DNA of 64,000 nucleotides. It comes from Plastoroseomonas arctica (lineage in GTDB: Bacteria; Pseudomonadota; Alphaproteobacteria; Acetobacterales; Acetobacteraceae). The stretch is taken from contig NZ_JAAEDH010000025.1 in assembly GCF_018128965.1 (NCBI RefSeq), positions 1-64,000 on the forward strand, written 5' to 3'. A program made the position numbers and the translations under genes. Positions 1 to 64,000 of this stretch are shown piece by piece. The stretch's first letter is position 1, and the number at the start of each line of letters is the position of its first letter. Under the pieces are notes generated by a model. The model ran no database searches and was not told the origin of the DNA. It was given only the letters and a program-made list of their open reading frames with translations.

Positions 1-1
1 G

Positions 2-796
2 CTGCCGGCACGCGGCACGGCGCCCAGCGCACCGCGCCCGCCGTCACGCGCCCGGCGCCCGCGCTCGACACGCGAGGGCACGCTCTCCGCCAGCCTGCCC
101 TGGCTTCGCGCCAGCGGCGCATTGCTGGAAACCGCCTCCGGCCAGCCGGTGATACTCCGCGGCCTCTCCGCCACACCCGCCGACCCACCCGGCGCGGCGC
201 TCGGGCTGCTGCGCCGCGCCGGGATCGGCACCGGTGCCGCCTGCATCTGGGTGGACCTGATCGCGCGCCCGGAGATCACCGCGGACAGCCCAGCGCTCGA
301 CGCCGCCATCGCATGCCACGCGGAGACCGGTGCCTACACCGTGCTCCACACCGACGCCCCGCTGACGCTCGCCTCCCGCTACGCGGATGAGCCCGCGGTG
401 CTGTTCTCGCTCGCCGGCAACGCTGCCGCGCTGCCCGCCCTTCTCGCCGCGCTGCGCGCCGTGCATCCGCGCGCGCTGGTGCTGGTGCCGGCCACCGCCG
501 ATGTCCTGCCCGGCACCGTGCTGCGCTGGGACCTCGCCGATGGGCTGCCCGCGCGCATCGCGCCAACGCCGCACCAGCCCATGCTGATCGCGGGCTGGCA
601 GCCGATGCGCACCTCCGCCTTCGGCAATGAACGGCTGATGCAGCTCTGCGGCCGCGCCGGCATCTCCTGGATCGCGGCCGACGCCGCGCCGTGGATGCGC
701 ATCCATCGCGGCGTCGAGGATTGGAGCCGCGCGGCGCATGCGGTGCTGCGCGCCCTGGTGATCAGCGCCGGCTTTGTGGCACCCGGCATGGCGTAG
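2..796 (+). CDS. GH5-like TIM-barrel protein, 5' end outside window
   Basis: The frame is open from the window edge, so the start lies upstream and 264 codons are visible. Around visible residues 30-55 the protein reads like the start of a family 5 glycoside hydrolase domain: a phrase equivalent to 'LRASG..L.TASGQPVILRGLS'. The rest alternates short hydrophobic strands and Ala-rich helices as in a TIM barrel. I cannot place the catalytic Glu of the family (no clear NEP motif), so a degenerate, non-catalytic barrel is possible. It ends 47 bases before a gene trio on the same strand and may be co-transcribed with it. The GH5 link is inference from one motif and overall composition. Confidence 0.5.
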   Translation: MPARGTAPSAPRPPSRARRPRSTREGTLSASLPWLRASGALLETASGQPVILRGLSATPADPPGAALGLLRRAGIGTGAACIWVDLIARPEITADSPALDAAIACHAETGAYTVLHTDAPLTLASRYADEPAVLFSLAGNAAALPALLAALRAVHPRALVLVPATADVLPGTVLRWDLADGLPARIAPTPHQPMLIAGWQPMRTSAFGNERLMQLCGRAGISWIAADAAPWMRIHRGVEDWSRAAHAVLRALVISAGFVAPGMA

Positions 797-843
797 CGCC
801 CGGCGCCGATGGTGGCGTCAGGCGAGGAAGAGGGGATCGGACC

Positions 844-1428
844 ATGGCCATCGGCCAGGAACTGCTGGATATCCCGTTCGCCGACATGGTGCGCAACCTC
901 GCCGCCGCCGTCGCCGAGGGGCAGCTCTCGCTCGACCAGTCGTCAATGGCGACGCTGCAATTCCTGGCCGACGAGGCGAACGGTATCGCCATCATCCCCG
1001 AGATCATCGAGACCATCGCGCCGGCCAAGCTCAACACCACCGCCAACGGCCAGCCGGTCGAGATCGACACGGTGAGTGTCACCTCGGTGCCGTCCCCGCC
1101 AGTCAAGATGACGCTGCTCCAGGCCGGCATCGTGCCGACCTTCTACCAGTTCACCGAGGCGAGCATCGAGGTAAAGCTGTCCATCTCGATGAAGCGAACC
1201 GGCCCGCAGGAGACCAACGCCCGCCCCGGCTTCGTCAACCGCACCGTCATGGCATTCGGCTCACCGGTGAATTTCCGCTCCGCCAACACCTTCTCCTACA
1301 CCGCCGAGGGATCGTCCGTGCTGCGCGTGACGATGAAGCCGGTGCCGCCACCGGTGCGGCTGCTGCCCGACATCGTGAGCGTCAACGCCACGCTCACGCC
1401 GCCCAGCGTCACCCGCACCACCCGATAG
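844..1428 (+). CDS. DUF2589-like protein 1 of a three-gene module
   Basis: A 194-residue protein with no signal peptide or membrane segment. An amphipathic helical N-terminus (about 10-60) is followed by a beta-rich C-terminal half: 'LLQAGIVPTFYQFTEASIEV' then KLSISMK, and later 'AEGSSVLRVTMKPVPP'. This arrangement recalls the DUF2589 family (helix, then a P-x-x-x-[IFV]-x-E-x-x-[IV]-x-[FVK] strand), whose function is not known to me. The start is the ATG after a purine-rich GAGGAAGAGGGG stretch. The next gene follows after 13 bases and shares both C-terminal motifs, so the two are probably paralogues. The family link is inference by eye. Confidence 0.7.
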   Translation: MAIGQELLDIPFADMVRNLAAAVAEGQLSLDQSSMATLQFLADEANGIAIIPEIIETIAPAKLNTTANGQPVEIDTVSVTSVPSPPVKMTLLQAGIVPTFYQFTEASIEVKLSISMKRTGPQETNARPGFVNRTVMAFGSPVNFRSANTFSYTAEGSSVLRVTMKPVPPPVRLLPDIVSVNATLTPPSVTRTTR

Positions 1429-1441
1429 GAGACGCCGCGCC

Positions 1442-1816
1442 ATGGCCAACGAGGTCGACTTCGCCGAGATCCTGATCACCCCGGCAGCCACCATGATCCG
1501 CGAGATCGGCGCGAGCGTGGCGGCCGCGCAGCAGGCGCTCGACCAGGGCAGCATCGCCGCCCAGGCGGCGCTGCGCGCACAAGCACCAGAGCTCGAAGCC
1601 GCCGGCTACCAGGTCACCTGGTACCAGATCCCCGAGGCGCAGGTGGAAATGAAGGTCGCCGTGCACTTCGAGAAGAAGACCACCGATGCGCCGTTGCGGA
1701 TGTACCTCACGCCGTTCAACGCGAAGTATCGCACCGGGCTCGACTTCGCCGCCGAGGGCACCAGCACGCTCAAGCTCAGGATCGTCCCGGTGCCGCCGGT
1801 GACGCGGCCGGAATAG
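1442..1816 (+). CDS. DUF2589-like protein 2 of a three-gene module
   Basis: A 124-residue cytoplasmic-looking protein. An Ala/Gln-rich helix (about 8-55) is followed by 'YQVTWYQIPEAQVEMKVAVH' and then 'AEGTSTLKLRIVPVPP'. Both segments match the preceding protein position for position (PTFYQFTEASIEVKLSIS; AEGSSVLRVTMKPVPP), which points to a tandem duplication followed by divergence; this copy is about 70 residues shorter. An AGGAG motif lies about 11 bases before the ATG. The third gene begins 15 bases after the stop, so the three very likely form one operon. Function unknown. Confidence 0.7.
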   Translation: MANEVDFAEILITPAATMIREIGASVAAAQQALDQGSIAAQAALRAQAPELEAAGYQVTWYQIPEAQVEMKVAVHFEKKTTDAPLRMYLTPFNAKYRTGLDFAAEGTSTLKLRIVPVPPVTRPE

Positions 1817-1831
1817 GCAAGGAGGCAGATC

Positions 1832-2395
1832 ATGCCCGTCACCACGACCTTCACCGTCGACCGCGTCACCGACACCCAGCTGCGCGACGCGGCCTTCGTG
1901 CGCGGCAAGTTCGACGAGGCGACCCGCGCCGTCGCCGACCGCGACCGCGAACTCACCACGCTGAACACCCAGGTCGCCACGCTCGCCACGCGCAACACCC
2001 AGCTCGAGGCCAGCACCAAGACCCAGACAGCGGAGCTGCAGCAGGTGCGCGAATCCCTCGCCTCGGCGCTGTCGCGCAACCAGGCGCTGAGCGACCGCAT
2101 CACCGCGCTCGAAACCACCACCCCGAAGATCGCGGTGGAGAGCCTGGTCACGCGCTTCAAGGCCGACGTGGACAAGATCAACCGCGAGGTGCGCGCCAAC
2201 CCCGGCCTCGCAGGCATGCTCGTCGACAGCGTCGAGGTCGAGATCAAGGGCGGACTCGATGTCTCCGACGGCGTCGCGATCACCCAGCTGCCCGCCGGCG
2301 CACTGACCGCCGGCAACGCGAGCACGCTGCGCTTCAATCTCCGGCCCGGCCCGGTGTTGCGCATCGTCGACGAGGAGAACGATACGCGACGCTGA
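1832..2395 (+). CDS. Coiled-coil protein 3 of the three-gene module
   Basis: A 187-residue protein preceded by an ideal AAGGAGG ribosome binding site. Residues about 25-95 are a charged heptad-like coiled coil (repeated L-x-x-x-x-x-x-L with many Gln, Thr and Glu). The C-terminal third has the architecture of its two neighbours: 'LVDSVEVEIKGGLDV' corresponds to their E-A-x-[IV]-E-[VM]-K strand, and 'GNASTLRFNLRPGPV' to their closing S-[TV]-L-[KR]-x-x-[IML]-x-P-x-P strand. So all three end in the same predicted beta unit but differ in the N-terminal helical part. No signal peptide and no enzyme motif is visible. Confidence 0.7.
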   Translation: MPVTTTFTVDRVTDTQLRDAAFVRGKFDEATRAVADRDRELTTLNTQVATLATRNTQLEASTKTQTAELQQVRESLASALSRNQALSDRITALETTTPKIAVESLVTRFKADVDKINREVRANPGLAGMLVDSVEVEIKGGLDVSDGVAITQLPAGALTAGNASTLRFNLRPGPVLRIVDEENDTRR

Positions 2396-2440
2396 CCGCC
2401 CCCGCTTTCGCCCAAGGCATGGCCAGGCTACCGTCCCGCC

Positions 2441-2896
2441 ATGCCCCTCATCGATGCGCTCGCGCCCTACTATCTCTGGACGAAATCACTGCACCTGATC
2501 GCGGTCTTCGCCTGGATGGCGGGGCTGTTCTACCTGCCGCGCCTCTATGTCTATCATTCCCAGGTCGCGGCCGGCACACCCCAATCCGACCTCTTCATCA
2601 CCATGGAACGCCGCCTGCTGCGCGCCATCATGAACCCCGCGATGATCGCCGCCTGGATCCTCGGCATCGTCCTCATCCTCACGCCAGGCGCGGTCGATTG
2701 GCACGCCGGCTGGTGGCACACGAAACTGCTCGGCGTGCTGGCCATGACCGCCTTCCACGGCCACCTCGCCGTCGCACGCAAAGCCTTCGCCGATGGGAAC
2801 CGCCCCCACACCGAACGCTACTGGCGCGCGATGAACGAAGCACCGACCCTGTTGCTGGTGTTGATCGTGGTCATGGTGATCGTGAAGCCGTTCTAG
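2441..2896 (+). CDS. hemJ: HemJ-type protoporphyrinogen IX oxidase
   Basis: A 151-residue membrane protein with four predicted membrane spans (about 12-32, 57-80, 87-105 and 130-149). HemJ oxidises protoporphyrinogen IX to protoporphyrin IX late in haem synthesis and is the usual enzyme where HemG and HemY are missing. The sequence shows the expected early His in the first span (W-x-K-x-L-H), a conserved Tyr-rich loop after it (FYLPRLYVYH), and a W-W-H-x-K-L segment before the third span. Length matches the family (about 140-150). A double hairpin follows the stop codon by roughly a dozen bases. Function is established for the family; the assignment here is by sequence. Confidence 0.88.
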   Translation: MPLIDALAPYYLWTKSLHLIAVFAWMAGLFYLPRLYVYHSQVAAGTPQSDLFITMERRLLRAIMNPAMIAAWILGIVLILTPGAVDWHAGWWHTKLLGVLAMTAFHGHLAVARKAFADGNRPHTERYWRAMNEAPTLLLVLIVVMVIVKPF

Positions 2897-2907
2897 GCAA
2901 GCCAGGC

Positions 2908-2961
2908 GGGGGGCTCCGCCCCCTCGACCCCCGCCGGGGATCGCGCCGATCCCCGGGCCCC
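2908..2961 (+). repeat. GC double-hairpin element, copy G1 (probable terminator)
   Basis: A 6-bp GGGGGC stem (2909-2914/2918-2923) is followed by tcGACCCCC and a perfect 10-bp stem (2934-2943/2947-2956) that ends in GCCCC. It starts 12 bases after hemJ. The same plan, hairpin, then GACCCC, then hairpin, then ACCCC, recurs at 4726 and, inverted, at 3133. No T-tract follows. Confidence 0.7.
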
Positions 2962-3009
2962 TGCGTGTGTTGGTCCTCGGTTTGGGAGGGCTGTGTTTCA
3001 TCGACGTGC

Positions 3010-3084
3010 GCCGGGGTTGGGAGGGGGCGCATCGCGCGAGCTCCCGTGCAGCTGGTGCTCCAGGCGCCCCCTCCCAACCCCGGC
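3010..3084. repeat. Perfect 20-bp inverted repeat with 35-base loop
   Basis: Bases 3010-3029 and 3065-3084 are exact reverse complements, rich in G on the left and C on the right. A second palindrome (3082-3100, 8-bp stem, TTC loop) overlaps the right arm by three bases. The structure sits between the convergent ends of hemJ and ppx. Confidence 0.85.
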
Positions 3085-3132
3085 TCGCCTTCGGCGAGCC
3101 TCAGCCCCCTCCCAATTCAAGAACCAACAGAT

Positions 3133-3184
3133 GGAGGTCCAGGATCGACACGATCCTGGCGGGGTCCAGGGGCAGAGCCCCTGG
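3133..3184 (-). repeat. GC double-hairpin element, copy G3 (probable ppx terminator)
   Basis: Read on the minus strand, an 8-bp stem (3184-3177/3173-3166, TCT loop) is followed by ACCCCGC, then a 9-bp stem (3159-3151/3147-3139, TGT loop) followed by ACCTCC. It begins 10 bases past the ppx stop, the right place and orientation for a terminator. Confidence 0.65.
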
Positions 3185-3194
3185 CCTTGCATGC

Positions 3195-4715
3195 CTACAC
3201 GGCCTCGCGCACCTCGACCTCGGCCTCCGCGCCCATGGCGGCGGCCAGGGCTTCGACCCTTCGCATCACAGATTCGCCGGCGAACACGCCGCCGCCTTCG
3301 CGCAGTCGCAGCCTCACGCGGCTGCCGTCGCGTTTGACGCTGGTGCCGTCGAGCAGGGCGGTGGTGCCGCCGGAGAGCGTGTAGGCCAGGCGCAGGGCGG
3401 CGCCGAGGATTTCGGCGCGGCGGACGGTTCGGACGTCGAGCAGGACGCGGCCCATCTGCAGGTAGGGTGCGTCGGGTTCGGCTTCGTAGCGCAGGGCGAC
3501 GACCATCGCGAGGAAGGCGCGCGCGTGGTGGTCGAGCCCGACGCCGGGTTGGCGGAGGACGCGGAGGAAGCTTTGTTCGGCGCGGTAGTCGGGGTGGTCA
3601 TGGCTGCCGATGTCGGAGACCCAGCAGGCGGCGCCACGCAATGCCGCCTCGGCCTCGGTTTCCTCGGGGAACAGGGCGGCGGTCCATTCGGTGAGTGCGA
3701 GTGGCAGGCGCAGGTCGCGGCCGAAGCTGGCGGCGAGTTCCCGCGCGGCGGCCTGCAGCGGTGGTTCCCGGCGCACCTCGTCGTCGAGCAGGCTGGCGTA
3801 CCAGCCTTCGCGCAGGCCATTGGCGGAGAACACCACGCGCGTGGCGCCGGTTGCGCGCAGCAGGCGGCGCAGCACCACGGCGGCGAAGGGCAGGTCGGCC
3901 AGGCGCTTGGCCGGCGCGCCGGCCATGCGTTCGAGCGTGCGGCGCGTGGCGGCGGTGACGACGCCGGCGAGGTCGCGCGCTTCCTCACGCTTCAGGCCGT
4001 AATGGTGGACGATGAACAGCGGGTAGGCGGTCTGCGCGATGTGCATGCGTGCCAGGGCGCGGAAGGCACCGCCGACGAGGTAGAGATCGCGGCCCTCGCC
4101 TTTCTTGAGCCAGCCGACGCCGCTGAGTTCCTTCTCGACCACGGCGCGGGCGCGCACCACGTCGTTGTTGGCACGCTCAGCGAGGCGGATGGCGCCGATC
4201 GGCAGGCTCGCGACGTGGCCGACGCGCCCGTGGCGTAGCTCGACCAGCTCCAGCGATCCGCCGCCGAGGTCCCCGAGCACGCCGTCAGCCTCGGGGAAGC
4301 CCAGCAGCAAGCCGTCGGCGGAAAGCCGCGCTTCCTCGTCGCCGGCAAGCACGCGGATCGGCACGTCGGGCATTCGCTCCTGCAGAGCGGTGACGAAGGC
4401 GGCGCCGTTCTCGGCATCGCGCACCGCGGCGGTCGCGAGCACCTGCAGCGGGTCGGCGGCCATGGCTGTGGCGACGGCGTGGTAGCGCAGCATGATGGTC
4501 AGCGCCTGCTCGATCGCCTCCGGATTCAGCTGTCCGGTGGATTGCAGGCCGCGCCCGAGGCCGAGGACGGCTTTTTCGTTGAAGATCGCGACCGGGTTGC
4601 GGGCGCGGCCCTCGAAGATGACCAGACGCACGGAGTTGGAGCCGAGATCGACGACGCCGCATCGTTCATGCGTGCGCGGGGCGAACTCGATTGCGCGGTG
4701 CTTCTTGGCTGCCAT
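3195..4715 (-). CDS. ppx: Ppx/GppA exopolyphosphatase
   Basis: A 506-residue protein of the sugar kinase/Hsp70/actin fold. It releases orthophosphate from polyphosphate ends or hydrolyses pppGpp. The N-terminal phosphate-1 loop 'GVVDLGSNSVRLVIFEG' is at about 21-37, and the second glycine-rich signature 'GVLGDLGGGSLELVEL' is at about 145-160. The C-terminal part (about 330 on) matches the helical HD-like region of long Ppx proteins. The ATG at 4715 puts the family motif at the usual distance; an in-frame upstream ATG at 4781 would run through the repeat in the intergenic gap. It lies 85 bases downstream of ppk1, so synthesis and breakdown of polyphosphate are encoded together. Confidence 0.93.
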   Translation of the reverse strand: MAAKKHRAIEFAPRTHERCGVVDLGSNSVRLVIFEGRARNPVAIFNEKAVLGLGRGLQSTGQLNPEAIEQALTIMLRYHAVATAMAADPLQVLATAAVRDAENGAAFVTALQERMPDVPIRVLAGDEEARLSADGLLLGFPEADGVLGDLGGGSLELVELRHGRVGHVASLPIGAIRLAERANNDVVRARAVVEKELSGVGWLKKGEGRDLYLVGGAFRALARMHIAQTAYPLFIVHHYGLKREEARDLAGVVTAATRRTLERMAGAPAKRLADLPFAAVVLRRLLRATGATRVVFSANGLREGWYASLLDDEVRREPPLQAAARELAASFGRDLRLPLALTEWTAALFPEETEAEAALRGAACWVSDIGSHDHPDYRAEQSFLRVLRQPGVGLDHHARAFLAMVVALRYEAEPDAPYLQMGRVLLDVRTVRRAEILGAALRLAYTLSGGTTALLDGTSVKRDGSRVRLRLREGGGVFAGESVMRRVEALAAAMGAEAEVEVREAV

Positions 4716-4725
4716 TAGAAGCGCT

Positions 4726-4780
4726 CGGGGGCGCTGCCCCCGGACCCCCGCTGGGGTATGGAGGCATACCCCAGACCCCA
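4726..4780 (+). repeat. GC double-hairpin element, copy G2
   Basis: A 7-bp stem CGGGGGC/GCCCCCG (4726-4732/4736-4742) is followed by GACCCCCG, then a perfect 10-bp stem (4751-4760/4765-4774) and ACCCCA. It fills the gap between ppk1 and ppx. Its orientation is opposite to both genes, so it may alter the ppk1:ppx transcript ratio rather than end transcription. Confidence 0.65.
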
Positions 4781-4800
4781 CTCAACGAAAGAACCGGGCA

Positions 4801-6990
4801 TCAATCCTGGGCGATGCGGTCTTGGCGGCTGCGCTTGCCGGCGGCCACGCGCGGGGGCCGGCTGAGTGCGCTGCCGCGGCCCGAGAGCGACGGGTTGATC
4901 ATGAAATACTGGTGCGCGGAGACCGGGCTGGCGCCCTCCGGCGTGCGGATATAGGCGCCGTCTCTGCCGAGGTCCCAGCTCTGCATCGTATCCTTCAGGT
5001 TCACCACCATGATCTGGTCCAGCACCTGAGCGTGCACGGTGGCGTTCTCGATCGGCACCAGGGTCTCCACGCGCCAGTCCATGTTCCGTGCCATCCAGTC
5101 GGCCGAGGAGATATAGACCTTGGCGCGACGGTTGGGCAGCTTGCCGCCATTGCCGAAGGCATAGACGCGGCTGTGCTCGAGGAAGCGGCCGACGATCGAC
5201 TTCACGCGGATATTGGTGCTGAGGCCCGGCACACCCGGGCGCAGGCAGCAGATGCCGCGGATCACGCACTCCACCTGCACGCCGGCCTGCGAGGCGCGGT
5301 ACAGCGCATCGATCAGCTGCTCGTCGACCAGGCTGTTCATCTTGAGCCAGATCGCGCCGGGCTTGCCCTCGCGGGCAATGGCCGTCTCGCGCTCGATCAG
5401 GGCGAGCAGGGTCGGGCGGATCGTGAGCGGGGAGAAGGCCAGCGCCTGCATCGTATCCGGTCGCGCATAGCCGGTCATGTAGTTGAACAGCTTCTGCGCG
5501 TCGCGTGTCAGCGCCGCGTCGGTCGTGAAGAAGGAGAGGTCGGTGTAGATCTTCGCGGTGAACGGGTGGTAGTTGCCGGTGCCGAAATGCGCGTAACTGC
5601 GCAGCGCATTGCCCTCTCGCCGCACCACCAGCGAGACCTTGGCGTGGGTCTTCAGCTCGACGAAGCCATAGACGACTTGGACGCCCGCGCTTTCCAGCTC
5701 GCGCGCGAGGGCGATGTTGCGCTCCTCGTCGAAGCGCGCCTTCAGCTCGACCATGGCGGTGACGGACTTGCCCGCCTCCGCCGCCTCGATCAGCGCCTTG
5801 GCGATCGGGCTGTTGCGCGTCGTGCGGTACAGCGTCTGCTTGATCGCGACCACGTTGGGGTCGTGCGCCGCCTGGCGGAGGAACTGCACCACCACGTCGA
5901 AGCTCTCATAGGGGTGGTGGACGACGATGTCCTTGGCGCGGATGGCCGCGAAGCAGTCGCCGCCGAAATCGAGGATGCGTTCGGGGAAGCGTGGCGTGTA
6001 GGGCGTGAACAGCAGATCGGGCCGGTCGTCGACGATCATCTGCGTGATATCGCCCACGCCCAACAGGCCATCGACGACGAAGAGGTTGCCGCGCTCGGCA
6101 TCCAGCTCCTCGGCGACGAAGGCGACAACGTCAGGCGGCGTCTCGGCGGTGACGGAGACGCGGATGGCCTTGCCGCGGCGACGGCGCTTGAGCGCGCTCT
6201 CGTAGCTGCGCACCAGGTCCTCAGCCTCTTCGGCGAATTCCACGTCGGTATCGCGGATCAGGCGGAACTGGCCCTGCTCGGCGGATAGGAAGCCGGGAAA
6301 CAGCCGGTCCAGGAACAGGCCGATCACATCCTCCAGGATGAGGAAGCGGATCGCCGGCTGGCCGCGCGTCGCGTCCGCTGAGGCATCGGGCGGCAGGCGG
6401 ATGAAGCGGTCCACCTGGGAGGGCAGCGGCAGAAGCGCGCGCATCACGCCGCCATCCTCCTCGCGCACCAGCTTGAACACCAGGCACAGCGCGAGGTTTG
6501 CGATGAAGGGAAAGGGGTGCGCGGGATCGACGGCGAGCGGCGTGAGGACCGGGAAGATGCGGTCCATGAAATAGTCCTGCAGCCAGGCCTTGTCGGCCTC
6601 GCTCACCTCCTCGGGCTGCACCAGCGCGACGCCGGCGGTGCGCAGCAGGGCACTGAGCTCGACCCAGCTGCGCTGCTGCTCGTGGATCAGCTTGCCCGCC
6701 TCGTCATGGATGGCGGCGAGCTGCTGGCCAGGGGTGCGGCCATCGGGCGAGACGTGGGAGATGCCGGCGCGCTCCTGCCCGATCAGGCCGGCGACGCGCA
6801 CCGAATAGAATTCGTCGAGGTTGGAGGCGGAGATGGCGACGAAGCGCAGCCGCTCCAGCAGCGGGTGGTGCGGGTTCGCCGCCTCCTCAAGGACGCGGGA
6901 ATTGAACGCCAGCCAGGAGAGCTCGCGGTTGATGAACCGGTCCGGGCTGTCGGCGGCGATCGCGGGAGCGATCTCGGTCTGAGCGTCCAT
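4801..6990 (-). CDS. ppk1: Polyphosphate kinase 1
   Basis: A 729-residue protein, close to the usual PPK1 length. It reversibly transfers the gamma phosphate of ATP to polyphosphate through a phosphohistidine. The N-terminal '[20 protein letters not shown]' signature (18-37) is intact. '[13 protein letters not shown]' carries the probable autophosphorylated His449, and 'HFGTGNYH' (468-475) follows. The C-terminal domain ends in a family-typical segment naming the two-helix tail. Hda lies 32 bases upstream and ppx downstream on the same strand, so the three may be transcribed together. Nothing is truncated. Confidence 0.96.
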
Positions 6991-7022
6991 GGTGGGGTTC
7001 TTTCTCCCAAATCGGGCGCAAG

Positions 7023-7763
7023 CTACAGCAGGGGGGGGTCGTCGCGCGAGGCGTCGGCGGTCGATTCCTCCAAAGCTTCATCTGTGGCGGGAAACCCCTG
7101 GCATCCCGACAGTGCGCGGCGTACGAGCGGCCTGGTGACGGCGCCGCCCTCGGCCAGGGCCAGACGATCGATCCGCGCCACCGCCTCGCCCAGCGCCGCA
7201 GCCGAGCGCGGCAGCAGGCGCAGCAGCCAGCCCTGCAGGTCGGCGGCAACCAGCACCTGCCGGTCGGCGAAGAGCTTGGCGAGCAGCGCTTCCAGCAGCG
7301 CGTCCGAGGGCGCCCCGATCCCGGCCGCCGCCGTGGCGCGCAGGCGCGAGGCGAGGTCGGGCAGCGCCACGGTCCAGCGCGCGGGTGCCGTGCGGCCGGC
7401 CATCAGCAGCGTCACCGCGCGCTCGCCGCAGAGATTGATCAGGTGGAACAGCGCGGCCTCGTCCTCGACGCAGTCGGCGTCATCGAGCACAAGCCCAACG
7501 CCCGAAACCTCGGGCAGGCCGCGCAGCGTGGTGGCTTCTGCGCGCGCCCAGCCGCGCTCGCCGGCGATGGCGGCGAGCATGTGCGACTTGCCCACGCCGG
7601 GTGGACCGAACACGCAGAAGCGCCCGCTGGGCCAGGAATCGGGCCGGTCGAGCCAGGCCAGTGCCTCGCGGTTCGAGGCGTCCTCGACGAGATCGGCGCG
7701 CGCGCGCGACGGCGTCGGCGGCAGGGCAAGGGTGAGCTGGCGTCCGGAGGCCTGACGGGTCAT
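7023..7763 (-). CDS. hdaA: DnaA-related Hda/HdaA-type protein
   Basis: A 246-residue DnaA-like AAA+ protein without a clear DNA-binding domain IV. Known relatives bind the beta clamp and promote ATP hydrolysis on DnaA, preventing over-initiation. The N-terminus 'RQLTLALPP' has the clamp-binding QL-[ST]-L-x-L form. Walker A is '[11 protein letters not shown]' (about 63-73) and the Walker B-like segment is '[12 protein letters not shown]'. The ATG at 7763 was chosen because it places the clamp motif at residues 7-12; a longer upstream frame would overlap the exporter gene. Hda next to ppk1 is common in alphaproteobacteria. Confidence 0.88.
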
Positions 7764-7797
7764 GGCGCGCGCTGCCCGAGGGCATGGAACACCCTCA

Positions 7798-8931
7798 TCA
7801 AAGCCCCGTCCTGGGCGGGTCGAGGTAGAGCGGGCTCTCCAGGTAGCGACGCAGCCAGTAGCGCGCGACCACACCGATCGCCGCCGCGATCGGCACGGCC
7901 AGCAGGACGCCGAGGAACCCGAAGGCCACGCCGCCGGCGAACAGCGCGAAGATCACCCATACCGCGTGCAGCTCCACCCGGTCGCCGAGCAGCCGCGGAT
8001 AGATGATGTAGCCCTCCACCACCTGGCCCACGAAGAACACGCCGGCCACCAGCAATACCCCGGTCCAGTTGCCGAACTGCCCCACCGCCAGCAGCAGGGC
8101 CGCGATGAAGCCGGTGAGGCTGCCGATATAGGGGATGAAGGACAGCACGCCGGTCACCAGCCCCACCGTCAACCCCAGCTCGAGCCCCACCAGTTGCAGC
8201 CCGGCGGCGTAGATCATCGCGAGAATGGCGCAGCAGATCAGCTGTCCGCGCAGCCAGGCCGCCAGCACCCGGTCCATGTCGCGCCCCAACGCCCGCAGCG
8301 TCGAGGCCGAGCGCCGCGGCAGCCAGCTTTCGATGCGCGTGACCATGCCCGGCCAGTCGCGCAGCAGGTAGAATGCGACAATCGGCATCACCACCGCGAG
8401 CATGAAGATGTTGGCCAGCGCGAAGCCGCCGCCGATCACCCGCGTGGCGGAACTGCCCAGGTAGGAGAGGAAGGACGCCACCTGGCCCACCGCCAACTCG
8501 CGCAGGCGCACATCCACCAGCTCCGGCCCCAGGGCTTCCTCCAGGCGCAGCAGCGCGTCGCGCAGCGCCGCGCCGACGCCGGCGACATAGGCGGGCAGCC
8601 GCGTCACCAGCACGCCGATTTGCGCGATCAGAAGCGGATACAGCAGCAGCAGCCCGAGAAGCGCCACCGCCGACAGCAACAGGATCATCAGCCCGGCGGC
8701 GAGCCCGCGCGGCACGCCGTAGCGCTCCAGCCGCGACGTCGGCGGGTCGAGGAAATAGGCGATCACGGCGGCCAGCACGAAGGGCGTCAGGATCGACTGG
8801 AACAGCCACAGCGCAAACAGAAGGCTGCCGAGGAAGCCCGCGATGAGTGCCACGCGCTGCGTGCGCGTCGCGCTGCGCGGTGCCGCGGGCGGCAGCAGCG
8901 TGCCGCGCCCGGGCGGCGGCGCCCCGCTCAC
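7798..8931 (-). CDS. AI-2E/PerM-family permease
   Basis: A 377-residue integral membrane protein with about eight hydrophobic spans: two near the N-terminus (about 27-70), one at about 80-100, then a cytoplasmic or periplasmic loop, and a C-terminal cluster from 165 on. The segment 'GVLSFIPYIGSLTGFIAALL' matches the highly conserved signature of the AI-2E transporter superfamily (UPF0118). Members export small molecules or act as ion antiporters; the substrate here cannot be told. The gene lies 34 bases before hdaA and 19 bases after a phosphatidyltransferase, all on the minus strand, which suggests one transcription unit. Confidence 0.85.
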   Translation of the reverse strand: MSGAPPPGRGTLLPPAAPRSATRTQRVALIAGFLGSLLFALWLFQSILTPFVLAAVIAYFLDPPTSRLERYGVPRGLAAGLMILLLSAVALLGLLLLYPLLIAQIGVLVTRLPAYVAGVGAALRDALLRLEEALGPELVDVRLRELAVGQVASFLSYLGSSATRVIGGGFALANIFMLAVVMPIVAFYLLRDWPGMVTRIESWLPRRSASTLRALGRDMDRVLAAWLRGQLICCAILAMIYAAGLQLVGLELGLTVGLVTGVLSFIPYIGSLTGFIAALLLAVGQFGNWTGVLLVAGVFFVGQVVEGYIIYPRLLGDRVELHAVWVIFALFAGGVAFGFLGVLLAVPIAAAIGVVARYWLRRYLESPLYLDPPRTGL

Positions 8932-8950
8932 GCCCGGCCCGCGGCGCGGT

Positions 8951-9520
8951 TCATGCCGCCGAGGCGCGTGCCGCGCGCACCACGTAGATGCCGCCCGACA
9001 GCAGCGTTGACGCGGCGGTGAGCCAGAGCGTCGCGTCCAGCAGCATCTCCGGCACGCCGGCCAGCGCGAGTGCGACGAGCGCGATCTGCAGCGCGGTGTT
9101 CGCCTTGCTGACCAGGATGGGCTCGATCGGCATCCGGTGCCCCGCGACCCAGAGCACGAGATAGCCGCCCACGATCAGCAGGTCGCGGAACACGACCAGC
9201 ACGGCGATCCAGTCGGGCAGCACGTTCACCGCCGCGAGTGTCACATAGACCGAGACCAGCAGCGCCTTGTCGGCCACCGGGTCCAGCACCGCGCCCAGGG
9301 CCGATCGCGTGCCCGTCGCGCGCGCCAGCCAGCCATCCAGCCCATCGGAGATGCCGGCGGCGATGAACACCATCAGCGCGATATCCAGCCGCCCGCGCAG
9401 GATCAGCAACACCACGGCCGGGACCGCGCACAGGCGCAGAAGCGTGATCAGGTTGGGCCAAGTGAGCGGACCCCGCCTCCGGTCAGGATCGTGCAGCGCC
9501 AAGACCCACGCGCCAGGCAT
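8951..9520 (-). CDS. CDP-alcohol phosphatidyltransferase (PgsA-like)
   Basis: A 189-residue membrane enzyme. The signature D-G-x2-A-R-x8-G-x3-D-x3-D is fully present in 'DGWLARATGTRSALGAVLDP' followed by VAD, so it should transfer a phosphatidyl group from CDP-diacylglycerol to an alcohol, most likely glycerol-3-phosphate. About five hydrophobic spans are visible. The chosen start overlaps the upstream gene by 38 bases; a shorter start before 'LTWPNLITLLRL' cannot be excluded. Position between a DUF2066-like exported protein and the PerM exporter suggests an envelope-related operon. Confidence 0.85.
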   Translation of the reverse strand: MPGAWVLALHDPDRRRGPLTWPNLITLLRLCAVPAVVLLILRGRLDIALMVFIAAGISDGLDGWLARATGTRSALGAVLDPVADKALLVSVYVTLAAVNVLPDWIAVLVVFRDLLIVGGYLVLWVAGHRMPIEPILVSKANTALQIALVALALAGVPEMLLDATLWLTAASTLLSGGIYVVRAARASAA

Positions 9521-10163
9521 CCGGCGCCCCGACCTGCGGCGCCCCGCTCTGTGGCACGAGGAGGATGCCGCCCGTCGCCAGGGCTTCCGCCGCGGCCGGC
9601 GGCTGGGCGCGCAGCGCGATGCGCAGCCGGGCGCGGTCCATGGCGATCGCCACCACGTCGATGCGCGCGACCTCGGGCGCCGCAGCCAGGCGGCGGCGGA
9701 TCTCCATCCATTCCGTCATGCCGCCGTAGCGGGCCACGGCCTCGATCGTCGCGACCGTCGCCGTGTTGCGCGGAGCGAGGGCGGTCGCCGGGTCGACGCC
9801 GCTCAACACCGCCTGGCTGCCGCTGCGGCGAAAATTCACCGTCACCACGCCGGTATAGCGGGTGGGTCCGGTGCGCTCCTCCTCGATGACGATCGATTCC
9901 ACCAGCGCCTCGAGCTGCCCGTCCGAGAGGCTGCGCGCGGCATTGTCGCCGGCAATGCGGCCCCAGGCGATGCGCCGGGCCGACGCCAGGGCACGGTCGC
10001 GCGCGATGACGCCGTTCTCAGCGCTGGCTTCGGCTGGCACGCCGCGCTGGGAGTAGTCCGGCTGCTGCGCTTGCGCCGGCAGCGCCAGCAGGATCAGCAT
10101 TGCGCCGAGGCGCGCGCCATGGTTCACCGCGCTCGACCACCCGCGCCGGGAGCATTCCCGCAT
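9483..10163 (-). CDS. Exported DUF2066-like protein
   Basis: A 226-residue protein with a signal peptide (hydrophobic stretch about 18-32, cleavage probably after AQA). The mature part begins with '[17 protein letters not shown]' and continues with '[20 protein letters not shown]', the pattern of DUF2066 proteins: an Ala/Arg-rich helix, then a strand ending in Y-x-[AG]-x-[VL]-x-[VY]. No enzyme motif is seen and the role of the family is not known to me. It lies divergently from purM with 55 bases between the starts. The stop overlaps the phosphatidyltransferase gene, so the two are probably translated together. Confidence 0.65.
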
Positions 10164-10218
10164 AGCCGCGTCTCCCTGCCTGAACTCTCACCGAGCCAAT
10201 AGCCCATCGGAGCCCGCC

Positions 10219-11280
10219 ATGACCAGCCTCACCTACCGCGATGCGGGCGTGGACATCGATGCCGGCGACGCGCTGGTGGACGCGATCAAGCCGCTGGCGA
10301 AATCCACCGGGCGCCGCGGCACCATGGGGGGGCTGGGCGGGTTCGGCGCGCTGTTCGACCTCCGCGCGGCGGGGTTTTCCGACCCCATCCTGGTCTCCTC
10401 GACCGATGGGGTGGGGACCAAGCTCAAGCTCGCGATCGACGCCGGCAACCATGACCATGTCGGCGTGGACCTGGTCGCGATGTGCGTCAACGACCTGGTG
10501 GTGCAGGGCGCCGAGCCGCTGTTCTTCCTCGACTACTACGCCACAGGCAAGCTGCGCGTGGACCAGGCCCGCGCGGTGGTGGCCGGCATCGCCGAGGGCT
10601 GCCGGCAGGCCGGCTGCGCCCTGGTCGGCGGCGAGACGGCCGAGATGCCGGGCATGTACGCCGCCGAGGATTACGACCTGGCCGGCTTCGCGGTGGGCGC
10701 GGCGGAGCGGGGCAACCTGCTGCCGCGCACGCTGGCGCCCGGCGACCTGATCCTGGGCCTGGCCAGCACGGGGGTGCATTCCAACGGGTTTTCGCTGGTC
10801 CGCCGCGTGATTGCGCATGCCGGGCTGACGCTGGCCTCGCCCGCACCCTTTGCCGAAGGGCTGACGCTGGGCGAGGCGCTGCTGACGCCGACGCGGATCT
10901 ATGTGCGCGCGCTCCTCGCCTTGCACCGCGCCGGGCTGCTCAAGGCGGCCGCCCACATCACCGGCGGTGGCCTGCCCGGCAACCTGCCGCGCGTGCTGCC
11001 GGATGGGCTGGGCGCGGTGCTGCAGGGCGGCAGCTGGCCGGTGCCCCCCGTCTTCGCCTGGCTGGCGGAGGCCGGCAACGTCACGGCGGACGAGATGCTG
11101 CGGGTGTTCAATTGCGGGGTCGGGATGGCGGTGGTGATTGCGCCGGGCGACGTTGCGGCCGCGACCGCGATCCTGGCGGCGGAGGGCGAGGCGGCACCGG
11201 TGATCGGCGCGCTGGAGGCGGCGCCCGGCCCGGCCGGGCTGCGCATCGACGGGCTGCCGGATGGGTGGCCGCGCGCGTGA
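10219..11280 (+). CDS. purM: Phosphoribosylformylglycinamidine cyclo-ligase
   Basis: A 353-residue enzyme that closes FGAM to AIR with ATP, the fifth step of purine synthesis. The N-terminal '[20 protein letters not shown]' is typical. '[13 protein letters not shown]' and '[20 protein letters not shown]' are signature segments, and '[13 protein letters not shown]' and '[15 protein letters not shown]' are intact. Length is normal for the family. PurN, the third-step enzyme, lies about 290 bases downstream on the same strand, separated by a large dispersed inverted-repeat element that could interrupt read-through. Confidence 0.97.
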
Positions 11281-11332
11281 GCGCGGTGTCGGCTGCCTCC
11301 ATCTCTGCGTCTCTGCCGGTTGCGAGCCCGGT

Positions 11333-11562
11333 TCAAGGGCAAGCGGCCTTCGGCCGGCGCTGCGCGCCCCCTGAGCCGGACACGCGACCGGCAGAAAGGC
11401 TGTGATCGAGAAATGCCTGGTTGTCAGCCCGCCCCCTTTTTCGACCCAGACCGTCGTTCCGGCCGGCGGGCGCGGGTCAAGGGGCGCGCAGCGCCGGCCG
11501 CAGGGCGCTTGCCCTTGACGCGCGCTCGACGGACGGGCCCAGCATCATGGGGCGACGAAGGG
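11333..11562. repeat. Large dispersed inverted-repeat element, copy A
   Basis: Bases 11333-11374 and 11477-11518 are inverted repeats matching at 39 of 42 positions, with 102 bases between them. The whole stretch aligns with a second copy at 54481-54705. The right end, 11527-11562, is identical for 36 bases to 54670-54705. The element fills the purM-purN gap and ends 11 bases before the purN start. It carries no convincing gene. The size and symmetry resemble a miniature inverted-repeat element or a long-hairpin RNA, but I see no terminal target-site duplication. Confidence 0.8.
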
Positions 11563-11573
11563 GCAACCAGCCC

Positions 11574-12224
11574 ATGACGCGCCGCCGCACCGCCATCCTG
11601 ATCTCCGGCCGAGGCTCCAACATGGCGGCGCTCATCGCCGCCGCGCAGGCGCCCGACTATCCCGCCGAGATCGCTCTTGTCCTCTCCAACCGCGCCGATG
11701 CCGGCGGGCTGGCGCTGGCGCGATCCGCCGGCATCGCCACCGCCACCGTGGAAAGCCGCAGCTTCAAGGGCGACCGCGCCGGCTTCGAGGCCGCCATGCA
11801 GGCGGTGCTGGACCAGAAGGGCATCGACCTGATCGCGCTGGCCGGCTTCATGCGCGTGCTGACGCCAGGCTTCGTCGCGGCCTGGGAGGGCAGGATGGTG
11901 AACATCCACCCCTCGCTGCTGCCGGCGTTTCCGGGGCTCGACACCCATGCCCGTGCGCTCGCCGCCGGGGTGCGGCTGCACGGCTGCACCGTCCATCGGG
12001 TCAGCGCCAGCGTGGATGAAGGGCCGATCCTCGCCCAGGCCGCAATCCCGGTGCTGGTCGGCGACACCGAGGCGAGCCTCGCCGCGCGCGTGCTGGAACA
12101 GGAACACCGCCTCTACCCGGCAGCCCTCGCCTGGGTCGCCGCCGGCCGCACCGACCCGCCCGAGGCCCGGGGCGCCCTGGCAAACCCCTTGCCCGACACC
12201 GCCTGGCTTCCTAAAAGCCGCTAG
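11574..12224 (+). CDS. purN: Phosphoribosylglycinamide formyltransferase
   Basis: A 216-residue enzyme that transfers a formyl group from 10-formyl-THF to GAR. Expected motifs are present: 'ILISGRGSNMAALI' near the N-terminus, 'LAGFMRVLTPGFV', 'NIHPSLLPAFPGLDTHARAL' carrying the catalytic Asn-His pair, and 'VHRVSASVDEGPILAQA' with the catalytic Asp. The ATG at 11574 gives the usual N-terminus; an alternative ATG at 11547 would lie inside the dispersed repeat. A short coxIV-like gene follows 26 bases downstream. Confidence 0.96.
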   Translation: MTRRRTAILISGRGSNMAALIAAAQAPDYPAEIALVLSNRADAGGLALARSAGIATATVESRSFKGDRAGFEAAMQAVLDQKGIDLIALAGFMRVLTPGFVAAWEGRMVNIHPSLLPAFPGLDTHARALAAGVRLHGCTVHRVSASVDEGPILAQAAIPVLVGDTEASLAARVLEQEHRLYPAALAWVAAGRTDPPEARGALANPLPDTAWLPKSR

Positions 12225-12250
12225 AACACGCCCCATCGCGAGGACCACCC

Positions 12251-12403
12251 ATGGCCGACCCGCAATATGAATTCGGTGGCAGCGACAACGCCGCCATCGC
12301 CGAAGACCGCGCCAAGATGTGGGACGCCTTCACCGGCGCGACCAAATACGCGGTCATCGCCGTGGTCGTCATCCTGGTCGGGATCTACCTGCTCTGGGGC
12401 TGA
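12251..12403 (+). CDS. aa3-type cytochrome c oxidase subunit IV-like protein
   Basis: A 50-residue protein: a charged N-terminus ending 'KMWDAFTGATKYAVIA' and one C-terminal membrane span of about 18 residues ending LLWG. This is the pattern of the bacterial aa3 cytochrome oxidase subunit IV family, a small peptide at the edge of the oxidase complex. It sits between purN and the convergent ndk, away from any oxidase operon in this window, as is often the case in alphaproteobacteria. Automated callers may miss it because of its size. Confidence 0.8.
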   Translation: MADPQYEFGGSDNAAIAEDRAKMWDAFTGATKYAVIAVVVILVGIYLLWG

Positions 12404-12413
12404 GGGGCGGCCC

Positions 12414-12836
12414 TCAGCCGACCAGCTCGCAGCCGGCGAAGAAATAGGCGATCTCGATCGCCGCATTCTCCGCACTGTCCGAGCCATGGACGGAATTCGC
12501 CTCGATGCTCTCGGCGAACAGCTTGCGCACCGTGCCTTCGGCGGCGTTCGCCGGGTTGGTGGCCCCCATCAGGTCGCGGTGCTTCGTGACCGCGTTCTCG
12601 CCTTCAAGCACCTGCACCACCACCGGGCCCGAGATCATGAACTCGACCAGGTCCTTGTAGAAGGGCCGCGCGGCGTGCACGGCGTAGAAGGCCTTGGCCT
12701 GCGTCTCGCTCATCAGGATGCGCTTCTGACCGATGATGCTGAGGCCGTTCTCCTCATAGATCGCGTTGATCTTGCCGGTGAGGTTGCGGCGCGTCGCATC
12801 CGGCTTGAGGATGGAGAAGGTGCGTTCGATGGCCAT
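12414..12836 (-). CDS. ndk: Nucleoside diphosphate kinase
   Basis: A 140-residue enzyme that balances nucleoside triphosphates through a phosphohistidine. '[20 protein letters not shown]' opens the protein. The active-site region is '[18 protein letters not shown]', with the catalytic His in 'NSVHGSDS' at about 117. Length is normal. It converges on the coxIV-like gene (10 bases between stops) and is divergent from the SDR gene with about 80 bases between starts. Confidence 0.97.
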
Positions 12837-12918
12837 GATGCCGGTTCCCTGATCGCTGGTTTCGCCGGGCGATTAGGCGGGAAGCGGGCCTGACGCAACC
12901 CCAACTCGGAGGTATCCC

Positions 12919-13677
12919 ATGCGGCTTGCGGGCAAAACGGCCATCGTCACCGGCGGCTCCTCCGGCATCGGCCGGGCGATTGCGCGGCTGTTCGCCCGCG
13001 AAGGCGCGCGCGTGCTGATCGGCGACGTATCGGAGACGGTGCTGGAAGGCGGCGAGCCGACCTGCGCCATGATCGCCGCCGACGGTGGGTCAGCGCTGTT
13101 CCAGCACTGTGACGTGTCGGCCTGGGCCGATGTCGATGCGCTGGTCAATCGCGCGGTGGCCGAATGGGGCGCGCTCGACATCATGGTGAACAACGCCGCC
13201 ATCCGCGGCGCCGGCGTGCCGCTGCTGGAGACCACGGAGGATGACTGGGACCGGGTGATGGCGATCAACGCGAAGGGCGTATTCTTCGGCTGCAAGCGCG
13301 CGGTGCAGCAATTCCTGACCCAGCCAGTGCAGGGCGATGCGCGGGGGCGGATCGTCAACATCTCCTCCCAGCACGGCATGGTCGCGGCACCGGGGAAGCT
13401 CGCCTACGGCACCGGAAAGGCGGCGGCCGCCTACATCACGAAGCAGGTCGCGGTGGACTACGCGAAGGATCACATCCTGTGCAATGCGGTGGCACCGGGG
13501 CGCATCCTGACCGGCCGGCCGAACCCGGAGGCGCTGGAGTATTCGCACAGCCGCACGCCGATGCCGCGGCTGGGGCGACCGGACGACGTGGCCAGCGCGG
13601 CGCTGTTCCTCGCGAGCGATGCCAGCTTCGTCACTGGTCACAACCTCATGGTCGATGGTGGTTGGATGGCGTTCTGA
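12919..13677 (+). CDS. SDR-family oxidoreductase
   Basis: A 252-residue classical short-chain dehydrogenase. The cofactor loop 'TGGSSGIGRAIA' is at about 11-22, NNAA is near 92, the catalytic Ser is in 'NISSQHG', and the Tyr-x3-Lys is in 'AYGTGKAAAAYIT'. A closing 'VTGHNLMVDGGWMAF' is typical of the 3-oxoacyl reductase/glucose dehydrogenase-like group. Substrate cannot be deduced. An AGGTATCC stretch precedes the ATG. The gene stands alone between ndk and the DUF423 gene. Confidence 0.9.
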   Translation: MRLAGKTAIVTGGSSGIGRAIARLFAREGARVLIGDVSETVLEGGEPTCAMIAADGGSALFQHCDVSAWADVDALVNRAVAEWGALDIMVNNAAIRGAGVPLLETTEDDWDRVMAINAKGVFFGCKRAVQQFLTQPVQGDARGRIVNISSQHGMVAAPGKLAYGTGKAAAAYITKQVAVDYAKDHILCNAVAPGRILTGRPNPEALEYSHSRTPMPRLGRPDDVASAALFLASDASFVTGHNLMVDGGWMAF

Positions 13678-13693
13678 TCGCCATCGCGATCAG
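13674..13693 (+). terminator. Possible terminator hairpin of the SDR gene
   Basis: A 7-bp stem CTGATCG/CGATCAG with a 6-base loop overlaps the stop codon, followed by AATGCCCTTTC. The T-run is short, so termination is uncertain. Confidence 0.35.
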
Positions 13694-13847
13694 AATGCCC
13701 TTTCTCGTGCCTCAAGCGGCGGGCGCCGCGTGCCGCGGCTAGCCTCGCGCCACGGGGTGCGCGACGCGTTCGCGCCGGGCGGTCCGCGCAAGGGCTCGGC
13801 CCGATGGGGTGGTCTCAGAGCGCCGCACCGGTGATATAGACCCGCCC

Positions 13848-14216
13848 ATGAACCGTCTCTGGATCGCGCTCGGCGCGCTCGCCGGCCTTGGCGCCGTGGC
13901 CCTCTCCGCCTGGTCCGCCCATGGCCTGCCGCAGATGCTGGAGCCGGCGCCGCTCGACGCCGTGCGCAGCGCCATCACCCTGCAGGGCTGGCACGCACTC
14001 GCCCTGGTGGCAACCGGCCTCTTTGCCGCGCAGCGCGGCGGCATCCTTCCGCAAATCGCCGGCGCGGCCTTCTTCCTCGGCATGCTCATGTTCTGCGGCG
14101 CCGTCTATTCGGCCAATCTCGCCGGCATTCGCCTCGGCCCCGTCGCCCCCGTCGGCGGCATCACGCTGATGCTCGGCTGGGCGCTGCTGTTCCTGGCGGC
14201 CGTGAAACGCGCGTGA
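13848..14216 (+). CDS. DUF423 family membrane protein
   Basis: A 122-residue protein with four predicted membrane spans (about 4-22, 44-62, 68-88 and 98-118). 'ALSAWSAHGLPQML' early, and 'GWHALALVATGLFA', fit DUF423 (YgdD/YwdK-like), whose biochemical role is not established. The ATG at 13848 starts directly at the first span. The last four bases (GTGA) overlap the start of the next gene, so translation of the methyltransferase is probably coupled to this gene. Confidence 0.8.
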   Translation: MNRLWIALGALAGLGAVALSAWSAHGLPQMLEPAPLDAVRSAITLQGWHALALVATGLFAAQRGGILPQIAGAAFFLGMLMFCGAVYSANLAGIRLGPVAPVGGITLMLGWALLFLAAVKRA

Positions 14217-15121
14217 TCGCCGCCGTCTACCGCGCAGACCCCGGCTTCATCCCCGAACTCGCCGAGGAACTCGCCCGCTCCGGCCGCACGATCTCGGATT
14301 GGTGCGGCCCGCTCGCCCTCTCGCCCGAGCCACCCGTCCCCGCCGCCTGGGCGATCGACATCTGGACCGCCCCGCGCGAGGCATCCTTCGCCTCGATCAA
14401 GGAAGGCGCCGACGCGCTGCGCGCCATCCAGCGAAACTGGAGCCACGTGCCCGCCCTGCATCACCGCCGCTCCGCCCTGCTCGAAGACAGGCTGCCCCCA
14501 CTCAAGCAGCGTCCCACGGCCTTTCCCGAACCCGCGCCGAGCGGCCATCTCGGCGCCTGGACGCTGCTCGCGCCCGACCGGCTGCTCTATTCGCCGACCA
14601 AGACCAGCCCCTATCCGGCGAGCGCGCCGATCTTCATCGAGGATCGTGAAGGCCCGCCCTCCCGCGCCTACCTGAAGCTGTGGGAAGGGCTGACCCGCAT
14701 CGGCCGGCACCCGCAGCCTCGCGAGACCTGCCTCGACCTCGGCGCCGCGCCGGGGGGATGGAGCTGGGCGCTCGCGCGGCTCGGCGCCAGCGTCATCGCC
14801 GTGGACAAGGCCCCGCTCGCGGAGAATGTCGCGGCCATGCCGAACGTGACCTGGCGCCAGGAGAGCGCCTTCGGGCTTGACCCCGCCACAGAGCCACGGC
14901 CCGATTGGCTGTTCAGCGACATCATCTGCTACCCCGAGCGTCTGCTCACTTTGGTGAACCGCTGGCGAACAGCGCATCCCGCGACGAAGATCCTGTGCTC
15001 GATCAAGTTCCAGGGTGCCACCGACCATGACGCAGCGGCGCAATTCGCGTCGTTGCCAACCGCGCAGCTGTTCCACAGCACGCATAACAAGCACGAGCTG
15101 ACCTGCGCGATCCTGGACTAA
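14213..15121 (+). CDS. RlmM/FtsJ-like rRNA 2'-O-methyltransferase
   Basis: A 302-residue protein starting with GTG, coupled by a GTGA overlap to the DUF423 gene. The C-terminal half is an FtsJ-type SAM-dependent domain: 'ETCLDLGAAPGGWSWALARL' (motif I) at about 172-191, 'VIAVDKAPL' (motif II), 'DWLFSDIICYPERLL' with the catalytic Asp, and a late Lys in 'ILCSIKFQGAT'. The N-terminal half resembles the RNA-binding part of RlmM, which methylates C2498 of 23S rRNA in E. coli. RlmM-like activity is the likeliest, but the target is inference. Confidence 0.75.
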   Translation: MIAAVYRADPGFIPELAEELARSGRTISDWCGPLALSPEPPVPAAWAIDIWTAPREASFASIKEGADALRAIQRNWSHVPALHHRRSALLEDRLPPLKQRPTAFPEPAPSGHLGAWTLLAPDRLLYSPTKTSPYPASAPIFIEDREGPPSRAYLKLWEGLTRIGRHPQPRETCLDLGAAPGGWSWALARLGASVIAVDKAPLAENVAAMPNVTWRQESAFGLDPATEPRPDWLFSDIICYPERLLTLVNRWRTAHPATKILCSIKFQGATDHDAAAQFASLPTAQLFHSTHNKHELTCAILD

Positions 15122-15382
15122 GCGGGAAAATCGTGCCACGACACAAGCATCGCGGGAATACGGATCGCCGTATCTCCGTAGGACGCGTTTTCCGAGGCGG
15201 AGTCGAGCGATACACGATGCGAACCCGGCGCTTAAACGCGCAGAGCGCGCATCCAAAACGGTGCGTACTCCGACACGCAGCACGTGTATTTACCAGCCTC
15301 GCCGGCATCTGCCATGCTTCGCCGATACCGTTGCAAGGCGTCGGATCAGGCCCATGGAGTTCCACTCGCGCCGGCTACCTCC
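15122..15382. other. 261-base gap upstream of the response regulator
   Basis: Lower GC than its surroundings and no convincing gene. It holds a short perfect inverted repeat, ATACGG-ATCG-CCGTAT (15158-15173), which could be an operator, and the region must contain the promoter of the response-regulator gene. I could not assign -35/-10 boxes with confidence. Confidence 0.4.
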
Positions 15383-16096
15383 ATGAGCGCGTCCCGTCGC
15401 GTCGCCCTCGTTGAGGATGATCCCGTCCAGCGCCACATCGTGGCCGAATACCTGGCGCAGCACGGCCTGCGCCCCGCCCCCTTCGGCAATGCGCGCGACT
15501 TCCGTCGTGAATACGCGCAGGAGCTACCCGACCTCGCTTTGATCGACGTCCATCTCAACGACGCCGAGGATGGCTTCGCCCTCGCGCGCTGGGCCCGCGC
15601 CCGGTCGGCGCGCATGGGGATCATCATGCTGACCGCCGCGGGCGACGTGATCGACCGCGTCGCCGGCCTCGAATCCGGCGCCGACGACTACGTGACCAAG
15701 CCGTTTGAACCGCGCGAACTCCTCGCCCGCGTGCGCGCCCTGCTCCGCCGCGCCGCCGATGCGCCGGCCCCGCCCGCGCTGCAGGTCGAGCACCGCGTCG
15801 GCACCGCCCGGCTCGATCTCGAGCGCCACGTCCTCACGCTGGCCGATGGCAGCGAGGACACGCTGACGGCCAGCGAGTTCGACCTCCTCGCCCTGCTGGT
15901 GCGCCACCCGAACCGGCCGCTCACGCGCGAATGGCTGCTCGAACAGGCCGCGCATCGCGAGGCGGAGGCCTTCGACCGTGCCATCGACAACCGCATCATG
16001 CGGCTGCGCAAGAAGGTGGAGGCCGATCCGGCCAAGCCGCAGGCGCTGAAATCCGTGCGCGGCGTGGGCTACATGTTCGTCCCGCCCAGCGACTAG
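15383..16096 (+). CDS. OmpR-type DNA-binding response regulator
   Basis: A 237-residue protein. The receiver (about 6-120) has the acidic pair in 'VEDD' (11-13), the phosphoacceptor Asp55 in 'LALIDVHL', a switch Thr in 'MLTAAG' and Lys106 in 'YVTKPFEP'. The C-terminal winged helix (about 135-235) includes 'LTASEFDLLALLVRHPNRPLTREWLLEQA' region features and ends 'KSVRGVGYMFV'. The ATG at 15383 gives a standard short N-terminus. Its stop overlaps by four bases the stop of the large hybrid kinase on the other strand, so the kinase is the likely partner. Confidence 0.92.
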   Translation: MSASRRVALVEDDPVQRHIVAEYLAQHGLRPAPFGNARDFRREYAQELPDLALIDVHLNDAEDGFALARWARARSARMGIIMLTAAGDVIDRVAGLESGADDYVTKPFEPRELLARVRALLRRAADAPAPPALQVEHRVGTARLDLERHVLTLADGSEDTLTASEFDLLALLVRHPNRPLTREWLLEQAAHREAEAFDRAIDNRIMRLRKKVEADPAKPQALKSVRGVGYMFVPPSD

Positions 16097-19000
16097 ATCC
16101 CGAGCGCCGGGCGCGCCGCGGCGAGCGTGTCCTGCAGCAGGCGCGGCAGCTTCGCCGCGATCGCCGCCGTCGCCTCCGGGTTTCCGCTGCGCGCGGCCTC
16201 CTCCAGCGCCTGCGCCGCTTCCGCGAGCAGCCGCGCGCCGATCATCCGCGCCGACCCCTTCAGTCGATGCGCGATCTCCGCCTGGCGCGCCGGCGTCAGC
16301 TCCGGCAGCGAGGCGATGTCGTTCGCCGCCTGCTGCGCGAAACCGTCGAGGATGCCGCGCAGGCGTTCGCGCTGTTGCCCGAACAGGCCGCGCAGCGCGT
16401 CCGGGTCGAACAGGGCACCGCCGCCCTCCGCCCCCTTCACAGCATCGGGGTGGAAGCGCCGCAGCACGCGCGAGAGACCCTCGATCGACACCGGCTTGGC
16501 GAGAAACCCATCCATCCCCGCCGCATAGCAGCGCTCCGCCTCGCCCTTCAGGGCATTGGCCGTCACCGCGATCAGCGTCGTGCGCGGCAGCGACAGGCGC
16601 TGTTCCTCGGCGCGGATCGAGCGCGCCAGCTCGAACCCATCCATCACCGGCATGTGGATATCGAGCAGCACCGTGTCGAAGCGTTCCTTTCGCCACAGTG
16701 CGAGCGCCTTCTGGCCATCGGAGGCCGCCATCGCCTGGACGCCGAGCAGCTCCAGCTGCGCGGTGATCACCTCGAGGTTGGTGGGGTGGTCGTCGACCAC
16801 CAGCAGATGGCCCGGGCCGGACGCCGTCTCGCTCATCAGCTCGGCTTCGCGCCCCGGTGCCGCGAGCAGCGATGCCTGGACCGGCTTGAGGCGCAGGGTC
16901 ACCGTGAAGCAGCTGCCCCGGCCTGGCGTGCTCTGCAGCGTCACCTCGCCCTGCATCAGCTCGGCGAGCCGACGCACGATGGACAGCCCGAGCCCGGTGC
17001 CGCCGAACCGCCGTGTGGTCGAGCTGTCCGCCTGGGTGAAGGGCTGGAACAGCCGCTCGATGGTCTCGGCATCCATGCCCACGCCGCTATCCTCGACCGC
17101 GATCGCGACCAGTGCGGTCGGCCCTTCCTCGCGGATCTCGGCGGTGATGCGGACGAAGCCGCGCTCGGTGAATTTCAGCGCATTGCCGACCAGGTTGAAC
17201 AGGATCTGGCGCACGCGGGTGGGATCGCCTTCGAAGATGTTGGCCGCGCCGTCCGGAATCGTCGCGAACAGCGCGAGGTTGCGCCGGCTGGCCTCGGGCG
17301 TGAGCGTCTCCACCGTGCCCTCGATGATGCCGCGCAGGCTGAACGGCACGGCTTCGAACTCCAGCCGCCCGGCCTCGATCTTCGAGAAGTCGAGCACGTC
17401 GTCGATGATGCGCAGCAGCGAATGGGCGCTCTCGCGCATCACCGTGACGCTGCGCGCCTGGTCGGGGCGCAGGTCGGACCGGCTCAGCACCTCGAGCATG
17501 CCCAGCACGCCATTCATTGGTGTGCGGATCTCATGGCTCATCGAGGCGAGGAAGGAGGCCTTGGCGCGGCCGGCCGCCTCGGCCGCATCGCGTTCCTCGC
17601 GCAGCGCCGCCTCGGTGCGCTTGAGCTCGGTGATGTCGCGCTGGATCAGCAGGCGGCGGTCGGCGGGCAGGCGCACCGTGCGGTGCTCGATCCAGCGCCC
17701 GTTTGTGCGCTGGCGCTGGTAGGGCGCATCGTCGGCCTGCTGCAGGCGCTCCATGTAGAGGTCGAGATCGCCCTCGATGGTCGGGCAGACGCGCGGCACC
17801 TCGCCGCTCTCGAGCATGTGGCGATGGTAGCCGTCGCGGATATTGGCGTGGTCGTCGAACAGCGCCCTCGGCAGGCCGTTCATCTCCCACATGGCGCGGT
17901 TGTGGATGATCCAGTCGCCATTGTACTCGACCAGCGCGACGCCGTCGCCGAGCGTATCCAGCACCGAGCGCAGCGTGGTTCCCGCGGCTTCCGCGCGGGC
18001 CTGGGCGCGCACCGCATCCTCCTCTCGCGCCTTCAGCGGCGAGATGTCGCGCGCATGGCCGATGACGCGGCCGCCGGAGATCGGGCGATAGGTGAATTCC
18101 ACCCAGGCGCCGTGCGGCATGCGGCGGCTGTAGCGCAGCGGCTGGCCGCCATAGATCGTCGCGACGCGGTCGCCCACCGTCGTGTCCTCGTCGCGCGCAA
18201 AGCCGAAATCGCCGCGGCGGTAGAGCCAGCGCAGCCCGGCCTCGAGCGAGCTGTTCGCCGTGAACAGGTGGTCCGGCATGCCCAGCAGGTCGCGGTAGCG
18301 GTCGTTCGACAGGACGACATCGCCATCGGCGTCGAACAGCACCACCATCGCGTCCATGCTTTCCAGCACCTCTCGCAATAGCCCCCGTTCGGATTCGAGC
18401 TCCGCCTCGCGCCGCTTCAGCTCGCTGATATCGCGGTAGAAGGCGAGCAGCCCGCCATCGGGCAGCGGGATCATGTTGAACTCAATCCAGAAGCCGCCCG
18501 CGGTCAGGCGAACGTAGCGATTGCCGCCCGGCTTGCGCATGTAGCCCACGCGCTCACTCACCAGGGCTTCGAGTGCGACGGGATCATCGGGCACTGGGCC
18601 GAAATCGCCGCGCATGGCCTGGAAGCGGACGATGTCGGCACCGCTTGCGCCGGGATGGGCGATCTCGGGCGAGAACCTGCCGAACTCCATCAGCCGGCGG
18701 TTCGAGGTGCGCCAGCGGAACTCGCTGTCGAACAGCATCACCCCGTCGGGCAGGTTCTCGATGATGGTGGCGAGCACCTCGCGCTCATCGGCCAGCTGGC
18801 GCTCGGTCTGCCGGGCCTTGGTGGCATCGCGGCAGATCGCGAGGCGCCCGATGCCCGGCGCCGGCATGACGACCATCTCGAAAGTCCGGCCATCCGCGCT
18901 CTGCCACTGGCAGGTCCGGCGGTCATCGGCGGCGAAGGCTTCGAGGATGCTCGCCGCCGCCGCATCGTCGAGGAAGCCGGCCTGCCGCATGGCGTCGACC

Positions 19001-19212
19001 TGGTCACGCAGCGGCGTGCCGGGTGCGGTGAGTGCGGGTTCGAGGCTGAACATGCGGTCGAGGCTGGGGTTGGAGAGGACGCGGCGGAGCTGCTCGTCAT
19101 ACACAGCGACGCCGGCGACCAGCCCATCCAGCAGCGCCGGCAGCAGGGCCGCCGCCAGCACCGGCGAGAAGGCGCGATCGGAAGGGTCGAGGATGGCGGC
19201 GGGATGCGACAT
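16093..19212 (-). CDS. Soluble hybrid histidine kinase with four PAS domains, receiver and HPt
   Basis: A 1039-residue kinase with no membrane span. Four PAS_7-like sensor repeats lie at about 28-135, 145-265, 280-395 and 412-530. HisKA carries phospho-His560 in 'MSHEIRTPMNG'. The ATPase domain (about 655-775) has 'NLVGNALKF', 'DSGVGMD' and 'FGGTGLGLSIVRRL'. The receiver (about 802-920) has Asp851 in 'LLDIHMPVMDG', and the HPt (about 945-1035) has His982 in 'AHRLKGSARM'. All phosphorelay residues are present, so it should relay His-Asp-His to a separate regulator, probably the adjacent convergent OmpR-type protein. The ligand of the PAS domains is unknown. Confidence 0.93.
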   Translation of the reverse strand: MSHPAAILDPSDRAFSPVLAAALLPALLDGLVAGVAVYDEQLRRVLSNPSLDRMFSLEPALTAPGTPLRDQVDAMRQAGFLDDAAAASILEAFAADDRRTCQWQSADGRTFEMVVMPAPGIGRLAICRDATKARQTERQLADEREVLATIIENLPDGVMLFDSEFRWRTSNRRLMEFGRFSPEIAHPGASGADIVRFQAMRGDFGPVPDDPVALEALVSERVGYMRKPGGNRYVRLTAGGFWIEFNMIPLPDGGLLAFYRDISELKRREAELESERGLLREVLESMDAMVVLFDADGDVVLSNDRYRDLLGMPDHLFTANSSLEAGLRWLYRRGDFGFARDEDTTVGDRVATIYGGQPLRYSRRMPHGAWVEFTYRPISGGRVIGHARDISPLKAREEDAVRAQARAEAAGTTLRSVLDTLGDGVALVEYNGDWIIHNRAMWEMNGLPRALFDDHANIRDGYHRHMLESGEVPRVCPTIEGDLDLYMERLQQADDAPYQRQRTNGRWIEHRTVRLPADRRLLIQRDITELKRTEAALREERDAAEAAGRAKASFLASMSHEIRTPMNGVLGMLEVLSRSDLRPDQARSVTVMRESAHSLLRIIDDVLDFSKIEAGRLEFEAVPFSLRGIIEGTVETLTPEASRRNLALFATIPDGAANIFEGDPTRVRQILFNLVGNALKFTERGFVRITAEIREEGPTALVAIAVEDSGVGMDAETIERLFQPFTQADSSTTRRFGGTGLGLSIVRRLAELMQGEVTLQSTPGRGSCFTVTLRLKPVQASLLAAPGREAELMSETASGPGHLLVVDDHPTNLEVITAQLELLGVQAMAASDGQKALALWRKERFDTVLLDIHMPVMDGFELARSIRAEEQRLSLPRTTLIAVTANALKGEAERCYAAGMDGFLAKPVSIEGLSRVLRRFHPDAVKGAEGGGALFDPDALRGLFGQQRERLRGILDGFAQQAANDIASLPELTPARQAEIAHRLKGSARMIGARLLAEAAQALEEAARSGNPEATAAIAAKLPRLLQDTLAAARPALGI

Positions 19213-19282
19213 GGCGCGGACGCTACCCCGCGGCGCCTCCGCCCGTCTGTCGCGTCTGTCGCGCGCGAGGCGCCGGTGCGGC

Positions 19283-19510
19283 CTAGGAGCTGGCCTGCTG
19301 CGCGCCCGGCGCTTGCCGCTGGGCGTTCGACGGTGCGCCGCAGCCGGCGCCGCCTTGCATCATCCGTGCGAGCTGCGCCTCGGCGTCCTCCTTCGTGGCG
19401 TGCCAGGGGCCGACCGCGTGGCCCTTGCCCTTCGCATCGATCGCGACGAGCTCGAACCCCCATTGCATGGGCGAGCGATACGACTGCCTGATCGCGTAGG
19501 TAACGGGCAT
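19283..19510 (-). CDS. Conserved small protein, function unknown
   Basis: A 75-residue protein without a signal peptide. A compact N-terminal half, 'QWGFELVAIDAKGKGHAVGP' then WHATKEDAEAQLARMM, looks like a small alpha/beta unit; the tail is Gln/Ala/Gly-rich and probably disordered. The ATG at 19510 is preceded by GACAGGAGGAG on the minus strand, an excellent ribosome binding site that decides the start. I do not recognise the family with certainty. Confidence 0.6.
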   Translation of the reverse strand: MPVTYAIRQSYRSPMQWGFELVAIDAKGKGHAVGPWHATKEDAEAQLARMMQGGAGCGAPSNAQRQAPGAQQASS

Positions 19511-19595
19511 CACGACCGAACTCCTCCTGTCCCAGCGCCGTTCATGGTGTGGCAGCGCTTCGTGGCGATCCGACGGCGGCGGCGTGTCGTGCCGC

Positions 19596-19769
19596 TCAGC
19601 CTTCGCGGCCGGCAACGGCCGGGGCCTGGCTGGCCTGGGTCTGGATGATCGTGATCGAGTTCGGGTTCTGCAGGCTGCCATTGTCGGTGCGGATGCCGGC
19701 CCGGGCGGGCGAAGCGGCGACGACCAGGCCGATGGCAAGGGCGGCGAAGGCGAGGGCGATGGGGCGCAT
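19596..19769 (-). CDS. Small exported protein, function unknown
   Basis: A 57-residue protein with a clear signal peptide: 'MRPIALAFAALAIGLVVAAS' followed by PARA, giving a predicted cleavage after ARA. The mature peptide is about 33 residues, rich in Asn, Gln, Ile and Thr. An AAAGGACACC ribosome binding site precedes the ATG. It lies 85 bases upstream of another small gene on the same strand. The function is unknown. Confidence 0.55.
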   Translation of the reverse strand: MRPIALAFAALAIGLVVAASPARAGIRTDNGSLQNPNSITIIQTQASQAPAVAGREG

Positions 19770-19890
19770 GGTCGGTGTCCTTTTCGGGCCGCAAGCGACG
19801 CGTGCTTGCTGATGGACGCTTTATGGCCCCCCGTCGGTCGCGGGATGATCGCGCCGCGTCGCCCGAATTGTCGCGTCTGCCGCGCCGGGC

Positions 19891-20841
19891 CTACTCCTCG
19901 ATGCTCACCCCGGTGAGGCCGACCATCTCGGTCCAGCGCGCCAGTTCTTCGCGCTGGAAGGCCGCGAATTCCGCCGGGCCCATCGTGGCGAGGGTGAAGC
20001 CGGCGCCTTCCAGCCGCAATGCGGTCGCGGGGTCTCGCAGCGCCGCCAGCGCGGCCTCGGCGAAGCGGGCGATGGCGGCGGGCGGCGTGTTGCGCGGCGC
20101 GAACAGCCCGAACCAGGCATCCACCGCCATGTAGGGCACGCCCGCCTCGGCGGCGGTGGGGATGTCGGGGAAACCCGGCAGGCGCGCAGGGGCGCCGATT
20201 TCCAGCGCGCGGAGGCGACCCTCACGGACGAGGCCGGCGACCGGAGGCCATGTGGCGACGTAGAAATCCACCACGCCGGCGACGATGTCCGTCGTGGCCG
20301 GCGCGGCGCCGCGATAGGGCACATGCACCGCGTCCAGCCCGGCGCGGCGGACGAAGCTCTCCGCGATCACGTGGCTCGCCGAGCCGGCCGAGGAGGAGGC
20401 GTAGGATAGCCGCCCGCCCGCCGCGATGAGGCCCGCGATGTCGCGCGCGCGATGGTTCGCCGCGACGACCAGGGCGTGGTGCACGGTGGCGACGCGCGCG
20501 ACGGGGACGAAGCTGTCGATCACGTGGTAGGGCAGCCGCGCCATCATCGCCTGGTTGCTGGCATGGGTCTGGTTGTGGCCGAGCACGAAGCTCAGCCCGT
20601 CGGGCGCGGCACGGGCCACGGCCTCGGCACCGACCACGCCGCCGCCGCCGGCCCGATTTTCCACAACCACGGGTTGCCCCAGCGACGCCTGCCCCCGTTC
20701 GGCGATGCTGCGGGCGAGCAGGTCGGTCGGGCCGCCCGGCGGCGCCGGCACAATGATGCGGATCGGCCGCGCATCCTGAGCCACGGCGTCCATGGCCGGC
20801 ATCGCCAGGGCCGCCGCCATCATCATCCTGCGCGTGGTCAT
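19891..20841 (-). CDS. Bug/TctC-family periplasmic receptor 1
   Basis: A 316-residue secreted binding protein with a signal peptide ending near 'AVAQDARPI'. Family marks are 'RIIVPAPPGGPTDLLAR' after the signal, 'PVVVENRAGGGGVVGAEAVA', 'GRLSYASSSAGSASHVIAE' and 'DAVHVPYRGAAPATTDIVAG'. Such receptors bind carboxylates or related small molecules and usually feed a TctAB permease, but no tctA or tctB gene is in the window. The ATG at 20841 was preferred over 20901 because it puts Arg residues directly before the hydrophobic core. It stands alone, divergent from a small ORF. Confidence 0.9.
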   Translation of the reverse strand: MTTRRMMMAAALAMPAMDAVAQDARPIRIIVPAPPGGPTDLLARSIAERGQASLGQPVVVENRAGGGGVVGAEAVARAAPDGLSFVLGHNQTHASNQAMMARLPYHVIDSFVPVARVATVHHALVVAANHRARDIAGLIAAGGRLSYASSSAGSASHVIAESFVRRAGLDAVHVPYRGAAPATTDIVAGVVDFYVATWPPVAGLVREGRLRALEIGAPARLPGFPDIPTAAEAGVPYMAVDAWFGLFAPRNTPPAAIARFAEAALAALRDPATALRLEGAGFTLATMGPAEFAAFQREELARWTEMVGLTGVSIEE

Positions 20842-20963
20842 CTCTGTCTCAGCCCTTTCGGAGATGTCTCGTCTCTGGGACACGGATTCGTGAGAAAACA
20901 CAACTTTTGATTGTATTTTGCGACATTACGCGGCTTTATTACGCCTGTTGCGGAGCATGTTCC
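20842..20963. promoter_or_regulatory. AT-rich divergent promoter region
   Basis: Bases 20890-20945 are conspicuously AT-rich for this genome, including runs such as ACAACTTTTGATTGTATTTT. The stretch lies between divergent starts of the Bug receptor and a small ORF and most likely holds the promoters of both. Exact boxes are not assigned. Confidence 0.45.
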
Positions 20964-21137
20964 ATGGCCGAACCACTGCCGCCAGCCCCCGAAGACCCTG
21001 CGCCGGAGCCCGGCACCGCGCGTGCGCTCTGGCCGACCTTCATGCGGCGTACGCTGCCGGTCGAGGATGTGGAGGAGGCGGCGCCGGAGCCGCGCCGCCC
21101 GGACGGCGAGGAACCTGAGACGAAGCTGAACGTCTAG
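20964..21137 (+). CDS. Small acidic Pro/Glu-rich protein, unknown
   Basis: A 57-residue protein, mostly Pro, Glu and Ala, with a central 'ALWPTFMRRTLPVEDVEE' segment. It has no signal peptide or known motif and is probably largely disordered. It begins downstream of an AT-rich promoter-like stretch and its stop overlaps the stop of the convergent ABC-F gene by four bases. The promoter-like context is the main support; it could also be a spurious frame. Confidence 0.45.
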   Translation: MAEPLPPAPEDPAPEPGTARALWPTFMRRTLPVEDVEEAAPEPRRPDGEEPETKLNV

Positions 21138-22999
21138 GCCGCCGCGGCACCTTCCAGTTTCTCCGACAACTCCAGCCATTCCGCTTCCAGGATGGTCGTC
21201 TGGTGCGCGATCGCCGCGCGCCGCGTATTCGCCCAGGCGATGTCCTTCGGCTTGAACCGCGCATAGGTCGCGGCGTCGCCGAGCTTGGCTTCCAGCAGCG
21301 AAAGCTCCTTGGCGTATTTCGCCATCGCGACCTCGACTTCCTTGATCCGGCCCTTGAGGACTGCCTGGGCAGCGCGGTCCTCGGCGGCGCGCTTCTTCTG
21401 GCCGGCCGGTGCCGCGCCGTCGTCGCGCCCGCCGCGGGCACGCTGGGCGAGCAGCACGCGGTAATCGTCGAGGTCGCCCTCGAAGGGCACCACGGTGCCG
21501 TCGGCGACCAGCCACAGGCGCTCCGCGATCAGCTCCACCAGATGCGGGTCGTGGGTGATGAGCAGCACCGCGCCGGAATAGTCCGACAGCGCCTTCACCA
21601 GCGCCTCGCGCGCGTCGATGTCGAGGTGGTTGGTCGGTTCGTCGAGGATCAGCAACTGCGGCGCATCGCGCGTGGCGAGTGCTAGCAGCAACCGCCCCTT
21701 CTCGCCGCCCGAGCACGCGCCCACCCGGTTGGTCGCGCGATCCGCATCCAGCCCGAAGCGGGCGAGCTGGGCGCGGCACTGTGTCTCGGTCGCCTTGGGC
21801 AAGGCCGCCTGCATGTGGCTCAGCGGCGTGCCGGAGAGGTCCAGCGCCTCCGCCTGGTGCTGTGCGAAATAGCCCACGCGCAGCCGGGTGGAGCGCGCAA
21901 CCTCGCCGGCCATGGGCGCCAACCTGCCAGCCAAGAGCTTGGCCAGCGTGGACTTGCCGTTGCCATTCGCGCCCAGCAGCGCGATCCGGTCATCGGGGTC
22001 GATGCGCAGATTCATCTTCGACAGGATGGGCTTCTCGCCATAGCCGGCGGCCGCGTTGTTGAGCTGCAGGATCGGCGGCGGCAGCGCCTCGGGCTCGGGG
22101 AAGGCGAAGCGCGTGACCGTGTCCTCCACCACCGCCTCGATGGGGGGAAGCTTTTCCAGCGCCTTCAACCGGCTCTGCGCCTGGCGTGCCTTGGACGCCT
22201 TGGCGCGGAAGCGATCCACGAAGCCCTGGATGCGGTCGCGCTCGGCGGTGAGCTTCGCGTTGGTGGACAGCGTCTGCGCGAAGCGCTCCGCGCGCACGCG
22301 CACGAACCGCTCGAACCCGCCCGTGTAGAGCGTGATCTTGCGCTGATCGAGATGCGCGATGGAATCCACGGCGCGATCCAGCAGCCCGCGATCATGTGAG
22401 ACCAGGATCACTGCGCCGGAAAACTTCGCGATCCATCCCTCAAGCCACAGCGCGGCTTCCAGATCCAGATGGTTCGTCGGCTCGTCGAGCAGCAGCAGGT
22501 CGGGCTCGAGGAACAGAGCCTGCGCCAAGGCGACACGCATCCGCCACCCGCCCGAGAAGTCGCTGATCTTGCGCGCCTGCGCCGCCGCATCGAAGCCCAG
22601 CCCCGCCAGCACAATCGCAGCACGCGCCGGCGCGGAATCCGCACGAATGGCGATCAGCCGGTCATGAATTTCCCCTAAGCGCGCGCCCTCCGCCGTCTCG
22701 CTCTCCGCCAGCAGCGAGGCGCGCTCGGTATCCGCCGAAAGCACAACCGTCAAAATACTGTCCGGCCCTGCCGCCGCCTCCTGCGCCACATGCCCCATGC
22801 GCGCGCGGGCGGAGAACTGGATATCCCCCCCATCCACCTGCAGCTCGCCGGTGATCGCCTTGAGCAGCGTGGACTTCCCCGCGCCGTTCTTGCCCACCAG
22901 GCCCACCTTGTGCCCGGCATCGATCTGCAGCGAGGCCCCGTCCAGCAGGGCCCGCCCGGCAACGCGTATGGTGAGGTCTCGAAGCGCCAAAATCGTCAT
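21134..22999 (-). CDS. ABC-F family ATPase (YheS/Uup-like)
   Basis: A 621-residue soluble protein with two ABC domains and no membrane part. Walker A motifs are 'GLVGKNGAGKSTLL' (about 33-46) and 'ALLGANGNGKSTLAKLL'; both Walker B segments end in 'LLDEPTNHLDLEA' or 'ILDEPTNHLDIDA'. A charged linker between the domains (about 235-300) and a C-terminal coiled coil (about 545-615) fit the Uup/YheS groups. ABC-F proteins act on the ribosome, some relieving stalled translation or antibiotic blockage. Another ABC-F protein is encoded at 58543-60165. Confidence 0.92.
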   Translation of the reverse strand: MTILALRDLTIRVAGRALLDGASLQIDAGHKVGLVGKNGAGKSTLLKAITGELQVDGGDIQFSARARMGHVAQEAAAGPDSILTVVLSADTERASLLAESETAEGARLGEIHDRLIAIRADSAPARAAIVLAGLGFDAAAQARKISDFSGGWRMRVALAQALFLEPDLLLLDEPTNHLDLEAALWLEGWIAKFSGAVILVSHDRGLLDRAVDSIAHLDQRKITLYTGGFERFVRVRAERFAQTLSTNAKLTAERDRIQGFVDRFRAKASKARQAQSRLKALEKLPPIEAVVEDTVTRFAFPEPEALPPPILQLNNAAAGYGEKPILSKMNLRIDPDDRIALLGANGNGKSTLAKLLAGRLAPMAGEVARSTRLRVGYFAQHQAEALDLSGTPLSHMQAALPKATETQCRAQLARFGLDADRATNRVGACSGGEKGRLLLALATRDAPQLLILDEPTNHLDIDAREALVKALSDYSGAVLLITHDPHLVELIAERLWLVADGTVVPFEGDLDDYRVLLAQRARGGRDDGAAPAGQKKRAAEDRAAQAVLKGRIKEVEVAMAKYAKELSLLEAKLGDAATYARFKPKDIAWANTRRAAIAHQTTILEAEWLELSEKLEGAAAA

Positions 23000-23037
23000 G
23001 CGCGGCTTCTACCAGCGCAGGACGCACAAAACACCCC

Positions 23038-23919
23038 TCAAGCCGCGCGCAGCACCCGCCCGGCCACGGCATCCAGCTTCCCGACCAGCGCCGGGTCGCG
23101 CTGCTCCGGCGCCGTGATGATCGCGTATTCCAACGCCCGGTCGCACCCCGCCGGGCACGGCAGCCGCGGCCCAGCCAGACCCGGGACCACCGCCTTCACC
23201 AGATCGCGCGCCTTGTCCGCATTGGCGAACAGCACCTTCACCACCTGGTCCACCGTCACCGCCTCATGGTCCGGATGCCAGCAATCGAAATCCGTCACCA
23301 TGGCCACCGAGGCGTAACAAAGCTCCGCCTCGCGGGCCAGTTTCGCCTCGGGCATATTGGTCATCCCGATCACCGAGCACCCCCAGGAGCGGTACAGCTC
23401 GCTCTCCGCCTTGGTGGAGAACTGCGGCCCTTCCATCACCAGATACGTCCCGCCCCGCGTCACCGGCAGCCCAATCTCCCGCGCCGAAACCTCCAAGGCA
23501 TCGCCCAAGCGCGGACACGTCGGATGCGCCACCGACACATGCGCCACGCACCCCGTCCCGAAAAACGACTTCTCCCGCGCAAACGTCCGATCAATGAACT
23601 GGTCCACGATCACGAAATGCCCCGGCGGCAGATCCTCGCGCAGCGACCCCACCGCGCTCAACGAGATCACATCCGTGACACCGCTCCGCTTCAGCGCATC
23701 GATATTCGCCCGATAATTCAACCCCGAAGGCGGCGTCGGATGCCCCCGGCCATGCCGCGGCAAGAACACGCATTGCACGCCCGCCAGGCGCCCAAACAAC
23801 AGCGCATCCGAGGGCTCGCCCCAAGGCGTCTCGACGCGCCGCCACTCGCGCCCCTCCAGACCCACGATGTCATAAAGGCCGGAGCCGCCGATCAGACCGA
23901 TTACCGTGTCTTGCTGCAT
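23038..23919 (-). CDS. mtnP: S-methyl-5'-thioadenosine phosphorylase
   Basis: A 293-residue phosphorylase that splits 5'-methylthioadenosine into adenine and methylthioribose-1-phosphate, starting methionine salvage. 'IGLIGGSGLYDIVGLEG' opens the protein. 'FLPRHGRGHPTPPSGLNYRA' holds the phosphate-binding residues, and 'TYLVMEGPQFSTKAESELYR' and 'VIGMTNMPEAKLAREAELCY' are family signatures with the base-binding Asp in 'MVTDFDCW'. Length is typical. No other methionine salvage gene is adjacent. Confidence 0.95.
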   Translation of the reverse strand: MQQDTVIGLIGGSGLYDIVGLEGREWRRVETPWGEPSDALLFGRLAGVQCVFLPRHGRGHPTPPSGLNYRANIDALKRSGVTDVISLSAVGSLREDLPPGHFVIVDQFIDRTFAREKSFFGTGCVAHVSVAHPTCPRLGDALEVSAREIGLPVTRGGTYLVMEGPQFSTKAESELYRSWGCSVIGMTNMPEAKLAREAELCYASVAMVTDFDCWHPDHEAVTVDQVVKVLFANADKARDLVKAVVPGLAGPRLPCPAGCDRALEYAIITAPEQRDPALVGKLDAVAGRVLRAA

Positions 23920-23998
23920 GGCCCCAACCTACCGCCCCACGCTTGACGAGACCACCCCGCCGCGCGCCTTCTCCGCCGCGACGATCGAGGACCCAACT

Positions 23999-24118
23999 AT
24001 GCGCCTGCTGCTGCTGCTCACACTCATCACACTCGCCGCCTGCGAGACCAACCGAAGCTCGCCACTCGGGCCCAGAGGAACGGCGCTGCCGCCGCCGGAT
24101 GCGATCACCGGAAGGTAA
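23999..24118 (+). CDS. 39-residue lipoprotein, unknown
   Basis: The peptide begins 'MRLLLLLTLITLAACETNRS', a lipoprotein signal with lipobox LAAC at 16-19. The mature part is only about 21 residues. The stop codon is followed within three bases by a T-tract hairpin element that would end the transcript. The start is the ATG before the hydrophobic stretch. Confidence 0.6.
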   Translation: MRLLLLLTLITLAACETNRSSPLGPRGTALPPPDAITGR

Positions 24119-24120
24119 GA

Positions 24121-24156
24121 CTGGGGAATTTCCCCAGACCCCAATCTTTTATTTTT
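24121..24156 (+). terminator. Hairpin/T-tract repeat, copy R1
   Basis: Stem CTGGGGAA/TTCCCCAG (24121-24128/24130-24137) is followed by ACCCCAATC and then TTTTATTTTT. It directly follows the lipoprotein gene. It is one of seven copies of the same element in the window. Confidence 0.85.
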
Positions 24157-24187
24157 GCAACTTGGGCAGTCACCACGAAACACCACA

Positions 24188-24814
24188 ATGGCATCGACCT
24201 GGATCAATAGTCTCTTCGTGGATCACGCGGCGCTGCGCATCGGCTGGCGCAACTGGGCCGTCGTCGAACCCAACCGGCTGTACCGCTCCAACCACCCGCT
24301 GCCCTGGCAGCTCCGCACGGCCGCGCGGCGGCACGGCATCAAAACCGTCATCAATCTCCGCGGCCACCGCGAAGCCTGCGGCTCCGACACCCTCGCCCGC
24401 GACGAAGCCGCCCGCCTCGGACTCACCCAGATCGACGCCCCCTTCGAGAGCCGCGGCGCACCCCACAAGGACCGAATCCTGAGGCTGGTGGACACCCTCA
24501 AGCGCGTCGAGGAACCCATCCTCATCCACTGCAAATCCGGGGCCGACCGGACCGGCTTGGTCGCCGGCATCTGGCTCCTCCTGCAAGGCCGCCCCGTCGA
24601 ACAGGCCACCGCCCAGCTCACCCTCCGCCACGGCCACATCCGCCAAGGCAAGACCGGCATCCTCGACGCCTTCTTCGCCAGCTACGCGGCGGCGGCCCCA
24701 AAACCCTTCCTCGACTGGCTGCGCGAGGATTACGACGAAGCCGCCCTCCACGCGTCCTTCCAAAGCCAGCCCTGGGCCGACCGCCTGCTCGACAGCGTCC
24801 TCCGCCGCGAATAG
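24188..24814 (+). CDS. DSP-like tyrosine phosphatase-family protein
   Basis: A 208-residue soluble protein. The P-loop C-x5-R is intact in 'ILIHCKSGADRTGLVAGIW' (about 115-133), and the general-acid region probably falls in 'IDAPFESRGAPHKDR'. The N-terminal 'RLYRSNHPLPWQL' resembles the beginning of bacterial dual-specificity phosphatases that act on inositol or lipid phosphates. Substrate unknown. It lies between a hairpin terminator and a convergent MsbA-like exporter gene, with only four bases between stops. Confidence 0.82.
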   Translation: MASTWINSLFVDHAALRIGWRNWAVVEPNRLYRSNHPLPWQLRTAARRHGIKTVINLRGHREACGSDTLARDEAARLGLTQIDAPFESRGAPHKDRILRLVDTLKRVEEPILIHCKSGADRTGLVAGIWLLLQGRPVEQATAQLTLRHGHIRQGKTGILDAFFASYAAAAPKPFLDWLREDYDEAALHASFQSQPWADRLLDSVLRRE

Positions 24815-24818
24815 CCCC

Positions 24819-26585
24819 TCAGGCCGGCTCCGCTTCCACGAACGCCTGCGTCCGCACCAGCCGCGCATACAGCCCGCCCGCCTCCATCAGCGCGGCGTGG
24901 CTCCCCTGCTCCACCGCCCGCCCCCGATCCATCGCCACGATCAGATCCGCATCCCGCACCGTCGACAGCCGATGCGCGATCACCAGCGTCGTCCGCCCCG
25001 CCCGCAACCGCGCGAGCGCCTGCTGCACCAGCGCCTCATTCTCCGCATCCAGCGCGCTCGTCGCCTCGTCCAGCAGCAGGATGCGCGGGTTGCGCAACAG
25101 CGCGCGGGCGAGCGACACGCGCTGCTTCTGCCCTCCGGACAACCGCGACCCCCCAGTGCCCAGCACGGTCTGGTAGCCCTGCGGCAGCACGGCCAGGAAT
25201 TCATGCGCGGCCGCCGCGCGCGCGGCATCCTCCACCTCCGCTTGGCTCGCCCCCGGCCGCCCGCAGGCGATGTTCGCGAATCCCGTATCGTCGAAGATCA
25301 CCGCATCCTGCCCGACATAGGCGATCGCATCGCGCAGGCTCGCCAGCGTCACGTCGCGGATATCCGCGCCATCGATGCGCACCGCACCCGCCGTGACATC
25401 ATGCAGCCGCGGCACCAGCGCGAGCGCCGTGGACTTCCCCGCCCCCGAAGGCCCCACCAGCGCCACCGTCCGCCCCGGCTCGGCGACAAAACTCAGCCCC
25501 TCCAGCGCGGCATCCGCATTCCCCTGTTCATACCGAAACCCGACGCCGTCGAACTCTACGCGCCCCTTCCCCTCCGGCAGCGCGACCGCCCCCGGCTTCT
25601 CGACGATGCGCGGCCGCTCATCGATCACGGCATAGACGCTGGACAGCCCCGCCAGCCCTTCCTGCAACGCCGCGTTCAGCGACCCCAGCGCGCGCACCGG
25701 GCGCGAGGCGATCAGCAGCGCGGCGACAAACCCGGTGAACTCGCCGATGGTCCCCGCCCCCGAGCTCACCCGCCAGCCGAGAAAGGCGATCACCGCGGCG
25801 ACCGCGATGCCGCCCAGCGCCTCCAGCATCGGGTCTAGACTCGCCCGCGTGCGCTGGATGTGCAGCAGGCTCTCGCGCAGCCCGGCGAAGATGCGCGCCG
25901 CCCGCGCTTCCTCCTGCGCCTCCAAACGATAGGCGCGCACCACCCGCGCGGCCGCAAAACTCTCGGTCAGTACCGCCGCTGTCTCGCCCATGCGCTGCTG
26001 CATCCCGCCCGAGGCGCGGCGGATGCGCTTGCCCAGCCGCGTGATCGGCAGGATCGCGATGGGATACAGCGCCATCGCGATCAAAAACAATTGCCAGTCC
26101 AGCCACAGCATCGAGGCCGCCAGCCCCACCACCGTCAGCACATCCGCGATCGCGTTGATGGACTTGGTCAGCGCCTCGCGGATCATCGCCGCATCCACGG
26201 TGAAGCGCGCCGCATGCCGCGCCGGCGCGTCGCGCCCCACCGCCGCGAGGTCCGCCCGCGTCAGCGCGCGGAACAGGTCGCCCTGCAACCCCTCGATGAC
26301 GCGCAGCACAACCGACTGTATCGCCACCGCCTGCCCGAACTGCGCCAGCGACTTCGCCATCGTGATGATGATGATCACCACCGGCACCAGCCACAGCGTC
26401 TCGGTGTCGTTCGCGGTGAACCGGTCAAAACTCTGCTGGATCACCACGGGATACAGCGCGGTGAAGCCGGCGACCAAAGCCGTGCAGACCAGCGCCATCG
26501 CGACGCCCGACCGATGCCGAAGCACCTGTTCCCGCCAGAGGCGCCGGATCAGCGGGACGGTAGAGGCGGGAAGCGGCTTGGCCAT
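24819..26585 (-). CDS. ABC exporter, MsbA/lipid type
   Basis: A 588-residue half-transporter, with six membrane spans in about residues 20-320 and an ATPase domain in about 345-580. Walker A is 'ALVGPSGAGKSTALALVPRL', the signature is 'GGSRLSGGQKQRVSLARALL', and Walker B is 'RILLLDEATSALD'. It should work as a homodimer, exporting lipid A precursors or other hydrophobic molecules. The ATG at 26585 sets the start at the first cytoplasmic helix; a longer frame would run into the CCA-transferase gene. It is the only complete exporter with fused domains in the window. Confidence 0.88.
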   Translation of the reverse strand: MAKPLPASTVPLIRRLWREQVLRHRSGVAMALVCTALVAGFTALYPVVIQQSFDRFTANDTETLWLVPVVIIIITMAKSLAQFGQAVAIQSVVLRVIEGLQGDLFRALTRADLAAVGRDAPARHAARFTVDAAMIREALTKSINAIADVLTVVGLAASMLWLDWQLFLIAMALYPIAILPITRLGKRIRRASGGMQQRMGETAAVLTESFAAARVVRAYRLEAQEEARAARIFAGLRESLLHIQRTRASLDPMLEALGGIAVAAVIAFLGWRVSSGAGTIGEFTGFVAALLIASRPVRALGSLNAALQEGLAGLSSVYAVIDERPRIVEKPGAVALPEGKGRVEFDGVGFRYEQGNADAALEGLSFVAEPGRTVALVGPSGAGKSTALALVPRLHDVTAGAVRIDGADIRDVTLASLRDAIAYVGQDAVIFDDTGFANIACGRPGASQAEVEDAARAAAAHEFLAVLPQGYQTVLGTGGSRLSGGQKQRVSLARALLRNPRILLLDEATSALDAENEALVQQALARLRAGRTTLVIAHRLSTVRDADLIVAMDRGRAVEQGSHAALMEAGGLYARLVRTQAFVEAEPA

Positions 26586-26616
26586 GTCCGGGCCGTAGCA
26601 GGCCGCGCCGGCTTGT

Positions 26617-27777
26617 TCAATTTTGCCCCTGGGCCAGAACCCGCGCGAGCTCCGCCCGGCAGGCCTCCACGTCATCGGTGCAGCCGCGCGCCAGCCACCA
26701 GGCCCGCGTCGCCGCCAGCGCGGCGCCGAGCGCCGGGCCAGGTGCGGCACCGAGGCTCAGCCCATCCCGCCCGAGCAGCGGAAACACCGGCCGCGGTAGT
26801 GCGCGCAGCCGGTCGCGCAGCGCGCCGCGATCCACCCCATTCCGCGCCTCTGCCAGCGCCACCCGCGCGAACAGCACGTCGTGCCCATCTTCAGCGAGCG
26901 CCCGGCGCAGCGCGTTGTCATCGCCGTCGGGCAGGGCTCCCTGCATCGCCGCAAGCTGCGCCGCCTCCGCGCCCGAGAATTTCAACCGGTGCGCCAGCGC
27001 CGCGAGGTCGGCACCCGGCCGCAGCAGGGCGGCGAGGCGCAGCATCGGTTCGGGCTCCACGATCCGCGCCAGCGCATCCGTCGCGCCCGCCTCTGGCAAC
27101 ACGGCGGGGAGCACGCCCGCTTCATCCATCCGCGCGACCGCTTCGGCGGGCATCGGCCCCGCCAGCAGGCGTTTCAGCTCCATCCAAACGCGCTCCACCG
27201 ACAGCCGCGCCATGCCCGGCACCCCGGCGCGGATTGCCGCCAGCGCCGAAGCGTCCGGCGCGCCGCGCCCATAGCGCGCGAAAAACCGGAAGAAGCGCAG
27301 GATGCGCAAGTAGTCCTCGGCGATGCGCGTTGCCGCGTCCCCCACGAACATCACCCGCCCGGCCGCGAGGTCCGCCTGCCCGCCGAAATAGTCGAACAGC
27401 ACGCCATCCGCGCCCATCGACATGGCGTTGATGGTAAAGTCTCGCCGCGCCGCATCCTCGCGCCAATCGGTGGTCCATTCGACCTCCGCATGGCGCCCGT
27501 CGGTCGCGATGTCGCGCCGCAACGCCGTCACCTCATGCGGCACGCCATGCAGCACGGCCGTCACCGTGCCATGCGCGATCCCGGTCTCGAACACCTTGGC
27601 CCCCGCCGCACGCAGCCGCCGCGCGATCTCCTCCGGTGCCATCGGCGCCCCGATATCGACATCCTGCACCGGCTGCCCCGCAAGACTGTCCCGCACCGCC
27701 CCGCCCACCGCGCGCGCACCCGGCAGCGCCACCAGGATCGCCGCCGTCGCCGGTGCGTCGAGGAAGGCCGGGCTCAC
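26617..27777 (-). CDS. CCA tRNA nucleotidyltransferase/poly(A) polymerase family
   Basis: A 386-residue nucleotidyltransferase that probably adds or repairs the 3' CCA of tRNA. 'ARAVGGAVRDSLAGQPVQDVDI' has the G-G-x-V-R-D loop and the catalytic D-x-D. 'RRDFTINAMSMGADGVLFDYFGG' and 'DYLRILRFFRFFARYG' follow as in the family. The GTG start at 27777 overlaps the stop of the upstream DUF6111-like gene by GTGA, which supports this start. Class II alphaproteobacterial CCA enzymes have this layout. Confidence 0.9.
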   Translation of the reverse strand: MSPAFLDAPATAAILVALPGARAVGGAVRDSLAGQPVQDVDIGAPMAPEEIARRLRAAGAKVFETGIAHGTVTAVLHGVPHEVTALRRDIATDGRHAEVEWTTDWREDAARRDFTINAMSMGADGVLFDYFGGQADLAAGRVMFVGDAATRIAEDYLRILRFFRFFARYGRGAPDASALAAIRAGVPGMARLSVERVWMELKRLLAGPMPAEAVARMDEAGVLPAVLPEAGATDALARIVEPEPMLRLAALLRPGADLAALAHRLKFSGAEAAQLAAMQGALPDGDDNALRRALAEDGHDVLFARVALAEARNGVDRGALRDRLRALPRPVFPLLGRDGLSLGAAPGPALGAALAATRAWWLARGCTDDVEACRAELARVLAQGQN

Positions 27778-28019
27778 CGACGCGGCTCCGTATGGCCCGG
27801 AACGATCCGCCCATCCTCGAGATGCGGCGCCACATACACGCCCGGCGCCTCGCGCCGCGTCAGCCCGTAGAAGGCAGCGCCGCCCACCGATGCCGCGACC
27901 GCGAGCACCGCCAGCAGCAGCAGCACGCGCGAGGGCTCGCCCTCCGGGTTGCGCTGGCGCCACAGCAGATAGGCGCCGAACGGCAGGGCGAAGAGCAGCA
28001 AGGCGATGATGGTGGTCAC
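27774..28019 (-). CDS. DUF6111-like small membrane protein
   Basis: An 81-residue protein with two membrane spans (about 3-20 and 32-53). The C-terminal tail 'GVYVAPHLEDGRIVPGHTE' resembles DUF6111. It is translationally coupled to the CCA-transferase by a four-base overlap. Its role is unknown. The two genes are divergent from the TAXI-like receptor. Confidence 0.65.
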   Translation of the reverse strand: MTTIIALLLFALPFGAYLLWRQRNPEGEPSRVLLLLAVLAVAASVGGAAFYGLTRREAPGVYVAPHLEDGRIVPGHTEPRR

Positions 28020-28207
28020 AAGCGGCTATATGGGGCGCGACGCGTCCGTTGCGCTAGCGTCGCTGGATGACGACTCACCCGCCGCGCTTCCACGGCCGCG
28101 GCTTTCCGCGCAGGATCGACTCACGTCGCTGTCATCGGCCCGCGCTTGACGCCGCAGGGCGATTGCGATGCTTTAAAGACGTTCCCCCGCCGCAAGGAGC
28201 CACCGCC

Positions 28208-29239
28208 ATGACGCGCCTGCTGCTCAGCACCCTCCTGCTCATCCTCGCCGCGCTGCCGGCGATGGCCCAGGCGCCCGCGAACCTCCAGGCGCAACGTGCG
28301 CGCACCATCAACACCGGGGGCGCCCAGGGCGCCTACCACACGCTGTTCTGCCCGCCCTTCCCGCCGGCCCTCGCCCGCGTCTATTTCAACGGCTACGCCT
28401 GCACCACCTCGCGCGGGACGCTTGAGAACATCACCCGCGCGCTCGAGGCGCCAGGCGCGATCGGTTTCGCCCAGCTCGACGTCTACAGCCGCGAGGCCGC
28501 CCGCCGCCCGGCCGAATTCCAGCGCCTGACCGTCATCCGTCGCGACATCGCCTGCGAAGGCCTGTGGATGATCACCCGGAACGACCGCCTTGCCACGCTC
28601 GGCGACGTCCAGGGCCTCGCGCGCCGCATCAACTTCATCCTGCCGCCCCGCGAAAGCGGGTCCACCGCCAGCTTCAGCTACCTCCGCGAGATCGACCCCG
28701 AAGGGCTCGGCCGCATCGCCGAGGCCAATATCCGCTACGGCCGCGACTCGACCGACGTGATCGAACAGGTCGCCGCCAGCACCGACGGCGCGGTCGGCTT
28801 CTTCGTCCAGTTCGCCGACCCCTCCAACGCCAACATCAAGCTGCTGGTCGAACGCAACCTCCACGTCGTGCCGGTCGTCAGCCGTGAACTGCTGCGCGCC
28901 CGCGTCGATGACGAGGCCGTCTACCAGGTGCAGGAATTCGCCCTCAGCGAAGGCGGCGTCTTCGGCATCGGCGGCCGCTCGCGCACGGCGACCACCGCCT
29001 GCACCCCCGTGGCGATCTTCACCGCCACGCCCGACGTGCTGCCGGCAGGGTCCGCCCGCGACGACCAGCGCGACCTGATCCAGCGCCTGCGCGAAGTGCC
29101 CTCGGCGCAGCTGCTGCCGCAACAGAGCGCGATCGCGCGGCTGATCTCGGGGACGCGGCGGCTGTCCCAGGGGGCGGTGGATGGGATGGTGAATGCGGCC
29201 GAAAGCGCACGCCGGCTGGCGGAGCGGGCGGTGAACTAG
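28208..29239 (+). CDS. TAXI-type periplasmic receptor-like protein
   Basis: A 343-residue secreted protein with a signal peptide (about 1-20, cleaved near AMAQA). 'RTINTGGAQGAYHTLF' corresponds to the glycine-rich opening of TAXI TRAP receptors, and 'GAIGFAQLDVYSREA' resembles their ligand-pocket strand. No TRAP permease gene is adjacent, so it is an orphan receptor. AAGGAGC precedes the ATG. The family link is moderate because the central part is divergent from the usual TAXI pattern. Confidence 0.6.
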   Translation: MTRLLLSTLLLILAALPAMAQAPANLQAQRARTINTGGAQGAYHTLFCPPFPPALARVYFNGYACTTSRGTLENITRALEAPGAIGFAQLDVYSREAARRPAEFQRLTVIRRDIACEGLWMITRNDRLATLGDVQGLARRINFILPPRESGSTASFSYLREIDPEGLGRIAEANIRYGRDSTDVIEQVAASTDGAVGFFVQFADPSNANIKLLVERNLHVVPVVSRELLRARVDDEAVYQVQEFALSEGGVFGIGGRSRTATTACTPVAIFTATPDVLPAGSARDDQRDLIQRLREVPSAQLLPQQSAIARLISGTRRLSQGAVDGMVNAAESARRLAERAVN

Positions 29240-29243
29240 AAAG

Positions 29244-29296
29244 CCGGGGAAAGGAATTTCCCCGGACCCCTTTCTTTTATTTTTGGCTTATTGGTT
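29244..29296 (+). terminator. Hairpin/T-tract repeat, copy R2
   Basis: Stem CCGGGGAAA/TTTCCCCGG (29244-29252/29257-29265, loop GGAA) is followed by ACCCC, TTTCTTTTATTTTT and the extended tail GGCTTATTGG. It directly follows the TAXI-like gene. Confidence 0.85.
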
Positions 29297-29350
29297 CAGG
29301 CTGGAAGGTGGCACCGGGCAATCCAAACGCAGATCGTCTATCTAGGGGGC

Positions 29351-29830
29351 ATGAGCGATGCGCCGCCCTTTTGGAAGACGAAGACTCTCGCAGCGATGAC
29401 GCGTGCGGAGTGGGAAAGCCTCTGCGATGGGTGCGGGCGCTGCTGCCTGCACAAGCTGCGCGACGCCGAGACGGACGAGCTCGCCTGGACCGAGGTCGCC
29501 TGCCGGCTGCTCGATACCCATTCCTGCCGCTGCTCGGACTACGAGCACCGCAAGGCCTTCGTGCCGGATTGCGTGAAGCTCACTGCGAAGAAGGTGGCCG
29601 CGATCGACTGGCTGCCACCCAGCTGTGCCTATCGCCTGCTCGCCGAGGGGCAGGAGCTGATGTGGTGGCACCCGCTGGTCTCCGGCAGCGCCGAGACAGT
29701 GCATGAGGCCGGCGTCTCCGTCCGCGACCGCGCCGTGACGGAGCGCGCCTCGGGTCCCCTGGAAGGCCACGTCGTCCGCTGGCCCGGCCTACTCCCCAAA
29801 TCCGCGCGCCCTCGCCCCAAGAGCCGATAG
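29351..29830 (+). CDS. YcgN-type cysteine-cluster protein
   Basis: A 159-residue protein with eight Cys: '[15 protein letters not shown]' (about 24-38), then '[15 protein letters not shown]', then 'VPDCVKL' and 'PPSCAYR'. This pattern matches the UPF0260/YcgN and YkgJ-like CxxCxxCC families, which probably bind a metal or iron-sulfur cluster. '[19 protein letters not shown]' at the N-terminus is typical of YcgN. The ATG at 29351 was chosen over an upstream start lying in repeat tail sequence. Confidence 0.88.
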
Positions 29831-29833
29831 ATA

Positions 29834-29876
29834 GAAATAAAAGAATGGGGGTCTGAGGGAAATTCTTTCCCCCCAG
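29834..29876 (-). terminator. Hairpin/T-tract repeat, copy R3
   Basis: Read on the minus strand: an imperfect stem around GGGAAA/TTTCCC, then CAGACCCCC, ATTCTTTTATTT. It directly follows the stop of the ABC-2 permease at 29882, on the same strand, so it should end that transcript. The divergent YcgN gene stops beside it. Confidence 0.8.
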
Positions 29877-29881
29877 TCTTC

Positions 29882-30682
29882 CTACTCCCCGATATTCAGC
29901 AACGCCCCTCGCACCCGCGCGCCCTCGAACTGCCGCATGAACACCCACGACGCGATCGCCAGCCACATCGCATCCAGCGCAAACGCCGCCGCCAAATGCC
30001 CCCATGCAATGTGCCCATCGAGCAGCGCCGCGCGCATGCCTTCAAAGACGTGTGCGGCGGGGATGGCGAGGGCCACCGGCTGCAGCCACACCGGCAGCAC
30101 GGCGACCGGGTAGAACACGGCCGAGAAGGGCGTAAGGCCGAACAGCACGCTCCAGGCCAGCGCCTCGGCCCCGGCGCCGTGGCGCAGGATCAGCGAGGTG
30201 ACGAGCAGGGCGACCGCCCAGCCCATCATCAGCAGGGCGACGAAGAAGGCCACGATCACCGGCCCCAGCGCGAAGAGCCCGAAGCCGTAGAAGACCCATG
30301 CCAGGAACATCGCAGGCAGCACGCCGACCAGGGTGCGCAGCACGCTCATCGACATCAGCGCCGCGACGAGTTCGCGCGGGCGGAGTGGCGAGACGAAGAC
30401 GTGGCCTAAGTTGCGGGACCAGATCTCCTCGAGGAAGGAGAGGGCGAAGCCCATCTGGCTGCGCAGCGCCACCTCCCACAGCAGCACCGCGCCGAGCAAC
30501 GCGCCGGCGGCGATGGTGCCGGTGCCGGGCTGCAGGCCCGCGATGTAGCTGCTGATGAAGCCCCAGACGACCATTTGCAGCACCGGCCAGTACATGAGCT
30601 CGACCAGGCGCGGCCAGGACCGGCGGTAGAGGGACACGTGCCGGTAGACCAACCCCCAGACGCGGCGCAGGGCGGGGTTCAT
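29882..30682 (-). CDS. ABC-2 type transporter permease
   Basis: A 266-residue integral membrane protein with six predicted spans (about 25-45, 60-80, 105-130, 140-165, 175-195 and 230-250). 'MYWPVLQMVVWGFISSYI' and 'IWSRNLGHVFVSPLRP' are typical of ABC-2 exporters, the latter being the N-x-x-x-L-x-x-P coupling region. The start overlaps the stop of the ATPase gene by ATGA, so the two are made together. The substrate is unknown; relatives export polysaccharides, lipids or drugs. Confidence 0.85.
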   Translation of the reverse strand: MNPALRRVWGLVYRHVSLYRRSWPRLVELMYWPVLQMVVWGFISSYIAGLQPGTGTIAAGALLGAVLLWEVALRSQMGFALSFLEEIWSRNLGHVFVSPLRPRELVAALMSMSVLRTLVGVLPAMFLAWVFYGFGLFALGPVIVAFFVALLMMGWAVALLVTSLILRHGAGAEALAWSVLFGLTPFSAVFYPVAVLPVWLQPVALAIPAAHVFEGMRAALLDGHIAWGHLAAAFALDAMWLAIASWVFMRQFEGARVRGALLNIGE

Positions 30683-31440
30683 GCCATGGTCTCCGCCCGG
30701 GTGCCGCGGGCGATGTCGAGGAAGACCTGCTCCAGATCCTCCCGCCCGTACTGCGCGGTGAGCGCGGCGGGACTGCCCTGGTCTAGGATGCGGCCTTCCT
30801 TGAGCATCAGGACGTGGCCGCACAGGCGCTCGACCTCGGCCATGTTGTGCGAGGCGAGCAGGATAGAGCAGCCGCTCTCGGCGCTGTAGCGTTCCAGCCA
30901 GCCGCGCACCCAGTCGCCGGTGTCGGGATCGAGGCTGGCAGTCGGTTCGTCGAGCAGCAGCAGCGCGGGGCGGTTGATGAGCGCTTTGGCGAGGGCCACG
31001 CGGGTCTTCTGCCCGGCGGAGAGTTCACCCGCGGGGCGGTCCAGAAGCTCGGTCAGGTTGAGGTCTTCGGCCAGCGTGGCGATGCGGCGCTCCATATCGG
31101 GCACGTCGTAGAGGTGCGCGTAGATGCGGAGGTTCTCGGCGACCGAAAGCCGGTGCGGCAGGGCAATGTAGGGCGACGAAAAATTCATCCGCGCGAGGGC
31201 GGCGAAGCGATCCTTCGTCATGTCGTGGCCGAGGGCGAGGATGGTGCCGCCGCTGGGCACCAAGAGGCCGAGGAGCATCGCGATGGTGGTGGTCTTGCCC
31301 GCGCCGTTGCCGCCGAGCAGCCCCCAGGTCTCCCCCATGGGCAGACGGAAGGACAGGCCGTCGACGGCCGGGCGAGGCGGCGGGGCGCCCCGCCGCGGCG
31401 GGTAGGTCTTGCTCAGGTTCTCGACGAGGAGGGCGGTCAT
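30679..31440 (-). CDS. ABC transporter ATPase for the ABC-2 permease
   Basis: A 253-residue ATP-binding subunit. Walker A is 'GLLGGNGAGKTTTIAMLLGL', the signature is 'ELSAGQKTRVALAKALI' (LSAGQ instead of LSGGQ), Walker B is 'LLLLDEPTASLDPDTG' and the switch His is in 'ILLASHNMAEVERL'. It forms an operon with the permease through a four-base overlap. Placed 63 bases downstream of the EAL-like gene pair on the same strand. Confidence 0.92.
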   Translation of the reverse strand: MTALLVENLSKTYPPRRGAPPPRPAVDGLSFRLPMGETWGLLGGNGAGKTTTIAMLLGLLVPSGGTILALGHDMTKDRFAALARMNFSSPYIALPHRLSVAENLRIYAHLYDVPDMERRIATLAEDLNLTELLDRPAGELSAGQKTRVALAKALINRPALLLLDEPTASLDPDTGDWVRGWLERYSAESGCSILLASHNMAEVERLCGHVLMLKEGRILDQGSPAALTAQYGREDLEQVFLDIARGTRAETMA

Positions 31441-31503
31441 CGGCGAGGTATGGGAGATTACCGACAGGCCGCCAAGCGCCGGTCGATGAACACCGCGCGT
31501 GCG

Positions 31504-32724
31504 TCATGCGGCCAGGCGGCGGCGCTCCATCAGCCGGCCGGAGAAGATCCGGAACCCCATCTCCCAGCCCCAGGCGATGGCGGCTGGGCGGTCCACCTCG
31601 GCCAGCAGCATCCGGTCAGCAGCGTGGGGCAGGGCGTCGGCCAACGCGCGCGCCTCCGCGGTGCCGAGCGCGGGCAGGCCCTCGCCCCAGGCGAGGCGGA
31701 CCAGGTCGAAGCCGGCGGCCTCGGGCGGGACGAGCGCCAGCGTCGCCGCCGCCTCGACTTCGAGGGCCACGCGGTATTGTCCCGCGCGCAGCCTCTCGCG
31801 CGCGACGAGGAAGGCGTCGGGGTCGCACAGCACCTCCTCGGCGGTGAAGGCGATCGCGATGCGACCGCGCAGCATGGCCGGCAGCAGCGCGTCGAATTTC
31901 TGGAACTCGGCGCTGTTCACCGCACCCGTTCCGAGCGGCAGCAGGCTCGCATGCAGGTCGCGCAGCGCGTCGGGCCGTGCGAGGCCGGCGAGGATGCGGC
32001 GGTCGATCGCCTTAAGGAGCTTGCGGCGCAACCAGGGCGCGCTGTCCGGGTCATGCGAGGGCAGGATGGCGCCGCAGACGGAGGCGACATCGATGCGCCG
32101 TTCTTCCCACAGCGGTTGCGGGGCGCCGCCCCCGGGATCCAGCCGGCAGGCCCAGAAGGCGCGCAGCATCGGCGAGAGATCGGCCATGGCGAGCGCCTTC
32201 TCCGCGCCGCACAGCGCCTCCGCCGTGAAGCCGAGCGCGGGCGCGGCTTGTGCCGGCCGCACCTCGCTGCTGGCCGCGAGGCCGAGGGCCTGCTCGACGA
32301 CAGCGATCAGCACCGCCGCCTCGGCCGGCAGGCGCAGGTGACGGACGATGCGGGCCGCACCTTCGGGCGCGCCCCCATCGGCAGAAGAGGCGCCGTCCAG
32401 GGCGCCGAGCAGCAGGTCGCGGATCTGCGCGAGAAGATGCGCGGGTGGCACCTCCACGGCACAGACATCCCCGTTCGGCAGGTCGAAGCAGCGGCTGCGC
32501 GTGGAGCTCCGCAGCGGCGCCCAGGCGGCTTCCAGCAGCCGCCGGTGATGCCCGCGCCGCATCCCCGCCGGCAGGGCGGAGAGCCGCAGCACCAGAACCT
32601 CGCGCTCGACCCCGGAGGCAACGGTGTCGCGCACCAGCGCGGCGAGCTCCACCGCATCCGAGGTGCCCAGCGGCGAGCGGACCAGGGCGCTGAGCACGGC
32701 GCGGTCCGATTGCAGCGCGCTCAT
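31504..32724 (-). CDS. Degenerate EAL-like protein 2 with extra N-terminal domain
   Basis: A 406-residue soluble protein. The C-terminal end, 'RMLLAEVDRPAAIAWGWEM' then GFRIFSGR, is close to the end of the upstream neighbour and to the last strand-helix of EAL phosphodiesterases (E-G-V-E-T...G-x-x-x-x-Q-G). The 'FDLPNGDVCAVEVPP' segment near residue 85 is reminiscent of a worn GGDEF core, but this is weak. The catalytic EAL, DDFGTG and EGVE residues cannot be found, so c-di-GMP hydrolysis is unlikely. The start overlaps the upstream stop by ATGA. It may be a c-di-GMP-sensing or purely structural protein. Confidence 0.55.
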   Translation of the reverse strand: MSALQSDRAVLSALVRSPLGTSDAVELAALVRDTVASGVEREVLVLRLSALPAGMRRGHHRRLLEAAWAPLRSSTRSRCFDLPNGDVCAVEVPPAHLLAQIRDLLLGALDGASSADGGAPEGAARIVRHLRLPAEAAVLIAVVEQALGLAASSEVRPAQAAPALGFTAEALCGAEKALAMADLSPMLRAFWACRLDPGGGAPQPLWEERRIDVASVCGAILPSHDPDSAPWLRRKLLKAIDRRILAGLARPDALRDLHASLLPLGTGAVNSAEFQKFDALLPAMLRGRIAIAFTAEEVLCDPDAFLVARERLRAGQYRVALEVEAAATLALVPPEAAGFDLVRLAWGEGLPALGTAEARALADALPHAADRMLLAEVDRPAAIAWGWEMGFRIFSGRLMERRRLAA

Positions 32725-33428
32725 GAGCCTCGGCCCGAGGCGGAGGGCGCGGCGTCGATCCGGGCGCCGCCGAAGATGCGGATGTCGAGATCCAGGCCCC
32801 AGTCCAGTGCCGCCGCCGTGTCGCAGCCGATAAGGATGATGCGGGGAGGGTCGAGCTGCCGCAGCCCATCGGGCGTCGGGCCGTCGCCCAGCGCCGCGGA
32901 CCATTCCACGATGAACCAGTCCGCCACCACCACCCGCGGCCGGACCCTGTCCAGCGTGCCCGCGCCGAGGCCGCGCAGCGCGACGCCCCAGCCCCGCCTT
33001 CGCGCCGCCTCGGCCAGCGACGCGAACGCCGCCGGATCGGCCGCGGCGGCCAGCGGCAGCGCCGCGACGGACGCTGCCGTGAAAGCCGGCTGGGGAAGGA
33101 TGGCGCGGATCGGCAGGTCGATCAGCAACCCCGGCGCCGGCCCCAGCAGCGCGTCGGCTTGCGCAGGATCGGCCAGTGCCGCCAGCAGCCGCAGCGCAAC
33201 GCCCTCGCTGGCGTGCCGGGCAAGGTCGTCGCCAGGCGCGGCCCCCGGTACCCCCGGTTCGGGACGCAGATGCAGGAAGGCGAGGGCCGGCGCGACACCC
33301 GGCGCGAGGCGCAGGAGAGGCCGACGCGACACCGCACGACCGAGGTCGATGGCGGCGGCGCGTGCGTCCGGGCTCGGGTTCGGTGGCGGGGCGGCGCGCC
33401 TGGCGGTCGCTGCGCTGGGGAAGGGCAT
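32721..33428 (-). CDS. Degenerate EAL-like protein 1
   Basis: A protein of 235 residues from the ATG at 33428, which has GAGGTG 8 bases upstream; an ATG at 33509 would add 27. Its order of segments follows an EAL domain: 'LLIDLPIRAILPQPAF' (the N-x-S-x-x-x-L strand), 'ARRRGWGVALRGLGAGTLDR' with RGLGAG where active enzymes have DDFGTG, and 'RIILIGCDTAAALDWGLDLD' where they have EGVE-T. The acidic metal ligands are therefore missing. It is coupled to a second protein of the same ending. The pair lies divergent from hldE. Domain assignment is by pattern only. Confidence 0.5.
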   Translation of the reverse strand: MPFPSAATARRAAPPPNPSPDARAAAIDLGRAVSRRPLLRLAPGVAPALAFLHLRPEPGVPGAAPGDDLARHASEGVALRLLAALADPAQADALLGPAPGLLIDLPIRAILPQPAFTAASVAALPLAAAADPAAFASLAEAARRRGWGVALRGLGAGTLDRVRPRVVVADWFIVEWSAALGDGPTPDGLRQLDPPRIILIGCDTAAALDWGLDLDIRIFGGARIDAAPSASGRGS

Positions 33429-33562
33429 GGTCACGGCACCTCGCATTCTGCGGGGAGGAAAGAGGTCCATCGTCCCACGCATCTCTGAAGGAAGCGTGAG
33501 GATCGCCATGGCGGACCCATCCCCGCCTTGCGCCCCATGTGACGGGTGCGCTACGCGGGCCT

Positions 33563-35053
33563 ATGCCCCTCGAACCAGCCGCCGACCGGCCTTTCAGTGA
33601 CACCCCGGCCGCCGAGCTGGCCGACGCCATCCGCAGCCTCAAGCGCGGCACCGCCCTGGTGGTGGGCGACGCCATGCTCGACCGCTACGTCTACGGCATC
33701 GTCAGGCGCGTGAGCCCTGAGGCCCCGGTTCCGGTGCTGACCGTGGAGCGCGAGATCGCGATGCCCGGCGGGGCCGGCAACGTGGTGCGCAACCTCACCG
33801 CCGTGGGCGTGGCCGTCGCCTTCATCTCGGTGGTGGGCGACGACCAGTCGGGCTCCGATCTCACCGGGCTGATCGGCGGCCAGCCGGGTGTCGAGCCCTG
33901 GCTGCTGGTGCAGGGCGGCCGCGCGACGACGACCAAGACGCGCTTCATCGCCGCGGGCCAGCAGATGCTGCGCGCGGACCATGAGGTGGTGGCCCCGGTG
34001 CACCCGCGCTTGGCCGAGCGCGTGGTGCGCATCGCCTCGGACGCCATCGCGGCAACCGCGGTCGTCGTCCTTTCCGACTACGGCAAGGGCGTGCTGGCCG
34101 GGGGTGTGGCCGAGCAGCTGATCGCCGCCGCGCAGGCTGCCGGGCGCCGCGTGCTGGTGGACCCCAAGGGCCGCGACTACACGCGCTATGCCGGCGCCGA
34201 CCTCATCACCCCAAACCGCGCCGAGCTCGGCGAGGCCACGGGGATGCCGGTGGACAGCGAGGAGGCGATCGTCGCCGCCGCGCGGAGCCTGCGCGACACG
34301 CACGGCTTCGGCGCCGTGCTGGTGACCCGCAGCGAGGATGGCATGACCTTGTTGGAGGGCGATGCGGTGCGCCACTTCCCCGCCGAGGCGGCCGAGGTGC
34401 ACGACGTCTCGGGTGCCGGGGACACGGTGATGGCGATGGTCGCCGCCGGCCTCGCCGCGGGGCAGAAGCTCGCCGTCGCGGTGCGGCTCGCGAACATCGC
34501 CGCCGGCATCGTGGTGGGCAAGATCGGCACCGCGGTGGCGCGCGAGGCCGACCTGCTCGACGCCATCTCGGTCGAGCGCGGGGCGCTGCGCAAGGTGGTG
34601 ACTGGCGCAAGCGCGTCCGAGCAGGTGGAGCGTTGGCGCCGTCGTGGCTGGCGCGTTGGCTTCACCAATGGCTGCTTCGACCTGCTGCACCCCGGCCATG
34701 TGCACCTGCTCGAACAGGCGCGCAGCTGGTGCGACCGGTTGGTGGTGGGGCTGAACTCCGATGCGAGCGTGAAGCGCCTGAAGGGCGCCGCGCGCCCGAT
34801 CCAGGCGGAGGCGGCGCGTGCCGCGGTGCTCGCCTCGCTCGCCAGCGTCGATTGCGTCACCGTGTTCGAGGAGGACACGCCGGAGACCCTGATCCGCGCG
34901 CTGCGCCCGGATGTGCTGGTCAAGGGCGCGGACTACACCGTGGAGCAGGTGGTGGGCGGCGAGCTGATGGCAGAATGGGGCGGCCAGGTGAAGTTGGCGC
35001 AGTTGCTGCCGGGGCAGAGCACCACGGCGACGGTCGCGCGCATCAAGGGCTGA
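33563..35053 (+). CDS. hldE: Bifunctional heptose-7-phosphate kinase/heptose-1-phosphate adenylyltransferase
   Basis: A 496-residue fusion for ADP-heptose synthesis used in lipopolysaccharide core. The N-terminal ribokinase-like domain (about 20-325) has 'MPGGAGNVVRNLTAVG', 'VVVLSDYGKGVLAGGV' and 'VHDVSGAGDTVMAMVA'. The C-terminal nucleotidyltransferase (about 345-490) has 'FTNGCFDLLHPGHVHLLEQA' with the HxGH motif and 'GLNSDASVKRLKG'. The ATG at 33563 is preferred over a GTG eight codons upstream. It is the only clear lipopolysaccharide gene in the window; its 3' end overlaps the convergent phosphatase gene by 11 bases. Confidence 0.95.
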   Translation: MPLEPAADRPFSDTPAAELADAIRSLKRGTALVVGDAMLDRYVYGIVRRVSPEAPVPVLTVEREIAMPGGAGNVVRNLTAVGVAVAFISVVGDDQSGSDLTGLIGGQPGVEPWLLVQGGRATTTKTRFIAAGQQMLRADHEVVAPVHPRLAERVVRIASDAIAATAVVVLSDYGKGVLAGGVAEQLIAAAQAAGRRVLVDPKGRDYTRYAGADLITPNRAELGEATGMPVDSEEAIVAAARSLRDTHGFGAVLVTRSEDGMTLLEGDAVRHFPAEAAEVHDVSGAGDTVMAMVAAGLAAGQKLAVAVRLANIAAGIVVGKIGTAVAREADLLDAISVERGALRKVVTGASASEQVERWRRRGWRVGFTNGCFDLLHPGHVHLLEQARSWCDRLVVGLNSDASVKRLKGAARPIQAEAARAAVLASLASVDCVTVFEEDTPETLIRALRPDVLVKGADYTVEQVVGGELMAEWGGQVKLAQLLPGQSTTATVARIKG

Positions 35054-35615
35054 TCAGCGCCTCGGCGGGCATGAAGCCAAGGAATCCGGAGCCGGGGCTG
35101 AAGACCGCGAGGCAGCCTTCGGGATATTCCGCCTGCGACAGGGCGCGGTGGAGGATCATCTGGAGCGGCACGATGTGGCCGACCAGGACATCATTGCCGG
35201 CGGCCGGCGTGGCCGCGAGGTGCCAGCGCGTCTGTTCGATGTTGCGCGAGAACTGCCCTGCATCTGGCGTGTAGTCATCGGCGGTGAGGAACGGCTCGAC
35301 GCGCACGGCGTCAGCCCCGAAGGCGAGCCGGGCCGTGTCCAGCGCGCGGAATACCGGGCTGGCCAGCACCGAACCCAGCGGCAGGCGCAGGCGCCGCCAC
35401 GCAGCACCCAGCGCCTCCGCCTGGGCGATGCCAGCCGCCGAGAGGTTGCGCTGCCCCGCGCGGTCGCCAAGGCGTCCCCGATCCGCCTGCGACCGGTCCG
35501 TGATCGCGTGGCGCAGGTAGATGTTGAGCCCGCCTGCGCGCAGCGCGGCGATAAGTGCCGGATCGGCGCGCGCCGATGCAGGGATCAGGTTCGCGAGCAG
35601 GGCACGGCGACGCAA
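35043..35615 (-). CDS. Histidine phosphatase-superfamily protein
   Basis: A 190-residue protein if the TTG at 35615 is used; no ATG fits between the upstream stop and the catalytic motif. 'GLNIYLRHAITDRSQADRG' carries the R-H-[GA]-x-T catalytic His at about residue 35. 'LASPVFRALDTARLAFG' is the second Arg site and 'DVLVGHIVPLQMIL' the second His. The N-terminus 'RRRALLANLIPASARAD' may be a weak signal peptide. It follows the metallo-hydrolase gene by five bases and could be its operon partner. Confidence 0.65.
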   Translation of the reverse strand: MRRRALLANLIPASARADPALIAALRAGGLNIYLRHAITDRSQADRGRLGDRAGQRNLSAAGIAQAEALGAAWRRLRLPLGSVLASPVFRALDTARLAFGADAVRVEPFLTADDYTPDAGQFSRNIEQTRWHLAATPAAGNDVLVGHIVPLQMILHRALSQAEYPEGCLAVFSPGSGFLGFMPAEALISP

Positions 35616-35620
35616 GGCCC

Positions 35621-36490
35621 TCAATCGCCCTGCACCGTTTCCCAGGCATAGCCATCGCCGGCGCGCGCGACGCGGCCCATGGAGGGCACCGGGAAATGCG
35701 CGGTGCAGAGCAGCGCGCGCGTCTCGCAATGGCAGTCCAGGAATTTGCGTCGCGTGGCCGCGCCCTGCGCGCCATCAACATCCGCGCGCATGCCAAGATC
35801 GGGGTAGCGCAGCTGCAGCGGCGAATGGATGAGGTCGCCGCTCAGCACCGCGTCGGTGGCGCCGCGCCCGACCTCGATCGCGCAGTGATGCGGGGTGTGG
35901 CCAGGCGTGGGCGTGAAGCGAAGGTGGTCGCCGATGGCGTGGTCGTCCGCCACCAGCTCCGCGCGGTTCGCCTCGATGATCGGCAGCACCGAATCGGCGT
36001 ATGGGTGGACGGTCGCCTTGGCGTTCTCGCCGCGCCAATAGGCCTCCTCGGCGGCGGAGAAGACGTAGCGCGCGTTGGGGAAGGTCGGCACCCAGCGGCC
36101 GTCCTGCAGCTTCGTGTTCCATCCCACATGGTCCACGTGCAGGTGCGTGCACATCACGTAGTCGAAATCCTCGGGCGCGAAGCCGGCGGCTGCGAGGTTG
36201 CGCAGGAAGGCGTCGTCGTCGCGCATGTGCCAGAATGCGCGGGTCGGCCGTTCCTTGTGGTTGCCCACGCAGGTGTCGACCAGCACGGTGTGGTGCGGCG
36301 TCTTCACCACATAGGATTGGATCGGCAGGTTGAGCAGCCCGGTCTTGCCGTCGCGCCATTCATTCGGATGCGCGGCGGTGTCGGCCTCCATCACCTCGGG
36401 TGTGAGGCCGGGGAAGAAGGCGAGCGGATCGAAGATCGGCGTGTCCTGCTCGAGGATGCGGTGGATGGTGACGTCGCCGAGGGTGATCAT
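35621..36490 (-). CDS. Metallo-beta-lactamase-fold hydrolase
   Basis: A 289-residue hydrolase. The zinc motif is 'YVMCTHLHVDHVGWNT' (HxHxDH) at about 108-123, with further ligands in 'PTPGHTPHHCAIEVG' and 'AVLSGDLIHSPLQLRY'. No signal peptide is seen. It overlaps the stop-start junction with the PrpD-like gene by ATGA. Being in an acyl-CoA catabolic operon, it may hydrolyse a lactone or thioester intermediate, but this is inference. Confidence 0.85.
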   Translation of the reverse strand: MITLGDVTIHRILEQDTPIFDPLAFFPGLTPEVMEADTAAHPNEWRDGKTGLLNLPIQSYVVKTPHHTVLVDTCVGNHKERPTRAFWHMRDDDAFLRNLAAAGFAPEDFDYVMCTHLHVDHVGWNTKLQDGRWVPTFPNARYVFSAAEEAYWRGENAKATVHPYADSVLPIIEANRAELVADDHAIGDHLRFTPTPGHTPHHCAIEVGRGATDAVLSGDLIHSPLQLRYPDLGMRADVDGAQGAATRRKFLDCHCETRALLCTAHFPVPSMGRVARAGDGYAWETVQGD

Positions 36491-37830
36491 GCCGCGAGCA
36501 ACCGGTTAAGGTTCTCCGCGTGATCCAGGGTCGCGAGGCGGTCGAACACGGCGCCGGCGTTCAGCGGCGCGGCGCCGGCGCAATCCATGAACTTCTCGCG
36601 CAGCTCGATGAGCGTCAGCGGGTCCTTGGCATTGCCGTGCGGAAAGCGGATGTCGCCGCTGTCCAGCACGCGGCCCGTACCGGTGCGCACGCGCACGCGA
36701 TCGGTGAGTGCGAAGATCGGCTCCACCGGGCATTGCGTGTCGGTCTGTACGATGCGGAGTTTTTCGAACTGCGCCTGCACCTCCGGCTTGCCGACGAAAT
36801 CGTCGGTGAGCTCGCCAAGGCCCACGCGGCGCGCGACGAGGGCGGAGGCAATGGCGAATTCCAGGCTGAACTTCGCCTCCAGCCCGGTGGTGGGCCGGTG
36901 GTTGCGCAGCATCGAGGCCTGGGTCGCGCCGACCGAGACCTCGATCTCCGCCACATCCTCGGGCCGCAGATTCTCCCGTGCAGTGAGGGCGAGCATGCCG
37001 TCGATGGCGCGGTGCGTCGCGTAGCACATCGGGTAGCGCTTGATGCACAGCCCCGTGTCGAGGACGCGCAGCGTCTGGCCCAGCGTGGCGGGCGCCTCGC
37101 GGTCGGCGCGTCCCGATGGCGAGAGCGCGGCGAGGAAGCCCGCATGATGCTCCATCGCATCCGCGCTCGCGGTGAATCCGCGTGCGGCCAGGCGCACGGC
37201 CTCGACCGCCGCCGCCGCAGCACGGCCGGCATGCAGCGGCTTGGTCATGGAGCCGAAATTCGCGACCAGCCCGCTCGCCATGCTGCCGGCCAGCGCCACC
37301 GCCTGCGCCGCGCGCGCCGCATCCATGCCATGCAGATGCGCGAGTGCCGCCGCGGCACCGACCGTGCCGAAGACGCCCGTGGGGTGCCAGCCCTTGCGGT
37401 GATGCGGGTCCGGCTCACGCGCGATCAGCTCGGCCCAGACCTCGTAGCCGACCAGGTAGGCGCGGATGGCGGCGGCGCCATCGACGCCCAGCCGCTCGCC
37501 CTCGGCCAAAATCGCGGGCACCAGCACGGTAGAGGGATGTCCGCCGATGGCGACGTCGTCATAGTCGAGCGCATGCGCCGCGGTACCGTTGAGCAGCGCC
37601 GCATCCGCGCTGTAGCCGCGCATCGGGCCGAGCAGGAAGGTGGCTTCCTCGGCGGCACTGCGCCGCTCCGCGATCTGCGCCGCGAGCAGCGTCACGGCGG
37701 GCTCCTCGCGCCCTGCGATCATGGTGCCGATGGTGTCGATGAAGCCGGAGCGGATGATCGCTGCCGCCTCCTCCGGGATCGCGCCCGGCCCTTGCGCGAT
37801 GTAGGCGCCGATATCCTGCGTGAGGCTCAA
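36487..37830 (-). CDS. MmgE/PrpD-family protein
   Basis: A 447-residue protein. 'ALDYDDVAIGGHPSTVLVPA' is the signature of the family, which includes 2-methylcitrate dehydratase and many uncharacterised dehydratases or decarboxylases. The TTG at 37830 is the best start: it has AGGAGA 6 bases upstream and lies 10 bases after the stop of the acyl-CoA dehydrogenase gene. The protein has the full two-domain length. The neighbours suggest a role in breakdown of a branched or hydroxylated acid. Confidence 0.85.
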   Translation of the reverse strand: MSLTQDIGAYIAQGPGAIPEEAAAIIRSGFIDTIGTMIAGREEPAVTLLAAQIAERRSAAEEATFLLGPMRGYSADAALLNGTAAHALDYDDVAIGGHPSTVLVPAILAEGERLGVDGAAAIRAYLVGYEVWAELIAREPDPHHRKGWHPTGVFGTVGAAAALAHLHGMDAARAAQAVALAGSMASGLVANFGSMTKPLHAGRAAAAAVEAVRLAARGFTASADAMEHHAGFLAALSPSGRADREAPATLGQTLRVLDTGLCIKRYPMCYATHRAIDGMLALTARENLRPEDVAEIEVSVGATQASMLRNHRPTTGLEAKFSLEFAIASALVARRVGLGELTDDFVGKPEVQAQFEKLRIVQTDTQCPVEPIFALTDRVRVRTGTGRVLDSGDIRFPHGNAKDPLTLIELREKFMDCAGAAPLNAGAVFDRLATLDHAENLNRLLAA

Positions 37831-37840
37831 GGGCGGTCTC

Positions 37841-38989
37841 CTAGTAGCTGCGCGGCATGCCGAGCACATGCTCGCCGGTGTAGGACAGGATCATGTTGGT
37901 GGAGACGGGCGCGATCTGCAGCAGCCGCGTCTCGCGCCACTTGCGCTCCACATCGTATTCGCGGGCATAGCCGAAGCCGCCATGGGTCTGCAGGCAGATT
38001 TCCGCCGCCGCCCAGGAGGCTTCGCTCGCCAGCATTTTGCACCAATTGGCTTCCGGCCCGCAGGGCTCGCCGGCATCGAACATCGCGGCGGCCTTCTGGA
38101 CCATGAGGTCGGCCGCCTCGGTTTGCACATGGGCGCGCGCGATGGGGAACTGGATCGCCTGGTTCTGGCCGATGGGGCGGTCGAACACGACGCGGGTCTT
38201 CGCGTACTCGGTGGCCGTCTTCACGAACCAACGCGCATCGCCGATGCCCTCGGCGGCGACCAGGATGCGCTCCGCATTCATCCCGTCGAGGATGTAGCGG
38301 AAGCCGCGGCCCTCCTGCCCGATCAGGCTGTCGGCGGGGATGCGGAGGTTGTCGAAAAACACCTCCGTCGTGTTGTGGTTGATCATCGCCTTGAGCGGGC
38401 GAATGGTCATGCCGCGCCCGACACTCTCGCGAATGTCGATGAGGAAGACGGACAGGCCATCGGTCTTCTTCGCCACCCGGTCGAGCGGCGTGGTGCGCGC
38501 GAGCAGCAGCATGAGATCCGAATGCAGCGCGCGGCTGGTCCAGACCTTCTGGCCATTGACCACATAGCCATCCGCATCGCGCACCGCGCGCGTCTTCAGC
38601 TTGGTGGTGTCGGTGCCACTTGTCGGCTCCGTCACGCCGAAGGCCTGCAGGCGCAGCGCGCCGGAGGCGATGCCTGGCAAATAGCGGTTCTTCTGCTCGT
38701 CCGAGCCATGCCGCAGCAGCGTGCCCATGATGTACATCTGCGCGTGGCAGGCGCCGGCGTTGCACCCGCTCGCGTGGATTTCCTCCAGGATCACCGACGC
38801 CGCGCGCAGCGGCAGCCCCGCGCCGCCATAGGCTTCGGGGATCAGCGCGCCGAGGAAACCGCTCCGCGTCAGCGCCTGCACGAACTCGGTTGGGTAAGCC
38901 TCGCGCGCTTCCAGGTCGCGCCAATAGGCGCCGGGGTAGCCCGCGCAGATGCGGCGGATGGCGTCGCGGATTTCGGGATGGTCGGCCAC
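37841..38989 (-). CDS. Acyl-CoA dehydrogenase
   Basis: A 382-residue FAD enzyme that introduces the alpha-beta double bond in an acyl-CoA. The family signatures are 'RLQAFGVTEPTSGTDTTKLK' (first, about 122-141), and 'QTHGGFGYAREYDVERKWRE' with 'LLQIAPVSTNMILSY' near the C-terminus. The expected Glu base region lies in 'GFGYAREY'. Length is normal. It follows the enoyl-CoA hydratase gene by two bases. Confidence 0.93.
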   Translation of the reverse strand: MADHPEIRDAIRRICAGYPGAYWRDLEAREAYPTEFVQALTRSGFLGALIPEAYGGAGLPLRAASVILEEIHASGCNAGACHAQMYIMGTLLRHGSDEQKNRYLPGIASGALRLQAFGVTEPTSGTDTTKLKTRAVRDADGYVVNGQKVWTSRALHSDLMLLLARTTPLDRVAKKTDGLSVFLIDIRESVGRGMTIRPLKAMINHNTTEVFFDNLRIPADSLIGQEGRGFRYILDGMNAERILVAAEGIGDARWFVKTATEYAKTRVVFDRPIGQNQAIQFPIARAHVQTEAADLMVQKAAAMFDAGEPCGPEANWCKMLASEASWAAAEICLQTHGGFGYAREYDVERKWRETRLLQIAPVSTNMILSYTGEHVLGMPRSY

Positions 38990-38991
38990 CC

Positions 38992-39780
38992 TCAGCGCCC
39001 CTTGAACACGGGCTTACGCTTCTCGTTGAAGCTTTTCACGCCCTCGATCCGGTCCTCGGTGCCGACCAGGCGGTTATACGCCTCGATCTCGAAGCGGAAC
39101 CCCGTCCGCACATCCATCTGCAACCCGTAGTGGATGGATTTCTTCGCCTGCCGCACGCTGTGTGGCGCATTGCCCGCGATGGTGCGCGCCGTCTCCATCG
39201 CCGCCGGGAACACCGCCTCGGGCGGCAGCACCTGGTTAAGGATGCCCCATTCATGCGCCTGCTCCGCGGAGAAGGGCTTGCCGGTGAGGATGATCTCCTT
39301 CGCCCGCCGTTCGCCCACCGCGCGCGGCAGGTTCTGCGTCCCCCCGGCGCCGGGCATGATGCCCAGCGTCACCTCGGTGAGCGCGAAGCGGGCAGCATTG
39401 CTACCGTACGCGAAGTCGCAGGCGAGCACCATTTCAAGGCCGCCCGCATAGGCATGCCCGTTTACCGCGGCGATCACCGGGATGGGGCAGTCCATCAACG
39501 CCCAGTAGCTGCGCTCGAAAATCTCGTGCTGGCGCTGCCAGGCAGCGTCGGTCATGCCGTTGCGCTCCTTCAGGTCGCCGCCGGCGCAGAAGATTTTTTC
39601 CCCCGCGCCGGTGAAGACCACGCAGCGCGTGTCGCCGGGGTCCTCGGTCAGCGCCGTCCAGCAGGCGAGCAGGTCGCGCCCCATCTGCGTGTTCAGCGCA
39701 TTCGCCGAGGCCGGGCGGTTCAGGCGCACCACCAGGATGTGCGGCTCCGGCGTCTCGAGCGCGAGGGTCTCATACGTCAT
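38992..39780 (-). CDS. Enoyl-CoA hydratase/isomerase
   Basis: A 262-residue crotonase-fold protein. The oxyanion hole is in 'CAGGDLKERNG', and 'AAVNGHAYAGGLEMVLACDF' is the classic signature. 'ALTEVTLGIMPGAGGTQNLP' contains the catalytic Glu positions seen in hydratases. The start overlaps the stop of the CoA-transferase gene by ATGA. It probably hydrates the product of the adjacent acyl-CoA dehydrogenase. Confidence 0.93.
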   Translation of the reverse strand: MTYETLALETPEPHILVVRLNRPASANALNTQMGRDLLACWTALTEDPGDTRCVVFTGAGEKIFCAGGDLKERNGMTDAAWQRQHEIFERSYWALMDCPIPVIAAVNGHAYAGGLEMVLACDFAYGSNAARFALTEVTLGIMPGAGGTQNLPRAVGERRAKEIILTGKPFSAEQAHEWGILNQVLPPEAVFPAAMETARTIAGNAPHSVRQAKKSIHYGLQMDVRTGFRFEIEAYNRLVGTEDRIEGVKSFNEKRKPVFKGR

Positions 39781-40913
39781 GGTTTGGCTTTCGTGATCTG
39801 CGCCGTATCGGCGCCCAATGCGGGGGGTTTGCGACGCGGCTGCGGCCGCGCGCCATCGAAGCGCAGCGGCAGACCGATGGCCTGCACGCCGCTCTCCGGC
39901 ATGGATTGCATCAGGCCCAGCGCTTCCGTCTGCGGATGCGCGAGCATCTCGGCCACGCTCTGCGCCGGCGCGCAGGGCAGGCCCGCGGCCTCGAAGATCC
40001 CAGTCCATGCGGCGTTCGACCGCCGCACCATCTCCGCCTCGATCAGCCCGTAGAGCAGCGCCTCATGCGCGACACGGTCCGGATTGGAGCGGAAGCGCGG
40101 ATCGGCGACCCATTCCTCGCGCCCCAACGCGGCGCACAGCTTGCCGAACAGCGAATCATTCCCCGCCGCGACCACCAGATCGCCGTCCGCCGTGCGATAC
40201 GCGCGATACGGCACGATGCCCTGCGCGCCCGATCCCTTGCGCTCCGGCAGCGTCCCGCCGGCGAGGTACTGCGCCGCCGGCACGCTCATCCAGGCCGCCG
40301 CCGTCTCGAACAGGGACACGTCCACGATGCCGCCCACCCCCGTCGCCTCGCGCCGGTGCAGCGCCGCCAGGATGCCGATCACCGCCCACAACCCCGTGCC
40401 CATGTCGACGATGGACACGCCCACGCGCACCGGCGGCCGCCCTTCCTCGCCGGTCACGCTCATCAGCCCGGAAAACGCCTGCATCAAAGGGTCATAGCCC
40501 GGCCGGTCCGCGAGCGGACCCACGCCGCCGAAGGCGCCGAGATTGCAGTAGATCAGCCCCGGCTTGGCCGCGACCAGCGTCGCGCCGTCGATGCCGAGCT
40601 CCTCGACCTGGCCCGGCCGCATGTTCTGCAGAACCACGTCGCATTCATCGATGATGAAGCTGCGCAGCGCCTCGCGTTGTGCCGCGTCGCGTAGATCGAG
40701 CGCAGCGGAGCCCTTGTTGCGGTTCAACGTCTGGAAGATCGCGCTCTCGCCCTCCCAGAACGGTGGCCCCCAGCGGCGCGCATCGTCACCGGCGGGCTTT
40801 TCCACCTTCAGCACGCTCGCACCGAGATCGCCCAGCACCTGCGCGGCGAAGGGTGCGGCGACGCTGTGCCCGAGTTCGCAGATGGTGATGCCCGCGAGCG
40901 GCAGAGGACTCAT
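39777..40913 (-). CDS. Type III CoA-transferase (CaiB/BaiF family)
   Basis: A 378-residue CoA-transferase. 'LGDLGASVLKVEKPAGDDAR' and 'ALDLRDAAQREAL' open the family pattern, and the catalytic Asp lies in 'GVSIVDMGTGLWAVIGILAA'. It activates an organic acid by moving CoA from another thioester. It is the first gene of the minus-strand operon, and its start is divergent from the acyl-CoA ligase with about 100 bases between, so a shared promoter region is likely. Two activators facing each other may serve different acids. Confidence 0.93.
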   Translation of the reverse strand: MSPLPLAGITICELGHSVAAPFAAQVLGDLGASVLKVEKPAGDDARRWGPPFWEGESAIFQTLNRNKGSAALDLRDAAQREALRSFIIDECDVVLQNMRPGQVEELGIDGATLVAAKPGLIYCNLGAFGGVGPLADRPGYDPLMQAFSGLMSVTGEEGRPPVRVGVSIVDMGTGLWAVIGILAALHRREATGVGGIVDVSLFETAAAWMSVPAAQYLAGGTLPERKGSGAQGIVPYRAYRTADGDLVVAAGNDSLFGKLCAALGREEWVADPRFRSNPDRVAHEALLYGLIEAEMVRRSNAAWTGIFEAAGLPCAPAQSVAEMLAHPQTEALGLMQSMPESGVQAIGLPLRFDGARPQPRRKPPALGADTAQITKAKP

Positions 40914-41014
40914 GTTTGTTGCTTCCTGGACGCGGCGCATTGAAGCCCTCGCGGTGCACAGCGTCAACGCGGCGCCGATTGACCGGTCCGTGCGCCAGCC
41001 ATAGCGTCCGCGCC

Positions 41015-42517
41015 ATGCAAGATGGCATCGCCTGGTCGTCGGACCTTCTCGCCACGGCGCAGCGTTTCGGCCCGCGCGTCGCCGTGACCGATGGCGTGGC
41101 GCAGCTCACCTTCGCCACGCTCGCCGCGCGCGCGCACGGCCTTGCGCATCACCTTCTCGCCATCGCCGCGACGCCCGCCGAACCCATCGCGAGCCTGATG
41201 CCCAACGGCCCCGATGCGGTCATCACCAGCTACGCCATCACCATCGCCGGTTTTGCCGAGGTGCCGATCAACGTCGCTGCCACCGATGCCGAGCTCGGCT
41301 GGTATGCGACACTCGCAAAATTCCGCCGCATCGTCGCGCCGCGCGACCAGGCCGACCGCCTGCGCGCCCTCGGCCTCGACGCGATCGCCGCCGAGGATGG
41401 CGGCGAAAGCACCACGCCCCTGCCGCCCGTGCCCACGGACTCCTGGGGTCGCCTCGCCTTCACCTCCGGCACCACCGGCAGGCCCAAGGCCATCGTGCAT
41501 AGTCATGGCGGCCGTTGGATCGCGCATCTGCTCCAACGCGCGGTGATGCCCTTCGCCCCGCAGCCCGGCGACCGCATCCTGTTGATGACGCCCTTCCCGC
41601 ACGGCGCCTCGCTGCTCACCTACGCCTGGCTTGAAGCCGGCGGCGAGGTCATGCTGCTGCCTGGCGTCGTCGGAGAGCGTATCGCGCCCTTGCTCGAGAC
41701 CAACGCGCTCAGCGCCATCTTCGCCCCGCCCACCGTATTGGCAAAGATCCTCTCGCTCTTCCCGCGCCGCCAGTTCGCCGGCGTGCGCACCATTTTCTGC
41801 GGCACCCAGGCGCTGCTGCCGGACCTGCATGCGCGCGCCACCGCCGCCTTCGGCCCCGTCGTGCGCGTCACCTACGGCATGAGCGAATGCTTCAACCCCA
41901 TCACCATCCTGCCGCCCGATCAGGTCGCAGACGCCATGGCCGAAACCGACGGCACCTCCGGCGCATGCGTCGGCTCGCCCGGCCCCAGCGTCGAAATCAC
42001 CATCGATCCCGAGACCACCGAAATCTCGCTGCGCGCCCGCCAGCTCTACGCCGGCATCATCACTGCGGACGGCTACACCCCCCGGCCCCCCGGCGCCTTC
42101 CACCGCACCGGAGACCTCGGCCGCATCGACCCCCAGGGCCGCCTGTGGCTGATGGGCCGCGCCGCGGACGTCATCAAGACCGGTGGCTACCGCGTGCACC
42201 CCGCCGAGATTGAAACCGTGCTGGAACCCGCGGCCCAGGGCCGGGCGCTGGCCATCGTCACCCTGCCCTCCGAGTACTGGGGGGAAGTCATCGTCTGCGT
42301 CGCCGAGGACGCGCCGGTCGGCTGGGAAGCCGACGCCATCGCACTCGCGGCGCAACTGGCGAAGTACAAGCGGCCGCGCGCCTACCTCACCTTCGCCGCC
42401 CTGCCTCGCAATGCCCAGGGCAAGCTGGTGCGCGCGCGGCTGCGCGAGGCGATCCTCCAGACCCACAGTCTCGAAGACGGCCCGCACCCGCGCCTGAACG
42501 CCATGCCGGGGGCGTAA
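41015..42517 (+). CDS. AMP-dependent acyl-CoA ligase
   Basis: A 500-residue adenylating enzyme. The P-loop is 'LAFTSGTTGRPKAIVHSHGG' (about 145-165), 'YGMSECFNPITI' carries the A5 motif, 'HRTGDLGRIDPQGRLWLMGR' the A7-A8 region, and the C-terminal Lys is in 'LPRNAQGKLVRARL'. It makes an acyl-CoA from an acid, ATP and CoA. Divergent from the CoA-transferase operon. Substrate unknown. Confidence 0.92.
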   Translation: MQDGIAWSSDLLATAQRFGPRVAVTDGVAQLTFATLAARAHGLAHHLLAIAATPAEPIASLMPNGPDAVITSYAITIAGFAEVPINVAATDAELGWYATLAKFRRIVAPRDQADRLRALGLDAIAAEDGGESTTPLPPVPTDSWGRLAFTSGTTGRPKAIVHSHGGRWIAHLLQRAVMPFAPQPGDRILLMTPFPHGASLLTYAWLEAGGEVMLLPGVVGERIAPLLETNALSAIFAPPTVLAKILSLFPRRQFAGVRTIFCGTQALLPDLHARATAAFGPVVRVTYGMSECFNPITILPPDQVADAMAETDGTSGACVGSPGPSVEITIDPETTEISLRARQLYAGIITADGYTPRPPGAFHRTGDLGRIDPQGRLWLMGRAADVIKTGGYRVHPAEIETVLEPAAQGRALAIVTLPSEYWGEVIVCVAEDAPVGWEADAIALAAQLAKYKRPRAYLTFAALPRNAQGKLVRARLREAILQTHSLEDGPHPRLNAMPGA

Positions 42518-42568
42518 AGACGGCGCTGCGCCGGCGCTGCCCGGTGCGCTTGCGTCGCGGCGCCGCGT

Positions 42569-42593
42569 CGTGAAAACTTCCCTTGTCTTCACG
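42569..42593 (+). promoter_or_regulatory. Short inverted repeat upstream of the metzincin-like gene
   Basis: CGTGAA (42569-42574) and TTCACG (42588-42593) flank 13 bases in an unusually AT-rich spot 72 bases before the chosen start. It could be an operator; nothing else supports this. Confidence 0.25.
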
Positions 42594-42665
42594 CTGCGGG
42601 ATGCGGTCCGAAAGGACGCCCGGCGTTGTTTCCCGCCGCCCGCGGCAGAGCATGGGGAGATCCGT

Positions 42666-44936
42666 ATGCCGGAGTCCGAAGCCGAGCTCGACGCCCTCGC
42701 CCTCGCGCTGTTGCGCCGCCTCGGGCTGCCGTCCGGTCCGACGCTGCCGGACGGCCCGACTGGCGGGCCCGACCCGCGCCTGCCCGAACTGCCTCCCTTC
42801 GACAAGCAGGTGCCGGACCTGGTCCGGCCGGCGCGCCTGGCGATCCAGGGCGTGGAATTCACCCAGGCCACGCAGTATTTCACCTCCGGCTTCGGCGAGG
42901 ACAACGCGATCCCCATGGTCGCGCTCAAGCCGATGCTGGTGCGGGCCTACCCCCACGCCATCGCAGGACTGCTCACCGGGGACACGCTCTCCGGCCAGCA
43001 GGTGACCGGCGAACTGGTGCTGAGCCGCTGGGGCAAGGAGGTCTACCGGACCGCCCCGACCCGGCCGGGCGGCGCCCGGCTCGGCCGGTTGCCCGAGCTC
43101 GATCGCACGCTGTGGGACAAGGAGAACGATCTGTGGGTGACGTCGCGGGACGGGCTGTCCCTCACCCACATCCGCGGCAACGCACCGCTGAATTTCTTCG
43201 TCCCGGCCTGGTATCTCCGCGCCGCGCCGACGGTCGTCACGGTGCGGCTCTGGGTCGCCTCGGCGCCGGGCATCGCCGCCGTCGCCTCGCGGCGGCTTGA
43301 CGTGCTGAATGTCGCGGCACCCAGGGTGGCGCTGGTCCGCATCAAATGGGACAACGGCGCGGGCATGGTGGTCACGCCGGCCGATGCCGACATGCTCGGC
43401 ACGCTGCGCCTGGCCGAGCGCATGCTTCCGTTCCCGTATTTCGACACAACCATCCTCGGCGTGGACTACACGCGCAGCGGCAATTTCGGCCAGCTTCCCG
43501 GCAGCTCGGGCGCCTGCAACGCGCTGTGGAACGAGATGCTGGCGCGGCTGAAGGAAACCCGCATCTGGACGCGGCTGTTCCAGCTCGCCGACATCGTCAT
43601 CGGCATCGTGCCGGCGGCGGCAATCCCGGTCGGCCAGGCCGGCGGGGTCAATACCGGCTGCGGCAGCGGCGGCGACGGCGTTGGCGCCTTCTTCGCGGGG
43701 CAGGAGATGACCACCGCGCACGAGCTCGGCCACATCTACCAGCGCGCGCATGTCAACGTGCCCAACGACCCGTCGGACGATCCGAACTATCCCAAATACG
43801 TCAAGGGCTTCGACCGCTCGATCGGCGAGGTCGGGCTGGACGTGGCGCTCTCCCCGCCGACCCTCTACGACCCGGCGACGGCGATCGACGTGATGGCCTA
43901 CACCACGGCGGCCGCGGAGCCGCAATGGATCTCGCCCTATACCTACTCGAACATCCTCGACCGCCGGTCGCTCTACGCGACCAGCCCGGCTGATACGCGG
44001 CGCCTGCGGCCCTGGCTGATCCTGACCTTCGGGATCGAGCGTCTGGCGCGCGGCGGCCGCACCGTGGAGCTGGTCAAGGCGATGGTGGTGGAAGCGGCCG
44101 GTCACGTCGGCGGCAGTGCGACGGCCGGCGAGAGCCCCGTCTCGATCGACCTGCTGGATGCGCATGACCGCATCCTCGCCACGCACCACGCCTACCCGAT
44201 CCGGTCGCAGCCAGGCGGGTGCGGCTGTCATGGCGGCCAGGGTGGCGTGCCCGAGGGCCGCGAGCCCTATCTCACCTTCGTCGAGGCGATCCCGCTGCCC
44301 GACGGCGAGGTCGCGCGCATCACCTTCCACACCGGCGATGCGCCGCTGCTGGTGGTCGAGGCGGGCGAGCCGCCGCGCGTCAGCCTCACCGGACCTGATC
44401 GGGAGGAGGACGGGTTGCACCTGCGCCTCGAGGTTTCGGCCAGCGAAGGGCGCGCATCCACCCTGGTCCTGTTCACTGGCGATGATGGCGAAACCTGGGT
44501 CCCGGTCGTCCAGGATCCGCCGGAGGGGACACCGCTGGTGATCGATCCGCAGCGTCTGCCCGGCGGGTCGCGCTGCCGGTTTCGCGCAGTCGCGACGGCC
44601 GGGCTCCGCTCGGCCACGGCCGAGACGGACAGCTTCGAGCTGCCGCGGCGCGGCCGTGGCCTGTTCGTCCAGTTGGAGACCGACCCTTGCGAGCGAGCGA
44701 CGGTGCGGTTGCGGGCCCTCGTGGATGCGCGCGGCCTGGGCGCGGTCCCGCCGCAGGATGTGCGCTGGGAGTCCGACCGCGACGGCGAGCTGGGGCAGGG
44801 CTTCGAGCAGGTGGCGCGGCTGTCGGAGGGCACGCACGCCATCTCAGCCTCGATGCCGGACGGCCTGGGCGGCCGGTTGACGGAGCGGGCCATCATCATC
44901 ATCGGCGGCCGCCCCCGCCACCTCGGCCCAGCCTGA
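42666..44936 (+). CDS. Metzincin-like metallopeptidase candidate
   Basis: A 756-residue protein without a signal peptide. The start at 42666 has GGGGAGA 6 bases upstream; a GTG at 42570 would add 32 residues. Residues 352-362 read HELGHIYQRAH, a zinc site H-E-x2-H-x5-H as in metzincins but with Gln at the usual Gly. A Met-turn-like 'AIDVMAYTT' follows at about 406-414. Residues 58-70 'LAIQGVEFTQATQ' form a motif seen before some uncharacterised metallopeptidase domains. The last 250 residues look like two or three beta-sandwich repeats, and a 'GGCGCHGG' patch lies at about 518-525. Cellular location and substrate unknown. Confidence 0.6.
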   Translation: MPESEAELDALALALLRRLGLPSGPTLPDGPTGGPDPRLPELPPFDKQVPDLVRPARLAIQGVEFTQATQYFTSGFGEDNAIPMVALKPMLVRAYPHAIAGLLTGDTLSGQQVTGELVLSRWGKEVYRTAPTRPGGARLGRLPELDRTLWDKENDLWVTSRDGLSLTHIRGNAPLNFFVPAWYLRAAPTVVTVRLWVASAPGIAAVASRRLDVLNVAAPRVALVRIKWDNGAGMVVTPADADMLGTLRLAERMLPFPYFDTTILGVDYTRSGNFGQLPGSSGACNALWNEMLARLKETRIWTRLFQLADIVIGIVPAAAIPVGQAGGVNTGCGSGGDGVGAFFAGQEMTTAHELGHIYQRAHVNVPNDPSDDPNYPKYVKGFDRSIGEVGLDVALSPPTLYDPATAIDVMAYTTAAAEPQWISPYTYSNILDRRSLYATSPADTRRLRPWLILTFGIERLARGGRTVELVKAMVVEAAGHVGGSATAGESPVSIDLLDAHDRILATHHAYPIRSQPGGCGCHGGQGGVPEGREPYLTFVEAIPLPDGEVARITFHTGDAPLLVVEAGEPPRVSLTGPDREEDGLHLRLEVSASEGRASTLVLFTGDDGETWVPVVQDPPEGTPLVIDPQRLPGGSRCRFRAVATAGLRSATAETDSFELPRRGRGLFVQLETDPCERATVRLRALVDARGLGAVPPQDVRWESDRDGELGQGFEQVARLSEGTHAISASMPDGLGGRLTERAIIIIGGRPRHLGPA

Positions 44937-44950
44937 ACGAGGAGGCAGGT

Positions 44951-44971
44951 CCAGCATCGACTCGATCCTGG
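44951..44971 (-). repeat. Half copy of the GC hairpin element, G4
   Basis: Stem 44951-44959/44963-44971 has one mismatch and matches the second hairpin of copy G3 (3139-3159) in sequence. It lies 17 bases beyond the stop of the Bug receptor at 44988, on the same strand. Confidence 0.5.
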
Positions 44972-44987
44972 CCTTGCCTTCGTCCCC

Positions 44988-45959
44988 TCAGTTGTTCAGG
45001 CGGATATTCGTCGTCTCGATGATGCGGCGGAAGTTGGCGGTCTGCTCACGCAGGTAGGTGGTGAAGGCGGCACTGCCGCGCAGGTCCATCTCGATGCCGA
45101 TGCCTGCGACGCGTTCGCGCGCGTCGTTCGAGTCCATGCCTCGCAGGGTGGCTGCCTCGACGATGTCGAGGATCGATCGCGGGGTCGCGGCGGGCGCGAC
45201 GAGTCCGATCCATGCGCCGACGTCGAAGCCCGGAATGGGGGCATCGGTCGCGATGCCCGGGATGCCCGGGGCGAGCGTGCTGCCACGCGCGAAGGAGATG
45301 CCGAAGGGGCGCAGCGAATTGCCGCGGATCAGCGGCTGCGTCGCGGCCAGCGTTTCGATGCTGTAGTCCACCTGCCCCGCGACGACGGCGGTCAGCGAGG
45401 GTGCGCTGCCTTGGAACGGGATGTGTTCGGCCCGTATGCCGAGCGCGGAATTGAACCATTCGATGATGAGGTGTGCAGTCGCGCCGGTGCCGGAGGAGCC
45501 GAAGGTGTAGTGCCCGGGGCGCGCCCGCAGCGCAGCGACGAATTCCGGCAGGGTAGTCGCCGGGAAGGCCGGGTTCGCGACCAGCACGTAGGGCGAGACG
45601 CCGACAAGCGCGACGGCGGCGAAGTCCCGTTCCGTCTCGTAGGGCGTACGCTGGACCAGCGGGTTGATGGTGTAGGGGCCGGAGGAGGCGGCGAGCAGGG
45701 TGTAGCCGTCCGGTGCGGCCTTGGCGACGGTATCGGTGCCGATCATCCCGCCGGCTCCGGCGCGATTTTCCGCGATCACGGCTTGGCCGAGCACTTCCGA
45801 GAGGCGCTGCGCGATGACCCGGCCAGCAAGGTCGGTCGCCTGTCCGGGCGGCCACGGGACGATCAGGCGGATCGGGCGGTTGGGGTAGCTCTGCGCCTGC
45901 GCGGCGGCGATCCCGCCGATCAGGGCGGCGATGGCGAGCAGGGCGATGCGGCGGATCAT
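44988..45959 (-). CDS. Bug/TctC-family periplasmic receptor 2
   Basis: A 323-residue binding protein with a signal peptide ending 'AAAQAQSYPNRPI'. Marks are 'RLIVPWPPGQATDLAGRVI', 'AVIAENRAGAGGMIGTDTVA', 'GHYTFGSSGTGATAHLIIEW' and 'EHIPFQGSAPSLTAVVAG'. It resembles its three paralogues in the window only at family level. It has no adjacent TctAB permease, and its neighbours are a metzincin-like protein and a Tyr-rich exported protein, so its ligand cannot be guessed. Confidence 0.9.
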   Translation of the reverse strand: MIRRIALLAIAALIGGIAAAQAQSYPNRPIRLIVPWPPGQATDLAGRVIAQRLSEVLGQAVIAENRAGAGGMIGTDTVAKAAPDGYTLLAASSGPYTINPLVQRTPYETERDFAAVALVGVSPYVLVANPAFPATTLPEFVAALRARPGHYTFGSSGTGATAHLIIEWFNSALGIRAEHIPFQGSAPSLTAVVAGQVDYSIETLAATQPLIRGNSLRPFGISFARGSTLAPGIPGIATDAPIPGFDVGAWIGLVAPAATPRSILDIVEAATLRGMDSNDARERVAGIGIEMDLRGSAAFTTYLREQTANFRRIIETTNIRLNN

Positions 45960-46075
45960 GGACGTGGCCTCCCGAATGCGTCCCGCGCAAGCTTCGCGCG
46001 CGGTTGCATCCGGCGGCACGACGGGATCGACGACGCTGAGGCTAGCGTCGTCGCCGGGAACCCGCCAGGGGTGCC

Positions 46076-46384
46076 TCAGTAGGGCTTGTAGACCACCACT
46101 GGGGCCGGCGCGTAGTAGGCGCGCGGCGGCGGCGGCGCATAGTAGGCCGGCGCGGGCGGCACGTAATAGGCCGGCGGCGGCGCATAGTAGACGGGCGGCG
46201 GCGGCGCGCGATAGGCGAGCCCGCCGACGATGGCGCCGAGCGCCAAGCCACCGACGATGCCGGCGGCGACGCCACCGCCGTAATAGCCGCGGTGGCGGTA
46301 GTACTGTGCCTGCGCCGGGGCTGCGGCGGCGAGGCCCAGCATGGCGGTGGCGGCGATGAGACCCAGGCGATGCGTGCGTGTCAT
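46076..46384 (-). CDS. Small exported Tyr/Pro-rich repeat protein
   Basis: A 102-residue protein with a signal peptide (cleavage after 'APAQAQ', about residue 27). A Gly-rich hydrophobic stretch 'GGGVAAGIVGGLALGAIVGG' follows, as in glycine-zipper proteins. The last 40 residues are repeats of the type YYAPPP or YYVPPAP, ending VVVYKPY. Such proteins are common on the surface of alphaproteobacteria, and their role is unknown. An AT-rich stretch upstream (to 46470) probably holds the promoter. Confidence 0.75.
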   Translation of the reverse strand: MTRTHRLGLIAATAMLGLAAAAPAQAQYYRHRGYYGGGVAAGIVGGLALGAIVGGLAYRAPPPPVYYAPPPAYYVPPAPAYYAPPPPRAYYAPAPVVVYKPY

Positions 46385-46394
46385 TGGGAAGCTC

Positions 46395-46480
46395 CGTGAT
46401 GAGCCGTTGCGTTTTCGATCCATATTAAATTGCTCCCGAGGCATGGCGAAATCAAGGCGATTCGACCTTCTGTTACAACT
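46395..46480 (-). promoter_or_regulatory. Probable promoter of the Tyr/Pro-rich protein gene
   Basis: On the minus strand TTGATT is followed 18 bases later by AATTTAATAT, an acceptable -35/-10 pair in an otherwise GC-rich genome. The pair lies roughly 50-80 bases upstream of the ATG. Confidence 0.4.
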
Positions 46481-46498
46481 GCACACAAAGGTGACGGT

Positions 46499-49354
46499 TC
46501 AGGCGAAGCGGGCGAGGGAGAAGCGCTCGGGGATGGCGGCGCGGCCCGCCATCGCATCGGCCGTCATCCGGCCCACGATCGGGGCCAGGGTATAGCCGTT
46601 GAAGGTGACGGCGTTGAAAAACCCCGGCAGGCCGGGGGTCTCGCCGAGCAGGGGCGCGCCGTCGAGGTGGATGTTCATCGCGGTCCAGGCGCGCACCAGG
46701 TGCAGGCCGGCGAGCGCGGGCAGGACGCGCTGCGCAACCCAGAGATTGCCCTCGATGCCGCCGCGGGTGTTGCGCGTGGCGCCTTGGGCATCATGCGTGC
46801 CGGGCCAGCCGCCACCGATGAGCACATGGCCGCCGGATCCTTGCTTGAGGGAAAGGTGGCGTCCGGCATGGGCAACGGCGTGGCGCAGCATCGGCGGGGC
46901 GGCCTCGGTGGCGAGCACCTGCTGGACGGAGCCGCGCACCGGGATGGGGTGGCCGGACAGCGCCGCGACCTGGCCTGCCCAGGGGCCGGCGGCGTTGACG
47001 ATACGGCCGCAGCGCAGCGTGCCGGCCTCGGTGGTGACGGTGAAGCCGCCTCCGTCGCGTGCGATGGCGATGACGCTGGTGTTCGCATGGATGCGGGCGC
47101 CGGCCGCGCGGGCGAGCCTCGCCAGCGCGAGGGTGGCGCGCAGCGGGTCGATCATGCCCTCGGCCTCGCAGAAAGCGGCCGCGATGAAATGCGGGCCAAG
47201 ATCGGGCGCGAGGTCGCGCAGCTCGTTGGCGCCGATGAAGTCGGTGCGGATGCCGTGCCGCGCCTCGATGGCGGCCTTTTGGACCAGCCAGGCCTGTTCC
47301 TCTGCGGTCTCGGCCAGCATCAGCCCGCCGGAACGCTTGAGGCCGAGCGGTTCTCCGGCATCGCGCGCGATGGCCTCCCACAGCGCGATGCTCTCGGGCG
47401 CCAGCGGCAGGGCGGAGGCGGCCGGGCCCTCGCCACCGCGCGCCACGGCGGGGTCGCCGATATCGTAGGAGAGCAGCTGCACGTGCAGCGTGCCGGCGTT
47501 CGCTGTGCTGGCGGCGACGCCGGGCTGCGCGCGGTCGAGCACCGCAACGTCGTGCCCGTCGCGTGCGAGATACAGCGCCGTGGACAGGCCAGCGACGCCG
47601 CCGCCGATGACGAGCACGTCGCAATCGGTGGGCGGGTTGGCGCTGGGAGTGCCGCGCCAGGCGATGGCGGGCGGTGCGGCGACGATGGGCGCGCCGCCCC
47701 ATTCGGGATGCTCGCGCGCGAGTACGGCGATCGGCACCGGTCGCAAGGGCGCGCGTGGCGCCGAGAAGTCGGCCTCGGCCTCGGCGCCGCAGAGGCGGCC
47801 GATGCTCTCGGCGCAAAAGCGGCCCTGGCAGCGGCCCATGCCCGCCCGCGTCGCGCGCTTGAGCGCGGGGAGGGATTGGGCGCCCTCGGCCATCGCGGCG
47901 CGCAGCGTGCCGGCGGTCACCTCCTCGCAGCGGCAGAGGATGGTGGTGTCCGCCGGCGCTGCGAGCGGTGGCGCGGCGTAGAGGCGCCAGAGCGCACGCT
48001 GGAATTTTTCCGCGCGGTGCAGGGCGCGGGTGTTGCGGGCATCCTCCGGGGCTGTGAAGCCGAGGTCGCGCGCGGCGGCGAGACCGGCTGCGCGGCCGCT
48101 TTCGAGGGCCACGCGCGCGCCGCCGAAGGATGCGCCGTCGCCCACCGCGAAGATTGCAGGGTCGCTGGTGCGGCCATCGGCATCGGCGACGGTTTCCAAG
48201 CGGCCGTCGCGCAAGCGCTGCGCGCAGCCGAGTGCGCGGGCGAGTGCCGTATCGGGCGCGAAGCCATGGTTGAGCGCGCAGGCGCCGGCTTCGACGCGTT
48301 GCTCGCCGGTCGCCGTCGCGATGCGCAGCGCGGCGAAATGCCCGGCGGCGTCCGCTTCGCAGCCCAGCAATGTCGCGCCGTAGATGATCGGCACGCCGCG
48401 CAGCCGCCGCAGGGATTGCGCGCCATCCCACAGCAGGTCGGGCGCGCTCGCCGCCATGGCGAGCACCGCCGCCGCGTGTCGCAGCCCGGGCTTCGCCGCC
48501 GTCTCCACCACCGCCGCGACCTCGACGCCGCCGGCCACCAACTCGGCGGCGAGCTGCAGGTTGAGCGGGCCATTCCCCGCGATCACCACCCGCGTCGCCG
48601 GGCTCACGCGCTGGGCGCGGGCGAGGGACTGCATCCCGCCCACCGTCATCACGCCCGGCAGCGTCCAGCCAGGGATCGGCACCGGCGCTTCATGCGCGCC
48701 GGTCGCGAGGACGAGGCGTTTCGCGTTGAACCGCGCAGCACGTCCACCGACGAGAGCGGCCATGTCATCGACGGCGAAGGCGCCCCACACCTGTGCATCG
48801 GCGAGCATGGTCACGCCCGCCGCAATAGCCTCCGCGCGAAGGGCGTCGCCAAGCCGGTGCTGCGCGTCCGGCCGCGCCTGCTCGTGCGCGGCACCGAGTG
48901 GCTTCGCGTATTGCCCGCCGGGCTTCTCCCGCTCATCGAGCAGGATCGTGCGCGCTCCCGCCCTTGCAGCAGCGGCCGCCGCAGCGAGGCCTGCAACGCC
49001 GCTACCCACCACCAGCACGTCGCAGCTGGTGACGTCCTCCGCGCCCGGCGCCTCCGCGAGCGGTGCCGGATGCGCGGGCGCGGCGCTCTCCACCACCATG
49101 CCATCGGCCACCGCCACCATGCAGGCGCGCTGGTTCGCGCGGCCGTCGATGGTGACCAGGCAGTCGAAGCACGCACCCATCCCACAATGCAGCCCGCGTT
49201 CGGCACCCGAGACCGTGCGGCGCAGCGCCAGGATCCCCGCCGCCGAGAGCGCCGCCCCCACACTCTCCCCCGGCAGGGCCGAAATCGGGCGTCCGTCGAA
49301 GGCAATGCTCACCGCTTGTGCAGTGCTGTGTGTGTCAGGCGAGCGGAGGCGCAT
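46499..49354 (-). CDS. Three-part fused amino-acid/imino-acid dehydrogenase (HcnA-HcnB-HcnC-like)
   Basis: A 951-residue protein uniting what are normally three subunits. Residues about 14-95 are a [2Fe-2S] ferredoxin-like domain with Cys57, 62, 65 and 78. About 110-460 is an HcnB-like two-dinucleotide flavoprotein ('VLVVGSGVAGLAA' and 'RVVIAGNGPLNLQ'), and 470-520 a BFD-like [2Fe-2S] site with Cys474, 476, 509 and 514. About 575-951 is a DAO-type FAD oxidase ('DVLVIGGGVAGLSTALYLAR'). Relatives with separate subunits oxidise glycine, opines or D-hydroxyproline. The divergent DapA-like gene favours the last. The start at 49354 is the first ATG before the ferredoxin domain; a GTG at 49312 is possible. 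Confidence 0.85.
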   Translation of the reverse strand: MRLRSPDTHSTAQAVSIAFDGRPISALPGESVGAALSAAGILALRRTVSGAERGLHCGMGACFDCLVTIDGRANQRACMVAVADGMVVESAAPAHPAPLAEAPGAEDVTSCDVLVVGSGVAGLAAAAAAARAGARTILLDEREKPGGQYAKPLGAAHEQARPDAQHRLGDALRAEAIAAGVTMLADAQVWGAFAVDDMAALVGGRAARFNAKRLVLATGAHEAPVPIPGWTLPGVMTVGGMQSLARAQRVSPATRVVIAGNGPLNLQLAAELVAGGVEVAAVVETAAKPGLRHAAAVLAMAASAPDLLWDGAQSLRRLRGVPIIYGATLLGCEADAAGHFAALRIATATGEQRVEAGACALNHGFAPDTALARALGCAQRLRDGRLETVADADGRTSDPAIFAVGDGASFGGARVALESGRAAGLAAARDLGFTAPEDARNTRALHRAEKFQRALWRLYAAPPLAAPADTTILCRCEEVTAGTLRAAMAEGAQSLPALKRATRAGMGRCQGRFCAESIGRLCGAEAEADFSAPRAPLRPVPIAVLAREHPEWGGAPIVAAPPAIAWRGTPSANPPTDCDVLVIGGGVAGLSTALYLARDGHDVAVLDRAQPGVAASTANAGTLHVQLLSYDIGDPAVARGGEGPAASALPLAPESIALWEAIARDAGEPLGLKRSGGLMLAETAEEQAWLVQKAAIEARHGIRTDFIGANELRDLAPDLGPHFIAAAFCEAEGMIDPLRATLALARLARAAGARIHANTSVIAIARDGGGFTVTTEAGTLRCGRIVNAAGPWAGQVAALSGHPIPVRGSVQQVLATEAAPPMLRHAVAHAGRHLSLKQGSGGHVLIGGGWPGTHDAQGATRNTRGGIEGNLWVAQRVLPALAGLHLVRAWTAMNIHLDGAPLLGETPGLPGFFNAVTFNGYTLAPIVGRMTADAMAGRAAIPERFSLARFA

Positions 49355-49423
49355 GGGCCGGGCTTGCAACCTCTGGCGAAACGGGTTGCCATGGTGGCCG
49401 GTCCAACGCCGGGGGTAAACCCA

Positions 49424-50305
49424 ATGCCGGAGCCCTTTCGCGGCTGCTACACCGTGCTCGTCACGCCCTTCACGGCGGATGGCGGCGCCGTCGATCTCGC
49501 GGCACTCGCGCGGCTGGTCGAGTTCCAGATCGCCGAGGGCATCCGTGGCCTCATCCCGCTCGGCTCCACCGGCGAATTTTTGTCGATCAACCGCGAGGAA
49601 CGCGCTGCCATCACCGAGTGCGTGGTGAAGACCGCGCGCGGCCGTGTACCCGTGCTCATCGGCACCGGCGTGGAGGACACGCGCGAGGCCGTCGCCCTCT
49701 CGCGCGAGGCGGAAGCGATGGGCGCGGACGGCGTCATGATCATCCCGCCCTACTACTCGGTGCCGACCGAGGATGAGCTGTTCCACCACTACAAGACCAT
49801 CGCGGACGCCATCGGCATTCCCATCATGGTCTACAACAACCCCGCGACCGCGAATGTGGACCTGACGCCGCCGATCCTCGCGCGGCTGTCGACCATCCCC
49901 AACTGCCGCTACGTCAAGGAAAGCACCCTCGAAGTCACCCGCGTGCGCGACATCATCGCGCTCTGCGGCGACCGGATGGAGGTCTTCGCCGGCGTGCTCG
50001 GGTACGAAAGCGCCTGGCTCGGCGCGATTGGCTGGGTGGCCGTGTGCAGCAACGTCGCACCGCGCCTCTCGGCCGATATGTTCCACGCCGCCGCCTTCGA
50101 CCGAGACCAGCCCCGCGCGCTGGCACTGTATCGCCGCCTGGCGCCCTTGCTGCCCTGGGTGGGGGGGCCGCGCTACGTCGCAGGCACGAAGGCTGCGTTC
50201 GATATCATGGGCATGAGCATGGGGCCGCCACGGGCGCCGCGGCTGCCATTGCCGAAGGCGGATGTCCCGGCACTGACTGAAGTTCTTCGCGGCATCGTGC
50301 AGTGA
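49424..50305 (+). CDS. DapA/NAL-family lyase or deaminase
   Basis: A 293-residue TIM-barrel protein. 'GLIPLGSTGEFLSINREER' is the family's N-terminal signature and the Schiff-base Lys lies in 'CRYVKESTLEVTRVRDI' (about 163-179), with the catalytic Tyr in 'MVYNNPATANVDLT'. True DapA is one member; another group deaminates pyrroline-4-hydroxy-2-carboxylate in hydroxyproline breakdown. Divergence from a D-hydroxyproline dehydrogenase-like fusion favours that role, but this is inference. GGGGG lies about 8 bases before the chosen ATG; an ATG at 49391 is an alternative. Confidence 0.88.
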   Translation: MPEPFRGCYTVLVTPFTADGGAVDLAALARLVEFQIAEGIRGLIPLGSTGEFLSINREERAAITECVVKTARGRVPVLIGTGVEDTREAVALSREAEAMGADGVMIIPPYYSVPTEDELFHHYKTIADAIGIPIMVYNNPATANVDLTPPILARLSTIPNCRYVKESTLEVTRVRDIIALCGDRMEVFAGVLGYESAWLGAIGWVAVCSNVAPRLSADMFHAAAFDRDQPRALALYRRLAPLLPWVGGPRYVAGTKAAFDIMGMSMGPPRAPRLPLPKADVPALTEVLRGIVQ

Positions 50306-50364
50306 CTGGGGGAAATGAATTTCCCCCAGACCCCCATTCTTTCTTTTTTGATTTATTGGTGCTG
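50306..50364 (+). terminator. Hairpin/T-tract repeat, copy R4
   Basis: A perfect 10-bp stem CTGGGGGAAA/TTTCCCCCAG (50306-50315/50320-50329, loop TGAA) is followed by ACCCCCATTCTTTCTTTTTTG and the tail ATTTATTGGTGC. It directly follows the DapA-like gene and is paired with an inverted copy 44 bases on. Confidence 0.88.
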
Positions 50365-50382
50365 GCCCGGCAACCAGCAGCA

Positions 50383-50429
50383 ACAAACAAAAATAAAAGA
50401 ATGGGGTTCGGGGAAATTCATTTCCCCGA
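50383..50429 (-). repeat. Hairpin/T-tract repeat, copy R5 (inverted)
   Basis: Minus strand: TCGGGGAAA/TTTCCCCGA stem (50429-50421/50416-50408, loop TGAA), then ACCCCATTCTTTTATTTTTG. No minus-strand gene ends here, so unlike its relatives it cannot be a simple gene-end terminator. It faces copy R4. Confidence 0.85.
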
Positions 50430-50456
50430 CCTAACCCTCACCAAAGGACCCCCCTT

Positions 50457-51281
50457 ATGACTCTCGACCGTCGTGCCCTTCTCGGCGCCGGCCTCGGCCT
50501 CGCCGCAACGCCCGCCCTAGCCCAGACCTGCACCCCTGCCGTACCCGATTCCGAGCTGGTGAAGCCCCGCACCCTCACGCTCTCCACCAACCCCACCCTG
50601 CCGCCCATGCAGTTCGTGGACAGCACCGGCACGCTGCGTGGCATGCGTGTGGAGCTCGGCGCCGAGATCGCGCGCAGGCTCTGCCTCACGGTGGAGAATG
50701 TGCGGGTGGAGTTCGCCGCGATGGTCCCCGGCCTCGCCGCACGGCGCTGGGACATGATCAACACGGGGATGTTCTACACCGAGGAACGCCAGCGCCTGAT
50801 GTGGCTGGTGCGCTACGAACAGCAGGCCATCTCCATCTCCGTGCCCCGCGGCAACCCGCGCAACATCCGTCGCCTCGAAGACCTCGCCGGCCTCAATGTC
50901 GGCGTCGAGCAGGGCGGCTTCGAATTCCGCCGCAGCCAGGACATCGCGACGGACCTCACCGCGCGCGGCCTGCGCCCCATCACCGTGCGCGCCTTCGACA
51001 ATTTCGCGGTGTCCTTCCAGGCGCTGCGCGTGGGGCAGTTGGATGCGGCGATCTCGATCGACAGCACCGCCAAGGAATATGACGACCGCGGCGATTTCAC
51101 CCGCGCGATCTCGGGCCTCTACGGCACGCCGATCAATTTCGGCTTCCGCTCGCGTGCGCTGGCCACGCAGGTTGCGCGCGTGCTGACCGAGATGCGCGCC
51201 GATGGCAGCTTCATGGCGCTGCTCGATCGCTTCGGCGTCGCCGCCTATGACGGGCCTTTCGAAGTCGTCGGGCCGAGCTGA
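50457..51281 (+). CDS. Amino-acid ABC importer substrate-binding protein
   Basis: A 274-residue periplasmic binding protein with a Tat-like or Sec signal ('DRRALLGAGLGLAATPALAQ'; the RR is not followed by a full Tat motif). 'LTLSTNPTLPPMQFVDSTG' and 'GLNVGVEQGGFEFRRSQDI' follow the family-3 polar amino-acid pattern. The permease gene follows after six bases. Placed next to the DapA-like enzyme and the fused dehydrogenase, it probably brings in the cyclic or basic substrate of that pathway. Confidence 0.9.
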   Translation: MTLDRRALLGAGLGLAATPALAQTCTPAVPDSELVKPRTLTLSTNPTLPPMQFVDSTGTLRGMRVELGAEIARRLCLTVENVRVEFAAMVPGLAARRWDMINTGMFYTEERQRLMWLVRYEQQAISISVPRGNPRNIRRLEDLAGLNVGVEQGGFEFRRSQDIATDLTARGLRPITVRAFDNFAVSFQALRVGQLDAAISIDSTAKEYDDRGDFTRAISGLYGTPINFGFRSRALATQVARVLTEMRADGSFMALLDRFGVAAYDGPFEVVGPS

Positions 51282-51287
51282 TCGGCG

Positions 51288-51977
51288 ATGCAGATCTGGC
51301 GTTGGGATGGATTCTTCGACTACCTCTTCAACGCCTATCTGCTGGAAGGGGCGCTGATCTCGGTCGGCGTCACGATCGCCTCGCTGTTTTGCGGGCTGGT
51401 GCTGGGCGTGGCCATCGCGCTGCTGCGGCTGTCGGGCAAGCGGCCGCTGGTGTGGTTCGCGGTGTTCTACTGCTGGATTTTCCGGGGCACGCCGCTGCTG
51501 GTGCAGCTGCTGCTCATCTACACCGGCCTGCCGCTGTTCGGCCTGCGCTTCTCGGTTTGGGAAGCCGCCCTCATCGGCATTTCGCTCAATGAGGGCGCGT
51601 ACCTGTCGGAGATCGTGCGCGCCGGCATCCTCTCGGTCCACAAGGGCCAGCGGGAGGCGGCGACCGCGCTCGGCCTGCACAAGGTGCAGGTGTTCCGCCT
51701 GGTGGTCTGGCCGCAGGCGATGCGCGTGGTGATCCCGCCGCTCGGCAACTCGGTAAACGGGCTGCTCAAGACGACGTCGGTGGCGTCCGTCATCAGCCTC
51801 GACGAGCTGCTGCGGCGGACGCAGATCCTGATCCAGGAGCGGTTCCTGGTGCTGGAGCTGTTTGCCGTCGCGGCGCTCTACTACCTGGTGCTGACCACCC
51901 TGTGGGAGGTGGTGCAGCGGCGGCTGGAAAAACGCTACGGCCGGGGCTATGGCCAGGAAAGCGCCGACCGGCGATAG
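51288..51977 (+). CDS. Amino-acid ABC importer permease
   Basis: A 229-residue HisM/GlnP-type permease with five or six spans. 'FYCWIFRGTPLLVQLLLIYT' (about 63-82) carries the R-G-T-P signature and 'NEGAYLSEIVRAGILSVHKG' (about 100-120) the EAA loop that contacts the ATPase. No ATPase gene is nearby; the next gene is a dihydropyrimidinase. The importer must therefore borrow an ATPase coded elsewhere, or share one. Confidence 0.92.
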   Translation: MQIWRWDGFFDYLFNAYLLEGALISVGVTIASLFCGLVLGVAIALLRLSGKRPLVWFAVFYCWIFRGTPLLVQLLLIYTGLPLFGLRFSVWEAALIGISLNEGAYLSEIVRAGILSVHKGQREAATALGLHKVQVFRLVVWPQAMRVVIPPLGNSVNGLLKTTSVASVISLDELLRRTQILIQERFLVLELFAVAALYYLVLTTLWEVVQRRLEKRYGRGYGQESADRR

Positions 51978-51988
51978 GAGACAGAGTG

Positions 51989-53437
51989 ATGGCCCAGTAC
52001 GACCTCGCGATACGCGGCGGCACGGTGGCGAGTGCCTTCGGCGTGATCCGCTGCGACATCGGCGTGAAGGATGGCCGTGTGGCCGCGCTGGCCGAAGCGA
52101 TCAACGACGCGACCACCATTGTGGATGCCTCCGGCCTGCTGGTGCTGCCCGGCGGCGTGGACAGCCACTGCCATATCGAACAGCCCGAGGCGAATGGCAG
52201 CGTCCACGAAGAGAGTTTCATCAGTGCCTCAACCAGCGCCTTCGCCGGCGGCACGACATCGGTCGTCTGCTTCACCCAGCAGTTCAAGGGCGGCGGCGTG
52301 CTGGACATGCACCGCGCCTATCGCGCGCGCGCCGCGACCGGGATGCTGGACGTGGCGCTGCACCAGATCATTTCCGATCCCACTGATGTGGTGATGAATG
52401 ACGAGGTGCCGCAACTGGTCGCGGACGGCGTGCGCAGCCTCAAGGTCTTCCTCACCTATGAGCCGCTGCATCTGAACGACGAGCAATACCTCCGCGTACT
52501 CGCCACCGCGCGCCGGCATGGTTGTCTGGTCACCGTGCATTGCGAGAATTACGACGCGATCAACTGGCGCGCCCAGGCGCTGCTCGCGGCCGGCATGACG
52601 GCGCCGAAGTACCACGCCTGGTCGCGCCCGCCGGTGGTGGAGCGCGAGGCGACGCACCGCGCCATCGCGCTGGCCGAGATGGTGGACCAGCCGATCCAGG
52701 TCTTCCACGTCAGCTGCGCCGAGGCGGCGGAGGAAATCGCCCGCGCCCAGGCGCGCGGCGTGAAGGTGTGGGGCGAGACCTGTCCGCAGTACTTCGCCCT
52801 CACCGCGGAGGACATGGCGCGCCCGGGCTTCGAGGGCGCGAAGTTCATGTGCAGCCCCGCCCCGCGCGACACGGCGGAGCATGCGCGCGTGTGGGGGATG
52901 ATCCAGCGCGGCACGCTGGACGTCATCTCCTCCGACCATTGCGGCTATTCCTATGGGGGCTCGCTCGGCAAGAAGCAGAATGGCGATGGCGCGAACTTCG
53001 ACGTGGTGCCCAACGGCATCCCCGGCCTCGCCGCGCGGCTGCCGCTGCTGTTCAGCGAAGGCGTGTCCAAGGGCCGCATCGGCATCGAGGAATTCGTCCG
53101 CCTGTCCAGCACCAACGCCGCGAAGCTGATGGGGCTGTATCCGAAGAAGGGCGCCATCGCGCCGGGGTCGGATGCCGACATCGTGCTGTGGGATGCGGGC
53201 AAGCGCGTGACGCTGACCAACGCGCTGATGCAGCACGCCATCGACTACACGCCCTATGAGGGCACCGAGGTCACGGGCTGGCCGGTCGTGACATTCCGCC
53301 GCGGCGTGATGGTGATGCGCGACGGCGTGGTGCAGGCGGAGCCGGGCACCGGCCAGTACCTGCCACGCGCGCCCTACCCGATGGTCGCGCCCCGCGGCGT
53401 GCTTGCGAACGGGTTCGACGCCGCACCCGTCTTGTAG
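51989..53437 (+). CDS. Dihydropyrimidinase/hydantoinase family amidohydrolase
   Basis: A 482-residue cyclic amidohydrolase. 'VLPGGVDSHCHIEQPEANGS' gives the first metal His pair, the carboxylated Lys is in 'VRSLKVFLTYEPLHLN', further His ligands are in 'GCLVTVHCENYDAI' and 'IQVFHVSCAEAAEEI', and the Asp is in 'LDVISSDHCGYSY'. It should open dihydropyrimidine, hydantoin or a related ring. AGGAG precedes the ATG by 9 bases. The operon with an importer suggests it acts on the imported compound or on a product of it. Confidence 0.93.
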   Translation: MAQYDLAIRGGTVASAFGVIRCDIGVKDGRVAALAEAINDATTIVDASGLLVLPGGVDSHCHIEQPEANGSVHEESFISASTSAFAGGTTSVVCFTQQFKGGGVLDMHRAYRARAATGMLDVALHQIISDPTDVVMNDEVPQLVADGVRSLKVFLTYEPLHLNDEQYLRVLATARRHGCLVTVHCENYDAINWRAQALLAAGMTAPKYHAWSRPPVVEREATHRAIALAEMVDQPIQVFHVSCAEAAEEIARAQARGVKVWGETCPQYFALTAEDMARPGFEGAKFMCSPAPRDTAEHARVWGMIQRGTLDVISSDHCGYSYGGSLGKKQNGDGANFDVVPNGIPGLAARLPLLFSEGVSKGRIGIEEFVRLSSTNAAKLMGLYPKKGAIAPGSDADIVLWDAGKRVTLTNALMQHAIDYTPYEGTEVTGWPVVTFRRGVMVMRDGVVQAEPGTGQYLPRAPYPMVAPRGVLANGFDAAPVL

Positions 53438-53482
53438 CCCCGACGCGGCGCGCTAGACTCTACCCAACCGGGAGAGAACACC

Positions 53483-54448
53483 ATGCCGACACGCCGCGCC
53501 CTCAGCCTCGCGCTGCCTGCGCTTCTCGCCGCGCGTGGGGCGAGGGCACAGGCCTTCCCCGACCGTCCCGTGCGCGTCATCGTCGGCTTCACCCCGGGCG
53601 GCGCCACGGATGGCGCCATGCGCGCCGTGGCACCGCGCTGGGGCGAGCTGCTGGGTCAGGCGGTGGTGATCGAGAATCGCGGCGGCGCCGGCGGCAACAT
53701 CGCGACCGAGATCGTCGTCCGCGCGCCGGCCGACGGGACCACCTTGCTGCTCGGCACCGTGGGCCCTTTGGTGATCAACCCCGTCGCGGGAAACCTGCCC
53801 TTCGATCCCATGGCGGAGCTGGTGCCGGTGGGACCGCTGGCCTTCCAGACCGGCGTGCTCGTGGTGCCGGTGGACCGGCCCTGGCGCAACGTGGCGGAGC
53901 TGCTGGCCGAGGCGCGGCGCCGGCCTGGCGCGCTCAACTGGGGCTATTCGGGCATCGGCACCTCGGGCCATCTCGCCGGGCTGCTGATGGACTCCATGGC
54001 GGCCATCACCACGGTGGGCGTGGCCTATCGCGGCGGCGGGCCGCTTATGAGCGACCTGGTGGCTGGGCGGCTGGACTACGCCTTCTCCACCGCGCCGCCC
54101 GCCTTGCCGCAGGTGGAAGGCGGCAAGCTGCGCGCACTCGCCATCCCTGCTCTGACGCGCGCCTTCTACCTGCCGGAGGTGCCGACAGTGGCCGAGGCCG
54201 GGCTGCCGGAATTCGACACCGGGCACATCTACGGAATCCTCGCACCACGGGCGACGCCGACGGCGGTGGTCGCGCGGCTGGCGGAGACGCTGCGCGCGGC
54301 GCTGGGCGATGCCGCGACGGGTGCCGCGCTGCGTCGCCAGGGGCTGGACCCATCCCCGGGCGGGCCGGAGGATTACGCGAACGCGATCCGCGCCGACCAG
54401 GCGCGCTTCGTGCCGCTGGTGCGCAGCGCGGGGATCCGGGTGGAGTAG
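53483..54448 (+). CDS. Bug/TctC-family periplasmic receptor 3
   Basis: A 321-residue secreted receptor with a signal peptide (about 1-23, cleaved after RAQA). Marks are 'RVIVGFTPGGATDGAMRAVA', 'AVVIENRGGAGGNIATEIVV', 'GALNWGYSGIGTSGHLAGLL' and 'TTVGVAYRGGGPLMSDLVAG'. GGGAGAGAACACC precedes the ATG. It may be transcribed with the dihydropyrimidinase upstream (45 bases away). The large dispersed repeat B lies just beyond the stop. Confidence 0.9.
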   Translation: MPTRRALSLALPALLAARGARAQAFPDRPVRVIVGFTPGGATDGAMRAVAPRWGELLGQAVVIENRGGAGGNIATEIVVRAPADGTTLLLGTVGPLVINPVAGNLPFDPMAELVPVGPLAFQTGVLVVPVDRPWRNVAELLAEARRRPGALNWGYSGIGTSGHLAGLLMDSMAAITTVGVAYRGGGPLMSDLVAGRLDYAFSTAPPALPQVEGGKLRALAIPALTRAFYLPEVPTVAEAGLPEFDTGHIYGILAPRATPTAVVARLAETLRAALGDAATGAALRRQGLDPSPGGPEDYANAIRADQARFVPLVRSAGIRVE

Positions 54449-54480
54449 GCGGACTGCCTTAATCGCCAAGCCTCCGCCGG

Positions 54481-54705
54481 CCGCGCGCCCGGTACGCGCC
54501 TTCGGCGCCCTTGAGCCGGCCCCATGACCGGCGAAAAGGCCGTGATCGAAGCAAGCCGAGCAGTGCACTCCGCCTCCATTCTTCGACCCCTGGCCCTTGT
54601 TCCGGCCGGCGGGTGCGGGTCAATAGGCGCGCAGCGCCGGGCGAAGTCCGCTCGCTCTTGATGCGCATCCGACGGACGGGCCCAGCATCATGGGGCGACG
54701 AAGGG
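54481..54705. repeat. Large dispersed inverted-repeat element, copy B
   Basis: This stretch aligns along most of its length with 11333-11562: for example the GTGATCGA and TTCCGGCCGGCGGG segments, and 36 identical bases at the right end (54670-54705). The left arm has diverged more than in copy A. It lies between convergent stops of a Bug receptor and an MFS gene. On the minus strand both copies keep an open frame reading SSPHDAGPVRR, which may be chance in GC-rich DNA or a remnant of a gene. Confidence 0.75.
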
Positions 54706-54711
54706 CAGGGC

Positions 54712-55896
54712 TCACCTGTACTGCTGCGCCCGCCACGCGATCGCCGCCCCCGCCAGCGGCAACGCGGCCAGCAACGCGAAAGCCATCGCATAGGACCCTA
54801 CGCCCCAGAAGATCAGCGCGAAGAGCGTGGGCCCCGTCACCACGCCCGCGAAGGTGACGGACAGCACCGCCCCCGTCGCGTGCCCGGCCGCCCCGGGCGG
54901 CGCCAGGCGAGACGCCTCCGCAAGCGCCACCCCGTTCCATCCGGCGGCACAGAAGCCCAGCAGACACAGCACCACCACGAGTGCGGCCGGCGGCCAGCCG
55001 ATCGCGAAGGGCAGCGGCAGCGAGCATGCCGCCGCCATCACGCCGAGCACCATCAGCACGAAGAAGCCCGACGCGGTACGATCCGCCAGCCAGGCCCAGG
55101 CCAGGCGCCCCACCGCGCCGGCGATCTGCAGCGCCGCCGCCACCGCGCCGGCCGCCACCGGCGACCAGGAAAACTCCTGGACCAGCATGGTGACCGCATA
55201 GGCGCCAAGCGAGAGCTGTGCGGCGGAGAACATCGCCCCGATCACCGCAATGGAGAGCAGCGCCGGCCGCCCGCGCAGCAGCTTCAGCCCGCCGCCCGCC
55301 CCGCGCAGCGGCAGCCCGGCGTCGCGCGCCCCGTCCCAGGCGCCGCGAAACACGCCAAGCCCCAGCGCCGCGCCCGCCACCACCAGCGCCACGCACAGCG
55401 CCGCGCCCTGCCACCCCACCGCCAGCGCCAGCGCCGGCAGCGCGAGTCCGGCGAGCGCCGCGCCGAGCGGCACGCCCATCTGCTTCACCCCAAACACCAG
55501 GTTGCGGCGCGCGGGCGGCGCGAGGCGGCTCAGCACCGTCGAGGCCGCCGGGTTGGTCAGCCCGTAGCTCGCCCCGATCAGCGCCGAACCCAGGGCCGCC
55601 GACCACAACGTGCCCGCCGCGATCAGCGCCGCGCCGAGCGCGGTACCCGCCATCGCCACCTGGCTGCCGCGTGCCGGCCCATACCGTCCGATCACGCCGC
55701 CGGCGATGGAGGAGACGCAGGCCGCCGCGATGTAGATCACCGCCACCTGGTGCCCGATCCAATGCGGCGGGGCGCCGAGCGCGGGCAGCGCGAAGGGTGC
55801 CAACACCGGCAGGATGAACACCCCGCAGGTCGCGAGCGCCTGCGCGGCCGTCGTCGCGGTGAGCGCCGCGGCGAGGCCCGATACCACCAAAGCCAT
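54712..55896 (-). CDS. Major facilitator superfamily transporter
   Basis: A 394-residue membrane protein with about twelve predicted spans. 'GGVIGRYGPARGSQVAMAGT' is the loop 2-3 signature (G-x3-D/G-R-x-G-x-R), and the matching 'GRLAWAWLADRTASGFFVLM' region lies after span 6. No substrate-specific motif is recognised. The gene is divergent from nothing close; the Bug receptor on the same strand is 28 bases upstream, so they may be co-transcribed. Confidence 0.88.
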   Translation of the reverse strand: MALVVSGLAAALTATTAAQALATCGVFILPVLAPFALPALGAPPHWIGHQVAVIYIAAACVSSIAGGVIGRYGPARGSQVAMAGTALGAALIAAGTLWSAALGSALIGASYGLTNPAASTVLSRLAPPARRNLVFGVKQMGVPLGAALAGLALPALALAVGWQGAALCVALVVAGAALGLGVFRGAWDGARDAGLPLRGAGGGLKLLRGRPALLSIAVIGAMFSAAQLSLGAYAVTMLVQEFSWSPVAAGAVAAALQIAGAVGRLAWAWLADRTASGFFVLMVLGVMAAACSLPLPFAIGWPPAALVVVLCLLGFCAAGWNGVALAEASRLAPPGAAGHATGAVLSVTFAGVVTGPTLFALIFWGVGSYAMAFALLAALPLAGAAIAWRAQQYR

Positions 55897-55924
55897 GCCT
55901 GATCCCCGGATGCGGCGGACTGCG

Positions 55925-56899
55925 CTACTCCACGCGCGCGCCCGAGGCGCGTATCAGCGGCGCGAAGCGGGCCGCATCCGCCGCACGGAACGCCGCCAGC
56001 TCCTCGGGCCCGATCGGCCAGGGGGTGGCGCCATTCTCGATGTAGCGCTCGGTCACCTTGCGCGTCTCCACCGCCTGCTTCGTCAGTGAGGCGATGCGGT
56101 TCACCAGCGCCGGCGCCATGCCCGCCGGCCCCAGCACGCCACCCCAGGAGGTGATCTCGAATCCGGGCAGGAATTCCGCCATCGCCGGCACCTCGGGCGC
56201 CTGCGGGCTGCGCTGCGCGCCGGTGACCGCCAGTGCGCGGAGCGTGCCGCCGCGATGCGCCGCCAGCGCCTGGGGGATGTTGTCGAAGATCATGTGCACG
56301 CGGCCCGCGAGCAGGTCGATATGCGCCGGCGCCGCGCCTCGATAGGGCACATGGATGATGTCGACGCCGGCCATCTGCTTGAACATCTCGCCCGACAGAT
56401 GCACCGAGGTGCCGGACCCGGAACTGGCAAAACTGTACCGCCCAGGATTGGCCTTGAGCAGCGCGATGAGCTCCGGAATGCTGCGCGCCGCGACGTCATT
56501 GTGCACGACCAGCATGTTCGGCAGCTGCCACAGCCCGCCGAGATAGGAGAAGTCGCGCGTTACATCGAAGGGCAGGCTGGAATACAGCGTCGGCGAGATC
56601 GCGAGCGAGGACACGCTGGCAAGCCCGATGACGGATCCATCATTGCGAGACTGCGCGATGGCGTGGGTGCCGACGTTGCCGCCCGAGCCGGAGCGGTTCT
56701 CGACGATGAACTGCTGGTTCGTGATGTCGGCCATCTTCGCGCACCAGATGCGCGAGAGGATGTCGGTGCCACCACCTGGCGGGAACAACCCGATGAAGCG
56801 CACCGGAGCGCTCGGCCACGGCGCCGCCTGCGCGTGCGCTGCCAAGGGCAGCAGCGCCGCACTCGCCAAGGCCGCGCGCCGCGTGATCAATCCCGCCAT
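55925..56899 (-). CDS. Bug/TctC-family periplasmic receptor 4
   Basis: A 324-residue receptor with a signal peptide ending 'LAAHAQAAPWPSAP'. Family marks are 'RFIGLFPPGGGTDILSRIW', 'QFIVENRSGSGGNVGTHAIA', 'GRYSFASSGSGTSVHLSGEM' and 'DIIHVPYRGAAPAHIDLLAG'. The ATG at 56899 follows GGGGGCGGATGG. It is sandwiched between an MFS transporter and a creatininase-family gene on the same strand; the three may handle the same compound. Confidence 0.9.
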   Translation of the reverse strand: MAGLITRRAALASAALLPLAAHAQAAPWPSAPVRFIGLFPPGGGTDILSRIWCAKMADITNQQFIVENRSGSGGNVGTHAIAQSRNDGSVIGLASVSSLAISPTLYSSLPFDVTRDFSYLGGLWQLPNMLVVHNDVAARSIPELIALLKANPGRYSFASSGSGTSVHLSGEMFKQMAGVDIIHVPYRGAAPAHIDLLAGRVHMIFDNIPQALAAHRGGTLRALAVTGAQRSPQAPEVPAMAEFLPGFEITSWGGVLGPAGMAPALVNRIASLTKQAVETRKVTERYIENGATPWPIGPEELAAFRAADAARFAPLIRASGARVE

Positions 56900-56982
56900 C
56901 CATCCGCCCCCCTGCTCCGGCTTGGCCGCCGGTTGCGCGGGGAGTGTGACGGCAAGCCGGCCGGCGGGGTCAAGCCGAAACG

Positions 56983-57777
56983 CTACAGCTGCGCTTGCGC
57001 CCGCCCGGGCATCCACACGGGGTCCGGCGCGGTCCAGTTCACCGGGTCGCGCATCGCGCGCGCCAGGCCCTCGGAGATCACGGCAGCCAGGCGCGCACCC
57101 TTCTCAGCCGTCGCCGCTTCGGGGTTGCCGCGCACGCCTGTCACCGGCGCGCGTTCCGCGAAGGACCAGAAGCGTGTCACGTCCGGATTGCCGAGATTGC
57201 CGCCCTGCGAGCCCGCGCCTGCCAGCTTGTCCATGCGCACCTGGGTTGGGTCGAGGTGCATCCAAAGCGCGGTCTCCGCCTCGCAGGCGTGTTGCACGGC
57301 GGGCTGCGTTTCGAGAATGGCCGCGATCTCCTCCGCCGCTACGCGCGGCAGCGATGTGGTCGCGACCGGGATGCCGAATTCATGTGCCAGCTCGCGCGAT
57401 GCCACCGCGAGGGGTTCGATATTGCCGCCATGGCTGTTCACCAGGAACAACCGCTTGAAGCCGCACGCCATGATCGAGCGCACCACGCAGCGCAGCACGC
57501 CCGCGAAGGTCGCATAGTCCAGGCTGATCGTGCCGCCGAAGGGGAAGTGATGCTCGGACAGACCGAGCCACATCGCCGGCAGGACCACCGCCGGCACGTC
57601 TTCCGCGATCTCCGCCGCGCGTACCGACATCGCATGGCCCAGCGCGCTGTCGGTCCAGACCGGCAGATGCGGGCCGTGCTGCTCCAGGCTCGCGACCGGC
57701 AGCACCACCAGCGCGTTGCGCGCGGCGAGCGCCTTCAGTTCAGGCGCCGTCAGACGCTCCCAGCGGACCTCGCTCAT
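56983..57777 (-). CDS. Creatininase-family amidohydrolase
   Basis: A 264-residue enzyme. 'LPVASLEQHGPHLPVWTDS' gives the Glu and His metal ligands, 'FLVNSHGGNIEPLAVA' the H-G-G-N motif, and 'HACEAETALWMHLDP' the last Glu. Members hydrolyse creatinine or similar cyclic amides, or act in cofactor synthesis. The start overlaps the stop of the AhpD-like gene by ATGA. Substrate unknown; the nearby Bug receptor and MFS gene suggest catabolism. Confidence 0.88.
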   Translation of the reverse strand: MSEVRWERLTAPELKALAARNALVVLPVASLEQHGPHLPVWTDSALGHAMSVRAAEIAEDVPAVVLPAMWLGLSEHHFPFGGTISLDYATFAGVLRCVVRSIMACGFKRLFLVNSHGGNIEPLAVASRELAHEFGIPVATTSLPRVAAEEIAAILETQPAVQHACEAETALWMHLDPTQVRMDKLAGAGSQGGNLGNPDVTRFWSFAERAPVTGVRGNPEAATAEKGARLAAVISEGLARAMRDPVNWTAPDPVWMPGRAQAQL

Positions 57778-58343
57778 GCCTGTCTCCCCATGGAATAGAA
57801 TTCGTCGTTCGGCCGCAGGCTGGTCACGTTGGCCAGCCGATTGGACATGCCGAAGAAGGCTGCGATGGCGGCGATGTCCCAGATTTCATCGTCACTGAAC
57901 CCTGCCTCGCGCAGCGCGGCGTGATCCGCATCGCTCGTCTCGTTCGCGGCATGCGTCACCTTCATCGCGAAGCCGAGCATGGCACGCTCACGCGCAGTTA
58001 TGTCCGCCTTGCGCCAGTTGGACGCAACCTGCTCCGCGATCAGCGGATTCTTCGCACGAATGCGCAGGATCGCCCCATGAGCGATCACGCAATACTGGCA
58101 CTGGTTGGCCGCCGAGACCGCGACCACGATCATCTCGCGCTCGGCCTTTGTGAGACCCTCGCGCTTGTCCATCAGCGTGTCGTGATAGGCCATGAAGGCG
58201 CGGAATTCCTCCGGCCGATGCGCGAGCATGAGGAAGACGTTGGGAATGAAGCCGGATTTCTCCTGCACGGTTTCGATGCGGGCGCGGATGTCGGGCGGCA
58301 TGTCGAAGAGAGCTGGGATGGGCGTGCGGGCGATGGGGTGCAT
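57774..58343 (-). CDS. AhpD-like/carboxymuconolactone decarboxylase-fold protein
   Basis: A 189-residue helical protein. The redox motif 'SAANQCQYCVIAHGAILRI' contains C-x2-C-x3-H (about 86-98), as in AhpD and peroxidase-related proteins. The start at 58343 has AGAGGA 8 bases upstream; the ATG at 58367 is an alternative. It is coupled to the creatininase gene by a four-base overlap. It may be a peroxide-dependent or thiol-based protective protein. Confidence 0.88.
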   Translation of the reverse strand: MHPIARTPIPALFDMPPDIRARIETVQEKSGFIPNVFLMLAHRPEEFRAFMAYHDTLMDKREGLTKAEREMIVVAVSAANQCQYCVIAHGAILRIRAKNPLIAEQVASNWRKADITARERAMLGFAMKVTHAANETSDADHAALREAGFSDDEIWDIAAIAAFFGMSNRLANVTSLRPNDEFYSMGRQA

Positions 58344-58382
58344 GAGGCGTTCCTCTTTTGCGAGCATTCTAGGACGACAGCA

Positions 58383-58425
58383 TGGGGGAATGAATTTCCC
58401 CAAACCCTTATCTTTAATTTTTATC
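58383..58425 (+). repeat. Hairpin/T-tract repeat, copy R6
   Basis: GGGGAA/TTCCCC stem (58385-58390/58396-58401), then AAACCCTTATCTTTAATTTTTATCC. It is the most divergent copy. No plus-strand gene ends here; it faces copy R7 in inverted orientation. Confidence 0.75.
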
Positions 58426-58488
58426 CATGGGACCGCTGCGCAGCCGGCACCACATCGCCGACGTTCGCACACCCCTGCCGCACGCACC

Positions 58489-58537
58489 AAAAAGCCAAAA
58501 ACAAAAGAATGGGGTCTGGGGAAATTCTTTTCCCCAG
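58489..58537 (-). terminator. Hairpin/T-tract repeat, copy R7
   Basis: Minus strand: CTGGGGAAA/TTTCCCCAG stem (58537-58529/58524-58516), then ACCCCATTCTTTTGTTTTTGGC. It begins six bases past the stop of the ABC-F gene and should end that transcript. Confidence 0.85.
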
Positions 58538-58542
58538 CCCTC

Positions 58543-60165
58543 TTACTTATGCAGCCCCGGCGCCTCGTGCCCCGTCCGAGCGACATACTCGGTGTACCCA
58601 CCCCCATACTGGTGGATCCCCTCCGGGGTCAGTTCCAGCACGCGGTTCGAGAGGGCGGCCAGGAAGTGTCGGTCATGCGAGACGAACAGCATCGTCCCCT
58701 CATACTGCGAGAGTGCGGCGATCAGCATTTCCTTCGTCGCCATGTCCAAGTGGTTGGTGGGCTCGTCGAGCACAAGAAAATTCGGCGGATCGTAGAGCAT
58801 GATCGCCATCACCAGCCGCGCCTTCTCGCCGCCCGAGAGCACACGGCACGTCTTCTCCACCTCATCGCCGGAAAACCCGAAACAGCCGGCGAGCGCGCGC
58901 AGCGAGCCCTGCGCCGCCAGCGGGAAATTGTCCTCCAGCGTCTGGAACACGGTTCGCTCGCCCTCGAGCAGCTCCATGGCGTGCTGCGCAAAATAGCCGA
59001 GCTTCACGCTGCCACCGAGCACGACGCGCCCCTCATCGGGCTCCGTGTCACCGGTGATCAGCTTCAGCAGCGTGGACTTGCCCGCGCCATTGGTGCCGAG
59101 CACGCAGCAGCGCTCGCGCCGGCGCACGAGGAAATCCAGCCCCTCATAGATCACCCGGCTCCCATAGCGCTTATGGACGCCGCGCAGGGTCACCACATCC
59201 TCGCCGGAGCGCGGCGCCGGGGAGAATTCGAACGACACCGCCTGGCGGCGCTTGGGCGGCTCCACGCGGTCGATCTTCTCGAGCTTCTTCACCCGGCTCT
59301 GCACCTGCGCCGCGTGCGAGGCGCGCGCCTTGAAGCGCTCGATGAACTTGATCTCCTTGGCGAGCATCGCCTGCTGGCGTTCGAACTGCGCCTGCTGCTG
59401 GCGCTCGTTCATCGCGCGCTGGGCTTCGTAGAATTCATAGTCGCCCGAGAAGGCGGTGAGCGTGCCGCCATCGATCTCGATCACCTTGTTGATGACGCGA
59501 TTCATGAACTCGCGGTCGTGCGAGGTGAGCATCAGAGCGCCGTCATAGCCGGCGAGGAATTCCTCCAGCCAGATCAGGCTCTCGAGGTCGAGGTGGTTGG
59601 ACGGCTCGTCGAGTAGCATGACATCGGGCCGCATCAGCAGGATGCGCGCGAGTGCGACGCGCATCTTCCACCCGCCGGAGAGCGCGCCGACATCCTTGTC
59701 CATCATCTCCTGGCTGAAGCTGAGGCCGTTCAGCACTTCGCGCGCACGCCCCTCCAGCGCGTAGCCGCCCAGCTCCTCGAAGCGCGCCTGCACCTCGCCG
59801 AAGCGCTCGATCAGCGCGTCCATCTGGTCAGCCTGGTCGGGGTTGGCGAGGGCGGCTTCGAGCGCGGCGAGTTCGCCAGCGACGGTGCTGACATCGCCGG
59901 CGCCATCCATCACCTCGGCCACCGCGCTGCGGCCGGCCATCTCGCCGACATCCTGGCTGAAGAAGCCGATGGTGACGCCGCGATCGACCAGCACCAGGCC
60001 CTCATCGGGCTGGTCCTGGCCGGTGATCATGCGGAACAGCGTGGATTTGCCGGCGCCGTTGGGGCCGACCAGGCCGATCTTCTCGCCGCGCTGCAACGCG
60101 GCCGAAGCCTCGATGAAGAGGAGCTGGCGGCCGTTCTGCTTGCTGATGTTGTCGAGACGGATCAT
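58543..60165 (-). CDS. ABC-F family ATPase (YbiT/EttA-like)
   Basis: A 540-residue ribosome-associated ATPase with two ABC domains. Walker A motifs are 'GLVGPNGAGKSTLFRM' and 'CVLGTNGAGKSTLLKL'. Signatures are 'VGALSGGWKMRVALARILL' and 'CRVLSGGEKARLVMAI', and both domains have DEPSNHLD or DEPTNHLD. The inter-domain linker (about 240-305) has the charged, Gln-rich pattern of the P-site tRNA interaction motif. It lies 28 bases downstream of ftsY on the same strand and ends in repeat R7. Confidence 0.93.
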   Translation of the reverse strand: MIRLDNISKQNGRQLLFIEASAALQRGEKIGLVGPNGAGKSTLFRMITGQDQPDEGLVLVDRGVTIGFFSQDVGEMAGRSAVAEVMDGAGDVSTVAGELAALEAALANPDQADQMDALIERFGEVQARFEELGGYALEGRAREVLNGLSFSQEMMDKDVGALSGGWKMRVALARILLMRPDVMLLDEPSNHLDLESLIWLEEFLAGYDGALMLTSHDREFMNRVINKVIEIDGGTLTAFSGDYEFYEAQRAMNERQQQAQFERQQAMLAKEIKFIERFKARASHAAQVQSRVKKLEKIDRVEPPKRRQAVSFEFSPAPRSGEDVVTLRGVHKRYGSRVIYEGLDFLVRRRERCCVLGTNGAGKSTLLKLITGDTEPDEGRVVLGGSVKLGYFAQHAMELLEGERTVFQTLEDNFPLAAQGSLRALAGCFGFSGDEVEKTCRVLSGGEKARLVMAIMLYDPPNFLVLDEPTNHLDMATKEMLIAALSQYEGTMLFVSHDRHFLAALSNRVLELTPEGIHQYGGGYTEYVARTGHEAPGLHK

Positions 60166-60193
60166 GGGGCGGGCTTATAGCAGCGCGCGCGGA

Positions 60194-61282
60194 TCACTCC
60201 AGGCCCATCAGGCTCCGCGCGAAATCCCGGGCCTCGAAGGGGCGCAAATCCGCGGCTTTCTCGCCCACGCCCACCATGTGGACGGGCAGGGCGAATTCCT
60301 GCGCGAGGGCCACCACCACGCCGCCCTTCGCCGAGCCATCCAGCTTCGTCACGGCGAGGCCGGTCACATCCACCATCTCGGAAAAAATCTTCGTCTGCTG
60401 CACGGCGTTCTGGCCCGTCGTCGCATCCAGCACCAGCAGCACCGAGTGCGGTGCGCTCGGGTCCACGCGCTTGATGATGCGCACCAGCTTCTTCAGCTCC
60501 TCCATCAACGCCGATTTGTTGTGCAGGCGCCCGGCCGTGTCGATCAACAGCACATCCGTCCCGGCGGCGCGCGCAGCCGTCAGCGCGTCGAAGGCGAGCC
60601 CCGCCGCATCCGCGCCCGGCTTGGAGGGTGCGGCAAGGCCCGCGCCCGTCCGCTCGGCCCAGACCTGCAACTGCTCGACGGCCGCAGCACGAAACGTATC
60701 CCCCGCGACGAAGGTGCAACGCCGCCCTTCATCGCGATAATGCTGGCCGAGCTTTGCGATCGTCGTCGTCTTGCCGGTGCCGTTCACGCCCACCACCAGC
60801 ACCACATGCGGCTTGCGCGTCGCATCGATCACCAGCGGCACCGCCACCGGCGCAAGGATCGCCGCGATGCTCTCCGCCAACGCCTCCTTCACCTCCTCGG
60901 CCGTCACATCCGTCCCGAACCGCGTCCGGCGAAACTCCGCCACGATGCGCCGCGCGGCCGGTAGACCGAGATCGGCGGCGATCAGCGTCTCCTCCAGCTC
61001 CTCCAGCGCCGCGTCGTCGAGGCGGCGCTTGACGAACAGGGAGGTGACGCTCTCGGTCAGCCGCGCCGTAGAGCGCGACAGACCCTGGCGCAGACGGCCG
61101 AACCAGCCGGTCGGTTCTTCAGGGATCGCGGCTGGGACCGAGGCTCGGGATGGATCCGAAACCGGGGCCTGCATTGGGGCCGTGGCGGCCGAAGGTGCGG
61201 GATCCGCCAATGGCGCCGGCGTGTCCGGTGCATCCGCCACAGGCGCCGACGGCTTGCGGAAGAACAGATCGCGCAGCGCCAT
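60194..61282 (-). CDS. ftsY: Signal recognition particle receptor FtsY
   Basis: A 362-residue GTPase that docks SRP-ribosome complexes at the membrane. The short N-terminal A domain (about 1-55) is Ala/Pro-rich. The N domain follows (about 60-140), then the G domain: 'VVGVNGTGKTTTIAKLGQHY' (G1), 'FVAGDTFRAAAVEQLQVWAE' (G2-IBD), 'LLIDTAGRLHNKSALMEEL' (G3), and 'LAVTKLDGSAKGGVVVAL' (G4). mtaB overlaps its start by one base (TGATG), so they are translated in series. Confidence 0.97.
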   Translation of the reverse strand: MALRDLFFRKPSAPVADAPDTPAPLADPAPSAATAPMQAPVSDPSRASVPAAIPEEPTGWFGRLRQGLSRSTARLTESVTSLFVKRRLDDAALEELEETLIAADLGLPAARRIVAEFRRTRFGTDVTAEEVKEALAESIAAILAPVAVPLVIDATRKPHVVLVVGVNGTGKTTTIAKLGQHYRDEGRRCTFVAGDTFRAAAVEQLQVWAERTGAGLAAPSKPGADAAGLAFDALTAARAAGTDVLLIDTAGRLHNKSALMEELKKLVRIIKRVDPSAPHSVLLVLDATTGQNAVQQTKIFSEMVDVTGLAVTKLDGSAKGGVVVALAQEFALPVHMVGVGEKAADLRPFEARDFARSLMGLE

Positions 61283-62523
61283 CAGGCCGCCTCCGCCAGA
61301 AGCCCGTCCGGACCGGCGCCGGTGATGCGCAGCCGCGCCAGGGCGCCCGGGGGGATCGTCGCCCCGCTGACGCGCACGGGACAGAATTGTTCGGTATGGC
61401 CGAGATTGCCGCGCTCCATCAGCACGCTCTCCTCGCGGCCCAGCCGGGCGGCGTAGAGGCGTTGCGAAGCCAGCAGGCCGGCGGCGCGGAGCCGGGCGGC
61501 GCGTTCGCGGCGGAGCGGCACGGGCAGCTGCGGCATCTTCGCGGCCGGGGTGCCTGGACGCGCGGAAAAGGGGAAAACGTGCAGGAAGCTGATCTGCGCC
61601 TCTTCAACCATGGCCAGCGTCTCCGCGTGGTGCGCGTCGGTCTCGGTCGGGAAGCCGGCGATGAGGTCGGCGCCGAACACCATCCCTGGCCGCAGGGCGC
61701 GCGCGCGGGCGATGACGGCCATCGCATCGTCGCGCGAATGGCGACGCTTCATCCGCTTCAGGATGAGGTCCGCGCCATGCTGCAGCGACAGGTGCAGATG
61801 CGGCATCAGGCGCGGCTCATCCCCGATCAACCGCCACAGATCCTCGTCGATCGCGGCAGGGTCCAGCGAGGACAGGCGCAGCCGTGGCAGGCCAGGTACC
61901 AGCGCCAAAAGCCGCCGCACCATCTGCCCCAGGCTCGGCCGCCCGGGCAGGTCGGGCCCGTAGCTGGTGATGTCGACGCCGGTCAGCACGACCTCGGAAA
62001 AACCTTCCGTGACCAGCGCGCGAAGATGCTCCGCAATGACACCGATCGGCACGGAGCGCGACGGCCCGCGCCCATAGGGAATGACGCAGAAGGTGCAGCT
62101 ATGATCGCACCCCTGCTGTACCTGCAGGAAGGCGCGCGCGCGGCCGGGAAAATCGGTGACCAGATGCGCCGCCGTCTCCCGTACGGTCATAATGTCGGCG
62201 ACCGGGCTGGGCCCCGCACCTGGCGCCCAGGTTTCGGGCCGCAGCTTCTCGGCATTGCCGACCACCCGCATCACGCCGGGCAGCGCGGCCCAGCCGGCCG
62301 GGTCGATCTGCGCGGCACAACCGGTGACGATGATCGGCGCGCCCGGTGTTTCGCGATGCGCGCGACGGATGGCCTTGCGCGCCTGCTGCTCGGCCTCGGT
62401 GGTGACGGCGCAGGTGTTGACGATGATCGCGCCATGATGGTCGCGCGCCAGCGACGCCATCGCAGCACTCTCATAGGCGTTGAGCCGACAGCCGAAGGTC
62501 AGTAGCGTCGGCCCCGCGCTCAC
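61282..62523 (-). CDS. mtaB: tRNA t6A37 methylthiotransferase MtaB
   Basis: A 413-residue radical-SAM enzyme that turns t6A37 into ms2t6A37 in tRNA. The N-terminal UPF0004 domain carries three Cys for the auxiliary cluster ('TFGCRLN', 'IVNTCAVT' and 'VTGCAAQ'). The radical-SAM cluster C-x3-C-x2-C is in '[17 protein letters not shown]'. A TRAM domain ends the protein. The GTG at 62523 overlaps the dapF stop by GTGA, fixing the start. Confidence 0.95.
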
Positions 62524-63329
62524 AGCGCAAAACTGCCGGTGAAGGCGGTGGCGACGGGGCCTTCCATCAGCACATGCCCATCGCTCTCGCGCCATTCCAG
62601 GATGAGGTCGCCACCCGGCATGGAAATGGTGGCGCGCCGTCTGGTCATGCCGCGCCGATGCGCGTTGACGATCGCCGCGCAGGCCCCGGACCCGCAGGCG
62701 AGCGTCTGCCCCGCGCCCCGCTCCCACATCGCCAGGCGGATGTGGTCGGGGGCCAGGATCTGCGCGAAGCCGATATTGGCGCGCTCCGGAAAGATCGGGT
62801 GGTGTTCGAGCAGCGGGCCGTCCTTGCCGATATCCACCGCAGCGATGTCGTCCACGAACAGTGTCGCGTGCGGGTTGCCCATGGAGCAGGCCGCGGCCGC
62901 CTCCGCAATGGGAAGGGCGAGGGTGTCCATCGCCTCGGCCAGCGGGACGTCGTGCCAGCCCAGGCGCGGCGCGCCCATGTCGGCGACCACGCGGTCCGGC
63001 CTGAGGATGGTGCAGGGCAGGTCGCCGGCGATGGTGCGCACGGTGATTTGGCGCTGGCCGGTCTCGGCCGCGATCAGGGACGCGACGCAGCGCGTGGCAT
63101 TGCCGCAGGCGCCCGCATCGGACCCGTCTGGGTTCCGGATGCGTATGAAGACATCGGCGCCGGGCGCGGCCTCGAGGCTGATCAGCTGGTCGCAGCCGAT
63201 GCCGAAATGGCGGTCGGCGATGCGCCGGGCCAGGTCCGGCGTCAGGCCAAGCGGCGCCGCGCGCTCATCGAGCACAACGAAGTCGTTGCCAAGGCCATGC
63301 ATCTTGGTGAAGGCGACCATCCCGGGCAT
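62520..63329 (-). CDS. dapF: Diaminopimelate epimerase
   Basis: A 269-residue epimerase that makes meso-diaminopimelate for lysine and peptidoglycan. The two catalytic Cys are in '[14 protein letters not shown]' and '[16 protein letters not shown]'; '[15 protein letters not shown]' is the N-terminal signature. Length is normal. The ATG at 63329 was preferred over one three codons later. It heads the dapF-mtaB-ftsY-ABC-F series. Confidence 0.96.
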
Positions 63330-63366
63330 ATGCCCTGCCTGATGCCCGGCTCCAAGGGGGCGCCCG

Positions 63367-64000
63367 TCATTCCAGGGTTGCGCGCGCCTCGGCCAGCTTG
63401 GCCCGGGTTGCCTCGTCGATCTTGGGGTATTCGAGATCGAGGTCCTCCAGCGCGGCCGCGATGGCGTTGCCGATGATGATGCGGGTGAAGCGCTTGTTGT
63501 CCGCCGGCACCACGAACCAGGGGGCGTGCGGCGCGGCGGTTGCGCGGATCGCCGCCTCATAGGCCGTGTGATAGGCCTTCCAATGCGCGCGCTCGGCGAC
63601 GTCGCCGGCGTTGAACTTCCAGTTCTTCTCCGGCTCCTCGATGCGTTCGAGGAAGCGCTTGCGCTGCTCCTCTTTCGAGACATGGAGAAAGAATTTCAGG
63701 ATGACCACGCCCTGCCGCGCCAGGTAGCGCTCATAGGCCGCGATATCCTCCAGCCGCTCGTCGAAGATGCGCTTGGTGATGAGGGAGGGCGGCAGCTTCT
63801 GGTGGGCGAGGAGCTCGTGATGGACGCGCACCACCAGCGTCTCCTCGTACCAGGAGCGGTTGTGGATGCCGATGGTGCCGCGGCGCGGGATGGCGATCAC
63901 GTGGCGCCAGAGGAAATCATGGTCGAGTTCCAGCGCGTTCGGCGCCTTGAAGTTCTCGACATGGCAACCCTGCGGGTTGACGCCTGAGAAAACGTGCTTG
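63367..64000 (-). CDS. ppk2: Polyphosphate kinase 2 family, 5' end outside window
   Basis: About 210 residues of the C-terminal part are visible. The first visible stretch '[20 protein letters not shown]' corresponds to the region after Walker A in PPK2. 'LDHDFLWR', '[19 protein letters not shown]' (Walker B region) and '[19 protein letters not shown]' (lid) follow. PPK2 enzymes transfer phosphate between polyphosphate and nucleotides. The Walker A loop lies beyond the window. Together with ppk1 and ppx at 3-7 kb, this is the third polyphosphate gene here. Confidence 0.92.

Follow-up and report, generated by a model that had tools for sequence, protein, structure and literature searches.

Gene and features at the locus

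The window, that is, the whole stretch of 64,000 nucleotides analysed here, carries on its forward strand a gene that is predicted to encode a large metzincin-type zinc endopeptidase of 756 amino acids. Its start matches the aligned N-termini of its two nearest relatives, a Sabulicella protein (L007) and the product of locus L048, and its stop codon occupies 44934-44936. The gene seems to stand alone, since the same-strand ORF upstream stops at 42517, before it begins, and the next long ORF after it, at 44988-46019, lies on the opposite strand. By their look, we take the flanking ORFs to be an AMP-forming CoA ligase (upstream) and a Bug-type solute-binding protein (44988-46019). The following features were located, all on the plus strand:

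42655..42660, +, Shine-Dalgarno-like GGGGAG ahead of ATG 42666 (sequence)
42666..44936, +, whole gene, 756 amino acids
42678..42719, +, short N-terminal helix, residues 5-18, low confidence (AlphaFold2 model)
42723..42812, +, Pro/Gly-rich disordered linker, residues 20-49 (pLDDT < 50)
42834..43307, +, N-terminal beta-sandwich with an EFTQATQ motif, residues ~57-214 (model strands, VIA)
43299..43988, +, metzincin-fold catalytic domain, residues 212-441 (predicted model, VIA, Foldseek)
43515..43517, +, Cys284, conserved together with Cys332
43659..43661, +, Cys332, conserved together with Cys284
43719..43751, +, zinc motif HELGHIYQRAH, residues 352-362, with His352, Glu353, His356 and His362 (family alignment)
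43740..43742, +, Gln359 (CAG) at the usual Gly position (sequence, family alignment)
43818..43841, +, family motif SIGEVGLD, residues 385-392 (alignment)
43887..43901, +, Met-turn DVMAY, residues 408-412, with Tyr412 two residues past Met410 (alignment)
43998..44903, +, C-terminal Ig-like domains, residues ~445-746 (model strands, Ig and FnIII matches)
44214..44237, +, GGCGCHGG loop, residues 517-524 (disordered in the model)

Over its full length, the gene shows a dN/dS of 0.23 against the Sabulicella gene and 0.27 against L048, so the protein is maintained by purifying selection; for the catalytic domain the values against these two relatives are 0.21 and 0.25.

Family, distribution and phylogeny

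The window protein has no Pfam or NCBIfam match even at E 10, PF10462 (peptidase family M66) included. It also has no PADLOC match, and a role in anti-phage defence is not supported. Relatives were collected by a genome-contig scan with a four-sequence alignment, which gave 91 pattern hits and 39 confirmed loci in Nitrospirota, Pseudomonadota, Chloroflexota, Bacteroidota, Actinomycetota, Gemmatimonadota, Myxococcota and one haloarchaeon, the last also found among the relatives in plasmid records. The family set consists of these 39 loci, from one genome scan, and one closer relative; the 36-row alignment comprises the window protein and 35 of the 39 loci, leaving out three near copies (L018, L042, L043) and a fragment (L011). 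PF10462 matches 24 of the 36 alignment members at E <=0.01, with L040 (26.6 bits) and L019 (23.0 bits) above the cut-off of 20.6 bits. Across the genomes that carry the window gene (G000), the Sabulicella protein letter for letter (G985) and L048 (G1015), PF10462 finds nothing above that cut-off.

Plasmid records hold six relatives, three of them on Bradyrhizobium plasmids with identical scores, and the phage records searched hold none. A phage origin was accordingly rejected: there was no phage-record match, and none of the pattern hits on viral contigs (3 and 68) was confirmed. When whole genomes were searched with the protein, the window's own genome was the only carrier among 60 relatives and likewise among 385 genomes of the class, and one of two among 398 of the phylum; the family profile matched 3 of the 299 genomes of the family and 4 of the 398 of the phylum, the window's own included in each. 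The distribution is patchy across phyla, and horizontal transfer would be the simplest inference for the spread of the family.

In the 40-row tree, which was built by a quick search, has SH-aLRT values as its sole support and is flagged for long branches at L006, L012 and L021, the window, Sabulicella and L048 proteins form one group (support 100). It lies inside a set of seven rows, likewise with support 100, that also holds Microvirga, Nitrospirota, Nitrospira and Bradyrhizobium proteins. Members of ~1,180-1,330 amino acids (L013, L016-L018, L023, L025, L029-L032, L035 and L044) are longer by 530-630 residues that precede the first common domain; they have no signal-like segment, and two of the five scanned show a TIG/IPT match above cut-off. 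L050 and L052, two more distant relatives from the same genome (G194), have no obvious signal peptide.

Among the open-licence papers listed, judged by title and abstract opening, none names this M66-like family, and none on a metzincin that lacks a signal peptide was found. The Pfam and NCBIfam models tried miss the window protein, and the collected loci would allow a model of the family to be made.

Predicted fold and catalytic residues

The AlphaFold2 model of the whole protein, based on the 36-row alignment, reached a pLDDT of 80.2 and a pTM of 0.82. When the whole model was compared with solved structures by VIA-align, StcE (3ujz) came first (Z 13.3, 307 residues aligned over 58-726, 4.7 A). 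Adamalysins, which matched the middle domain at about Z 13, scored within 1 of it and thus tied with StcE. Foldseek matched the whole model to phage-tail, transglutaminase and Ig-rich chains with a TM of at most 0.16 on the query, and a single-domain model was needed. In that model of the catalytic domain (pLDDT 88.6, pTM 0.88), ADAM-8 was the top VIA match (Z 13.6, 175 aligned, 3.3 A), and the best 50 entries, at Z 12.1-13.6, were all of the ADAM, ADAMTS, TACE or snake-venom type; this alignment of the folds covers the part of the chain where the three zinc histidines lie. Foldseek also placed ADAM-8 first, more weakly than VIA (E 9.9e-5), with four matches at E <=0.001 and a TM of about 0.5. 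StcE was not among the best 50 VIA entries for the catalytic domain alone, nor in the Foldseek best 50 for either model. The N-terminal beta-sandwich matched other beta-sandwich domains by VIA, with Z up to 8.9. Additionally, the family profile searched against PDB sequences found a bacterial Ig domain first (E 0.00014), ahead of serralysins (E 0.0007) and ADAM 33 (E 0.0055), which were matched at the zinc motif; querying the solved structures with the window protein's sequence by itself gave chance matches only.

The earlier note had taken the protein for a metzincin relative and had asked for a structural comparison with metzincins. Both the predicted fold and the profile matches agree with that reading: it is in the predicted model, and there only, that residues 212-441 adopt a metzincin fold, of the adamalysin type, and no clear match to a non-peptidase family, the outcome which that note had named as counting against it, arose. 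Its description of the C-terminal half as Ig-like strands with a GGCGCHGG patch likewise held, this part of the model being almost all strand with the patch at residues 517-524.

The zinc motif with its third histidine, as first read from the letters, is confirmed at residues 352-362, and the sequence VMAY, noted as resembling a Met-turn, contains Met410 of DVMAY, 48 residues beyond His362. The three zinc histidines and the catalytic glutamate of metzincins are present as His352, His356, His362 and Glu353. Invariant in the 36 rows are Glu353, His356, His362, Gly387, Glu388, Gly390, Asp392, Asp408, the Met-turn Met410 and Trp421, while His352 and Tyr412 are kept in at least 90%. The zinc motif goes beyond chance, because its ligands and the Met-turn are kept across the family alignment and the gene has dN/dS values well under one; a chance HExxH motif is ruled out by homology, predicted fold and purifying selection.

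Three members look degenerate from their sequences. The haloarchaeal Natrinema relative (L004:5800-8028, identical with L012) has QEIGH in place of HEIGH and one more residue ahead of the third histidine, and is possibly a pseudopeptidase; L010 has one additional residue ahead of the third histidine, and L013 has HELSH in the zinc motif.

Signal peptide, cysteines and possible routes of release

The absence of a signal peptide, remarked on from the sequence at the outset, was borne out by a crude hydrophobicity test (not SignalP) and proved to be the norm. No stretch of 12 residues without any D, E, K, R, N, Q or H precedes the first domain, even when the reading frame is extended to GTG 42570. 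By the same test, a signal-like segment occurs in seven of 44 sequences, all from Chloroflexota (L036, L037, L039-L043), and not in the other 37, among them the fragment L011, which lacks its N-terminus. As judged by this test, the absence of a signal peptide is the apparent rule of the family.

A C-x(1,2)-C loop, GGCGCHGG in the window protein, is present in 32 of 40 rows. It occurs in 31 of 33 signal-less rows (missing from L012 and L031) and in none of the five signal-bearing rows that are in the tree, out of seven such sequences; the Thermus row, left out of the signal scoring together with the Bradyrhizobium row, also lacks it. Cys284 and Cys332 are both present in 32 of 40 rows, both absent from seven, and one row has one of them. 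A second pair, one cysteine after the third histidine and the other after the Met-turn, shows the same counts (32, seven and one), and the seven rows without it are the window's own clade. Because the cysteines of a pair are lost jointly, disulfides are suggested; these would agree with export and be at odds with a protein that stays in the cytosol throughout. Tests on independent pairs, for joint change of the cysteine pairs and of the loop with the signal trait, could draw on no more than three pairs, with significance out of reach.

Neighbouring genes were surveyed with regard to release. A Pfam scan of 118 of the 140 crude neighbour ORFs (up to two per side of the 39 loci) found, at E 1e-5, no family in more than three of 79 or more than two of 39 proteins; the other 22 comprised 16 neighbours of L037, L041, L042 and L043, taken to repeat those of L036, and six ORFs that were short or very long. 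When 308 flanking ORFs were compared all against all, common neighbours appeared mainly within the signal-bearing Chloroflexota loci, where L036, L037, L041, L042 and L043 share neighbouring ORFs on both sides (up to five loci at -1 and +1). Beyond these, there is one group of four loci (L015, L022, L036, L040) in differing places, and the rest are pairs. Conserved partner genes were thus rejected as an explanation, common neighbours being confined to the Chloroflexota loci apart from the four-locus group and the pairs, and among the scanned flanks of the 39 loci no neighbour gene accounts for release.

Type VI secretion was considered as a common exit and rejected, with the sheath gene VipB in one of three carrier genomes: it is found in the window's genome and is absent from the genomes of the Sabulicella protein and L048, so type VI is not a common route. 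The two VipB genes of the window's genome lie side by side (G000:C9:144099-146647), on a different contig from the window gene. Phage_base_V occurs at five places in that genome, at one in the L048 genome and at none in the Sabulicella genome.

Export by an as yet unrecognised route, in which the N-terminal helix and Pro/Gly linker or the CGC loop would act as the signal, would draw on the helix and disordered linker of the model, on the two co-conserved cysteine pairs, on the near-complete separation of loop and signal segment, and on the type VI sheath genes in the window's genome. It is nevertheless doubtful: the other two carrier genomes have no VipB, common neighbours barely extend beyond one Chloroflexota group, the contrast between loop and signal rests on about one event in the tree, strict C-x-C is missing from four signal-less members (L012, L021, L028, L031), and the CGC loop is disordered in the model.

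A purely cytosolic enzyme, acting for example in protein quality control or regulation, is likewise an unlikely explanation. The 37 sequences without a signal-like segment would suit it, as would the Bradyrhizobium relative with its fused nucleotidyl cyclase domain (annotated in the record; PF00211), a domain that requires cytosolic ATP or GTP. Against this, the fused domain has taken the place of part of the N-terminal domain, perhaps as the product of a chance deletion, the patchy distribution suits an accessory trait, and Ig-like domains and cysteine pairs are typical of exported proteins; together, these last two features argue for an oxidising, extracellular site rather than a cytosolic home.

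Gln359 at the eighth position of the zinc motif

The metzincin motif is written HExxHxxG/NxxH/D, with Asn in lower pappalysins, in the excerpted text of a 2025 structural paper (PMC12237041), while an older paper, likewise in excerpt, calls the motif Gly strictly conserved (PMC3427221). Where metzincins have this Gly (or Asn), the window protein has Gln359. Of the initial description as a Gln at an invariant Gly, the residue itself stands, encoded by CAG, and the invariance does not: across 40 rows, position 8 is Gly in 35, Gln in two, Asn in two and Ser in one. Among these rows, the Gln is found only in the window protein and the 78%-identical Sabulicella protein. Position 8 has undergone at least five changes on the 40-row tree, so that the Gln, which had been singled out as a special feature, is one lineage-limited change among several. 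Two more distant proteins found by profile have Asp (L051) and Ala (L052) at this position, the profile match of L052 covering its C-terminal part only.

The codon at position 8 is CAG in the window and Sabulicella genes and GGG (Gly) in L048, whose product is 75% identical overall to the window protein and 89% to the Sabulicella protein, and which is the sister of the latter on the tree (support 99). Since a Gly-bearing protein is sister to a Gln-bearing one, the Gln either arose once and reverted or arose twice. Gln as the mark of a new family was therefore rejected, L048 having Gly and yet being so close to the Sabulicella protein; with the variation elsewhere at this position, the Gln does not separate the window protein from its relatives. 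Gln359 is unusual, yet no mark of a new kind. In the model, the active-site helix spans residues 347-357 and ends two residues ahead of Gln359. The residue would thus sit at the turn that follows the helix, as a presumably tolerated, lineage-limited change, and Gln at position 8 could mean a disturbed turn toward the third histidine.

That the metzincin scaffold is kept for binding alone, with Gln359 marking lost catalysis, is improbable: a Gln in place of Gly/Asn and the Natrinema relative without its first histidine, a sign that site loss happens in the family, speak for it, but the window and Sabulicella proteins retain every other catalytic residue, the catalytic domain is under selection no weaker than that on the rest of the protein, position 8 is Asn or Ser in rows that keep the three histidines and the glutamate, and it is Ala or Asp in the two more distant relatives.

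Proposed function and its meaning

The window protein is probably a catalytically competent zinc endopeptidase of an as yet unnamed metzincin family, distantly related to M66 and without a recognisable Sec signal. As to zinc binding, activity, substrate, location and release, we infer the following mechanism. His352, His356 and His362 would bind zinc, with Glu353 as the general base; Met410 would make the Met-turn, and Tyr412 may play the part of the tyrosine switch known from astacins. The substrate may be held or positioned by the N-terminal beta-sandwich together with the Ig-like domains at the C-terminus. In view of the missing Sec signal, the protein would remain cytosolic until the cell lyses, or exit by a route not visible here. 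Points that weigh against this reading are the missing Pfam and NCBIfam match of the window protein itself, the possible effect of Gln359 on the turn, the cysteine pairs and Ig-like domains as regards a cytosolic home, the lack of a neighbour gene that accounts for release, and the degenerate-looking members.

A broader proposal, put forward tentatively and with less than even weight, is that the widespread M66-like family consists of mostly Sec-less zinc endopeptidases with a Cys-Gly-Cys loop in a C-terminal Ig-like domain, kept in the cytosol until lysis or some exporter sets them free, the motif Gly being free to change. The Gln is a side issue; what deserves attention is the combination of a missing signal and the Cys loop. 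Large Ig-decorated metzincins are usually regarded as secreted. If the signal-less members are active, these enzymes have a cytosolic or lysis-released branch in several phyla, and Gln can replace the Gly of the extended zinc motif.

Comparison with known systems

The Bradyrhizobium sp. 184 protein (WP_247452611.1) is 48.9% identical to the window protein over window residues 175-751, and differs in having Gly at position 8 and a replaced front end. In this protein (L003:6813-9773), the nucleotidyl cyclase fusion replaces the front of the N-terminal domain; the front end comprises the cyclase domain (PF00211 at the 21.9-bit cut-off) and a sub-cut-off FlgO-like stretch. The plasmids of two further Bradyrhizobium isolates score identically to that of sp. 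184.

Archaemetzincin (M54) has, in the excerpted text of PMC3427221, a conserved Cys after the third histidine and four Cys that bind a second zinc. It resembles the window family as a metzincin with Cys after the third histidine, and 3zvs weakly matches the model of the catalytic domain (E 0.27); it differs in Cys spacing and has no large Ig-like regions, and its pattern HExxHxxGxxHC-X4-C-X-M-X17-C-x-x-C, as given in that excerpt, is absent from the window protein. Lower pappalysins (M43) share a replaced motif Gly, there by Asn (PMC12237041, excerpt). PAPP-A structures are a weaker structural match, at Z ~8.8, and the bacterial lower pappalysins are described as secreted zymogens in part of the text of PMC6949598.

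Adamalysins/ADAM proteins (M12B) give the best domain-level structural matches to the catalytic domain, although at 10-17% identity and with other accessory domains. Unlike adamalysins, the window protein has the astacin-like trait of a Tyr two residues past the Met-turn Met, a feature described for astacins in the excerpt of PMC9848320.

M66 proteins of the StcE and TagA type (PF10462) provide the top VIA match of the whole window model, and two thirds of the alignment, 24 of 36 members, score against their profile, whereas the window protein has neither a PF10462 match nor a signal-like segment, carries Gln for Gly, and belongs to a family with the motif SIGE.G.D and the CGC loop. M66 is typified by exported proteases that cleave O-glycoproteins. 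According to the excerpted text of PMC10847046, EHEC StcE is secreted by type II secretion, while Yersinia entomophaga has an M66/StcE-like protein that assembles into filaments within the cell; the authors of that paper propose that a lysis cassette releases it along with other factors. The Yersinia entomophaga filaments, as reported in that excerpt, serve as a model for an M66-like enzyme that is kept in the cell, and for nothing beyond that.
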